A stretch of 37,394 bases of DNA from an uncultured Oscillospiraceae bacterium (lineage in GTDB: Bacteria > Bacillota > Clostridia > Oscillospirales > Oscillospiraceae). The notes beneath the pieces are model-generated. The model saw only the letters and a list, made by a program, of their open reading frames with translations. It ran no database searches and was not told where the DNA came from. The translations under genes were made by a program, and so were the position numbers. The DNA lies in contig CAMVRT010000018.1 of the NCBI GenBank assembly GCA_947169975.1, positions 1 to 37,394 of the forward strand, written 5' to 3'. This document shows positions 1-37,394 of the stretch, in pieces. The first letter of the stretch is position 1. Every line of letters starts with the position of its first letter.

Positions 1-678
1 GAAAGCGGCATCGGCGATCTGATCGCCGTGGACGTGGGCGGCGCCACCACCGACGTCTACTCCATCGCCGACGGCATGCCCCGCCAGATGAACACCGTCT
101 ACAAGGGCTTGCCCGAGCCGTTTTCCAAGCGGACGGTGGAGGGCGACATCGGCATGCGCTACAGCATCCGCGGTATCGTGGAGGCCGCCGGCATCGACGC
201 CGTGTCCGCCCTGTCCGGTCTGACCCGCGAGCGTGTGGCGGAGCTGGTGGATTTCCTGGCCGTTCACACCGACGTGGTCCCCGGGGACGACGCCGAGCTG
301 GAGGCGCTGGACTACGCCCTGGCCTCCCTGGCCATTGAAACGGCAGTCAGCCGCCACGCCGGCACCATCGAGGAGACCTACACCATGATGGGTAAGACCT
401 TTGTCCAGTCCGGCAAGAACCTGACGGAGGTCAAGCAGGTCATCGTCACCGGCGGCAGCCTGATCCACACCAAGCGCACCGCACAAATCGCCTCTCACGC
501 ACTGTTTGACCCCGCCAAGCCCAGCTCTCTGCGTCCCATGGGCGCCGAGATCCGGGTAGACCGATCTTACATCATCGCAGCCATGGGGCTTCTGTCCGCA
601 CACTATCCCCAGACGGCCCTGCGAATCATGAAAAAGGAGCTTGAAAACGATGGATATACAGAACAAGCGCATTCCTGA
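1..678 (+). CDS. glmL: Glutamate mutase accessory ATPase GlmL/MutL, C-terminal part
   Basis: The reading frame is open from base 1, so the gene begins outside the window; about 225 C-terminal residues are present, against roughly 460 for the family. GlmL proteins are actin/Hsp70-fold ATPases thought to maintain or reactivate the coenzyme-B12-dependent glutamate mutase. The phosphate-binding signature [12 protein letters not shown] lies near the left edge, and a second glycine loop, [11 protein letters not shown], lies further on, as expected of an ASKHA ATPase. The end overlaps the start of glmE by 29 bases and carries its ribosome site (AAGGAG, 634-639), so the two are translationally coupled. 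Identity is firm because glmE and mal follow directly. Confidence 0.93.
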
Positions 679-2101
679 CGACGAGTTTGCCCGTCTGCGC
701 CAGGAGGTACTGGCCCAGTGGCCCACCGGCAAGGACGTAGATCTGCAGGAGGCTGTGGACTATCACAAGTCCATGCCCGAAGAGCGTATCTTCTCCAAGA
801 AGCTGGTCGCCGCCAAGGCCGCCCACAAGACGCTGGTACAGCCCCGTGCGGGCGTGCCCGTCATTGAGGAGCACATCAAGCTGATGCAGTATCTGGAGAA
901 GGAGGGTGAGGCGGATCTGCTGCCCACCACCATCGACAGCTACACCCGTCAGAACCGCTATGAAGAGGCGGAGAACGGCATCAACGAGTCCCTCCGTCTG
1001 GACCGCGCCATGCTCAACGGCTTCCCGGCCGTGAACCACGGCGTGGCCGGCTGCCGCCGCGTCATCGAGAGCGTGCATACCCCCGTGCAGGTGCGCCACG
1101 GCACCCCCGACGCCCGATTGCTCACCGAGATCACCTACGCCGGCGGCTTCACCAGCTATGAGGGCGGCGGTATCTCCTACAACCTGCCCTACTGCAAGAA
1201 CATCCCCATGGAGCGCACCATCCGCGACTGGCAGTACGTGGACCGTCTGACCGGCCTGTATGAGGAGATGGGCGTATCCATCAACCGCGAGCCCTACGGT
1301 CCCCTCACCGGCACGCTGGTGCCCCCCTGCATCTCCCATGCCGCCGCCATCATCGAGGCGCTGCTGGCTGCCGAGCAGGGCGTGAAGAACATCACCGTTG
1401 GTTACGGCCAGTGCGGCAACCTGGTGCAGGACATCGCCGCCATCCGTGTTCTGGAGGAGCTGACCGACGAGTATCTGGCCAAGTACGGCTACAACGACGT
1501 GGTGGTCACCACCGTGCTGCACCAGTGGATGGGCGGCTTCCCCGCCGATGAGGCCAAGGCCTTCGGCGTCATCTCCTCCGGCAGCCTGATCGCCGCTCTG
1601 TCCGGCGCCACCAAGGTCATCGTCAAGAGCCCCCACGAGGCTGTGGGTATCCCCACCATGGAGGCCAATGCCCAGGGTCTGCGCTGCACCAAGCAGGTGG
1701 TCAATATGATGGCGGATCAGACCTTTAACGACGTCCGTCTGGCCCAGGAGATGGAGATCATCCGTCAGGAGACCCGCTGCATCGTGGACAAGTGCTTCGA
1801 GCTGGGCAACGGCGACATCGCCATCGGCGTGTGCCGCGGCGTCGAGGCCGGTGCGCTGGACGTGCCCTTTGCCCCCTGCCGCGCCAATGCCGGCCTCATG
1901 CTCCCCTGCCGTGACAACGAGGGTGCCGTCCGCATCCTGAACACCGGCAACCTGCCCTTCACCCAGGATCTCAAGGACTTCCACGCCGCCAAGATCAACG
2001 AGCGCGCCCAGTTTGAGCACCGCGCCGCCTCCTTCCAGATGGTCATCGATGACGTGTACGCCATCGGTAAGGGCCGTCTGGTTGGCCGCCCCCGCTATTG
2101 A
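650..2101 (+). CDS. glmE: Methylaspartate (glutamate) mutase epsilon subunit
   Basis: 483 residues, the usual length for GlmE, the TIM-barrel subunit that with the B12-binding subunit GlmS converts L-glutamate to (2S,3S)-3-methylaspartate. Typical stretches are visible: [12 protein letters not shown] near residue 105, [13 protein letters not shown] near 130, the glycine-rich THAGGFTS-like segment [20 protein letters not shown], and [11 protein letters not shown]. The start is set at ATG 650 because AAGGAG at 634-639 lies 10 bases upstream; an in-frame TTG at 641 almost touches that site and is unlikely. The gene sits between glmL and mal, the conserved order of the methylaspartate fermentation operon. 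GlmS is not in the window and is presumably upstream. Confidence 0.97.
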
Positions 2102-2128
2102 TAAGAATTATTATAGGAGGATTTCACC

Positions 2129-3382
2129 ATGAAAATTGTTGACGTCATCTGCTCTGCCGGCCGTACCGGCTTCTACTTCGACGACCAGCGCGCCATCAAG
2201 AAGGGCGCCGGCCACGACGGCGTGTTCTACGTCGGCGATCCCGTCACCGAGGGCTTCACCTCCGTCCGCCAGGCCGGTGAGTCCATCTCCGTGATGCTGG
2301 TGCTGGAAGACGGCCAGATCGCCTACGGTGACTGCGCTGCCGTGCAGTACTCCGGCGCGGGCGGCCGCGATCCCCTGTTCCTGGCCCGTGACTTCATCCC
2401 CATCATCGACAAGTACATCAAGCCCCAGCTGGTTGGCAAGGAGGCCAATGACTTCCGCGGCCTGTGCGCCATGATGGAGGCCATTCAGGTGGAGGGCAAG
2501 CGCCTGCACACCGCCATCCGCTACGGCGTGTCCCAGGCCATTCTGGACGCCGTCGCCAAGGCCACCGGCCGTCTCATGTGCGAGGTTGTTGCCGACGAGT
2601 ACGGCTGCACCATCTCCGAGACCCCCATCGCCATCTTTACCCAGTCCGGCGACGACCGCTACAACAATGCCGACAAGATGATCATCAAGGGCGCTCAGGT
2701 CCTGCCCCACGCCCTGATCAACAACGTGGACACCAAGCTGGGCCGCAACGGTGAGAAGCTGGCTGAGTACGTGGCATGGCTGCGCGACCGCATCCTGAAC
2801 ATGCGCACCGATGAGAGCTACATGCCCATCCTGCACATCGACGTCTATGGCACCATCGGCGCCGCCTTCGGCAACAACAACTACAAGGCCATGGCCGACT
2901 ATCTGGCCAAGCTGGAGGAAATCGCCAAGCCCTTCCACCTGCGCATTGAAGGCCCCATGGACTGCGACTGCGACCGCGAGACCCAGATGGTGGCTCTGGC
3001 CGGTCTGACCCGCGAGCTGGACGAGCGGGGCATCAACGTGGAGCTGGTGGCTGACGAGTGGTGCAACACGCTGGAGGACATCAAGCTGTTCGCCGACAAC
3101 AAGGCCGGCCACATGGTGCAGATCAAGACCCCCGATCTGGGCGGCATCAACAACACCATCGAGGCTGTTCTCTACTGCAAGGAGAAGGGCATCGGCGCCT
3201 ATCAGGGCGGCACCTGCAACGAGACCGACCGCAGCGCTCAGGTCTGCGTCCACTGCGCCATGGCCACCCAGCCCGTACAGATCCTGGCCAAGCCCGGCAT
3301 GGGCGTGGACGAGGGCTTCATGATCGTCTACAATGAGATGAACCGCATCCTCGCCGTCCGCAAGGCTCGCAAGGCCCGGTAA
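2129..3382 (+). CDS. mal: Methylaspartate ammonia-lyase
   Basis: 417 residues, close to clostridial 3-methylaspartate ammonia-lyases of the enolase superfamily. The enzyme removes ammonia from 3-methylaspartate to give mesaconate, the second step of glutamate fermentation by this route. The catalytic-lysine region reads MVQIKTPDLGG and is followed by GGTCNETDRSA, both hallmarks of the family; metal-ligand acids lie in HIDVYG and RIEGPMDCD. A strong AGGAGG site at about 2116-2121 precedes the ATG. It is the last gene of the glm operon and is followed at once by a strong terminator. Nothing looks broken. Confidence 0.98.
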   Translation: MKIVDVICSAGRTGFYFDDQRAIKKGAGHDGVFYVGDPVTEGFTSVRQAGESISVMLVLEDGQIAYGDCAAVQYSGAGGRDPLFLARDFIPIIDKYIKPQLVGKEANDFRGLCAMMEAIQVEGKRLHTAIRYGVSQAILDAVAKATGRLMCEVVADEYGCTISETPIAIFTQSGDDRYNNADKMIIKGAQVLPHALINNVDTKLGRNGEKLAEYVAWLRDRILNMRTDESYMPILHIDVYGTIGAAFGNNNYKAMADYLAKLEEIAKPFHLRIEGPMDCDCDRETQMVALAGLTRELDERGINVELVADEWCNTLEDIKLFADNKAGHMVQIKTPDLGGINNTIEAVLYCKEKGIGAYQGGTCNETDRSAQVCVHCAMATQPVQILAKPGMGVDEGFMIVYNEMNRILAVRKARKAR

Positions 3383-3392
3383 AACTCTCCGA

Positions 3393-3432
3393 AAAAAGTA
3401 AAACCTCCGGATATCCGGAGGTTTTACTTTTT
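3393..3432. terminator. Bidirectional intrinsic terminator
   Basis: A perfect 20-bp inverted repeat centred between 3412 and 3413, built around CCTCCGGATATCCGGAGG and flanked by A-runs on the left and T-runs on the right. It ends the mal transcript on the plus strand. Read from the other strand it ends the operon whose last gene stops at 3478. Confidence 0.93.
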
Positions 3433-3477
3433 GGGCAAGGGACGGCAACAATTCGAAAAAGCAGGTGGCGCCGCAGC

Positions 3478-4122
3478 TTATTCCGTCCCAAACAGTACCT
3501 TGCGGAACAGCTGCTCCGTCTTTTCCTGACCCAGCGTCTTTTTAAACACGTCGGTGGAGGGACCGCCGTGGGTCAGCAGACCGTCCACGTAGGCGGCGGT
3601 CTTGGCCTTCTTGGCGTCCTTGTCCGTCAGCGGCCGGCACTGGGCGCCAAGCCATGCGGCAAAATGGTCCTCTGCCAGGCGGTCGAAGGCCGCGGTGCGG
3701 TCCTTTTTTTCCTTCTTCGAAATGCTCTGGGGGAGCCGGATGTTGTCGTACCAGTGGGTGCCGGGATCCCGGTCGGGCAGGTCGGCGCTGCGCTTGAGCA
3801 GCTCATCCAATTCCGGCACGGCAAAGCCACCCACAGTGGTGTCGTACAACTCGGCAATCAGCGTGTCGTTGCCCATGGCCAGAATGCGGTCATAGGAGTA
3901 GAGAGGCAGATCCCGCTCCGTGGGGTTGACGATGAGGGTATCCATCTTCATCAGCCCGAAAAATCCCTTGGCCCGCATCACGGACACGTGGCCCAGGCCT
4001 TCGGCCTCATAGGATTCCACCGTGAAACGCATGCCGTTGGCCTTGAGTGCGGCGAACTCACCGGCATCACAGGAGCGCACCGGGTACGTTTTTTTCAGCA
4101 GAGCAAGCAGTTTTTCCGTCAT
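3478..4122 (-). CDS. Ferredoxin-dependent bilin reductase-like protein (putative)
   Basis: 214 residues; ATG at 4122 chosen because AGAGGAG lies just upstream and the start overlaps the previous stop (ATGA). The frame stays open further upstream, but that part is only the shadow of the next gene. From memory of the family, two regions match ferredoxin-dependent bilin reductases (FDBR; PcyA, HY2, RCCR): the core strand TLIVNPTERDLPLYSYDRIL (residues 62-81), with Asp78 at the place of PcyA Asp105 and Asp61 near the place of His88, then TLIAELYD; and the C-terminal tail from about residue 178, YVDGLL...STDVFKKTLGQ...LFRKVLFG, resembling the FDBR tail with NDKT and VLFD. Family members reduce biliverdin or chlorophyll catabolites with ferredoxin electrons and no bound cofactor. 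Fold assignment is an inference and the substrate is unknown. Last gene of the TetR-linked operon. Confidence 0.62.
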   Translation of the reverse strand: MTEKLLALLKKTYPVRSCDAGEFAALKANGMRFTVESYEAEGLGHVSVMRAKGFFGLMKMDTLIVNPTERDLPLYSYDRILAMGNDTLIAELYDTTVGGFAVPELDELLKRSADLPDRDPGTHWYDNIRLPQSISKKEKKDRTAAFDRLAEDHFAAWLGAQCRPLTDKDAKKAKTAAYVDGLLTHGGPSTDVFKKTLGQEKTEQLFRKVLFGTE

Positions 4123-4757
4123 ACAGCCTCTCCTCTTTTCTTCAGCCGGAAGGCGGTGAGGCCGTTCTTGTGCAGCAGCAGCACACCCGCCAACAGGGTA
4201 CCCTGACCCGCCACGTTCACTCCCTCGGCAATCCAGTTCATGGAGGCCTGGGCGAAGTCCTTGGAGGACAGATAGCCCATGCCCAGAGAGCAGACAAAGG
4301 AGATCAGGAACAGAACAATCAGCGCAGGCTTTTTCAGTCTGACGGACAGGACGCACAGCACCGCGTCCAGCATGCCCAGTCCCAGCACCATCAGGGAGAC
4401 GAAGACGAAGGTGCCTTTGAACACCGGCGGCACCACGGCGTAGGCGGTGGATTTCCCCTGCCGGTGCAGCAGCATGGCCAGAATGCCGACGCCAGCCAGC
4501 AGGAAACCGATAGACTGAACAGGGAAGAACATGTCGCTCAGCGGCGTGAAGTCGCACACGCCCAGGGCGTACAGCAGCTTGTAGGTGGCCTTGAGCGCGC
4601 CGGCGCAGGTGACGTCGATAAGGCCGGCGGCAAAGAGGGCGAAGGCCCCCTTGCTCATCTTGTTGTAGAGGTCGCGCATCAGAATGACGCCGGCGACGGC
4701 GAACAGCAAAACGGGGATGTAATCCACCAGCGCCATGGCGATGGAAAACTCCTTCAC
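4119..4757 (-). CDS. Polytopic membrane protein of unknown function
   Basis: 212 residues with about six hydrophobic segments and a basic end (RLKKRGEAV). The start is a GTG at 4757, with AAGGAGGG about 10 bases upstream inside the end of the preceding gene; the stop overlaps the next start by four bases (ATGA), so it is translated as part of a coupled chain. I do not recognise the family and no catalytic motif is evident. Position between a DUF1295 membrane reductase and the bilin-reductase-like gene suggests a membrane partner, substrate carrier or electron-transfer anchor for the operon, which is inference from context only. Confidence 0.8.
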   Translation of the reverse strand: MKEFSIAMALVDYIPVLLFAVAGVILMRDLYNKMSKGAFALFAAGLIDVTCAGALKATYKLLYALGVCDFTPLSDMFFPVQSIGFLLAGVGILAMLLHRQGKSTAYAVVPPVFKGTFVFVSLMVLGLGMLDAVLCVLSVRLKKPALIVLFLISFVCSLGMGYLSSKDFAQASMNWIAEGVNVAGQGTLLAGVLLLHKNGLTAFRLKKRGEAV

Positions 4758-4762
4758 GGCGC

Positions 4763-5578
4763 TCAGCCCTCCTTCTTGTTCAGGTGGTAGATGGGCAGCA
4801 GAGGCAGGATGATGGGAGTCTTATCGGCGTATTCGTTGTAAGCCTTCAGGTGGCCGTACTGCTTCATCTGCCGTTTTTCCATGCGCTGTGCGCCGTTGAA
4901 CATGATATAGACGATGGCGATGTAGGCCACGATGGCGAAGATCCACTGTCCCACGCCGCGGTAGGTGGTGAGGCCCGCAACGAACACGCCGGTCCAGAAG
5001 GTGATCTCGCCCAGATAGTTGGGGCAGCGCACCATTTTGTAGAGGCCCTTGGTAGCTACCATTTTGGGGTTGACCTTCTTTTGGGCGGATTTCTGCTTGT
5101 CCGCCAGGGACTCCAGCAGCAGACCGCAGACGGAAATAACGATACCGACAATAGGCACCACCACGTCCGTGGAACCGTTGTGCCAGCGGAAGAGCATGGG
5201 GCTGACCTGCATCACGTACAGGGCGGAGACGAAGATCCAGATGAAGAGCAGCACGAAAACGGGCATCTTCTTCTCGTCGTTTTTGGCCAGAGACTCCTTG
5301 GCCACGTTGGTCTTGCGGAAGGAGGCGTTCTTGAACTCACGCGCCAGCAGGAAGCCGGAGAGCCGGGCGCCGTAGGCCACGAACAGCAGCATCTGGATCA
5401 GAACCAGCCACAGCGGCGTGGCGGTGGGATGGATCAGGTACATGATAAAGACGGTGACAGCGCCGCCGGCCACGGCGAGGCCGTAGCCCACGGATAGGAA
5501 GTAGACGAACTTATAGAAGCCCACGGCGCACATCACGGCGCAGACGATATAGAGAATTCCCAGCAGTCCCCAGCTCAT
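4763..5578 (-). CDS. DUF1295 / steroid 5-alpha-reductase-like membrane enzyme
   Basis: 271 residues with about seven membrane segments. The C-terminal half carries the family signature: ATKGLYKMVRCPNYLGE (residues 175-191), equivalent to the RHPNYFGE motif of DUF1295 and steroid 5-alpha-reductase C-terminal domains, then FWTGVFVAG and later YIMFNGAQRMEKR. Relatives are NADPH-dependent reductases of conjugated double bonds in steroids and isoprenoids, or sterol-type reductases and methyltransferases of the same fold. AAGGGGG in the end of the upstream gene serves as ribosome site; the gene starts directly against the previous stop. A steroid-like or tetrapyrrole-like lipophilic substrate is plausible but not shown. 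Confidence 0.85.
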   Translation of the reverse strand: MSWGLLGILYIVCAVMCAVGFYKFVYFLSVGYGLAVAGGAVTVFIMYLIHPTATPLWLVLIQMLLFVAYGARLSGFLLAREFKNASFRKTNVAKESLAKNDEKKMPVFVLLFIWIFVSALYVMQVSPMLFRWHNGSTDVVVPIVGIVISVCGLLLESLADKQKSAQKKVNPKMVATKGLYKMVRCPNYLGEITFWTGVFVAGLTTYRGVGQWIFAIVAYIAIVYIMFNGAQRMEKRQMKQYGHLKAYNEYADKTPIILPLLPIYHLNKKEG

Positions 5579-6445
5579 TTAGTTCGCCCCCTTGCCGAAA
5601 TAGTCCTTGATATAGGCGGCAAAGCTCTTCTCGCCCACCTTGGTGTCGCCTACCAAATCGTGGCTCAGGGTCCAGCGGGAGAAGAGGATGATGTCGTGCT
5701 TGCCGGCCTTCTTGATCTTGGGCAGGTTGGCCAGAATGCCGAACAGCCAGATGGGAGCCCACTTGATCTTCAGGGGCTTGCCGGCGGCGTCAAAGCACAT
5801 CTTGGCCATTTCCTCGTAGGTGTAGGTCTCCTTGCCGCCCACGTTGTAGGTCACGTTGGTGTCGCACATGTGCTCCACGATGAACTTGGCGAAATCGGGG
5901 CAGTCCACCACGTTGGCCTTCACCTTGCCGTAGCCCTTGAGGAGCTGCATTTCTCCCTTGTCCACGTAGGGCTTGAAGACCTTGCAGATGTCGTAGAAGT
6001 AGCCGGTGGGACGGTAGATGACCCAGTCCATGGACTGCTTCTTCAGCTCCTGCTCCACCAGATACTTGGCATGGAGCATGGGCACTTCCTCGGCGCCCGG
6101 CTCGTCGCAGGAGATGACAGAAATATAGTTGAACTTCCTGACGCCGGCACGCTTGGCCTCGTCGTAGAGGTTCAGGTTGCCCCGCTGGTCGATGTCGTAG
6201 GAGGTAAAGCGGGTGGAAGCGCCGGTGAGGCCCATGGTGGTGATGACCACCTCGGCGCCGTCGCAAAGGCCCTTCAGGGTCTCGGGATTGGTGGCGTCAA
6301 TGCTGCGGAAGGTGTATTTGCCCTCGGTGCCCTCTATGGGACGCTCCTTCAGATCGGCGGCCACGACCTCGTGTCCCGCCTTGCACAGCTCCTTCAGGAG
6401 CTCCGCGCCCAGATTGCCGAACGCGCCTGCCAGTACTACTTTCAT
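5579..6445 (-). CDS. Atypical SDR, NmrA / divinyl-reductase-like NAD(P)H reductase
   Basis: 288 residues. The N-terminal Rossmann motif GAFGNLG (residues 7-13) and acidic/basic DLKER at the end of the second strand indicate a dinucleotide site. The middle carries VITTMGLTGAS, YISVISCDE, HAKYLVEQEL with Lys127, and WVIYRPTGYF, a pattern of atypical SDRs such as NmrA-like proteins, complex-I NDUFA9 relatives and 3,8-divinyl chlorophyllide reductases. The classical YxxxK catalytic motif is absent, as is normal in that group. The ribosome site is AGGAGA before ATG 6445. In this operon it may supply hydride to a vinyl, enone or polyene substrate; the exact reaction is not readable from sequence. 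Confidence 0.85.
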   Translation of the reverse strand: MKVVLAGAFGNLGAELLKELCKAGHEVVAADLKERPIEGTEGKYTFRSIDATNPETLKGLCDGAEVVITTMGLTGASTRFTSYDIDQRGNLNLYDEAKRAGVRKFNYISVISCDEPGAEEVPMLHAKYLVEQELKKQSMDWVIYRPTGYFYDICKVFKPYVDKGEMQLLKGYGKVKANVVDCPDFAKFIVEHMCDTNVTYNVGGKETYTYEEMAKMCFDAAGKPLKIKWAPIWLFGILANLPKIKKAGKHDIILFSRWTLSHDLVGDTKVGEKSFAAYIKDYFGKGAN

Positions 6446-6464
6446 GGTGATCTCTCCTTTTATA

Positions 6465-7388
6465 TTATTTATTCTTTTCCTTGGACCGCTTGTCGTTGAT
6501 GATCTTCATATGCTCTGCCGTGATCAGCTCCACATTGTTTTCCTTAGCCCAGGACACGCAGCCCTTCAGCACCACCGGCAGGAACACCCGGGGCACGTTG
6601 AGGATGGTCTCCAGCGCGTCGTCGGTAAACTTGATCTTGTCATCCACACGGTCGGCGGCGTAGCGCACGGACTCCAGAGAGGCCTTGCGCATGGGCAGCA
6701 GCTCGGCGCGCATGCGGCGCTTGCGGTGGAACCAGAAGTTCTTGCTGTCGCGGTAGCCGTAGTCCACCGGCAGAGGCGGGAAGTCCCGGGCCTGTACGCC
6801 GTTGATGATGGCGTCGGAGTACTGCTTCTTCATGAGAATGCGGTCCACCCGCAGGATGAAGTGGGCGCCGAACTTGGAGGTGATGCCGTTGAAGTCGTGG
6901 TAGGGGGGCTCATAGCCGTCCAGCACGCCGGGCTTGTCGTCCTGGGCGTGGTCCAGCTCCCGCATCCAGGTGCACTCGATGGCCTGGATGGCGTCGGTCA
7001 GCACCATGGGCCGCTTCTCGCCGGTTTCCTCCTCGATCTGGCTCTTCTCCAGACGGAAGTTGCACTTGGGCATCTTGTCCTCCGGCTTGTCGCCGGGCCA
7101 GCTCAGCTTGACGCACTCCTTGAAGGTGGCGGGCTTGTCGTCCACAAAGTTGATGGCGCACTTGCCGGTGCGCAGGATGTTCTGCGCCGTGTTGGAGGAG
7201 TTGCGGCAGCACAGCAGCATGGCGTAGTAGTCCTTGCCCGCCACATAGTAGGGCTGGCACAGGGAATAGGGGCCCAGGGTGGTGGAGCCATCCTCACACA
7301 GCGTGCTGATGACCACCGTGGGCATGGGGAAGAACAGGGACGTCTGATAGAAGTTGTCAACGATACGCAGGTTTTCAAAGCTGCTCAT
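6465..7388 (-). CDS. Flavin-reductase-like split-barrel protein with C-terminal PCP_red-like domain
   Basis: 307 residues. Residues about 15-185 look like the FMN-binding split barrel of flavin reductases: PTVVISTLCEDGSTTLGPYS, then NTAQNILRTGKCAINFV. After a basic linker (HRKRRMRAELLPMRK), residues about 253-300 (FTDDALETILNVP, GCVSWAKENNVELIT) match the pattern of the PCP_red domain (PF08369), best known from the end of the light-independent protochlorophyllide reductase subunit BchB. Ribosome site AGGAGG; the start overlaps the tetR stop by 14 bases. A flavin-dependent redox role is likely; the PCP_red assignment is from memory and could be tested by profile search. The domain pairing strengthens the tetrapyrrole idea for this operon. 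Confidence 0.8.
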   Translation of the reverse strand: MSSFENLRIVDNFYQTSLFFPMPTVVISTLCEDGSTTLGPYSLCQPYYVAGKDYYAMLLCCRNSSNTAQNILRTGKCAINFVDDKPATFKECVKLSWPGDKPEDKMPKCNFRLEKSQIEEETGEKRPMVLTDAIQAIECTWMRELDHAQDDKPGVLDGYEPPYHDFNGITSKFGAHFILRVDRILMKKQYSDAIINGVQARDFPPLPVDYGYRDSKNFWFHRKRRMRAELLPMRKASLESVRYAADRVDDKIKFTDDALETILNVPRVFLPVVLKGCVSWAKENNVELITAEHMKIINDKRSKEKNK

Positions 7389-7914
7389 AAGATTCCTCCT
7401 TTTGATTTGATATCAGCTTTTTCAGCTCTTGGTATATACGCTCAAACGGGGTGTTTGAGATCGTCCAGGTCAGCAGCGCCTCGGAGATAAAACGCGCCGT
7501 AAAGCCGTCATCCGACGGTGCGATCGGCTCGACGAGGGCTGTCAGCTGTTCCCGCAGCTGCAGATGCCGGGATAAAAACACACCGGAAACAGCCTTGGCG
7601 GCGTCGGGATCGGCAAACAGCGTCCGGTGCTCTTGGGTGAAGGTCAGCAAACCGTCATAGATAGCCCGCAGGCAGGTCTTCGCATCTCCCCGGCTCCTCT
7701 CCCCCATGAGTGCAAGGGCCCGATGCCAGTCCTCCGCCACAAAGGATGCCACCAGACTCTCCTTTGACGGGAAATAGTTGTAAACCGTACCCACCGCAAT
7801 GCCGCAGGCGCCTGCCACAGAGCGGACGGTGGTCTTGGAATAACCCCGCTCCGCAATTTGCCGCCGCGCCTCGGCCAGCAGCTGCTGGCGGATATTTTCT
7901 ATCTGTTTGGGCAT
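7375..7914 (-). CDS. TetR/AcrR family transcriptional regulator
   Basis: 179 residues. The N-terminal helix-turn-helix is classical: RQIAERGYSKTTVRSVA followed by GIAVGTVYNYFPSKESLV (about residues 17-52). The C-terminal half is the variable ligand-binding region (WTISNTPFERIYQEL near the end). It lies second in the operon, four bases from the upstream stop and overlapping the next start, so it is co-transcribed with the genes it probably controls. The likely operator is the 14-bp palindrome ATGAACATGTTCAT at 8736-8749, which overlaps the operon promoter. Repression relieved by the pathway substrate would be the usual arrangement; this is inference. Confidence 0.92.
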   Translation of the reverse strand: MPKQIENIRQQLLAEARRQIAERGYSKTTVRSVAGACGIAVGTVYNYFPSKESLVASFVAEDWHRALALMGERSRGDAKTCLRAIYDGLLTFTQEHRTLFADPDAAKAVSGVFLSRHLQLREQLTALVEPIAPSDDGFTARFISEALLTWTISNTPFERIYQELKKLISNQKEESYEQL

Positions 7915-7917
7915 TTG

Positions 7918-8685
7918 TCACGCCTCCGTTTTCTGCATCAGCGCCAGGATCGCCTCTGCCGTGCGGCGGATCTGTTCCGCGCCGGAGATGGACGGCGTGC
8001 CGTCGCCCCGCTGAGGCCCGTACATACCGAACCCGGCGTGGCAACCGCCTTCGATCACCAGTTCAACGGCATCCTCCGGCAGATGGGATCGGTTTTGTTC
8101 ATAGGAGCGGCGGTTCATCACGCCGTCCTCGCTGCCGTAGACGGAGAGAATGGACAAGCCGCTGCCGGACAGATCCTTGGAGGCGTAGGATGCCAGCAGG
8201 ATCAGCCCGTCAAAGCCGTCGCCGTGCCTGGACAGGTAGGACGCCGCCATGACGCCGCCCAGCGAGTGCCCGCCCATGTACCAGCGCTGCACCGCCGGAT
8301 AGGCTTCCCGGATGCCGTCGGCAGCATTCTCATCGAAGACCGCCAGATGACACGGCATTTTGCAGATCACGCAGAACACGCCGTTTGCCGCCAGCTGGCG
8401 CATCAGCGGCGCATAGGCGTCCTCTGCCACCTTCCCGCCGGGATAGAAGATCAGTCCGCAGGCTTCCTGCCCGGTTCCGAAGATGAGGTCTCCGTTCTCC
8501 AGCACCTGCTCCTCTACGGCAAGATCCGCGGAGAAGGCGGCAATGGCCGTCTCATCCGCCGGGTAATACGACGTCAGATACCAGGCGCAGGCACCTGCCA
8601 GAATCGCCAGAATAAGCAGCGGGATCAGGATCTGCCGGATGAGTCTCCCGCGTTTTCGGGTATCTGTTTGCTTATTTCCTGCCAC
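7918..8685 (-). CDS. Membrane-anchored alpha/beta hydrolase
   Basis: 255 residues. The start is taken as GTG 8685, with GAGGAGGT just upstream; a longer in-frame start at 8730 would have no ribosome site and lies inside the leader. Residues 13-36 form a signal anchor (RLIRQILIPLLILAILAG). A catalytic triad can be placed: nucleophile Ser141 in GGHSLGG, Asp187 in YGSEDG and His216 in GGCHAGFG, fitting the dienelactone-hydrolase-like alpha/beta hydrolases. First gene of the operon, directly behind its promoter. An extracytoplasmic esterase or deconjugating activity preparing a substrate for the downstream reductases is possible, but only context supports it. Confidence 0.85.
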   Translation of the reverse strand: MAGNKQTDTRKRGRLIRQILIPLLILAILAGACAWYLTSYYPADETAIAAFSADLAVEEQVLENGDLIFGTGQEACGLIFYPGGKVAEDAYAPLMRQLAANGVFCVICKMPCHLAVFDENAADGIREAYPAVQRWYMGGHSLGGVMAASYLSRHGDGFDGLILLASYASKDLSGSGLSILSVYGSEDGVMNRRSYEQNRSHLPEDAVELVIEGGCHAGFGMYGPQRGDGTPSISGAEQIRRTAEAILALMQKTEA

Positions 8686-8735
8686 GATCCACCTCCTCTC
8701 CGACACGGGGCATAAAGCCAATACAAGCAATTTTT

Positions 8736-8776
8736 ATGAACATGTTCATTGTATGCCGGATCCCGCAATTTGTCAA
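8736..8776 (-). promoter_or_regulatory. Operon promoter with overlapping TetR-type operator
   Basis: Read on the minus strand: -35 TTGACA (8771-8776), a 17-base spacer, -10 TACAAT (8748-8753), a near-perfect sigma-A promoter. The last two bases of the -10 begin a perfect 14-bp palindrome, ATGAACATGTTCAT (8736-8749), typical in size and form of TetR-family operators. Repressor bound there would block polymerase. The first start codon follows at 8685 with an AGGAGG site. Confidence 0.85.
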
Positions 8777-8794
8777 GCTAAAGCGTTCGCCAAA

Positions 8795-8881
8795 TCACGC
8801 TCTGCTTATGCTGTATGGGAAACGCTCCCCGACGTTGAGGATGACCTCGCCCGTCAAGAAGCGTTTTGGCTCATGATTCAG
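8795..8881 (-). pseudogene. Possible remnant of a short-chain dehydrogenase C-terminus
   Basis: A 28-codon open stretch between two stops reads KRFLTGEVILNVGERF, resembling the C-terminal TGEVI-VDGG tail of classical SDR enzymes. No start or upstream body is present; two in-frame stops precede it. It lies immediately upstream of the operon promoter on the same strand, so an ancestral cluster may have had one more dehydrogenase. The match is short and may be chance. Confidence 0.3.
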
Positions 8882-8910
8882 TTATTACCTTGCCCGGTTG
8901 CTCATGATCC

Positions 8911-9636
8911 TCAGCGGCGGCAGAAGCGTTGGATCGCAAGGCCTGCAAATTCCGCCGTACCCTTTCCGCCGGCATTGTCGATGCTTTCGCGGAAAGCCTC
9001 ATCCGCCATGTATATCTGCCCAAGACCGGCCAGGATCTGGGGAGTGCAGCGGTAGTAGTGGGCCGTGATGTAGTCCTGCAGCTTTTTCACCTGCTCCTGC
9101 ACATCTTCCGATTCCGGCGCACGATCCTTCATGGCACCGAACTCGGTGAACAATTCCATCAGACCTGCTCCGTATGTCTGCTCCTCTGTCTTTGATCTGC
9201 CGCCGGCCTTCTGCTCATACTCGTGGTAGGCATCGGTGTGTCCCCACGTCTTTTTAGCTTGTGCAGCATATTCGTCTATCTTTTTCGCGTCAAATGCCTT
9301 GAAGTCCATTTTGATTCCTCCTGCCTCGATGCCCCTTGCCAAAGCAATCATACGTTCCAAGCGTTCTTTCTTTAACTCCAGCAGTCTCGTCTGCTGGGCC
9401 AGCGCCTTCCCGCGGTCAAAGTCCGGACTGTTCAAGATCGCCCGAATATCCCGGAGCGGGAACTCCAACTCCCGGAACAGCATGATCTGCTGCAATCGTT
9501 CCAGCGCCGCATCATCGTAAAGGCGGTAGCCAGCTTCGGTGCAGGTCGTGGGCGGCAACAGGCCGATCCGGTCGTAGTATTGCAGCGCCCGAACCGTAAT
9601 GCCTGTCAACTCGCTGACCTGACGCACGGTCATCAT
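8911..9636 (-). CDS. MerR family regulator with TipAS-like effector domain
   Basis: About 241 residues; ATG at 9636 is preferred because GGGGAGG stands eight bases upstream, while an in-frame GTG at 9645 overlaps that site. Residues 1-70 are the MerR winged helix (VRQVSELTGITVRALQYYDR, then GYRLYDDAALERLQQI). A coiled-coil dimer helix follows, and the C-terminal half (WGHTDAYHEYE, IYMADEAFRESIDNAGGKGT) matches the TipAS antibiotic-recognition domain. Relatives such as TipAL and Mta activate their own and drug-efflux genes when they bind thiopeptide-like or other amphipathic compounds. No target gene besides itself is adjacent. Confidence 0.93.
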   Translation of the reverse strand: MMTVRQVSELTGITVRALQYYDRIGLLPPTTCTEAGYRLYDDAALERLQQIMLFRELEFPLRDIRAILNSPDFDRGKALAQQTRLLELKKERLERMIALARGIEAGGIKMDFKAFDAKKIDEYAAQAKKTWGHTDAYHEYEQKAGGRSKTEEQTYGAGLMELFTEFGAMKDRAPESEDVQEQVKKLQDYITAHYYRCTPQILAGLGQIYMADEAFRESIDNAGGKGTAEFAGLAIQRFCRR

Positions 9637-9661
9637 GTGCAGCACCTCCCCTTTGAACTGT

Positions 9662-9692
9662 ATTATAAACTATAACGTAACGTAAGAGTCAA
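9662..9692 (-). promoter_or_regulatory. MerR-type promoter with 19-bp spacer and operator dyad
   Basis: On the minus strand: -35 TTGACT (9687-9692), 19 bases, -10 TATAAT (9662-9667). The over-long spacer holds an imperfect dyad, ACTCTTACGT-T-ACGTTATAGT (9669-9689, eight of ten positions symmetric). This is the geometry MerR activators correct by DNA distortion, and the site lies directly upstream of the MerR gene, so autoactivation is expected. Confidence 0.85.
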
Positions 9693-9852
9693 GACTTTTT
9701 CGTTCGTGCAGCGAGGTTAGCCCTGTTTTTTGACAATGATTTTGCCGTACTATGCACGCAAAACCGTCCCAGATGACTTTGCGTGCAAGATGGCAATCGA
9801 ACGGTTCTCTTTGACTGTGTCGAAAACCGTATTGCCCAAACGTGGCGGTTGA

Positions 9853-10149
9853 CATGCGGGCGTCAGCCCCGATCTGGATACCAACCGCTCCACCTACCGG
9901 TTCGATGTAACGTGCATGGGCACGATGCCCATCGCGCTGGCAGCGTTCTTTGAAAGTGACAGCTTCGAGGGCGCTATCCGCAACGCCGTCAGCGTGGACG
10001 GCGACAGCGACACCATCGCCGCCATCACCCGCTCCATTGCAGAGGCATACTACGGCGTGCCGGAGGACATCTGGCAGGAGGCCCGCTCCCGTCTTTCCGA
10101 CGAACTGGCGGAGATCGTGGACGAGTTCTGCGCGCATCGGTGGGAATAA
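9853..10149 (+). pseudogene. ADP-ribosylglycohydrolase, C-terminal remnant
   Basis: About 98 codons open after an in-frame stop at 9850. The frame reads TYRFDVTCMGTMPIALAAFF, then SVDGDSDTIAAITRSIAEAYYG and a helical tail, which is the C-terminal portion of ADP-ribosylglycohydrolases (DraG/ARH family), including the Mg-binding GDSDT motif. The N-terminal two thirds, with the other metal ligands, is missing, so the fragment cannot be active. The 160 bases upstream show no matching frame. It marks a deletion or decay event between the MerR gene and the yczE-like gene. Confidence 0.8.
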
Positions 10150-10543
10150 ACGCAGTTTTTTCCGAGGAAAGCAGGACTTTTCCCGTTTGAATCTGCAGAG
10201 AATGACTCTCAGCGCGATCCCGGGCGTCGCTGCAGAGGATGCACCGGGTGTTCTCGCAGCGCTTTATGACCATGCAGATTTCTATCGAGCTGCTGCGTGA
10301 CAGCGAAATGGACGCCCTCCGGAAGCGGTTCCGAAGCTGATTGGGGACGATCTGGCCCTTGGCCCATAATACAGACCGCGGTTTTCCTGCGGTCTTGCTT
10401 GCGGTCTTGCAATAATTTTGGTTTACACACGGTACACAATAATTTTAGTTTACACACGGTAGGGGCTTCCCCTTTTTCCCTCTTTGTGATAAAATAATTT
10501 AGTTAAGCAGATCATACGCATCAAGGAGTTTTACAGCGGAACT
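10150..10543. other. Gene-free, apparently decayed stretch
   Basis: No frame here looks like an intact gene. A plus-strand open piece ending about 10340 (MTMQISIELLRDSEMDAL) resembles a C-terminal tail of an unidentified protein and may be debris. GCGGT-rich imperfect repeats at about 10376-10410 precede a short tandem repeat. Possible -10-like TGATAAAAT lies at 10488-10495 before the next gene, without a clear -35. Confidence 0.4.
10411..10462. repeat. Two-copy tandem repeat, unit about 27 bp
   Basis: Two consecutive copies of AATAATTTTRGTTTACACAC plus GGTACAC, starting at 10411 and 10438; the second copy differs at one internal base and loses the end. They lie about 80-130 bases upstream of the yczE-like gene and could be binding sites or slippage products. 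Confidence 0.7.
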
Positions 10544-11257
10544 ATGACACGCGAATTGCAGGAAAACCGGACGCCCGGCGCGATTGTTTTAAACATGCTG
10601 ATTGCGGCTGTCAGCCTGTTTATAAACGGCTTTGGGCTGTATTTAACCATCCAGGCCAATATTGGCGTCGCCCCATGGGACGTGCTGAATATGGGGCTTT
10701 CCAAAACTCTGGGTATCCTCTACGGAAATGCCTCCATTGCCGTATCGGTCACGATCCTGCTCATCGATATTCTGATGAAAGAGCCCATCGGCATTGCCAT
10801 GTTTATCGACGCCGTCGTCGTCGGAAAGGCGGTGGACTTTTTCAACTGGCTAAATCCCATCCCGCCCTGCAGCTCCCCGTTTATTGCGATTCCCATGATG
10901 ATCGCAGGTCTGTTTGTTCTGGCCTATACCCAATATGCCTATATGATCGCGTCCCTTGGCTGCGGCCCGCGGGACACTCTCCTGGTAGGCCTCGCCAAGC
11001 GCACAAAGCGGATTCCCATCGGCGCGGTCAGCATTGCTATTCTCAGCACTGCCACGTTGATCGGATGGCTGCTGGGCGGCCCTGTGGGAATCGGAACGGT
11101 TATCTGCGCGTTTGGAGCCGGCCCGATCATGCAGCTCGCGTTTCGGACTGTCCGTTTTGACGCAACCGGCATCCATCACCAGCGGTTAAGGGATTCGGTG
11201 AAGGTGTTATTCTCAAGAAAGCCTTTGGAGATTGGGATTGATAACGGGGAATCATAA
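10544..11257 (+). CDS. YczE/YyaS-type integral membrane protein
   Basis: 237 residues with five or six membrane segments. It opens with a segment typical of the YczE/YitT-like family (LFINGFGLYLTIQANIGVAP), where a glycine-rich loop follows the first helix, followed by WDVLNMGLS and, later, GCGPRDTLLVGL, another family landmark. The function of this family is not established; B. subtilis YczE is linked to surfactin production. The ribosome site is weak (AAGGAG about 15 bases before ATG). It is followed after two bases by nnrE and may be co-transcribed with it. Confidence 0.82.
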   Translation: MTRELQENRTPGAIVLNMLIAAVSLFINGFGLYLTIQANIGVAPWDVLNMGLSKTLGILYGNASIAVSVTILLIDILMKEPIGIAMFIDAVVVGKAVDFFNWLNPIPPCSSPFIAIPMMIAGLFVLAYTQYAYMIASLGCGPRDTLLVGLAKRTKRIPIGAVSIAILSTATLIGWLLGGPVGIGTVICAFGAGPIMQLAFRTVRFDATGIHHQRLRDSVKVLFSRKPLEIGIDNGES

Positions 11258-11259
11258 AC

Positions 11260-11991
11260 ATGTTGAATTGCATTTCCGTCAGAAATATGCGTCAGAGCGA
11301 CGCGCTGACCATTGAGAAATACGTGTCCGGCCGCACGCTGATGTACCGGGCCGCTATGGGTGTCTATCTGGCCGCGTCCTGGCACGGCCGGATCACAATT
11401 GCCGTTGGCTCCGGCAACAACGGCGGCGACGGCTACGCGCTGGCGTATATTCTCAAACGCAGCGGTATCGACAGCCGGATCGTCATGCTCAGCGAAAAGC
11501 GGTCGGATGACGGCGCGTATTTTGCTGAGAAAGCGCTGTCTATCGGCGTCAGGACAGTCCTCTTCACACCCGGTTGTTTCCAAGGCAGTGACATCATTGT
11601 AGACTGTCTTCTGGGCACCGGCTTCAAGGGCGCTGTCCGTCAGAGCTACGCAGAGGCCATCCGGGAGATCAATGAGAGCCACGCCTTCGTTGTCAGCGTG
11701 GATATCAACAGCGGCATGGACGGTGACACCGGTCTTTCGGAGATGGCCGTAAAGTCCGATCTCACCGTGACCATCGGCTATCTGAAAAACGGGCTCATCA
11801 CGCCGGAGGCCGCAAAGTGGATGCACCGGTTGGTATGTGCGGACATCGGCATTGTGCTGGAGCAGGAGGAAAACAAAGTGTGCTCCCAGTCGGAGTGGAA
11901 TGACAGCTTTGCCGACAGGGCAAACTATTTTCTCGCCCCCGCTCATGTAGATATGGCTCCGATCCGCACCGCATCATTTGCGTTGGAGTAA
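11260..11991 (+). CDS. nnrE: NAD(P)H-hydrate epimerase
   Basis: 243 residues of the YjeF N-terminal type, which epimerises damaged R-NAD(P)HX to the S form for repair. The diagnostic loop GSGNNGGDGYALA (residues 50-62) is complete, followed by DCLLGTGFKG and SVDINSGMDGDTG, which carry the potassium and catalytic aspartate positions. The ADP-dependent dehydratase domain (NnrD), often fused, is absent. About 25 extra C-terminal residues follow the Rossmann-like core. GGGGAA about ten bases upstream may serve as ribosome site. Tight spacing on both sides suggests a plus-strand operon from 10544 onward. Confidence 0.92.
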   Translation: MLNCISVRNMRQSDALTIEKYVSGRTLMYRAAMGVYLAASWHGRITIAVGSGNNGGDGYALAYILKRSGIDSRIVMLSEKRSDDGAYFAEKALSIGVRTVLFTPGCFQGSDIIVDCLLGTGFKGAVRQSYAEAIREINESHAFVVSVDINSGMDGDTGLSEMAVKSDLTVTIGYLKNGLITPEAAKWMHRLVCADIGIVLEQEENKVCSQSEWNDSFADRANYFLAPAHVDMAPIRTASFALE

Positions 11992-12004
11992 AGAGGACGT
12001 GCCT

Positions 12005-12439
12005 ATGATCTACACAGAGATGACCAACAAGGCCATGGTTTTGGCATATGAGGCCCATCAGGGGCAGTATGACAAAAGCGGTATCCCCTACGTTTTCCAC
12101 CCGTTCCATCTGGCTGAGCAGATGGATACCGAGGAGGCCGTGACCGCCGCACTGCTCCACGATGTGGCGGAGGACACGGATTACACCCTGGAGGATCTGC
12201 GGAGCATGGGGTTCCCCGATGCCGTAACGGACGCTCTGGCCCTGCTGACTCACGATCCCTCCGTGCCATATCTGGAATATGTGGAGCGGTTGAAGAGCAA
12301 CCCTATCGCAAGGTCTGTAAAACTTGCCGACCTTACGCACAACAGTGATCTGTCCCGGCTTCCGGCTATAACCGAAAAGGACCTGGAGCGGGTGGAAAAA
12401 TACCGTAAAGCTATGAATCTATTAAAACAAGGAGAATAA
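12005..12439 (+). CDS. HD-domain phosphohydrolase, SpoT-hydrolase-like
   Basis: 144 residues; ATG 12005 is preferred over a start at 11978 because AAGAGG lies just upstream and the family N-terminus begins here. The HD metal site is intact: His32 in FHPFHLA, His52-Asp53 in LLHDVAEDT, and the distal Asp in KLADLTHNSDL. This is the single-domain relative of the (p)ppGpp hydrolase half of RelA/SpoT and of small MESH1-like enzymes. No synthetase domain is present. It may hydrolyse (p)ppGpp or related nucleotides. Stops three bases before the next gene, so the two are coupled. Confidence 0.87.
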   Translation: MIYTEMTNKAMVLAYEAHQGQYDKSGIPYVFHPFHLAEQMDTEEAVTAALLHDVAEDTDYTLEDLRSMGFPDAVTDALALLTHDPSVPYLEYVERLKSNPIARSVKLADLTHNSDLSRLPAITEKDLERVEKYRKAMNLLKQGE

Positions 12440-12442
12440 ACT

Positions 12443-13300
12443 ATGAGAATCGCAGTCACGTATGAGAACGGTGAGGTGTTCCAGCACTTCGGCCACACGG
12501 AGGAGTTCAAGATCTATGAGGTGGAGGGCGGTCAGGTGATCTCCTCCGAGATCATCAGCTCCAACGGAAGCGGTCACGGCGCTCTGGCCTCCCTGCTGGG
12601 CGACCGCAAGATCGACGTGCTGATCTGCGGCGGCATCGGCGGCGGTGCCCAGGCCGCTCTGGCGGATCGGGGCATTGAGCTCTGCTCCGGCGCCACCGGA
12701 AACGCGGACCAGGCGGTTTCCGCCTATCTGCGGGGCGAGCTGGTCAGCTCCGGTGTGAATTGTGACCATCACCACGACGAGGACCACTCCTGCGGCGATC
12801 ACGACTGCGGCGAGGGCGACTGCCACAGCGGCGGCTGCCAGGGTTGCCATCCCCAGCCCGCCATGACCGGCAAAAACGTGGGCAAGAAGTGCCGTGTCCA
12901 CTATTGCGGCACCTTCAATGACGGCAAGCAGTTCGACTCCTCCTACGACCGGGGCGAAACCCTTGACTTTATCTGCGGTGCGGGTATGATGATCCCCGGC
13001 TTCGACGCCGCGGTGGCCAAGATGGATGTCGGTGAGACCGTGCAGATCCATCTGATGCCCTCCGAAGCCTACGGTGAGAAGGACCCCAACGCCATCTTTA
13101 CGGTGGATATGGCAGTTGTCTCCGGTTCGGAGAAGCTCACCGTGGGACAGCAGGTCTATCTGCAGGGCAGCAACGGCCAGCCTTTCCCGGTCAAGGTTAC
13201 CGCCAAGGATGACAAGACCATCACCTTTGACGCCAACCATGAAATGGCCGGCAAGGAGCTGAACTTTACCATCGAGCTGGTTGAGGTCACAGAGGCGTAA
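12443..13300 (+). CDS. NifX-like domain fused through a Cys/His-rich linker to an FKBP prolyl isomerase
   Basis: 285 residues in three parts. Residues 1-100 (MRIAVTYENGEVFQHFGHTE, then DVLICGGIGGGAQ) match the dinitrogenase iron-molybdenum cofactor/NifX-NifB-like fold. Residues 105-138 form a linker with six cysteines and seven histidines, an obvious metal-binding segment. Residues 146-283 are an FKBP domain of SlyD type (RVHYCGTFNDGKQFDSS, MIPGFDAAVAKM, EAYGEKDP) with the inserted chaperone flap. SlyD normally carries its His/Cys metal-binding tail at the C-terminus; here it precedes the domain. A role in metal-cofactor delivery with folding assistance is suggested. The gene begins three bases after the HD gene. 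Confidence 0.9.
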   Translation: MRIAVTYENGEVFQHFGHTEEFKIYEVEGGQVISSEIISSNGSGHGALASLLGDRKIDVLICGGIGGGAQAALADRGIELCSGATGNADQAVSAYLRGELVSSGVNCDHHHDEDHSCGDHDCGEGDCHSGGCQGCHPQPAMTGKNVGKKCRVHYCGTFNDGKQFDSSYDRGETLDFICGAGMMIPGFDAAVAKMDVGETVQIHLMPSEAYGEKDPNAIFTVDMAVVSGSEKLTVGQQVYLQGSNGQPFPVKVTAKDDKTITFDANHEMAGKELNFTIELVEVTEA

Positions 13301-13351
13301 AAGCCTCTGTGAGATGTGCGCGGAAGCAAGTCTGAACAGGAGGCGACAGAC

Positions 13352-13762
13352 ATGGAACGCCCGATCATGAGGGATCCCATCTTTCTCTCGCAGAAATCCG
13401 CCCCTGCCGCGGCAGAGGATCTGCCTGTGGCCCGGGATCTGCTGGACACGCTGATTGCCCACAGGGACGGCTGCGTCGGCATGGCCGCCAACATGATCGG
13501 CGTTGCCAGACGCATCATCGTCTTTGACAATGACGGTACATATACGGTGATGCTCAACCCGGAGATTGTGAAGGCCGGCGGCCCGTATGAAGCCGAAGAG
13601 GGCTGTCTGTCACTGGCAGGCGTGCGAAAGGCGAAGCGGTACCGCTCCATCAAGGTGCGGTATCAGAACGAGGCCATGCAGGTGCGGCTGAAGACCTTTA
13701 CCGGCTTTCCCGCCCAGATCATCCAGCATGAGATCGACCACTGCAACGGCATTCTGATTTGA
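13352..13762 (+). CDS. def: Peptide deformylase
   Basis: 136 residues, short for the family. ATG 13352 is chosen because CAGGAGG lies eight bases upstream; an earlier start at 13316 has none. All three PDF motifs are present: CVGMAANMIG (residues 41-50), EGCLS (83-87) with the cysteine metal ligand, and QHEIDH (125-130) with the two histidines and the glutamate. In motif I the usual glutamine (GLAAxQ) is replaced by methionine; that residue normally helps position the substrate carbonyl, so activity may be altered or substrate-specific. Such a short second deformylase is common in Clostridia. Confidence 0.9.
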   Translation: MERPIMRDPIFLSQKSAPAAAEDLPVARDLLDTLIAHRDGCVGMAANMIGVARRIIVFDNDGTYTVMLNPEIVKAGGPYEAEEGCLSLAGVRKAKRYRSIKVRYQNEAMQVRLKTFTGFPAQIIQHEIDHCNGILI

Positions 13763-13957
13763 TACTACCGATCCGAACAACGCCCGGCTGTCAGAAGAAC
13801 GGTTCCCGTTGTCACCGAGAAGAAAAGCAATGCTTTCCGGGACAACATTTTTCCCTGTTATCCAGCCAGCTCTTCGCCTTTGCCGGAGGCGGGGAACAGG
13901 CAACGGAAGCTGCCGTATGGATGTCCAAACGATATTGAAACTGTGGGAGGAACGGAT

Positions 13958-14308
13958 ATGCTGTATATTGGTATTGCTGTCATCGTTGTTGTTATGGTGG
14001 TCGGAATGCTGATCACCAAAAAGCGGAACAGTGAGATCAAGATGAACGGAATTGAGACCGATGCCGTGGTAACCCGCGTTGAAGAGAATGTGTCCACTGA
14101 TGCAGACGGGTCCATATCAGGTATCAACCATACCTACTTTGTCACGTACAGAGCCCTGAACGGAGAGACTGTGGAGGCTGAACTGGCCAGCGGGAAGAGC
14201 CTGGATATCCATATCGGAAAAGCCGATTGGGACCGGGATCTTCACGAAGGGAGCAGTGTACGTATCAAATATCTGCCCGAAAGGCCCCATTATGTCATTC
14301 GGATATAG
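13958..14308 (+). CDS. Small membrane-anchored protein, DUF3592-like
   Basis: 116 residues from ATG 13958, which has GGGAGG seven bases upstream; the longer frame from 13880 lacks a site. One N-terminal membrane helix (LYIGIAVIVVVMVVGML) is followed by a soluble beta-rich region (DAVVTRVEENVST, HTYFVTYRALNGETVEAEL, GSSVRIKYLPERPHYV). That pattern resembles DUF3592 proteins, in which a short beta barrel follows a membrane helix. Function is unknown. The 195-base gap before it holds no gene I can recognise. Confidence 0.75.
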   Translation: MLYIGIAVIVVVMVVGMLITKKRNSEIKMNGIETDAVVTRVEENVSTDADGSISGINHTYFVTYRALNGETVEAELASGKSLDIHIGKADWDRDLHEGSSVRIKYLPERPHYVIRI

Positions 14309-14780
14309 AGGCGTCAAAAACACGAAGCGGGTATTTGACCGTTCCTGCGGTGCAGCTGAATCATTACCTCCGCGTTTTTCTACCGGAAGAAAAACCGGCT
14401 CAGCCTTTTGATACCGGCTCCCATCCTCTTCCCTTGCAAAAGAAATGAGACGTCCGCAAAAGAGAACCGCCACAGCCGTTATGCTGTGAATCGGCGATCT
14501 TTTGAGAACGCAGACAAGCAAAGAACACCGCCGGGGAACCGTTCCCCTGCGGTGTTCTTTGCTTGTCCGGGTGTATGGGGCGGCGGATCAGGCTGTCCGT
14601 TCAACAGTGCCTTCCGCGGCATCACCTGCAATCCTGTCCGCTGCGTTTCTGTTGCTGACTGCGGAAGAAAAACCGATCGCCATAGACGCGTGTTACGGCG
14701 CAATCAGGGGACGTCTTCTGCATCAAAGCCCTCATTATTTATAGTAAGCGCCACGTCTTTCCCCTTATCGAGATTTTCCA
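14309..14780. other. Intergenic region without a recognised gene
   Basis: 472 bases between convergent genes. Apart from the long hairpin at 14513-14567 I see no supported gene. A plus-strand open frame to about 14744 (FLLLTAEEKPIAIDACYGAI) has no recognisable family or ribosome site and crosses the hairpin, so it is not called. Confidence 0.5.
14513..14567. terminator. Long hairpin, probable bidirectional terminator
   Basis: 27-base arms (14513-14539 and 14541-14567) pair with one mismatch. The GC core CACCGCCGGGGAAC and its partner are flanked by AAGCAAAGAA on the left and TTCTTTGCTT on the right, which gives a U-rich tail on either strand. Fits termination between the convergent gene ends at 14308 and 14781. 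Confidence 0.7.
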
Positions 14781-16520
14781 TCATTCCTCAACGATCACGA
14801 TACGCCCCTGGCCGGAGAGGTCTTCATATTCCTCGCCGATCACACCGCCAAGGGTATCCGTGATGTAGTCGATCAGCACCTGATTATCCAGCTTCACACA
14901 ATCCTGAAGCAGCGTGGCGCCGTCAAACATGGTATAACCGTCGCCTCCCTCCAGCAGCATATAGTTGTGGCTGGCCAGGGTGTAGGTCCTGTTGGGGTCA
15001 ATGGGCTCGCCGTTGACCAGGACATTCTTCACACGGCGCTCACCCTCAATGCCGGCGAACAAGCCGTTTTCATCGGAAACACAGGGGGATTCGATGTAGC
15101 TGTGAATCTCATAACTGAGGCCGGAGACCTGCAGAAAACCGCCGGTTTCGCTGGGAACCGCCCGGGAGCCCCATTCCAGAGCGTCCAGGATCTGCTGCCC
15201 GGTCACCTCCACCACACACAGAGAATTGCCGAAGGGATGAACGCTGAGAATGCTGCGCAAAGTGATGTCGCCCGCCTCAATATTGGCGCGGATGCCGCCG
15301 CCGTTGACGAAGGCGATGTCCGCTCCGGACTGGTCCCGAAATGCATCGGCACACAGGTCACCCAGATTGGTTTCCGCCCGCCTGACCATACGGATGGGCC
15401 GGCCGTTGGTGTCCACCTCCACAGGATCGTTGACGGTGAGCTCCACCATCGTGCCGGCTACCACCTCATTCAGTTTTTCATCCAGCGTATCGGTGGCTTT
15501 CGCCACTGCGCGGGACATCTCATTGTCTATCCCCAGCAGCGCAGGAGCTGCCACATTGTTGTTCCAGGTATAAAGCCCGGTGCTGAGCTCGCCATCCGCC
15601 GTAATGCGGCACCAGCCGATGCATGCCAGCTTCGTTCCGCAGGCGGAGCGAAGGACATCCTCTCCGGACTTGTTTTTCACAACAACCTGATCGGTGTCGT
15701 GGCTGTGTCCGTCCAGAAAAACATCAATCCCACTGGTATGGGAGATCACATCGTCGTAGGTCCAGGGAAGGCACGCCGCCTCGTTGCCAATGTGTCCCAT
15801 GACCACCACATAGTCGGCTCCCTCGGCCCGGGCGGAGTCCACAGCGGACTGCACCGCACGATATACTCTCTCTCCCGTCTCATCCTGGAAAAAGCCGTAG
15901 ACAAATTCATGATTCTCGTCCATGAAATAGGCAGGCGTAGAGGACGTAAGGGTCTTGGGCGTGGTCACACCCACAAAGGCCACCTTTTTCCCCGCCAGCT
16001 CCCGGATCACATACGGCTCAAAGACCAGCTCGCCGTTGTGATTGAAGTTGCAGCTGATATAGGAAAACTTCGCCTTCTCCGCCAGAGCGAGAAACTGCTC
16101 CATTCCGTAGTCGAACTCGTGGTTGCCGGGAATGGCCACGCTGTACCCCATCTGATTCATCAGATCCACCAGCGCCTCGCCGCGGGTCATCGTGCCGATG
16201 GGCTCACCCTGGATGTTGTCTCCGTCATCTACAAGAATGACGTCGTCCCCCTGAGCGATCAGAAAGTCCCGCACCTGCTGCAGGCCTGCATAGCCAAAGC
16301 CCTGATCGACGCCGCAGTGGACGTCGCTGGTGAAAAGAATGACGATATCCCCGGTTGTCTCCACTGGGGGATCTTCCCTCTCCGAGGGAGCTCCAGACCC
16401 GGAATCCGTCGCAGCCGGAGTCTGCGGACCGGTTCCCGCCCTCCCGGCAGAGCCGCAGGCTGTCAGAGAGAGCAACATCATCAGCGTCAGTAAAAGCACT
16501 GGGATTATTCTTCTTTGCAT
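14781..16520 (-). CDS. 5'-nucleotidase/UshA-type metallophosphatase lipoprotein
   Basis: 579 residues. An N-terminal lipoprotein signal ends in LSLTAC, so the mature protein is tethered outside the membrane after Cys22, followed by a Ser/Pro/Gly-rich linker. The metallophosphatase domain shows its metal motifs in order: FTSDVHCG, DDGDNIQG, PGNHEFDYG, MGHIGNE and LDGHSHD. The C-terminal 5'-nucleotidase domain has FVNGGGIRANIEAGDIT, SVHPFGNSL and HNYMLLEGGDGYTMF. It likely dephosphorylates extracellular nucleotides or releases nucleosides from UDP-sugars for uptake. TAAGGAGGAGG precedes the ATG. The leader from its probable promoter is long, about 210 bases. Confidence 0.94.
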   Translation of the reverse strand: MQRRIIPVLLLTLMMLLSLTACGSAGRAGTGPQTPAATDSGSGAPSEREDPPVETTGDIVILFTSDVHCGVDQGFGYAGLQQVRDFLIAQGDDVILVDDGDNIQGEPIGTMTRGEALVDLMNQMGYSVAIPGNHEFDYGMEQFLALAEKAKFSYISCNFNHNGELVFEPYVIRELAGKKVAFVGVTTPKTLTSSTPAYFMDENHEFVYGFFQDETGERVYRAVQSAVDSARAEGADYVVVMGHIGNEAACLPWTYDDVISHTSGIDVFLDGHSHDTDQVVVKNKSGEDVLRSACGTKLACIGWCRITADGELSTGLYTWNNNVAAPALLGIDNEMSRAVAKATDTLDEKLNEVVAGTMVELTVNDPVEVDTNGRPIRMVRRAETNLGDLCADAFRDQSGADIAFVNGGGIRANIEAGDITLRSILSVHPFGNSLCVVEVTGQQILDALEWGSRAVPSETGGFLQVSGLSYEIHSYIESPCVSDENGLFAGIEGERRVKNVLVNGEPIDPNRTYTLASHNYMLLEGGDGYTMFDGATLLQDCVKLDNQVLIDYITDTLGGVIGEEYEDLSGQGRIVIVEE

Positions 16521-16739
16521 GGCCTCCTCCTTATTGTTTTCCAGATAATAGTTACCGTGGTTTTTCCATCTTGTTCAGGTGCTTTTCCAGCAATACAGGC
16601 TTGCTGTCCATTCACCGAATCTCAAATCAGGAACACGTTGGTGCTGCCATCTTCTTCCCTCGGCGGCAAATCTCCATGTTCCCCCACCGCCCTCGTTTTG
16701 CGCTGCAGGACCATGTGGATCAGGCCAGGAGTTGTGCTG

Positions 16740-16768
16740 ATTTTAAAATTATTTTTGTATCATTTCAA
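16740..16768 (-). promoter_or_regulatory. Probable promoter for the 5'-nucleotidase gene
   Basis: On the minus strand: -35 TTGAAA (16763-16768), 17-base spacer, -10 TAAAAT (16740-16745), in an A/T-rich patch. It implies a 5' leader of about 210 bases before ATG 16520, in which I see no known riboswitch. Confidence 0.55.
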
Positions 16769-16782
16769 CGAAAATATTGGAT

Positions 16783-16950
16783 TTAATCTGGCCCAAAACT
16801 TACGCTTTGCGCCTCTTTTCGTAATGCCAGTTCGTTCAGCATGATTGCATTTGTTTCCTCTGGGCGTGTACGGCAGTACGCGGGACAAAACGCCTCACAA
16901 ATGATAAGGCAATGCCAATCGGCCCATGGTTCACGGATCTTGCCGCGCAT
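16783..16950 (-). CDS. Small cysteine-containing ORF divergent from spoVT (putative)
   Basis: 55 codons from ATG 16950, with a strong AGGAGG (16960-16965 on this strand) nine bases upstream, the best argument that it is translated. The product includes WHCLIICEAFCPAYCRTRP, with four cysteines in a short span, then a polar helix-like tail. No family is recognised. Its ribosome site lies in one arm of the hairpin that also holds the spoVT ribosome site. It could be a real small protein, or a by-product of the symmetric leader. Confidence 0.45.
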   Translation of the reverse strand: MRGKIREPWADWHCLIICEAFCPAYCRTRPEETNAIMLNELALRKEAQSVSFGPD

Positions 16951-16959
16951 AACAAAACG

Positions 16960-17010
16960 CCTCCTGCAAATACTATCAGAGACAACCGATAGAAATGCAG
17001 GAGGTTTTTG
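16960..17010. promoter_or_regulatory. Hairpin holding both divergent ribosome sites; possible attenuator
   Basis: Nine-base arms CCTCCTGCA (16960-16968) and TGCAGGAGG (16996-17004), with inner arms CTATC (16973-16977) and GATAG (16988-16992) around a ten-base loop. The right arm is the spoVT ribosome site, nine bases from ATG 17014; the left arm, read on the other strand, is the ribosome site of the small ORF, nine bases from ATG 16950. A T-run (17005-17009) follows the stem, so a plus-strand transcript coming from upstream could terminate here. Confidence 0.65.
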
Positions 17011-17013
17011 TAT

Positions 17014-17553
17014 ATGAAAGCAACCGGAATCGTGCGCCGGATTGACGACCTGGGCCGGGTGGTCATCCCCAAGGAGATCCGCCGCACCATGCGTATCCGC
17101 GAGGGTGACCCGCTGGAGATTTACACCACACGGGATGGGGAGGTCATCTTCAAGAAATATTCCATGATCGGAGGTCTGGAGGACTTTGCCGCCCGTTTCT
17201 GTGATACCCTCAGTCACAGCACCTCTTTTACCGCCGCGGTGACGGATCGGGATTCCGTCATCGCCGTGGCAGGCAGCGGAAAGCGGGAACTGTTGGGTAA
17301 ACATCTTTCCGCGTCCATGGAGCAGATCATGGAGCAGCGCAGTATCTACAGTTATCAGGGGAACGGCCAGTCGATACCTGCCTGTGAAGGGATCGAAAAG
17401 TACACCGCCTCCGTGGCAGCTCCCATTCTTTGTCAAGGCGATGTGCTGGGACTGGTCCTCTTCCTCTCAAACGAGGACAAGGTGCCCGGTGAGGCCGAAC
17501 AGAAGCTGGCACAGACTGTGGCCGCTTTTCTGGGCCAACAGATGGAAGACTAA
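17014..17553 (+). CDS. spoVT: Stage V sporulation protein T
   Basis: 179 residues, matching the length of B. subtilis SpoVT. The N-terminal AbrB-type swapped-hairpin DNA-binding domain is nearly identical to the known one (MKATGIVRRIDDLGRVVIPK, then EIRRTMRIREGDPLEIY), followed by a GAF-like C-terminal domain (residues 60-179). SpoVT modulates forespore gene expression under sigma-G and affects spore germination properties. ATG 17014 is used because AGGAGG lies at 16999-17004; the TTG at 17008 is too close. The ribosome site sits in a hairpin arm. Presence supports a spore-forming lineage. Confidence 0.96.
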   Translation: MKATGIVRRIDDLGRVVIPKEIRRTMRIREGDPLEIYTTRDGEVIFKKYSMIGGLEDFAARFCDTLSHSTSFTAAVTDRDSVIAVAGSGKRELLGKHLSASMEQIMEQRSIYSYQGNGQSIPACEGIEKYTASVAAPILCQGDVLGLVLFLSNEDKVPGEAEQKLAQTVAAFLGQQMED

Positions 17554-17556
17554 CGT

Positions 17557-17592
17557 AAAAAAGGAACGGATCGTGAGATCCGTTCCTTTTTT
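17557..17592. terminator. Bidirectional intrinsic terminator
   Basis: Perfect 16-base arms (17557-17572 and 17577-17592) with a GTGA loop; core GGAACGGATC and its complement, A-run left and T-run right. Serves spoVT on the plus strand and the TPM gene operon ending at 17606 on the minus strand. Confidence 0.93.
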
Positions 17593-17605
17593 CATGATTT
17601 GATTG

Positions 17606-18649
17606 TTACCGCTTTCCGCCGCCGAAGCCGCCCCTTCCGAATCCGCCGGGCTTGGACGCCGGCTTGGCGGGGGTGGCAGGACGTGCGCCGGGCTTCTGGA
17701 CGGGCGGACGCGAGCTCTGCGTGTTCGCAGGCTGCGCGCCGGGCTTGTGGATGGGCGGGCGCGTCTGTTGTGAAGAACTGTGATACGTCCCGGAAGGTCG
17801 ATAGGTCTGGGATGGCCTGTGGTATGTGCCCGTCTGGGATGACACCACGGTTCTGGCGGGCCTTCCCCAGAAGATGGGATAATAGCTGACCCTGGTCATG
17901 GGATTCGCCGCTACGCGGCGCTGATAGCGGCCATAGCGAATGCGGTCGATGACGGCCCACACCAGGAAAATGCCGCCGATCAGGAGAATGACAAGCAGGA
18001 TATTCACACCGCTCCCGGTCTTGGCAGGCTTGTCGCTGCCCTCATCCCAACTCAAATCAGTGTTCTCATATCTGGGCTCATCCTTCCAGATCTTGTAGGA
18101 AGTGGGATAAAACGCATCTGCCGCACGGAAGAACTCCACAACCGCCTCGTCAAATTGCCCCTTGTAATAGGGGATATCCATTGCCGCGGTTAAAGCATTC
18201 TGGCCTACGTCCAATCCGATTGTTTCATGGACCGCATCTCCGTAGACCACATACCAGTACTCGTCTTTCACCAGTAGCAGGAGCATATCATACGCTCCGA
18301 GCCCCCACTTTTTCCCCAATGCCGTCGCATATTCTTCGCCGCCGGCGTTCTCCCCATTGCTCCAGCCCTTCAGCGTCGGAACGGTTGCCACCGCGACAAG
18401 ACCGCCATAGTCTTTGCTCCACTCGGCGTTCTTCTCCTCAATATAATTCTTGGTGTCGTCGGAGAGCATATGCGCGCTGTCATAAATACATATACCGTCA
18501 TACTTCACGTTCAGCAGTGCCGTGGGCTTTTTGGCCTCTTCTTTTTCCACAAAACCCGGCTTCCTGATCTGCCCGATAATGACGCCAACGATCACGGCCA
18601 GGATCAGAACGCCCACGGCCACGATAGGATTTTGAAATAGCTTCTTCAT
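17606..18649 (-). CDS. TPM-domain membrane protein
   Basis: 347 residues. An N-terminal helix (residues 8-27) anchors it; the TPM domain follows (YDSAHMLSDDTKNYIEEKN, then VAVATVPTLKG, EYATALGKKWGLG, DMLLLLVKDEYWYVVYGD). A second helix (GVNILLVILLIGGIFLVW, near 210-230) leads to a cytoplasmic tail rich in Tyr, Thr, Pro and Lys-Pro-Gly repeats (PPIHKPGAQP, PPVQKPGARP) and ending GGFGRGGFGGGKR. TPM proteins have been tied to phosphatase activity, photosystem repair and phage tolerance; function here is open. It lies last in the xpaC-telA operon, with GGAG ahead of its start. Confidence 0.87.
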   Translation of the reverse strand: MKKLFQNPIVAVGVLILAVIVGVIIGQIRKPGFVEKEEAKKPTALLNVKYDGICIYDSAHMLSDDTKNYIEEKNAEWSKDYGGLVAVATVPTLKGWSNGENAGGEEYATALGKKWGLGAYDMLLLLVKDEYWYVVYGDAVHETIGLDVGQNALTAAMDIPYYKGQFDEAVVEFFRAADAFYPTSYKIWKDEPRYENTDLSWDEGSDKPAKTGSGVNILLVILLIGGIFLVWAVIDRIRYGRYQRRVAANPMTRVSYYPIFWGRPARTVVSSQTGTYHRPSQTYRPSGTYHSSSQQTRPPIHKPGAQPANTQSSRPPVQKPGARPATPAKPASKPGGFGRGGFGGGKR

Positions 18650-18704
18650 CTTACGCTCCTTTCAAGGAGGAAATGGGGCAGCTTTGCCGCCGTGCGGCAT
18701 GAAC

Positions 18705-19868
18705 TCAGCCGCGCAGCTCCATCAGCTTCTGCTTCAGCTCGCCCTCAATGCGGCCCAGCTCGGCCTCGGCGGCCTTGCGCTTGGCGGCGCCCTCGCGCTG
18801 GATGTTCAGCACCTCGTCCAGGGTGGAGATCAGCTGCTGATTGGTGTGCTGCAGCGTCTCGATATCCACGATGGAGCGCTCGGCCTCCTTGGCGGTGGCG
18901 ATGGTGCCCATCTTCAGCTTGTCGGCGTTCTTCTTCAGCAGCTCATTGGTCATGTCGGTGACGGCATTCTGGGCAGCCGTGGCCTGACGGGCATGCTCCA
19001 TGCCCAGCGCCAGCACCATCTGGCTCTTCCACAGGGGGATGGTATTCACCAGAGAGGTCTGGATCTTCTCGATCATCAGAGTATCGTTGTTCTGCAGCAG
19101 ACGGGTCTGGGGGCCCATCTGGATGGACACCATTCTCGTCAGCTCCAGATCGTGGAGCTTCTTCTCAAAGCGGTTGCACAGATTCACATAGTCGTTGTAG
19201 GCCTGGGCGTCCTCGGCAAGGCCGCTCTTCTCGGCCTTCACGCGCAGCTCCTCCAGCTCGCCGGCACGGACTTCCGCCAGACGCTTCTTGCCGGCCAGGA
19301 TATACATGGTCAGTTCCTTGTAATACTTCAGGTTCAGCTCATACATCTGGTCGAACATGGCCACGTCCTTCATCAGTGTGATCTGATGGTTCTCCAGATT
19401 CTGGGCGATCTTGTCCACGTTGCCCTCGACCTTGGTATACTGGGCCTTCATGGTCTCCAGCTTGTTGCCGGCCTTCTTGAACAGGCCCAGAAAGCCCTTC
19501 TTCTCCTCTTCGCCGCCAAAGCCCTTCAGCTCCACCACCAGCTTGCTCAGATCCTCGCCGATCTCGCCCAGGTCCTTGTTGCGGACGTTATTCAGGGCGT
19601 TCTCGGAGAAGCTGGCCACGTTTTTCTGGGCAGCGGCGCCGTACTGCAGGATCATATTGCTGTCGCGGACGTCGATCTTGTGGGAGAATTCCTCAACGGC
19701 CTTCTTCTCCTCCTCGGTCAGCAGATCCTCATCCATATTGACCGGCTCGATCTTCTTCTCCTCAACCTGCGGCACCTGCGGCGCATCGGGGGTCAGCGTC
19801 AGGCTGGGCATCTCAACAGCGGTGGCAGTGGGTTCCAGGGTCAGCTCGGGGGTGTTGTTCTCAGTCAT
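18705..19868 (-). CDS. telA: TelA/YceH-type toxic anion resistance protein
   Basis: 387 residues of the TelA family, cytoplasmic and largely helical coiled coil. Family landmarks include LKGFGGEEEKKGFLGLFKKA, the membrane-remodelling-like segment MVSIQMGPQTRLLQNNDTLM and IPLWKSQMVLALG near residue 270. A disordered N-terminus rich in Thr, Pro and Glu occupies about the first 45 residues. Members are linked to tellurite, nisin and cell-envelope stress resistance. It follows xpaC by 45 bases and precedes the TPM gene by 55, all on one strand, the usual arrangement in Firmicutes. AAAGGA precedes the ATG. Confidence 0.93.
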   Translation of the reverse strand: MTENNTPELTLEPTATAVEMPSLTLTPDAPQVPQVEEKKIEPVNMDEDLLTEEEKKAVEEFSHKIDVRDSNMILQYGAAAQKNVASFSENALNNVRNKDLGEIGEDLSKLVVELKGFGGEEEKKGFLGLFKKAGNKLETMKAQYTKVEGNVDKIAQNLENHQITLMKDVAMFDQMYELNLKYYKELTMYILAGKKRLAEVRAGELEELRVKAEKSGLAEDAQAYNDYVNLCNRFEKKLHDLELTRMVSIQMGPQTRLLQNNDTLMIEKIQTSLVNTIPLWKSQMVLALGMEHARQATAAQNAVTDMTNELLKKNADKLKMGTIATAKEAERSIVDIETLQHTNQQLISTLDEVLNIQREGAAKRKAAEAELGRIEGELKQKLMELRG

Positions 19869-19913
19869 GATGATCGTTCCTTTCTTTGTCGAATATGGTA
19901 AACTTTTTGTTGC

Positions 19914-20633
19914 TTACAGCTGCAGGGTGATCCCATCACCCGTGTCATCCTCCGGCGAGGTCTCGGCGCTCTTCCCGGCTTGCTCTGCCTGGGTCTTGTG
20001 GAGCATATCCTCGCTGAAGCCCTCACGGGCCATCATGTTCTCCAGCACGGTGATGTCGGTGGAAATATCCAGCGCCTGATCCCCAAAGAGGCTGTCCAGC
20101 TGTTTTTCAAAGGCAGCCACGATGCTGTCCATAATACCTGCCACGCTCTCCTTGGTGGCGTTGATATTTTGGCCGTCCACTCCCTGTGAGGTCACACGGT
20201 CGTAGGCGTTCAGCAGCTTCAGGGTGGTGGGCAGATAGTAGCTCATGAACTTGCGGATCTGGGGGAGCTTCTTGGGCTCGGCCTTGACCTGCTCAAAGAT
20301 CCGCCCGGTGACGCTCTCCAACCGCACGATGTCGGCGCTGATCTTCTCGTCGGCAATGTTGTCATCCAGCCGCCGCATCTCCGCAAGGGCGGAGTGACCT
20401 TCCTTGAGCATCTGATCCAATTCATTATTGCCGGTGGTTTCCGGCTCGTCCGGAACCTCCTCCACCACGTCCTTGCAAAGAGCCTTGGCAATGAGGCCCA
20501 CCACCGCCGCGGCGATGGCGGCAATGATGAAGTGTCCGGGGAATCGATACAGGGGGAAGAACACGGCATACAGCACCCACGTTACAGCCGCCGCATAGAA
20601 AGGGATCATTGATTTGCGCACGATTGTCTTCAT
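19914..20633 (-). CDS. xpaC: XpaC-like protein (5-bromo-4-chloroindolyl phosphate hydrolysis family)
   Basis: 239 residues; ATG 20633 is chosen because CGGAGG lies seven bases upstream, the frame extending further only into the leader. Two membrane helices near the N-terminus (MIPFYAAAVTWVLYAVFF and HFIIAAIAAAVVGLIAKAL) are followed by a helical cytoplasmic domain with MLKEGHSALAEMRRLDDNI and LPQIRKFMSYYLPTTLKLL, the latter typical of XpaC. XpaC is regularly paired with TelA, and the pair is thought to act in envelope stress. First gene of a three-gene operon with a good promoter at 20685-20713. Confidence 0.9.
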   Translation of the reverse strand: MKTIVRKSMIPFYAAAVTWVLYAVFFPLYRFPGHFIIAAIAAAVVGLIAKALCKDVVEEVPDEPETTGNNELDQMLKEGHSALAEMRRLDDNIADEKISADIVRLESVTGRIFEQVKAEPKKLPQIRKFMSYYLPTTLKLLNAYDRVTSQGVDGQNINATKESVAGIMDSIVAAFEKQLDSLFGDQALDISTDITVLENMMAREGFSEDMLHKTQAEQAGKSAETSPEDDTGDGITLQL

Positions 20634-20684
20634 TGCGTCGCCTCCGATCACGGGCAAAGGCCCGATTTTTCCAATTCTGCCTTT

Positions 20685-20713
20685 ATTATATCCCAAGGAA
20701 CGGGATGGGTCAA
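20685..20713 (-). promoter_or_regulatory. Sigma-A promoter of the xpaC-telA-TPM operon
   Basis: Minus strand: -35 TTGACC (20708-20713), 17 bases, -10 TATAAT (20685-20690). A small GGGCCTTTGCCC hairpin (about 20651-20664) lies in the leader before the ribosome site. Confidence 0.85.
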
Positions 20714-20778
20714 GAAAAAGCGCCCGCCTTTTGTTGACTAAATTGTAAAAACTGTCGGTTTACCGTCCCTTGATCAGG

Positions 20779-20814
20779 CGATCCCGGAGGCAAATGTCTC
20801 CGGGATCGTTTTTT
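20779..20814. terminator. Hairpin after the MATE gene, T-run on the opposite strand
   Basis: Perfect 11-base arms CGATCCCGGAG (20779-20789) and CTCCGGGATCG (20798-20808) around an eight-base loop, then six T on the plus strand. The MATE gene is transcribed from the minus strand, where the hairpin is preceded by A-run and not followed by a U-run. It may still slow polymerase, or block antisense transcripts entering the MATE gene. Confidence 0.6.
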
Positions 20815-20815
20815 G

Positions 20816-22174
20816 TCAGTATAATACAGGTCTCGCCGCTTTCTCCCAGTCGATGCGGAGATAGCAGATGATAAAAATGACGCAGCTGCACATCCAGGTC
20901 AGGGGATAGGCGGTGAAAATCACAAGCATATCTTTGAAGTAACGCAGCATAACCGTGATATACGCCACGCGCAGCAGGCACCAGCAGCCCAGCATGGTGT
21001 ACATGGGGATTTTCGCCTTGCCCACGCCACGCATGACGGCGGAGATGCCGTGGGCCATGGCCAGAGCAAAGAAGAACAGGGCCTCCGTGTGGGCGGCCTG
21101 TGTGCCGATATCCACCACACTGGGATCATCGTTAAACAGCTTCACCGCATAGGGAGCCAGGCAGTAAATCAGCACGCCGATGATCTCCGCCAGCACGATG
21201 GAGCACAGCACACCGAAACGGGCGCCCTTTTTTGCCCGCTCGTAGTTGCCTGCGCCAAGGTTCTGGCCGATAAAGGTGGTCATTGCCATGCCGAAGGCGG
21301 TGATGGGCAGGAAGGCGAAGCCCTCCACCTTGCTGTATGCGCCCTGGCCGGCCATGACGGTATCGCCGAAGCTGTTGATATTACTCTGCACCACCACGTT
21401 GGCGATGGCGATGATGGAGTTCTGAAGGCCGGTGGGAATGCCCTGATTTGCTACCAGCCGCAGCTGGATCCGGTCGAACCGCACCCGGCGGAGATTCAGG
21501 CGGCAGGCGCCCTCCATGCGCATCAGACGGATACCGCACAGCACGGCGCTGAGCACCTGGCTGATGACCGTGGCGCCGGCCGCGCCGGCCACGCCCCAGC
21601 GAAATGCGCCTACGAACAGCAGATCCAGCGCGATATTGGTCACGGATGCGAAAATCAGAAACAGCAGCGGCGTGCGGCTGTCGCCGATGGCACGAAGAAT
21701 ACCGGTAAATGTGTTGTAGAGCACCGACGCCAGACTGCCGGCAAAGAAAATGCGGAAGTACAGTGTGGACAGGGGCAGCACGTTCTCGGGCGTACTCATC
21801 CAAATCAGGATCTGGGGGGTAAACAGCACACCCACCACTGTCAGCAGGATGCCGCACAGACAGCCGAAAGCCACATCCGTGTGGATGGCTGCCTCCAGAC
21901 GCTCATCGTCCTTGCCGCCAAACCAGCGGCTGATGATGACGCCGGCGCCCATGGTGAGGCCGATGAAAAAGGCGTTCATCATAAAGATCAGGTTGCCGCT
22001 GCTGGCCACAGCGGCCAGCGCCTCTTTTCCGGCGAAACGGCCCACCACAATACTGTCAAAGGTATTGTAAAACTGCTGGAACAGATTGCCCAGCAAAACC
22101 GGCACGGCAAATTTGACCATGTGGCGCCAGATGGAGCCCTGGGTCATATCTACCATGCGTGATGCGTCCTTCAC
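20816..22174 (-). CDS. MATE family multidrug efflux transporter
   Basis: 452 residues with twelve expected membrane helices in two related halves. Typical stretches: VPVLLGNLFQQFYNTFDSIV in helix 1, GLTMGAGVIISRWFGG, FTGILRAIGDSRTPLLF and, in the second half, GQNLGAGNYERAKKGARFG. MATE proteins export drugs and cationic metabolites using sodium or proton gradients. The start is GTG 22174, because AAGGAGG lies eight bases upstream and the promoter -10 falls within the longer frame (22246), which therefore cannot be the true start. No regulator is adjacent. Confidence 0.92.
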   Translation of the reverse strand: MKDASRMVDMTQGSIWRHMVKFAVPVLLGNLFQQFYNTFDSIVVGRFAGKEALAAVASSGNLIFMMNAFFIGLTMGAGVIISRWFGGKDDERLEAAIHTDVAFGCLCGILLTVVGVLFTPQILIWMSTPENVLPLSTLYFRIFFAGSLASVLYNTFTGILRAIGDSRTPLLFLIFASVTNIALDLLFVGAFRWGVAGAAGATVISQVLSAVLCGIRLMRMEGACRLNLRRVRFDRIQLRLVANQGIPTGLQNSIIAIANVVVQSNINSFGDTVMAGQGAYSKVEGFAFLPITAFGMAMTTFIGQNLGAGNYERAKKGARFGVLCSIVLAEIIGVLIYCLAPYAVKLFNDDPSVVDIGTQAAHTEALFFFALAMAHGISAVMRGVGKAKIPMYTMLGCWCLLRVAYITVMLRYFKDMLVIFTAYPLTWMCSCVIFIICYLRIDWEKAARPVLY

Positions 22175-22210
22175 TGCCGTCGCCTCCTTCTTCACAGCGT
22201 CGTAAGTTGC

Positions 22211-22240
22211 ATTATACCGCCGAAGATAGCGTGCGGTCAA
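22211..22240 (-). promoter_or_regulatory. Promoter of the MATE gene
   Basis: Minus strand: -35 TTGACC (22235-22240), 18 bases, -10 TATAAT (22211-22216), about 37 bases before the GTG start at 22174 with an AGGAGG between. Confidence 0.8.
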
Positions 22241-22304
22241 GTCCAAATAACGCAGATGCCCGACGTTCTCCTGCGCCTATCATGCAGTGGACAAATTCGA
22301 CATA

Positions 22305-22318
22305 TTATGATATCATAA
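22305..22318. promoter_or_regulatory. Perfect 14-bp palindrome upstream of mscS
   Basis: TTATGATATCATAA lies in the A/T-rich gap between the divergent MATE and mscS genes, just before TTATAAAT at 22320-22327, a possible -10 element of mscS. It could be an operator or simply part of the promoter. No clear -35 could be assigned. Confidence 0.4.
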
Positions 22319-22377
22319 CATTATAAATAATCGTCCGCTGCTCCGCGGGGTCGCCGACGAAACAAGGAGGTATCAGC

Positions 22378-23193
22378 ATGGATCAGTTCATCAAAAACGG
22401 CATCGACTTTGTCAGTACCTACGGCGGAAAAATCGTCCTCGCCATTTTGGTTCTGATTGTCGGTTACTTTGTTGTCAAGCTGCTGAACAAGGCGGCAGGA
22501 AAGGCGATCGACCGGACAAAGCTGGACGGAACGGTCAAGCTGCTGGCCAAAAAGGCCGTCAAGATCCTGCTCTGGGTTATCCTTATTATCAGCGTCATCG
22601 AGATCCTGGGCGTGTCCATGTCCAGCGTGGTGGCCATTCTCGCCTCCTGCGGTCTGGCGGTGGGCCTTGCGCTGCAGGGCGCGCTGAGCAATCTGGCCGG
22701 CGGCCTGATGATCCTCATCTTCAAGCCCTTCAAGATCGGCGACTATGTGGAATCCGCCGGCTCTGAGGGCACCGTGAAGGATATCAGTATCTTCTACACC
22801 ACGCTGATGACGCTGGACAACAAGAAGGTTCTGGTGCCCAACGGGGATCTGATGAACGCCACCGTCACCAACTTCTCGGCGGAGGAGCTGCGCCGGGTGG
22901 ATCAGGAATTCAAGATCACCAACGACATTGACGCCGAGCTGGTGAAGAAGGTGCTGCTCACCGCCGCAGCGAACACCGACGGCGTGCTGACGGAGCCCAC
23001 GCCCTTTGCCCGCATGACCGCCGTGGACGACGACACCTACATTTTCACCGTCCGTGCCTGGTGCAAAACCGCCCAGTATTGGGATGTCTATTATGATATG
23101 CTGGAGAATTGCAGCAAGGCTCTCAGCGACAACGGCATCGACGATCCCGAGGAGCGTATCGCCGTCCGGCTCGTGAAGGACGACGGGGAATAA
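22378..23193 (+). CDS. mscS: Small-conductance mechanosensitive channel MscS
   Basis: 271 residues, close to E. coli MscS. Three N-terminal helices are followed by the pore-lining TM3 (SSVVAILASCGLAVGLALQG, then ALSNLAGGLMI), rich in alternating Gly and Ala. The beta domain follows with FKIGDYVE, SEGTVKDISIFYTTLMTLDN and VPNGDLMNATVTNFS, all family marks. It opens under membrane tension to release solutes during hypo-osmotic shock. AAGGAGG precedes ATG 22378. The M42 peptidase gene begins 32 bases downstream on the same strand. Confidence 0.96.
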   Translation: MDQFIKNGIDFVSTYGGKIVLAILVLIVGYFVVKLLNKAAGKAIDRTKLDGTVKLLAKKAVKILLWVILIISVIEILGVSMSSVVAILASCGLAVGLALQGALSNLAGGLMILIFKPFKIGDYVESAGSEGTVKDISIFYTTLMTLDNKKVLVPNGDLMNATVTNFSAEELRRVDQEFKITNDIDAELVKKVLLTAAANTDGVLTEPTPFARMTAVDDDTYIFTVRAWCKTAQYWDVYYDMLENCSKALSDNGIDDPEERIAVRLVKDDGE

Positions 23194-23225
23194 AGCAGCG
23201 ACAGACAAATATTCAGGAGGAAATT

Positions 23226-24278
23226 ATGGAAAAGATCAATCTGGAACAATACACCGATTTTATTGTAGAGCGTGCCAAGGAGCTGCTGGGCGTGGACTCC
23301 CCTACCGGCTATACCGCCGAAGCGGCAAAGCTGGTCTGTGAGCGCTTTCAGGATCTGGGCTTTGCGCCCCAGCTCACCGTCAAGGGCGGCGTGTTGGTAA
23401 AGCTGTCCGACGGTGAGAGCTCCGAGGGCGGATTGCTGCTGGAGGCTCACACCGATACCCTGGGCGGCATGGTCAGCCAGATCAAGTCCGACGGCCGGCT
23501 GGAGCTCACCCGCCTCGGCGGCATGAACGCCAACAACGCCGAGGCGGAGAACGTCCGGGTTGTCACCAAATTCAACGGCATTCTGGAGGGTACTTGCCAG
23601 CTCATCGACGCCTCCATCCACGTCAACGGCAAGTACGACGACACCAAGCGCGACTGGAGCACCGTGGAGGTCGTGCTGGACGAGGACGTGAAGTCCAAAG
23701 AGGACGCGGAGAAGCTGGGCGTCAGCGTGGGCGACATCGTCTGCTTCGAGCCCCGCACCCGGATCACCAAAAGCGGCTACATCAAGAGCCGTTTCCTGGA
23801 CGACAAGCTGAGCGTTGCCATCCTGCTGGGCTACGCCAAGTACCTCAAGGACACCGGCGCCAAGACCCGTGTTCCCGTCTGGGCCCATGTCACCGTGTAT
23901 GAGGAGGTGGGCCACGGCGGCTGCGCCAGCGTGCCCGCCGGCGTCACGGAGGCCATCTCCGTGGACATGGGCTGCGTGGGGCAGGGCCTCACGTGCACCG
24001 AGCGCCAGGTCTCCATCTGCGCCAAGGACAGCGGCGGCCCTTACAGCTATGAGATCGTCAAGGCGCTGACGGCGGCGGCCAAGGCCACCGGCGCCGACTA
24101 CGCCGTGGATATTTATCCCCACTACGGCTCCGACGTGGAGGCCACACTGGGCGCCGGCCACGACCTGCGCCACGGCCTTATCGGCCCGGGCGTCTACGCC
24201 TCTCACGGCTACGAGCGCAGCCACCGGCTGGGTGCCGAGAACACTCTCCGCCTGCTGATCGGCTACACCGCCGGATAA
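23226..24278 (+). CDS. M42 family metallopeptidase
   Basis: 350 residues from ATG 23226, with AGGAGG six bases upstream; a longer frame from 23109 overlaps mscS. Di-metal ligands of the M42 (PepA/FrvX/YsdC) clan are visible: EAHTDTLG (His75, Asp77), the bridging Asp in SRFLDDKLSVAI, the catalytic glutamates in YEEVGHGG, the Asp in SVDMGCVG, and His near the end in YASHGYERSH. These form large tetrahedral cytosolic aminopeptidases that finish peptide breakdown, consistent with an amino-acid fermenter. Probably co-transcribed with mscS and the two downstream membrane-protein genes. Confidence 0.93.
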   Translation: MEKINLEQYTDFIVERAKELLGVDSPTGYTAEAAKLVCERFQDLGFAPQLTVKGGVLVKLSDGESSEGGLLLEAHTDTLGGMVSQIKSDGRLELTRLGGMNANNAEAENVRVVTKFNGILEGTCQLIDASIHVNGKYDDTKRDWSTVEVVLDEDVKSKEDAEKLGVSVGDIVCFEPRTRITKSGYIKSRFLDDKLSVAILLGYAKYLKDTGAKTRVPVWAHVTVYEEVGHGGCASVPAGVTEAISVDMGCVGQGLTCTERQVSICAKDSGGPYSYEIVKALTAAAKATGADYAVDIYPHYGSDVEATLGAGHDLRHGLIGPGVYASHGYERSHRLGAENTLRLLIGYTAG

Positions 24279-24283
24279 CGAAG

Positions 24284-24982
24284 ATGAAACATTTCCTCGA
24301 CCGTCCGTTCTTCCGGCGCTTTCCGCTCTATGTGTGGTGTTCTCTCGGCGCCATGTTCGTGGTGCAGATGCTGGTGTACAGCGGCACCCATGTGTTTCTG
24401 CCGTACCTGACCGCCCACGTGCTGACGACCTCTCTGGATGACGCCATCCCCTTCATTCCCCAGTGGGTGGTGATCTATTTCCTGGCCTTTGTCACCTGGC
24501 TGGTCAACGGCGTGTGGATCCTGTCGGAGAGCAAGCCCCACGGCTACCGCTTCGCCTGCACCTACATGCTGGCCCTGTTGATCTCCGGCGCCGTCTTTCT
24601 GATCTATCCCGGCACCATGGCCCGACCTGCCATCACCGGCAGCGGCCTCTTCCCCGCATGGATGCGATTTCTGTATTGGATCGACTCGCCTTCCAATCTG
24701 TGTCCGTCTCTCCACGTGCTCATCAGCTACTTCTGCTGGCGCGGCACCCTGGGGTGCCGGAAGATCCCGACGTGGTACAAGTGGTTCAGTTTTGTGTTTG
24801 CGATTCTGGTGTGCTTCAGCATCCTGTTCGTCAAGCAGCACGCGCTGGTGGATATCCCTGCGGCGCTGATCGTGGCGGAGCTGTCATTCCTGCTGGGCCG
24901 TCTTTTGAAGCCCGAACGCATCCCCTTTGCCATCGAGCGCGCGTTTTACAAAAAAGGAGGAAAATCCCATGAATCAAAGTGA
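24284..24982 (+). CDS. PAP2-superfamily membrane phosphatase
   Basis: 232 residues with about six membrane helices. The phosphatase motifs are PSNLCPSLHVLIS (near residue 135-147) and KQHALVDIPAALI (near 185), corresponding to the SxH and HxxxD motifs of PAP2 lipid phosphatases. The canonical KxxxxxxRP element is not evident, as in the inositol-phosphorylceramide-synthase-like branch. Probable substrates are lipid phosphates or phosphatidic acid. There is little ribosome site of its own; it starts five bases after the M42 stop and is likely coupled. It overlaps the next gene by 14 bases. Confidence 0.85.
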   Translation: MKHFLDRPFFRRFPLYVWCSLGAMFVVQMLVYSGTHVFLPYLTAHVLTTSLDDAIPFIPQWVVIYFLAFVTWLVNGVWILSESKPHGYRFACTYMLALLISGAVFLIYPGTMARPAITGSGLFPAWMRFLYWIDSPSNLCPSLHVLISYFCWRGTLGCRKIPTWYKWFSFVFAILVCFSILFVKQHALVDIPAALIVAELSFLLGRLLKPERIPFAIERAFYKKGGKSHESK

Positions 24983-25763
24983 CTTCTGGATCATACGTCC
25001 CTTCAATCCGGTCTTCTGCGGCGCCTTTGCCCTGTTCATTCTTCTGTTGATCGCCGCCAGTCTGCTTATGCGGGGCAGGAGCGACCGGGCAAAGCGCGCG
25101 GTGATCGCAGTCGCCTGCATTCTGACGTTGATCGGCTTTTTCGTCTACAAGTATTTCCTCTCTATCGACGCGGAGTATGACGTCATCACAAAGGGCATGG
25201 GCGGGTTCAACTGGTGGGGTGAGCTCCCCCTCCAGCTGTGCAACATCAATATGATCCTCATCCCCATCGCCGTGTTGCTGAACAAGCGGCCGCTGATGAG
25301 CTTCTGCTTTTTCCTGGGGCCTCTGGGCGCCATGATGGCCCTCGCCATGCCCTGTAACGGCTTTGACGGATACTCCCTCCTGCTGCCGCGGATGCTGGGG
25401 TATTACGGTACCCATTTCATGATCGTTATTGAGGCGCTGTCTCTGGCTACCTTCGGGTTCTATCGCCCCAAATTCCGGGATCTGCCAAAGACCTGCTTCA
25501 CCATCTTTTTTGTGACGCTGGCCGTCTTCTGCATCAACATGCTGCTTCGGGTAACCGGACTGCACCCCAAGGCCAATTACTTCTACTCCGTGGAGACAGA
25601 GGGCAACTTCCTGCTGGAAATCTTCCACAAATGGATCCCCGTCCCCTTCCTGTATCTGCTGCCCTCTTTTGTGATCATCGGCGTTTACGCCTCTGTGATC
25701 ATTCTGGGCTTCACCCTGGCCGAACGGATCGGCGGGCGGAAAAGGGAAACCGTCTCCGTGTGA
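24969..25763 (+). CDS. YwaF/TMEM164-family integral membrane protein
   Basis: 264 residues from ATG 24969, preceded by AAAGGAGG; the longer frame from 24927 lies inside the previous gene. About seven membrane helices. The family mark is the loop WWGELPLQLCNINMI (near residue 80), followed by FLGPLGAMMALAMP and YYGTHFMIVIEAL. In eukaryotic TMEM164 the equivalent Cys and His are proposed for acyl transfer to lipids; bacterial YwaF proteins are uncharacterised. Coupling to a PAP2 lipid phosphatase gene suggests a membrane-lipid task, by inference. Confidence 0.83.
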   Translation: MNQSDFWIIRPFNPVFCGAFALFILLLIAASLLMRGRSDRAKRAVIAVACILTLIGFFVYKYFLSIDAEYDVITKGMGGFNWWGELPLQLCNINMILIPIAVLLNKRPLMSFCFFLGPLGAMMALAMPCNGFDGYSLLLPRMLGYYGTHFMIVIEALSLATFGFYRPKFRDLPKTCFTIFFVTLAVFCINMLLRVTGLHPKANYFYSVETEGNFLLEIFHKWIPVPFLYLLPSFVIIGVYASVIILGFTLAERIGGRKRETVSV

Positions 25764-26137
25764 AATGACACAAACAGTGCCGCAGCCAATCCGGCTGCGG
25801 CACTGTTTGTGACTGTCAAAAAACGGCAATGCCGTTTTTTGACAATAGGCTTGCAGCCTACTGCGCGCACTCATTGTCCGCCAATGGCGGACAATTCGCA
25901 CACTTCGTAGTCTGATAGGTGTATTTTGCCACGTACTACGACTCGCTTTGCTCGCATGCATAAGTTCGCGCAGCCAAATCAGAGATTTGGGCGCTCACTT
26001 AACGCCGCGGCAAAATACGATTATATATCTTCGCGCCGTGCGCGGCGCGAACTCTGCGAGGCTTTTTTGACAAGCTGCAACAGTGCCGCAGCCAATCCGG
26101 CTGCGGCACTGTTTCATATTCTATTCTTCACAAAGGA
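25764..26137. repeat. Palindrome-rich intergenic element between duplicated terminator hairpins
   Basis: 374 bases without a gene. From left to right: hairpin A (25770-25810, perfect 18-base arms); 25815-25843, perfect 14-base arms around one base (GTCAAAAAACGGCA); 25873-25895, 11-base arms around CCGCCAATGGCGG; a long-range pair GTATTTTGCC (25921-25930) with GGCAAAATAC (26009-26018) enclosing CCAAATC/GATTTGG (25974-25990); 26031-26050 TCGCGCCG/CGGCGCGA; and hairpin A again (26079-26114). The 36-base hairpin core is identical in both copies (25773-25808 and 26079-26114). The outer copies act as terminators for the convergent genes; the middle looks like an inserted repeat or structured RNA. 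Confidence 0.7.
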
Positions 26138-26458
26138 TTACGGCTCATAGTCCATGGTATTTCTCATCTCGCACTCCAGCGTGATATCGTGCTCCGGCAT
26201 AATGAACTCCACCACCATGCCCCTGCCCTCCTCATAGGAATGGGAGATGCTCACGTCATCCAGATAAAATGTGTAGTTCGTGTCGGTGGCAACGGCGTCA
26301 TAATAGAGCCGCACCCGCTCTCCCGCCCGATAGGTGTCTCTGGCGTTCTGATAGGAGGCCTTCTGGCCGCAGTAGTCCACCCGGTATCTGTCCTCGCCGC
26401 AGCCGACCAGTACAGCGATCAGCCCCGCCAGCAACAGCAGCACCGCAATTCGTTTCAT
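26138..26458 (-). CDS. Small lipoprotein of unknown function
   Basis: 106 residues. The signal sequence MKRIAVLLLLAGLIAVLVGC carries a lipobox, so Cys20 would be lipidated and the protein exported to the outer face of the membrane. The mature part is short and beta-rich (YRAGERVRLYYDAVATDTN, YTFYLDDVSI, EFIMPEHDITLECEM), like a small immunoglobulin-type or bacterial-repeat fold, but no named family is recognised. Its start overlaps the DUF3795 stop by four bases (ATGA), so the two are translated together from the promoter at 26755-26783. Confidence 0.82.
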   Translation of the reverse strand: MKRIAVLLLLAGLIAVLVGCGEDRYRVDYCGQKASYQNARDTYRAGERVRLYYDAVATDTNYTFYLDDVSISHSYEEGRGMVVEFIMPEHDITLECEMRNTMDYEP

Positions 26459-26727
26459 ATCCGCTCCTCCCTCCGCAACCGACGCATCCGCTCCAGGGCT
26501 TTCCGGTGGCCCTCCGATTCCTCATAGAATTCCGCCATCATCTTACAGGGGAAATCCGGGCACCGTCCGCACACGTCGATTCCCTTTCCCTGACAGCAGG
26601 CAACGGGCGGGCAGGCGTCCCCGTCGGGCCAGGTGCTCTTCCGGCAGCCGGGGCATACGCCGCCGGTAATGTCAGGGCAGGCAGCGCAATCCACGCCGCA
26701 ATAACCGATATTTCCCAGATTTTTCAC
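26455..26727 (-). CDS. DUF3795 cysteine-rich protein
   Basis: 90 residues starting at GTG 26727, with GGGAGG seven bases upstream. Ten or more cysteines in ordered clusters (YCGVDCAACPDITGG, CPGCRK, CGRCPDFPCKMM) match DUF3795, a small family of probable zinc or iron-sulfur proteins widespread in anaerobes; function unknown. A charged helix ends it (HRKALERMRRLRREERI). Coupled to the lipoprotein gene downstream, an odd pairing of a cytosolic metal protein with an exported one. Confidence 0.9.
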   Translation of the reverse strand: MKNLGNIGYCGVDCAACPDITGGVCPGCRKSTWPDGDACPPVACCQGKGIDVCGRCPDFPCKMMAEFYEESEGHRKALERMRRLRREERI

Positions 26728-26754
26728 GGTATCCCCTCCCGTGCTTTCTCTTGC

Positions 26755-26783
26755 ATTGTACGGGATATGGACGCCATTGTCAA
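26755..26783 (-). promoter_or_regulatory. Promoter of the DUF3795-lipoprotein pair
   Basis: Minus strand: -35 TTGACA (26778-26783), 17 bases, -10 TACAAT (26755-26760). The -35 overlaps that of the divergent promoter serving the GNAT gene. Confidence 0.83.
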
Positions 26784-26805
26784 ACCCAAAATGGCATGAT
26801 ATACT
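26777..26805 (+). promoter_or_regulatory. Promoter of the GNAT-nitrilase pair
   Basis: Plus strand: -35 TTGTCA (26777-26782), 17 bases, -10 TATACT (26800-26805). It occupies the same -35 bases as the minus-strand promoter, so only one polymerase could bind at a time. Confidence 0.78.
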
Positions 26806-26836
26806 GTTATGAAATGTTGGGTGGAGGTGACTTGAC

Positions 26837-27433
26837 GTGATATTTCGGCAGATGACACCGCCGGAGATCGAAATCTGGTATCACGCCCTGTTTTCCGAGG
26901 CATTTGCGGAGAACGAGCGCAAGCCCCTGCGGGATATTCTGGCTCTGGTGGGTGAAGAACGCTACGAGCTGTGGGGGCTTTTCGACGGCGAGCAGATGCT
27001 GGGCTATGCCACCCTTTGGAAGCGTGAGGGCATCCCCCTGGTGCTGCTGGACTACCTGGGCGTCAGCGCCGCTCGCCGCAACGGCGGACTGGGCGCGGGC
27101 ATCCTCACCCGCTTAAAGGAGCGGGGCTGTCCCATCGTCACAGAGTCGGAGCTGCCTGTGGCAGGCGATGCGGACGGTGAAAACGAGATCCGTCGCCGCC
27201 GCATCGGTTTTTACCGGCGGAACGGCTTTGCTCCAGCCTATGAAATGGCCACCTGCGGCATGCGCTGGCAGGCGCTGCTGGCCAACACCGAGGGTCTGGA
27301 GCTGGCGGATATCATGGCATGGCACAAAGCCCTTTACGGGCCGGAACGTACCGACGTGAAGGTGCCTCTGGGTCCGGACGAGGTGCCGGAAATGCCCTAC
27401 TGGATGAAGGCCGCAGGAGCGGACAAGCAGTGA
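26837..27433 (+). CDS. GNAT family N-acetyltransferase
   Basis: 198 residues from GTG 26837, with GGAGGTGA about seven bases upstream. The acetyl-CoA loop region reads LDYLGVSAARRNGGLGAGIL (residues 74-93), the R/Q-x-x-G-x-G/A motif of GNATs, followed later by GFYRRNGFAPAYEMATCG, the usual C-terminal strand pair. It transfers an acetyl group to an amine of unknown substrate. An extra C-terminal segment (about residues 160-198, with WHKALYGPERTD) goes beyond the core. Probably co-transcribed with the nitrilase gene 28 bases downstream. Confidence 0.87.
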   Translation: MIFRQMTPPEIEIWYHALFSEAFAENERKPLRDILALVGEERYELWGLFDGEQMLGYATLWKREGIPLVLLDYLGVSAARRNGGLGAGILTRLKERGCPIVTESELPVAGDADGENEIRRRRIGFYRRNGFAPAYEMATCGMRWQALLANTEGLELADIMAWHKALYGPERTDVKVPLGPDEVPEMPYWMKAAGADKQ

Positions 27434-27461
27434 TTCACAATATGCGGAAGGAGGGAGTCCC

Positions 27462-28169
27462 ATGAAAATCGGATTGGCGTCCTATGAATTCAAGAACGGC
27501 GATGTAACATTTAATCTGCGGCAGATGGAACAGGCAATGGCTGAGGCACAAGGCCGGGTCGACCTGCTCTGCTTCGGCGAGGCTTTTCTTCAGGGGTTTG
27601 ACGGTCTGATCTGGCAATACGATTACGATAAGAATGTGGCGATTACCCCGGATTCCCCGGTGATGGAGCAGCTGAAAGCCATGACGGTGCGCTATGGCGT
27701 GGACCTGCTCTTCGGGTATCTGGAGCGCGACGGTGAGCGCATCTTTTCCTCCTGCGCCGTCCTGGAGCACGGTGTATTGATCCACAATTACCGGCGCATT
27801 TCCCCGGGCTGGAAAGAGTTTGACCTCACTGACGACCACTATTGTGAGGGAGAGACCACGGCGCCGTTCCTCTATCGCGGCCGCACCCTTCAGGTGGCTC
27901 TTTGCGGGGATCTGTGGGCGCACCCGGAGCGCTTTACCACAGACGGCCTGCTGATTTGGCCGGTTTATTTGAATTTCTCGCTGGAGGACTGGCGCTCCAG
28001 TGAACAGGAATACGCACAGCACGCCCGCCTCGTGGCTCACGAGACGCTGATGGTCAACCCCCTGTCCCGGGATCCACGGTCCCACGGCGGCGCTTTCCAT
28101 TTCCGGGACGGCGAAATCGTGGGAAAACTGCCATACGATCAAGAGGGCATCCTGATCGCGGAGGTATGA
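27462..28169 (+). CDS. Carbon-nitrogen hydrolase (nitrilase superfamily)
   Basis: 235 residues, a little short for the fold. The catalytic glutamate (Glu40, CFGEAFLQGFD) and cysteine (Cys148, VALCGDLWAHPE) are clear. The catalytic lysine normally in YRKIHL is replaced by arginine here (NYRRISPGW, Arg112), with Lys118 close by. Either Lys118 takes over or the amidase chemistry is changed. Members hydrolyse amides or nitriles or transfer acyl groups. AAGGAGGGAG precedes ATG 27462; a terminator follows directly. Confidence 0.87.
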   Translation: MKIGLASYEFKNGDVTFNLRQMEQAMAEAQGRVDLLCFGEAFLQGFDGLIWQYDYDKNVAITPDSPVMEQLKAMTVRYGVDLLFGYLERDGERIFSSCAVLEHGVLIHNYRRISPGWKEFDLTDDHYCEGETTAPFLYRGRTLQVALCGDLWAHPERFTTDGLLIWPVYLNFSLEDWRSSEQEYAQHARLVAHETLMVNPLSRDPRSHGGAFHFRDGEIVGKLPYDQEGILIAEV

Positions 28170-28182
28170 AAGCCTTTCAGCA

Positions 28183-28216
28183 AAAACGGAGGAGCAGTAA
28201 TCTGTTCCTCCGTTTT
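28183..28216. terminator. Intrinsic terminator between convergent genes
   Basis: Arms 28183-28197 and 28202-28216 (AAAACGGAGGAGCAG and CTGTTCCTCCGTTTT) pair with one G-U, loop TAAT. A-run on the left and T-run on the right, so it can serve both the nitrilase gene and the YolD gene. Confidence 0.87.
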
Positions 28217-28222
28217 CATGTT

Positions 28223-28642
28223 TCAGGAAAGCAGCTCCACCGTCACCACATCCTCCATGTCGATAACGGTGCCGTCGGCCATGGTGACGGTGTGGTACAC
28301 CGGGTCCACCTTCTTCACCGGGCCTTCGGCGGTGACGTAAGCGCCGCCGGCCTTATAGAGATCGTAGACGAAGTGGGTGATCCGGGCCACGGGACGCTCT
28401 GCCTCCCGCTCATGGAGCTGCCGCAGAGCTTCGCCGAGCTCGGCGCGACGGCTCTCGTCCAGCTCTGCCGGCGACTCCGTCAGCCGCCCCGCCTCCCGCA
28501 CGGCGTCGTCATACCCGGTGAGAGCCGCAAAGGGAGAGAACTGGGCCGCCCGGTTCCAACGGGGCATGGGCTTGCGGGTGGGGGACACGTGGTGAGGCAG
28601 ACCGATGATGTCGTCATAGCGATGTTCGTTTTGCCCGCTCAT
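28223..28642 (-). CDS. YolD-like protein, partner of the Y-family polymerase
   Basis: 139 residues. The core strands near residue 85-135 (ARITHFVYDLYKAGG, VKKVDPVYHTVTMADGTVI, MEDVVTVEL) match the YolD-like domain, a beta-barrel seen next to UmuC-type polymerases in Firmicutes. The N-terminal part has the conserved RWNRAAQFSPFAALTGYDDAV segment common in such partners. It starts 13 bases after the polymerase stop on the same strand and is likely under the same SOS promoter. It may serve as a polymerase regulator, replacing UmuD. Confidence 0.87.
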   Translation of the reverse strand: MSGQNEHRYDDIIGLPHHVSPTRKPMPRWNRAAQFSPFAALTGYDDAVREAGRLTESPAELDESRRAELGEALRQLHEREAERPVARITHFVYDLYKAGGAYVTAEGPVKKVDPVYHTVTMADGTVIDMEDVVTVELLS

Positions 28643-28655
28643 TCTCCCACCCCCC

Positions 28656-30176
28656 TTACGCTTTGTGGCCGCCGATCTGGCGGTTGCGCTCCACGGTCAT
28701 GGCGCCTTCCTCCAGATTCATGCCCTTCAGAATGGCGTTTTTGCCGTATTTTTTCTTCATCTTCAGCACCGTCTCCTGAATGCTCCGTTCCCGCTGAAGC
28801 CGCCGCTCCTCCTGTTCCCGCCGCTCCTTCTCGGCGGCGCAGTCGGTGAAGAGATCCAGCTGCTCAAAGGGTTTCTCCTCCTTGGGCACAGAGCTCTCGT
28901 CCGCCACCCGGTTTGCCACCACGTACACCCGCCGCACCAGCAGGTCCGGGTCCACGATCCGGTCATAGAGTGCCATCATGGCGTCCATGATGACCTTGGT
29001 GGAGGAGGTCCTGCTTCCCAGATTGGCCGAGCCGTGGGCGTGCTTGGGCACCTTGCGGCCGTAGTGGTCGGTGGTGACCTCGCCCTTGTATTTCTTCGCC
29101 CGCTCCGGCTCCTTCAGATTCTCGATGTCGTAGCCCACCGTCAGCACGATCTGATCTGTTACCAGGTGCTTGTCCACCAGATCCAGCACCAGCAGATCCG
29201 TCATCTCACGGACGATCAGCTTGCCCTTTTCAAAGTCATAGGGCTGCTGCAGCACCTGACCCGAGCCGATGCTGTTGCTTTCCGGTTTGTAGGCCTTGAT
29301 CTCGGCGATGGTACAGGGCTCCCAGCCCCAGGCGTGGTCGATGAGCAGCTCGGCATTGACGCCGAACAGCTTGTAGAGCAGATCCTCATTGTGGAACTCA
29401 CCCCTTCCGCCCAGGGAACAGCGGGCCACGTCGCCCATGGTGAAAAGACCGTTGGCCTCCAGCTTCCGGGCATAGCCGGGTCCAACCCGCCAGAAATCCG
29501 TCAGCGGACGGTGGGTCCACAGCAGACGGCGGTAACTCATCTCGTCCAGTGAGGCGATGCGCACGCCGTCCCTGTCCGGTTTGATCCGCTTGGCCACCAC
29601 GTCCATGGCCACCTTGCACAGGTACAGGTTGGTGCCGATGCCCGCCGTGGCGGTGATGCCGGTGGTGCGCAGCACGTCCCGGATGATCTCCATGGCAAAG
29701 TCGTGGGCCGTTCTGCCGCTGGTCTTGAGATAATCGGTGACGTCCATGAACACCTCGTCGATGGAGTAGACGTGGATGTCCTCCGGCGCCACGTATTTGA
29801 GGTAGATCTGGTAGATCTCCGTGCTGACCTCCATGTACCGCCCCATCTGGGGCGGCGCCACAATATAGTCCAGCCGCAGCGACGGATCCCGCAGGTCGGG
29901 GTTGTGGACGGAGCCGTCCCGGAACGCGCCGCCGGGGGCGCGGCGCAATCGCTGGGCGTTGACCTCCTTTACCCGCTGCACCACCTCAAAGAGGCGGGCG
30001 CGGCCGGAGATGCCGTAGCTCTTCAGAGACGGCGACACAGCCAGACAGATGGTCTTCTCCGTCCGGCTCTCATCCGCCACCACCAGATTGGTGGTCAAGG
30101 GATCCAGCCCCCGCTCCCGGCACTCCACCGAGGCGTAAAAGGATTTGAGGTCGATGGCCAGGTACGTCTTTCCCAT
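28656..30176 (-). CDS. Y-family DNA polymerase (UmuC/ImpB/MucB type)
   Basis: 506 residues from ATG 30176, which has GGAGGT seven bases upstream. The active site motifs are intact: LAIDLKSFYASVEC (Asp9 and the steric-gate Phe/Tyr region) and VYSIDEVFMDVT (near residue 140) with the catalytic Asp-Glu. The helix-hairpin-helix-like WRVGPGYARKLEANGLFTMG and the little-finger domain follow; the C-terminal tail is charged and includes EQLDLFTD, a probable beta-clamp-binding sequence (consensus QL-LF). It carries out error-prone translesion synthesis. A LexA-like box upstream indicates SOS induction; a YolD partner follows. Confidence 0.95.
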   Translation of the reverse strand: MGKTYLAIDLKSFYASVECRERGLDPLTTNLVVADESRTEKTICLAVSPSLKSYGISGRARLFEVVQRVKEVNAQRLRRAPGGAFRDGSVHNPDLRDPSLRLDYIVAPPQMGRYMEVSTEIYQIYLKYVAPEDIHVYSIDEVFMDVTDYLKTSGRTAHDFAMEIIRDVLRTTGITATAGIGTNLYLCKVAMDVVAKRIKPDRDGVRIASLDEMSYRRLLWTHRPLTDFWRVGPGYARKLEANGLFTMGDVARCSLGGRGEFHNEDLLYKLFGVNAELLIDHAWGWEPCTIAEIKAYKPESNSIGSGQVLQQPYDFEKGKLIVREMTDLLVLDLVDKHLVTDQIVLTVGYDIENLKEPERAKKYKGEVTTDHYGRKVPKHAHGSANLGSRTSSTKVIMDAMMALYDRIVDPDLLVRRVYVVANRVADESSVPKEEKPFEQLDLFTDCAAEKERREQEERRLQRERSIQETVLKMKKKYGKNAILKGMNLEEGAMTVERNRQIGGHKA

Positions 30177-30203
30177 CTGTCTCACCTCCGTTCTTCTGTC
30201 TAT

Positions 30204-30255
30204 ATCTTATAACGACCCGGCGCTCCTGTCAAGAAAAATCTCGAACAGTTGTTTG
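30204..30255 (-). promoter_or_regulatory. SOS promoter: LexA box plus sigma-A promoter
   Basis: Minus strand: -35 TTGACA (30227-30232), 17 bases, -10 TAAGAT (30204-30209). Ten bases upstream lies CGAACAGTTGTTTG (30242-30255), which fits 13 of 14 positions of the Gram-positive LexA/DinR consensus CGAACRNRYGTTYG. A box upstream of -35 is less common than one overlapping the core but still likely to repress. Confidence 0.8.
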
Positions 30256-30370
30256 ATATAAAAGATGGAAAATCGAAGTCAGATCCCATCGTACAGCTCT
30301 TGCCGATGAAGCGTCCCGCGTTCCGCCGTCGCTCTGTGCAAAGCCAAGGCTCGCCCGCTCCATCAGACGA

Positions 30371-30399
30371 TTGCTATTTTCGGAAGCTTCCTGTATAAT
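30371..30399 (+). promoter_or_regulatory. Promoter of the esterase-patatin operon
   Basis: Plus strand: -35 TTGCTA (30371-30376), 17 bases, -10 TATAAT (30394-30399), 33 bases before ATG 30432. Confidence 0.75.
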
Positions 30400-30431
30400 C
30401 ATGTGTAAGCTTTTTTTGAAGGCGGGATTGT

Positions 30432-31142
30432 ATGGAAAAGAAACGCTGCACCCTATTCGGGGACGCCGCCTCGCAGACATTCTTCCTCCAGCTGGTGGAC
30501 GAGCACGACAGGGAGCTGATGGGCAGCGAGGCTGCGGCCCTGCGGGAGCTGGCCGGCCATACGGACTGGTGCATCGCCGCCATCCCGGTAGCCGACTGGA
30601 ACCGTGATCTGACGCCGTGGAAGACCGGGCCAGTGTTCGGCAGGCAGAGCTTCGGCGACGGCGCAGCGCAGACGCTGGACATGGTGATCCGCCAGGTCAT
30701 CCCCGCCATGGAGCGGGAGAATCCGGCCGTGGATCGGCGCTATATTCTCTGCGGCTACTCTCTGGCAGGGCTTTTCGCCCTGTGGGCGGCGTATCAGACG
30801 GACCGGTTTGCCGGGATCGTAGCCGCCTCCCCCTCCGTCTGGTACCGCGACTGGCTGTCCTATGCCGAAGCGCACGTTATCCGTGCGCCAAAGGTCTACT
30901 TGAGTCTGGGCGACCGGGAGGAAAAGACCAAAAACCCCGTCATGGCCACCGTGGGGAATGCCATCCGGGAGCAGCACCGGATGCTCCGGGAGCGGGGCAT
31001 CGCCTGTCAGCTGGATTGGAATCCGGGCAATCATTTTGCGGACAGCGACCGTCGGATGGCAAAGGGCATGGCCTGGATGCTGGCGGCATCTTATATGAAC
31101 ATATCATCGAAAAACCAAGTTGAGGTTCAAAATGGCAAATAA
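30432..31142 (+). CDS. Alpha/beta-hydrolase fold esterase-like protein
   Basis: 236 residues. The nucleophile elbow reads LCGYSLAGLFALWAA (Ser110), and a conserved AASPSVWYRDW follows, both typical of the Esterase_D/IroE-like putative esterases. The acid probably lies in SLGDREEKTKNP and the base in WNPGNHFADSD. No signal peptide, so cytosolic; the substrate is unknown (siderophore esters or acylated thiols are known for relatives). The ribosome site is poor (AAGGCGGG). Its end overlaps the patatin gene by 11 bases, indicating joint transcription. Confidence 0.82.
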   Translation: MEKKRCTLFGDAASQTFFLQLVDEHDRELMGSEAAALRELAGHTDWCIAAIPVADWNRDLTPWKTGPVFGRQSFGDGAAQTLDMVIRQVIPAMERENPAVDRRYILCGYSLAGLFALWAAYQTDRFAGIVAASPSVWYRDWLSYAEAHVIRAPKVYLSLGDREEKTKNPVMATVGNAIREQHRMLRERGIACQLDWNPGNHFADSDRRMAKGMAWMLAASYMNISSKNQVEVQNGK

Positions 31143-32037
31143 GTTCTTCTCAAAAATGGCGGATATTCCGGTCGGCACGGCCGGCGACCGGCTCACAGAG
31201 GGCTGCCTCGTACTGGAGGGCGGCGCATTCCGCGGACTGTATACCCAGGGCTTTCTCGACGCGATGATGGTCAACGACATCAACATGGGCTGCGTGATCG
31301 GCGTCTCGGCGGGTGCGCTGGGCGGCATGAACTACGTGTCCGGACAGATCGGCCGCTCCGCCCGGATCAATCTGGGCTTCCGGCATGACAGCCGGTATGT
31401 AGGAGCGAAGGCGCTCATTCACGGCCACAGCATTCTGGACGTCGGATTCCTGACAGAGGAACGGGGGATTTTCGAGCCCCTTGACCGGACGCGGTTTGAG
31501 CGGCCGGACAGGCGGTTCATCGCCGTGGCAACCAACTGTCTGAACGGTGAAACCGCCTATTTCGAAAAAGGAAAATGCAGCGACATCATACAGGCGATCC
31601 GGGCGTCCGCTACCATGCCGTTCATCTCCCCCATGGTCATGATCGACGGCATTCCCTATCTGGACGGCGGATGCTCCTGCAAGATCCCCTACCGGTGGGC
31701 GCTGGAGCAGGGCTTTGAGAAGATCGTCGTCATCCGGACAAGAGATCCCTCCTTCCGGAAGAAAGAGCGCGGCTCCTCGGCCGCTCTCAAGTTTTACCGT
31801 CATTACCCGGCGTTTGCGCAAAAGCTGGCTGACAGCACGCGGGATTATAACCGCCAGTGTGACGAGATCGAGCAGCTCCATGCCGCAGGCAGGCTCATGC
31901 GCCTCGCTCCCTCCGAGCCGGTGACGGTTTCCCGCATCGAGGGCGATCTGGAGAAGCTGGGCGCGCTTTACCGGCTCGGCTGGAACGACTGCCTTGCCGC
32001 ATTGGAGCAGATTAAAGCGTATCTGGGCATTCAGTAA
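31132..32037 (+). CDS. Patatin-like phospholipase
   Basis: 301 residues from ATG 31132 (GAGG six bases upstream, inside the previous gene). The patatin elements are complete: oxyanion loop LEGGAFRGLYTQGFLDA (residues 29-45), nucleophile GVSAG (Ser59) and the dyad Asp in YLDGGCSC (near 180). It lacks a signal sequence and fits the YchK/RssA-like bacterial group. It probably hydrolyses acyl chains of membrane lipids. Tight coupling to an esterase-like gene suggests joint lipid or acyl-ester turnover. Confidence 0.93.
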   Translation: MANKFFSKMADIPVGTAGDRLTEGCLVLEGGAFRGLYTQGFLDAMMVNDINMGCVIGVSAGALGGMNYVSGQIGRSARINLGFRHDSRYVGAKALIHGHSILDVGFLTEERGIFEPLDRTRFERPDRRFIAVATNCLNGETAYFEKGKCSDIIQAIRASATMPFISPMVMIDGIPYLDGGCSCKIPYRWALEQGFEKIVVIRTRDPSFRKKERGSSAALKFYRHYPAFAQKLADSTRDYNRQCDEIEQLHAAGRLMRLAPSEPVTVSRIEGDLEKLGALYRLGWNDCLAALEQIKAYLGIQ

Positions 32038-32065
32038 TCACAATAAATGGTTTGGAGGGAATGAC

Positions 32066-32722
32066 ATGAAATACGGAGAATCCTTTTTTGACATTTTTTA
32101 TCTCGGGTTTGCCATCATCAGCGGCTGCGTGATCCTGCATAAGGCGCGGAACAAAACAGAGCGGCTAATGGGTTTTGCCACGCTGCTGCTGGGCTGCGGA
32201 GACGCCTTTCATCTGATCCCCCGCGTACTGAACTATTTTGTTGACGCGGATTTTTCCGCTGCCCTCGGCGTTGGCAAGCTGGTCACCTCGCTGACCATGA
32301 CCGTTTTCTATCTGCTGCTGTACTATGTCTGGCTGGGACATTACCGGGCAAAGGAGAACCGTGGCGTCACGGTGGCGGTATGGCTCTTGACGGCAATTCG
32401 CTTTGTTCTTTGTATGTTTCACCAGAACGGCTGGCTCCGGAACAGCAGTGACATGACCTGGGGCATCATCCGGAATATCCCGTTTGTCCTTCTCGGCGCC
32501 GTTGTGTGCTGGCTGTATTTCCGGCAAAGAGCGGATGATCCGGTATTCCGGCGCATTTGGCTCTATATCCTGCTGTCGTTCCTCTTCTATATCCCGGTGG
32601 CTGTGGGCGCAGGGCTTGTTCCCCTGCTGGGAATGCTGATGCTGCCGAAAACGGTGTGCTATATTCTGATGATCGTCGTCTTTCTGCGTTCCCTCAACAA
32701 AGAACCGTTCAACCGGGCCTAA
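32066..32722 (+). CDS. Polytopic membrane protein of unknown function
   Basis: 218 residues from ATG 32066, with TTGGAGGG upstream; an apparent longer frame from 31994 lies inside the patatin gene. Seven hydrophobic segments, beginning FFDIFYLGFAIISGCVIL, with GFATLLLGCGDAFHLIPRVL as the second and third, and YYVWLGHYRAKENRG on a cytoplasmic loop. The conserved-looking GDAFHLIPR motif, with an Asp and His inside the membrane, is noteworthy, but no family is named. The position in a run with patatin and flavodoxin genes does not settle its role. Confidence 0.8.
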   Translation: MKYGESFFDIFYLGFAIISGCVILHKARNKTERLMGFATLLLGCGDAFHLIPRVLNYFVDADFSAALGVGKLVTSLTMTVFYLLLYYVWLGHYRAKENRGVTVAVWLLTAIRFVLCMFHQNGWLRNSSDMTWGIIRNIPFVLLGAVVCWLYFRQRADDPVFRRIWLYILLSFLFYIPVAVGAGLVPLLGMLMLPKTVCYILMIVVFLRSLNKEPFNRA

Positions 32723-32755
32723 ACACGACCCAACAGAACATGGGAGGAGAAGAAT

Positions 32756-33391
32756 ATGAGTAAAAAAATCATTGCCGTCAACGCAGGCCCCAGAATGGGC
32801 TGGAACACGGAGACGCTGATTTCCGAAGCGTCCAGAGGAGCAGAGGCCGCAGGCGCCGCCGTGGAGCGGTTCGATCTGTTCCGGCTGGAGAAGTATACCG
32901 GCTGCATCTCCTGCTTCGGCTGCAAGAGGGAGCGGTTCAAGGGGCACTGCATCTGCCGCGACGGGCTGACCCCGGTGCTGGACGCCATCCGGGAGTCAGA
33001 CGGCCTGATCATCGGCTCGCCCAATTATCTCAGCGAGCTGACGGCCTCTTTCCGTGCCCTCTATGAGCGGCTGATTTTCCAGAATCTGACCTACAACGTG
33101 GAGAAGCCCTGCTGTAACGAGCGGCCCATACCGGTGCTGCTCATCATGACCAGCAACGCGCCGGACACCGGCTATCGGGACCTGCTGCGGAACTATCAGC
33201 AGACACTGTCCCGCTTTGTGGGTCCCACGGAGGTCTTTGTCAGCGGCAACACCCTCCAGCTCAGGGACTACAGCAAGACGGACTGGCCGTGGTCCATGTT
33301 CGATCCGGCGGCCAAGCAAAAGCGCCGCGAAACGGTTTTCCCCCAGGAGTGCAAGCAGGTCTACGACCTGGGAATGGCGCTGGTGCGCTGA
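32756..33391 (+). CDS. Flavodoxin-fold NAD(P)H/FMN oxidoreductase, iron-sulfur flavoprotein type
   Basis: 211 residues. The FMN phosphate loop region is NAGPRMGWNTETLI (residues 9-22; a variant of the G-S-P-R-x-x-S-N-T pattern), and SDGLIIGSPNYLSELTASF contains the flavin-contacting loop. Four cysteines in GCISCFGCKRERFKGHCICRD resemble the Cys cluster of iron-sulfur flavoproteins, so a 4Fe-4S site is possible. Probably transfers electrons to an unknown partner. GGGAGGAG precedes the ATG; a strong terminator follows. Confidence 0.88.
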   Translation: MSKKIIAVNAGPRMGWNTETLISEASRGAEAAGAAVERFDLFRLEKYTGCISCFGCKRERFKGHCICRDGLTPVLDAIRESDGLIIGSPNYLSELTASFRALYERLIFQNLTYNVEKPCCNERPIPVLLIMTSNAPDTGYRDLLRNYQQTLSRFVGPTEVFVSGNTLQLRDYSKTDWPWSMFDPAAKQKRRETVFPQECKQVYDLGMALVR

Positions 33392-33406
33392 TAATTGCAC
33401 CGGTTA

Positions 33407-33446
33407 CAAGGGCCTCCTTTGCATGAGTGCGCAAAGGAGGCCCTTG
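33407..33446. terminator. Intrinsic terminator between convergent genes
   Basis: Perfect 16-base arms (33407-33422 and 33431-33446), core GGGCCTCCTTTGC, eight-base loop. Ends the flavodoxin gene on the plus strand and lies about 50 bases beyond the stop of the aldo/keto reductase on the minus strand. Confidence 0.85.
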
Positions 33447-33493
33447 TATCTTCTGCGTATTTTCTGATGCAAGCCGACGCCGGAGGACACCCG

Positions 33494-34333
33494 TTACTTT
33501 TCAAAATCGGGCTTCCACAGCGCAAACTGGGCCAGCTGTTCATCGGTGCGGTGATAATAGCGTTCGCCTTTATCCAGCATGGCGATCCGGTCCATCTCAT
33601 CGGCGGTGAGGGTAAAATCAAGGATGTCCAGGTTGTCCCGGATATGGTCCGCGTTTCTGCTGCCGGGGATCACCGCAAAGCCCATCTGGGTGTGCCAGCG
33701 AAGGATCACCTGAGGGGGAGTCTTTCCGTACTTGCGGCCCAGCTCGGCGAACACGCTCTCGTGGATAAGAGCCTTGTCTCCGTGGCCCAGCGGATACCAG
33801 CTCATCAGCCGGATGCCGTATTTGTCCAGGGTTTTGCGCAGCTCTGTCTGGGTGTAATAGGGGTGCGCCTCCACCTGGATGAACTGAGGTGCGATCTCCC
33901 ACTGCGTTTCCAGCCGGGCGATGTATTTGCCCTCAAAGTTGGAGATGCCGATGGCTTTGACCTTGCCCTCCCGATAGGCCTTCTCCAGCTGACGGTAGCC
34001 GGCCGGCCAGTTTCCTGCGGGCTGGTGGATGTAGAGCAGATCCACGTAGGTCACGCCCAGACGCGCCAGCGTCTCGTCCACGGCGTTGGGATTTTCGTAC
34101 TCGCTGGGCCAGAGCTTGGTGGAGAGGAACACCTGCTCACGGGGCACGCCGCTGTCTCTCATCCCGCGGCCCACCGCGCGCTCGTTGACGTAGGCATTGG
34201 CCGTGTCCACCAGGGAATAGCCCATTTTCAGCGCCTCTCTGACGCTGTTCTCCGCATCGGCGGGGCTGAGCATAAAGGTGCCGATGCCCACCGCCGGGCA
34301 CCGGATCCCGTTGTTCAACGTGATGTATTCCAT
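33494..34333 (-). CDS. Aldo/keto reductase
   Basis: 279 residues from ATG 34333, with GAGGAGG six bases upstream. The catalytic tetrad is complete: Asp43 and Tyr48 in LVDTANAYVNE, Lys73 in FLSTKLWP and His103 in YIHQPAGNW. NADPH-binding stretches KAIGISNFEG and VIPGSRNADHIRDN also stand out. It belongs to the AKR group close to 2,5-diketo-gluconate reductases and reduces small aldehydes or ketones. It is the last gene of a three-gene operon (flavodoxin, NTF2-like, AKR) divergent from a LysR-type regulator, so control by that regulator is likely. Confidence 0.95.
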   Translation of the reverse strand: MEYITLNNGIRCPAVGIGTFMLSPADAENSVREALKMGYSLVDTANAYVNERAVGRGMRDSGVPREQVFLSTKLWPSEYENPNAVDETLARLGVTYVDLLYIHQPAGNWPAGYRQLEKAYREGKVKAIGISNFEGKYIARLETQWEIAPQFIQVEAHPYYTQTELRKTLDKYGIRLMSWYPLGHGDKALIHESVFAELGRKYGKTPPQVILRWHTQMGFAVIPGSRNADHIRDNLDILDFTLTADEMDRIAMLDKGERYYHRTDEQLAQFALWKPDFEK

Positions 34334-34343
34334 GTTATCCTCC

Positions 34344-34685
34344 TCAATACACAGATGCGCGGGAGCCGGTGAAGCGCCAGACTCCCCCTTCTTTTCGCAG
34401 GGTGAAATCTCCCCGCAGCTTCCAGCTGGTTTTTCTGCCGCCGTAGACAGCCGCCAGAACACGGCTTTTCCCCATCATGGTCGCGGTATCGCCGTGGACC
34501 GTGACCTCGATGCTGTCGTGTTCGGCGGAGTAGTAGTTGAACGTGCCGCTTTGCAGGCCGCGGAGAAAATCCTCCCGGGACTGCCGGACGCCGGTCATGT
34601 GCAGGAGAACGTAATCCTCCGCCATGAGATCGCGCAGCCCGTTGACGTCCTTTGCGATCATGCCCCGCCAATACCGGCGGTACAT
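34344..34685 (-). CDS. NTF2-like (SnoaL/DUF4440) small protein
   Basis: 113 residues with the pattern of cone-shaped NTF2-like proteins: an N-terminal helix (RRYWRGMIAKDVNGLRDLM), then a strand with DYVLLHMTG and the ending GVWRFTGSRASVY. Members bind or turn over small hydrophobic or polyketide-like compounds, or are just ligand carriers. The ATG at 34685 has only a weak GGGAA site; a stop lies four codons upstream, so the start cannot be far off. It sits between the flavodoxin and AKR genes, 36 and 10 bases away. Confidence 0.8.
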   Translation of the reverse strand: MYRRYWRGMIAKDVNGLRDLMAEDYVLLHMTGVRQSREDFLRGLQSGTFNYYSAEHDSIEVTVHGDTATMMGKSRVLAAVYGGRKTSWKLRGDFTLRKEGGVWRFTGSRASVY

Positions 34686-34720
34686 TTCCCGGATCGCTTA
34701 TCGCTCTTCTACGTTCATTT

Positions 34721-35242
34721 TTACAGCAGGCCGTTGGCGGAGAGCCAGCGCTTCACGCTTCCTTCGGAGCTGGCCGCGCTGCTGCCGGTGACGGAAAGGC
34801 CGGACTTTACCGCCGCGCCGGGACAGGTACGCCGGATGTCTCCCTCGCTTGAGCCCATGCCGCTGCCCTCGTTGGTGCACAGGGGGAGAATGGTCTTTCC
34901 GGTGAAATCAAAGGCCTCCAGGAAGGTGAACACCGCCATGGGCATGGTGCCCCAGTAGTTGGGGTACGCCAGAACGACGGTGTCGTACGCATCGATGGAA
35001 TCCGGCAGGGAGACCAGCTCGGGTCTGGCCTTGGCGCGGAGATCCCGCTTGGCCTCCTCAATGCAGGTCATATAGACGGGGGAATAGGGTGTCTTCATCT
35101 CAATTTTGAAGGTGTCCGCGTCCATCAGCTCCTTCATGATGTTGCACACGATCTCCGTGTTGCCCACCTTCACATACCGCATGGCGCCTCCGAAGTAGTT
35201 TTCATCCGCCCGGGAAAAGAATGCAATCAAAGTCTTAGCCAT
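34721..35242 (-). CDS. Flavodoxin family protein
   Basis: 173 residues from the ATG at 35242 (GGAGG eight bases upstream); the adjacent ATG at 35245 is equally possible. It opens LIAFFSRADENYFGG, the place of the FMN phosphate loop, with VLAYPNYWGTMPMAVFTFLE supplying the second flavin loop, as in clostridial flavodoxins of the MdaB/YwqN-like group. CTNEGSGMGSSEGDIRRTCP near the end is also characteristic. It may carry electrons to the neighbouring reductase or reduce quinone-like compounds. First gene of the operon, divergent from lysR. Confidence 0.9.
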   Translation of the reverse strand: MAKTLIAFFSRADENYFGGAMRYVKVGNTEIVCNIMKELMDADTFKIEMKTPYSPVYMTCIEEAKRDLRAKARPELVSLPDSIDAYDTVVLAYPNYWGTMPMAVFTFLEAFDFTGKTILPLCTNEGSGMGSSEGDIRRTCPGAAVKSGLSVTGSSAASSEGSVKRWLSANGLL

Positions 35243-35275
35243 CATTTTATCCTCCATATCTGTTTTGTTGTCCTC

Positions 35276-35339
35276 ATTATATCGCCAGACTATTGCAAAG
35301 TCCAATCGAAATAGTGTATAATTGATTTAATCATTAAAT
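35276..35339. promoter_or_regulatory. Overlapping divergent promoters with a LysR-type box
   Basis: Minus-strand promoter: -35 TTGGAC (35300-35305), 18 bases, -10 TATAAT (35276-35281). Plus-strand promoter: -35 TTGCAA (35293-35298), 18 bases, -10 TATAAT (35317-35322). Between and over both -35s lies ATTG-N7-CAAT (35292-35306), a T-N11-A LysR site, inside wider arms ACTATT/AATAGT (35289-35315). A 15-bp near-palindrome ATTTAATCATTAAAT (35325-35339) follows the plus -10. This fits one LysR protein controlling both directions. Confidence 0.8.
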
Positions 35340-35354
35340 AGCACGGAGGCAGGA

Positions 35355-36242
35355 ATGACAACAAAGCAGATCGATTACTGCATTGAACTGGCCCGGACGC
35401 TGAACTTCAGCCGGGCTGCCGACAATATGTTCGTGAGTCAGCCCACCTTCTCCTATCAGATCAGGCTGCTGGAGGAGGAAGTTGGCTTTTCCATCTTTGC
35501 GCGCAGCGGAAAAGGAGCCTCTCTGACGCCGGCGGGCAGTCAGTTCGTGACGTTTCTCTCCGGCATGCGGGAGGATCTGAAGCGCGCCGTTGAGCAGGGC
35601 CAGAATTTCAGCGCGAAATATAAGGACAGCATCTCCATCAGCCTGATGGTGCGGCAGGCGATCTGCTTCCTGCCGGAGGCCATGCGCCTGTTCGCCGAAT
35701 CCTGGCCGGACGTGCAGATCACGCCGAAGTTCCAGTACGAAAACGGCATGGACGGTTTTCTGAAGGACGAGACGGATATCCTGTTTTCTCTCAAGGAGCA
35801 AACCCGGCAGATCCCGGGCATCGTTGTCCACGACCTGTTTACCAGCCATATCTACCTCATTGCCCAAAGAGACGATCCTCTTGCGAAAAAGAACCGGGTC
35901 ACCGAAAGCGATATTTTCGGCAGGACCTTGATGGTGGGCGGCGGCTCGCCCGCCGCGCTGAAGGCGGTGCAGCACCGGCTGATCTCCACCGGAAAGATCG
36001 CCTATTTCAACAGCGCCGACCACGATACCACGCTGACCAACGTAGCCGCCGGGCGCGGCGTCTGCCTGGCGCCGGGCTTTCTGAACGACCACAGCGGGCA
36101 GTTTGCGTGGATCCCCTTTGACTGCGCCGAGTGTTTTTCCTGTGTCCTGTGTACCCACAAGGACGACAACAGGCCGTCACTGAGGGCTTTTCTCAGCGTT
36201 CTGAAGGAGCTGTATCACAACGCGGTGGCAATCCCGCTGTAA
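35355..36242 (+). CDS. LysR family transcriptional regulator
   Basis: 295 residues, standard length. The N-terminal winged helix reads MTTKQIDYCIELARTLNFSR, then AADNMFVSQPTFSYQIRLLE and GFSIFARSGKGASLTPAG, the classical LysR HTH. The effector domain spans about residues 90-290. It is transcribed away from the flavodoxin-NTF2-AKR operon with overlapping promoters and a T-N11-A box, so it very probably regulates that operon and itself. The inducer is not evident. CGGAGG precedes the start. Confidence 0.95.
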   Translation: MTTKQIDYCIELARTLNFSRAADNMFVSQPTFSYQIRLLEEEVGFSIFARSGKGASLTPAGSQFVTFLSGMREDLKRAVEQGQNFSAKYKDSISISLMVRQAICFLPEAMRLFAESWPDVQITPKFQYENGMDGFLKDETDILFSLKEQTRQIPGIVVHDLFTSHIYLIAQRDDPLAKKNRVTESDIFGRTLMVGGGSPAALKAVQHRLISTGKIAYFNSADHDTTLTNVAAGRGVCLAPGFLNDHSGQFAWIPFDCAECFSCVLCTHKDDNRPSLRAFLSVLKELYHNAVAIPL

Positions 36243-36301
36243 AGAGAATTGCCTGATTTGGTGGGTTATCGTAATCTCGTTTTGGAAAGGAAATGAGAAT
36301 A

Positions 36302-36640
36302 ATGGCGTCAAGTCAAGGGTATCTGGACTTCATCCTGGATCAGCTTTCGGACCTGGATGGAATATCCCATCGCGCCATGATGGGAGAATACATCATCTAT
36401 TATCGCGGCAAGGTTATCGGCGGCATTTACGACGATCGTTTTCTGGTGAAACCGACGAAATCCGCTGCAGCTATGATGCCAAACGCGGAACCGGAACTGC
36501 CGTATGAAGGGGCAAAGAAAATGCTGCTTGTGGACAACGTGGAGGACAGGGCATTTTTAAAGGCCTTGCTGGAAGCAATGTACGAGGACCTTCCCGCACC
36601 GAAAAAAAGCGGAAACAGAGGAAGGACATCGAACGGATGA
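36302..36640 (+). CDS. TfoX/Sxy N-terminal domain protein
   Basis: 112 residues from ATG 36302, which begins with the family-typical MASSQGYLDFILDQLS; the ATG at 36293 almost touches the AAAGGA site and is less likely. The body shows HRAMMGEYIIYYRGKVIGGI and DDRFLVKPTKSA, which match the TfoX N-terminal domain. Full-length TfoX/Sxy regulates competence in Gammaproteobacteria; stand-alone N-terminal proteins in Firmicutes have no known role. The basic tail (KKSGNRGRTSNG) is unremarkable. It precedes the next small gene by 28 bases. Confidence 0.88.
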   Translation: MASSQGYLDFILDQLSDLDGISHRAMMGEYIIYYRGKVIGGIYDDRFLVKPTKSAAAMMPNAEPELPYEGAKKMLLVDNVEDRAFLKALLEAMYEDLPAPKKSGNRGRTSNG

Positions 36641-36668
36641 ACAAACGGAATTTGCGGAGGAAACGGTT

Positions 36669-36992
36669 ATGATTACACTGCATTTGTTTTACACCGGGGA
36701 AAACGACAGCGCCCGAAAATTTGCACAGGAAATGGAAAACTCCGGGTTGGCGGATCGGATCCGGCAGGAGCCGGGGAATTTACGGTATGAGTACTACCAG
36801 CCTCTGGCTGATCCGAAAACCATCCTGCTGATCGACTCATGGGAAAATCAGGAGGCCATTGACGCCCATCATGCCTCCCCCATGATGCAGAGGATTGCGG
36901 AACTGAGAGAAAAGTATGATCTCCATATGCGTGTCGAGCGCTTTGTCCCGGAAGATTTGGGACCGGACGCAGCCTTTGTTCGGGAAGCGTGA
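36669..36992 (+). CDS. ABM-domain (antibiotic biosynthesis monooxygenase-like) protein
   Basis: 107 residues with a dimeric ferredoxin-like barrel pattern: opening strand MITLHLFYTG, then GNLRYEYYQPLADPKTILLI, DSWENQEAIDAHHASPMMQ (the WxxxxAxxxH motif typical of YgiN-like ABM proteins) and the final strand VERFVPED. Members oxidise quinol-like compounds or degrade heme, and many are uncharacterised. GCGGAGG lies eight bases before the ATG. Probably co-transcribed with the TfoX-like gene. The Bcp remnant directly behind it is out of frame. Confidence 0.85.
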   Translation: MITLHLFYTGENDSARKFAQEMENSGLADRIRQEPGNLRYEYYQPLADPKTILLIDSWENQEAIDAHHASPMMQRIAELREKYDLHMRVERFVPEDLGPDAAFVREA

Positions 36993-37002
36993 CGGGATTT
37001 AG

Positions 37003-37263
37003 CGCATCAGGGCCAAAGGGCATACCAACGTCAGCATCGTCATCGTGGAAAACGACGGCCTGCCCTTTGCGCTGCTGTCCGATCCCGAAACGGATGTGCT
37101 GCAGGCATACGACGTCTGGAAAGAGCGATCGATGTTCGGAAAGCCTGCCATGGGGATCCAGCGTTCCACTTATCTGATTGATGAGGAAGGAACCATCGTC
37201 AAAGCGTTTGGCAGGGTGAAGACAAAAGACAACGCCGGGCAGATGCTCAAAGAACTGGATTGA
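37003..37263 (+). pseudogene. Truncated thiol peroxidase Bcp, C-terminal remnant
   Basis: The frame opens after a TAG at 37000-37002 and runs 86 codons to the stop. From about 37057 it matches the C-terminal half of Bcp-type peroxiredoxins: LPFALLSDPETDVLQAYDVW, GKPAMGIQRSTYLIDEEGTI and the end AGQMLKELD. The N-terminal half with the peroxidatic cysteine (TPxCTxE) is absent. An internal ATG at 37045 could start a 72-residue piece but it would lack the active site. Probably left by a deletion that joined it to the ABM gene. Confidence 0.85.
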
Positions 37264-37293
37264 CAACATATTCAGACCCTAAGAAACGATTGA

Positions 37294-37334
37294 AAGACTC
37301 CCGGTCATCGGCTTCACCGACGACCGGGAGTCTT
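37294..37334. terminator. Hairpin after the Bcp remnant
   Basis: Perfect 13-base arms AAGACTCCCGGTC (37294-37306) and GACCGGGAGTCTT (37322-37334), extended by CGG/CCG inside. Lacks a long T-run but is followed at once by a second hairpin. Confidence 0.7.
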
Positions 37335-37340
37335 CAGCTT

Positions 37341-37382
37341 GGGGCCGTTGCAAAACGAGGGTTTTGCAGCGGCCCCATTTTT
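37341..37382 (+). terminator. Intrinsic terminator
   Basis: Arms GGGGCCGTTGCAAAAC (37341-37356) and GTTTTGCAGCGGCCCC (37361-37376), one G-U pair, four-base loop, then ATTTTTCC. A strong plus-strand terminator; it closes the small-gene run ahead of the window edge. Confidence 0.85.
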
Positions 37383-37394
37383 CCGTCAAAACCA

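Follow-up and report, generated by a model that had tools for sequence, protein, structure and literature searches.

A candidate TetR-controlled reductase operon of gut clostridia encoding a distant relative of bilin reductases

Gene content and organization of the operon

The window, i.e., the whole stretch of 37,394 nucleotides that was analysed, carries a tight series of seven open reading frames on the minus strand, in which neighbours overlap by up to 14 bases or stand no more than 19 bases apart. The features of the locus are as follows:

8748..8776, minus strand: sigma-70-like promoter, TTGACA-17-TACAAT (11/12 matches; consensus match only)
8736..8749, no strand: palindrome ATGAACATGTTCAT, proposed operator of the operon's TetR, sharing bases with the end of the -10 box
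7918..8685, minus strand: alpha/beta hydrolase, 255 aa (PF12695, 178.6 bits, cut-off 27)
7375..7914, minus strand: TetR-type regulator, 179 aa (PF00440, 57.7 bits, cut-off 24)
6465..7388, minus strand: FLV, flavin-reductase-like protein, 307 aa (PF01613, 30.1 bits, cut-off 27)
6498..6635, minus strand: C-terminal tail of FLV, weakly PCP_red-like (PF08369, below cut-off)
5579..6445, minus strand: SDR, NmrA / NAD(P)-binding_10 oxidoreductase, 288 aa (PF13460, 60.9 bits, and PF05368, 45.9 bits, both above cut-off)
4763..5578, minus strand: DUF1295 membrane reductase, steroid 5-alpha-reductase superfamily, 271 aa (PF06966, 91.5 bits)
4119..4757, minus strand: MEMB, polytopic membrane protein, 212 aa (no family above cut-off)
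3478..4122, minus strand: FDBR-superfamily protein, 214 aa (assigned by fold, profile-profile alignment and the PF05996 scores of relatives)
3393..3432, no strand: perfect palindrome of 40 bases with A and T tracts, seen directly in the sequence

The gene set and its arrangement are confirmed: the initial annotation had described seven coupled minus-strand genes between one strong promoter and one terminator, and the open reading frames lie where it placed them, together with a promoter with 11 of 12 consensus matches and the 40-base palindrome. The promoter scan of the region returned four promoter-like sites with 2.2 expected, TTGACA-17-TACAAT being the sole 11/12 site. The palindrome is read as a bidirectional terminator common to the operon and a convergent gene ending at position 3382; it is missing from the terminator scan of the region, we think because its stem includes a T run. 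The hydrolase gene starts with GTG, preceded by GGAGG, and the N-terminal hydrophobic segment of its product reads as a putative membrane anchor.

The earlier claim of TetR control is supported, and the proposed operator recurs among relatives. At least 577 relatives of FLV were found in genome contigs, and the best 80 of these, with 84-96% FLV identity, were retained for neighbourhood analysis. In these 80 loci (1,227,383 bases) the operator consensus RTGAACNNGTTCAY occurs at 32 sites, with 0.25 expected from base composition, and 26 of the 32 lie at most 150 bp ahead of gene starts (tetR 21, FLV 3, hydrolase 2). The sites of L062, L085 and L089 are left out of the 26 because the predicted hydrolase starts are misplaced or overlap the motif. 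Judged from this motif, the TetR of the operon probably binds RTGAACNNGTTCAY.

The FDBR-like protein and its relation to known bilin reductases

The description of the 3478-4122 product as bilin-reductase-like is borne out by its fold. Structural comparison shows that the FDBR alpha/beta/alpha fold spans the whole 214-aa protein, with 10-17% identity to known FDBRs in the structural alignments, and the FDBR-like family gives a full-length profile match to known FDBRs (hhalign). Moreover, Asp78 (codon 3891-3889) takes the position of the catalytic Asp105 of PcyA in the hhalign alignment, the PcyA numbering being transferred by counting along the phage PcyA row, and is invariant in 17/17 rows. 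Whole-protein fold, full-length profile match and Asp105 position are what the window protein has in common with PcyA, PebA, PebB, PebS, PcyX and HY2 and the pre-PcyAs of heterotrophs. RCCR shows 8% identity and a Z lower than for PebB, PcyA and HY2 in the structural alignment, and the CPOX fold is related to that of the FDBR-like protein. A tree that included 10 known FDBRs sets the clostridial proteins apart as one separate clade (support 100/99).

The window protein itself gives no match to PF05996 (gathering score 31); the link to FDBRs emerged only from its relatives, from its fold and on comparing profile with profile. The best of its close relatives scores 29.3 bits, below the cut-off, and two distant relatives pass it (32.3 and 31.3 bits). 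When nine rows of the 15-row close-family alignment were rescanned at E values up to 1, three of the nine matched PF05996 (8.2e-7, 8.2e-4 and 0.024). Searching PDB sequences with the close-family profile yielded six weak unrelated matches and no FDBR, and His88 of PcyA is absent from the family, which has Thr (11/17) or Ser (6/17) in its place. The missing PF05996 match, the PDB search without an FDBR and the absent His88 count against a tetrapyrrole reading. As far as the available part of the source goes, pre-PcyAs are also without His88, and pre-3 has Thr there as in much of the clostridial family (PMC10151467).

According to the same part of that source, FDBRs have been found in phototrophs and their phages, and also in some heterotrophs where FDBR genes associate with heme oxygenase, and the partners of pre-PcyAs are HO, globin, Fe-S and V4R proteins, whereas those in the clostridial operon are reductases (PMC10151467). 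The clostridial proteins differ from the known FDBRs in their separate clade, their low identity and a genome without a detected heme oxygenase: PF01126 gave no match at E values up to 1 in the window's genome (97% complete, 46 contigs, with an assembly gap possible). Their hosts are, judging from the taxa, presumably anaerobes. In one relative (L132) a flavodoxin-ferredoxin gene lies directly behind the FDBR gene; the window operon has no such flavodoxin-ferredoxin gene. A distant clostridial FDBR relative was sought in plasmids without a match. Some clostridia-type gut bacteria carry a distant relative of plant and cyanobacterial bilin reductases in a switch-controlled reductase gene set.

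The accompanying proteins

The flavin-reductase-like nature of the 6465-7388 product, claimed earlier, agrees with its PF01613 score above cut-off; among PDB sequences its sole match is 1eje (E 0.12). The PCP_red-type tail proposed alongside could not be upheld, PF08369 staying under cut-off wherever examined and the likeness being weak. At E values up to 10, 11/17 FLV tails match (best E 8.4e-4, under cut-off), the tail of the window's own FLV gives no match, and BchB was not found with the FLV tail as query against PDB sequences. In 300 genomes of the family the best listed PF08369 match (18.9 bits) is not an FLV, and the best listed FLV tail reaches 18.8 bits with a cut-off of 32.5; at E 1 at least 179 of these genomes match, mostly noise, with none above cut-off among the matches listed. 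The nine matches that cover at least 39 of the 45 profile positions are, among the matches listed, all FLV tails. The initial annotation had held that a lack of FDBR or PCP_red hits, or genes that do not travel together, would refute its tetrapyrrole reading. For the family this refutation failed to materialise, although the window's own proteins match neither PF05996 nor PF08369.

For the SDR, profile models lent the earlier assignment to the divinyl-reductase type no support: they yielded general NmrA / NAD-binding matches and no divinyl-reductase match. The DUF1295 membrane reductase, by contrast with these revisions, stands far above cut-off as claimed. It also passes the PF02544 (Steroid_dh) cut-off (30.6 vs 22.6 bits) and therefore suits steroids equally well, and its family profile finds the steroid 5-alpha-reductase 7c83 in the PDB (E 6.8e-5), a bacterial SRD5A of the same superfamily. 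SRD5A-type reductases occur in other gut bacteria. Neither SDR nor DUF1295 is tetrapyrrole-specific, which counts against the tetrapyrrole reading.

These proteins raise the alternative of steroid or sterol reduction, with DUF1295 as a 5-alpha-reductase-type ene-reductase, the SDR as a 3-beta-HSD-like dehydrogenase, the hydrolase acting on steryl esters and the FDBR fold recruited elsewhere. Beside the DUF1295 scores, the SDR lies over the 3Beta_HSD cut-off (30.1 vs 22 bits) and the regulator has a weak KstR score (34.6 bits, cut-off 280), but the SDR and TetR matches are general and we know of no FDBR fold with a steroid role. Moreover, a gut steroid 5-beta-reductase already described belongs to the Old Yellow Enzymes, and the available part of that source shows no FDBR or flavin-reductase partner and no mention of DUF1295 (PMC12238238). 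We regard the steroid alternative as unlikely.

In MEMB, the residues Asp12, Lys56, Lys60, Cys68 and Asn174-Trp175 are invariant in the 26-row family alignment. EutH was set aside as its family (23 bits vs a cut-off of 25).

Recurrence of the gene set among relatives

That the genes travel together, as had been proposed, is supported by both their order and their co-occurrence. Among the best 80 of at least 577 FLV relatives, 58 loci are testable, i.e., carry 3.6 kb or more of sequence downstream of FLV, and 14/58 have the order FLV-SDR-DUF1295-MEMB-FDBR, with FDBR counted on the strand of FLV and downstream only. L061 is included although its extracted FDBR copy is a 41-aa fragment; L035 is left out. 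In L035 an opposite-strand FDBR lies behind FLV-MEMB-DUF1295, without SDR. A further 12/58 combine FLV with DUF1295 and/or MEMB, without SDR or same-strand FDBR, and in 30/58 FLV has none of SDR, DUF1295, MEMB or FDBR downstream. Of the 300 family genomes, 8 have FDBR and FLV, 3 only FDBR, 16 only FLV and 273 neither (Fisher p 7e-8, or 6e-7 without the window's genome, kinship uncorrected). The link is weaker in a class sample of 391 genomes, where 3/12 FDBR genomes, the window's included, also have FLV.

That FLV often lacks the partner genes and that operons without FDBR are also headed by the RTGAACNNGTTCAY operator counts against the tetrapyrrole reading. The high FLV identity across the best 80 of at least 577 relatives, often without the other genes, and the related CPOX fold would fit a role within the cell, in housekeeping or under stress, with its own lipids, quinones or heme intermediates as substrates in place of a gut compound. 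Against such a role stand the patchy presence of FLV (24/300 family genomes, 20/391 class genomes, 0/5 further members of the same genus), the dedicated tetR gene with its operator and the reading of the hydrolase as surface-anchored, and we consider it very improbable.

In two loci the operator stands ahead of genes for a URO-D-type methyltransferase, a methyl-THF:corrinoid methyltransferase and a corrinoid protein (L055, identified by profile scan, and L040, by cluster membership), and in L056 corrinoid demethylase genes adjoin the operon. Carboxylesterase genes lie immediately ahead of FLV in L030 (scanned) and L031 (by cluster), and in L085 FLV and SDR are separated by genes for a GPH/MFS-type transporter and a carboxylesterase. 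Where this operator precedes them, the corrinoid demethylase genes point to demethylation rather than bilin chemistry and suit methylated plant compounds. NmrA-type reductases resemble plant ether/isoflavone reductases. Together with the esterases, such enzymes could serve the reduction of plant phenolics or methylated aromatics of the lignan or flavonoid type. This is again a rather unlikely explanation: the URO-D-type cluster occurs in just 4/80 loci (the best 80 of at least 577), and to our knowledge no FDBR fold has a phenolic substrate.

The gut site bears on bile pigments as substrates. A goat omasum MAG (L070) contains one of the complete operons, at a site upstream of bile; this and the transporter and carboxylesterase of L085 count against a bile-pigment or tetrapyrrole reading. 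Among the 58 testable loci, FDBR is present in 1/9 foregut loci, 6/25 hindgut loci and 7/24 loci of other or unstated MAGs, too few to decide. The sites were taken from record titles, with RUG codes presumably denoting rumen and the goat jejunum locus L072 counted under 'other'.

Proposed function and comparison with bilirubin reduction

Taking this evidence together, we favor a TetR-switched operon reducing a conjugated gut pigment, most likely an open-chain tetrapyrrole such as a bile pigment or a chlorophyll-derived phyllobilin, and give this reading a probability of roughly 0.45. The substrate, the division of labour and the ligand are those that we infer. The anchored hydrolase would cleave an ester outside the cell as a first step, MEMB might serve product entry or electron transfer, its role being a guess, and TetR would come off the RTGAACNNGTTCAY operator in response to a ligand. 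With ferredoxin or flavodoxin as donor, the FDBR-like enzyme would then pass electrons and protons to the pigment via the invariant Asp78, and FLV, SDR and DUF1295 could use flavin or NAD(P)H to reduce additional double bonds or side groups. More specifically, we tentatively suggest that the FDBR superfamily has a whole anaerobic branch by which linear tetrapyrroles are reduced in animal guts, in cells with no heme oxygenase and beside a flavoreductase with a PCP_red-like tail.

BilR, the gut bilirubin reductase, is an Old Yellow Enzyme. So is BilV, and the available part of the 2026 preprint that describes it holds that the pathway likely reaches further than characterised there (PMC13252198). 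Bilirubin reduction by BilR and BilV is likewise a reductive process of gut clostridia and possibly concerns the same pigments, as far as the available parts of the sources show (PMC10769871, PMC13252198). In contrast, the Old Yellow Enzyme domain PF00724 was found in none of the seven proteins of the operon, in agreement with the earlier claim that a BilR-like enzyme is absent, and the sole Old Yellow Enzyme gene found in the window's genome scores 305.3 bits vs the NCBIfam long-form BilR cut-off of 750.

No published account of the operon or of a clostridial FDBR is among the matches listed from the open-licence literature, consistent with the earlier view that an operon with such a gene set is undescribed; 'Clostrid' and 'Firmicutes' have no occurrence in the main text, as available, of PMC10151467. 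A gut-clostridial FDBR clade whose operon recurs and has an operator of its own is a concrete candidate for reducing bile pigments or chlorophyll catabolites outside the BilR/BilV route, and the operator offers a quick handle on the ligand. The evolutionary claim that the FDBR fold works in organisms living without oxygen becomes testable. If true, the proposed function would constitute a second, Old Yellow Enzyme-independent route for the reduction of bile pigments or chlorophyll catabolites.

Architecture and domain content of the operon

The source genome (2.16 Mb in 46 contigs, 97% complete) contains the window as its contig C18. Seven consecutive, tightly coupled minus-strand genes lie between a promoter and a terminator, as the initial annotation had proposed, with junctions between a 14-base overlap and a 19-base gap (bit scores from Pfam):

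8776-8748, minus: promoter TTGACA-17-TACAAT, consensus match
8749-8736: perfect palindrome ATGAACATGTTCAT, putative operator, into which the promoter's -10 box runs
8685-7918, minus: alpha/beta hydrolase (Abhydrolase_5, 178.6 bits)
7914-7375, minus: TetR regulator (TetR_N, 57.7 bits)
7388-6465, minus: flavin-reductase-like protein, FLV (Flavin_Reduct, 30.1 bits, cut-off 27)
6445-5579, minus: NmrA/NAD(P)-binding SDR (NAD_binding_10, 60.9 bits; NmrA, 45.9 bits)
5578-4763, minus: DUF1295 membrane protein (DUF1295, 91.5 bits; Steroid_dh, 30.6 bits, cut-off 22.6)
4757-4119, minus: polytopic membrane protein, MEMB (EutH alone, just under cut-off)
4122-3478, minus: 214-residue protein resembling ferredoxin-dependent bilin reductases, FDBR (no Pfam family matched)
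3432-3393: 40-base palindrome closing the transcription unit, read from the sequence

The 214-residue protein had been called bilin-reductase-like; by fold and sequence profile the clostridial protein belongs to the FDBR superfamily, although it has no Pfam match of its own. The flavin-reductase-like domain of FLV was borne out by its Pfam score, whereas the SDR matched general models and had no specific likeness to divinyl reductase. The tail of FLV had been read as PCP_red-type (PF08369), a domain that forms the C-terminus of BchB. With E values allowed up to 10, this profile matches 11 of 17 FLV tails (best 8.4e-4), compared with two of 18 whole FLV proteins (best E 0.018), but all tail matches are below the cut-off and the window's own tail has none at E up to 10. 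Across 300 genomes, 179 contain matches at E 1, none above the cut-off, and the top match is a non-FLV protein; among the matches listed, the nine covering at least 39 of 45 profile positions are all FLV tails. The likeness is suggestive only.

Just upstream, on the same strand and outside the operon, 9645-8911 encodes a regulator of the MerR type, in which a TipAS antibiotic-recognition domain scores 104.5 bits. On the plus strand, genes at 28-3382 resemble, by eye, part of a glutamate mutase/methylaspartate ammonia-lyase fermentation cluster and converge with the operon on a common terminator.

Predicted operator and TetR control

A scan of the contig collection for FLV gave at least 577 stretches encoding it; the analysis used the 80 best-scoring of these as relatives. 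The consensus RTGAACNNGTTCAY was derived from these same 80 loci, its position before tetR not being used; it occurs 32 times in their 1,227,383 bases, compared with 0.25 expected from composition. Within 150 bp ahead of a start lie 26 sites (tetR 21, FLV 3, hydrolase 2), and 13 of the 21 preceding tetR are 26-29 bp from its called start. Where tetR directly precedes FLV (28 loci), 22 loci have such a site within 150 bp ahead of a start; it lies 1.30-1.36 kb ahead of FLV, near the beginning of the hydrolase gene, in L062, L085 and L089, and 3.5 kb ahead in L040 and L055, L077 being the only one of the 28 lacking it. The window has a single match with one mismatch tolerated, 0.25 being expected there, so that the window alone is weak proof. 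The sites upstream of tetR thus make the proposed TetR control much firmer; they probably define a regulon, judging from sequence, and TetR would bind the predicted operator.

Conservation of the gene set

Testable were the 58 of 80 loci with at least 3.6 kb downstream of FLV; as counts come from the best 80 of at least 577 stretches, they are biased to close relatives. SDR, DUF1295, MEMB and FDBR follow on the same strand in 14/58, always in identical order, and the first three without FDBR in 2/58; DUF1295 and/or MEMB alone follow in 12/58, and none of the four in 30/58. L085 has two extra genes between FLV and SDR, L099 has one ahead of MEMB, and in L079 the SDR is split. SDR is absent from three further loci, in which FDBR lies on the opposite strand behind FLV-MEMB-DUF1295 (L035), ahead of FLV (L021) or opposite DUF1295 (L196). 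Other families of the class have SDR-DUF1295-MEMB-FDBR (L124, L125) or TetR-FLV-SDR-DUF1295-MEMB-FDBR (L126), and in genomes G164 and G181 the operon ends at MEMB, with FDBR on a separate contig.

Of the 300 genomes examined from the family, 24 have FLV, 11 have FDBR and 8 have both (Fisher 7e-8; 6e-7 minus the window genome; kinship uncorrected). In the class sample FLV accompanies FDBR in three of 12 FDBR genomes. The genes travel together within the family, and their association is weaker in the class sample.

In L061, which is among the 14 loci with the full set, the terminal FDBR gene is, as extracted, a 41-aa fragment only (13268-13393). A 221-226-aa protein (cluster c8; L043, L044, L048, L050, L057, L065, L070, L027) lies directly behind FLV in six loci and behind FDBR in two; its L070 copy has no Pfam family match.

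FDBR genes also occur without operon partners, in L123 and, as five distant superfamily genes (239-241 aa), in L127-L131, whose hosts have larger genomes of the same class (G+C 28-37%); two of four scanned exceed the Pfam bilin-reductase cut-off. L132 has SDR and FDBR; only 1 base separates its FDBR-like gene from one for a flavodoxin carrying two [4Fe-4S] motifs, a likely electron donor (the two genes span 7838-9266). L195 (G125:C1), from the window's own genus and without FLV, has a distant FDBR-superfamily gene (E 8.1e-23) with no operon partners nearby.

Proposed pathway and substrate

In the proposed mechanism, an ester would be cleaved at the cell surface and the product taken up, a ligand would free TetR, the FDBR-like enzyme would reduce the substrate, driven by ferredoxin, and FLV, SDR and DUF1295 would carry out further reductions. 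No heme oxygenase was detected in the window's genome (97% complete), and the only Old Yellow Enzyme found there scores 305 bits, far below the BilR cut-off of 750. Any bilin substrate would therefore be external and its route not that of BilR, the Old Yellow Enzyme-based gut bilirubin reductase, in agreement with the distinction initially drawn.

Herbivores eat chlorophyll, and a herbivore host is named in 49 of 80 locus titles. According to PMC13252198, herbivores excrete biliverdin and bilirubin. Biliverdin, bilirubin or chlorophyll-derived compounds could be substrates. Against a pigment, L055 (6588-9418) carries three genes between the operator site and TetR-FLV (scanned), which encode a methyltransferase of the URO-D superfamily, a methyl-THF:corrinoid methyltransferase and a corrinoid protein; L040 (920-3840) has the same three, by clustering, between the site and TetR-FLV-SDR. 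They are a demethylase set within the likely regulon. Moreover, carboxylesterase genes directly precede FLV in L030 and L031, the L085 insert encodes a GPH/MFS-type transporter and a carboxylesterase, DUF1295 fits steroid reduction, and the full operon of L070 is from an omasum MAG, a gut site ahead of bile entry. For these reasons the type of pathway, in which a gut compound that is conjugated and may be esterified undergoes reduction, is better supported than any particular substrate.

Among the open-licence papers listed by the literature searches, none shows the operon gene set or a clostridial FDBR, consistent with an undescribed operon. The FDBR superfamily is known, whereas its clostridial clade and the genomic setting are new.
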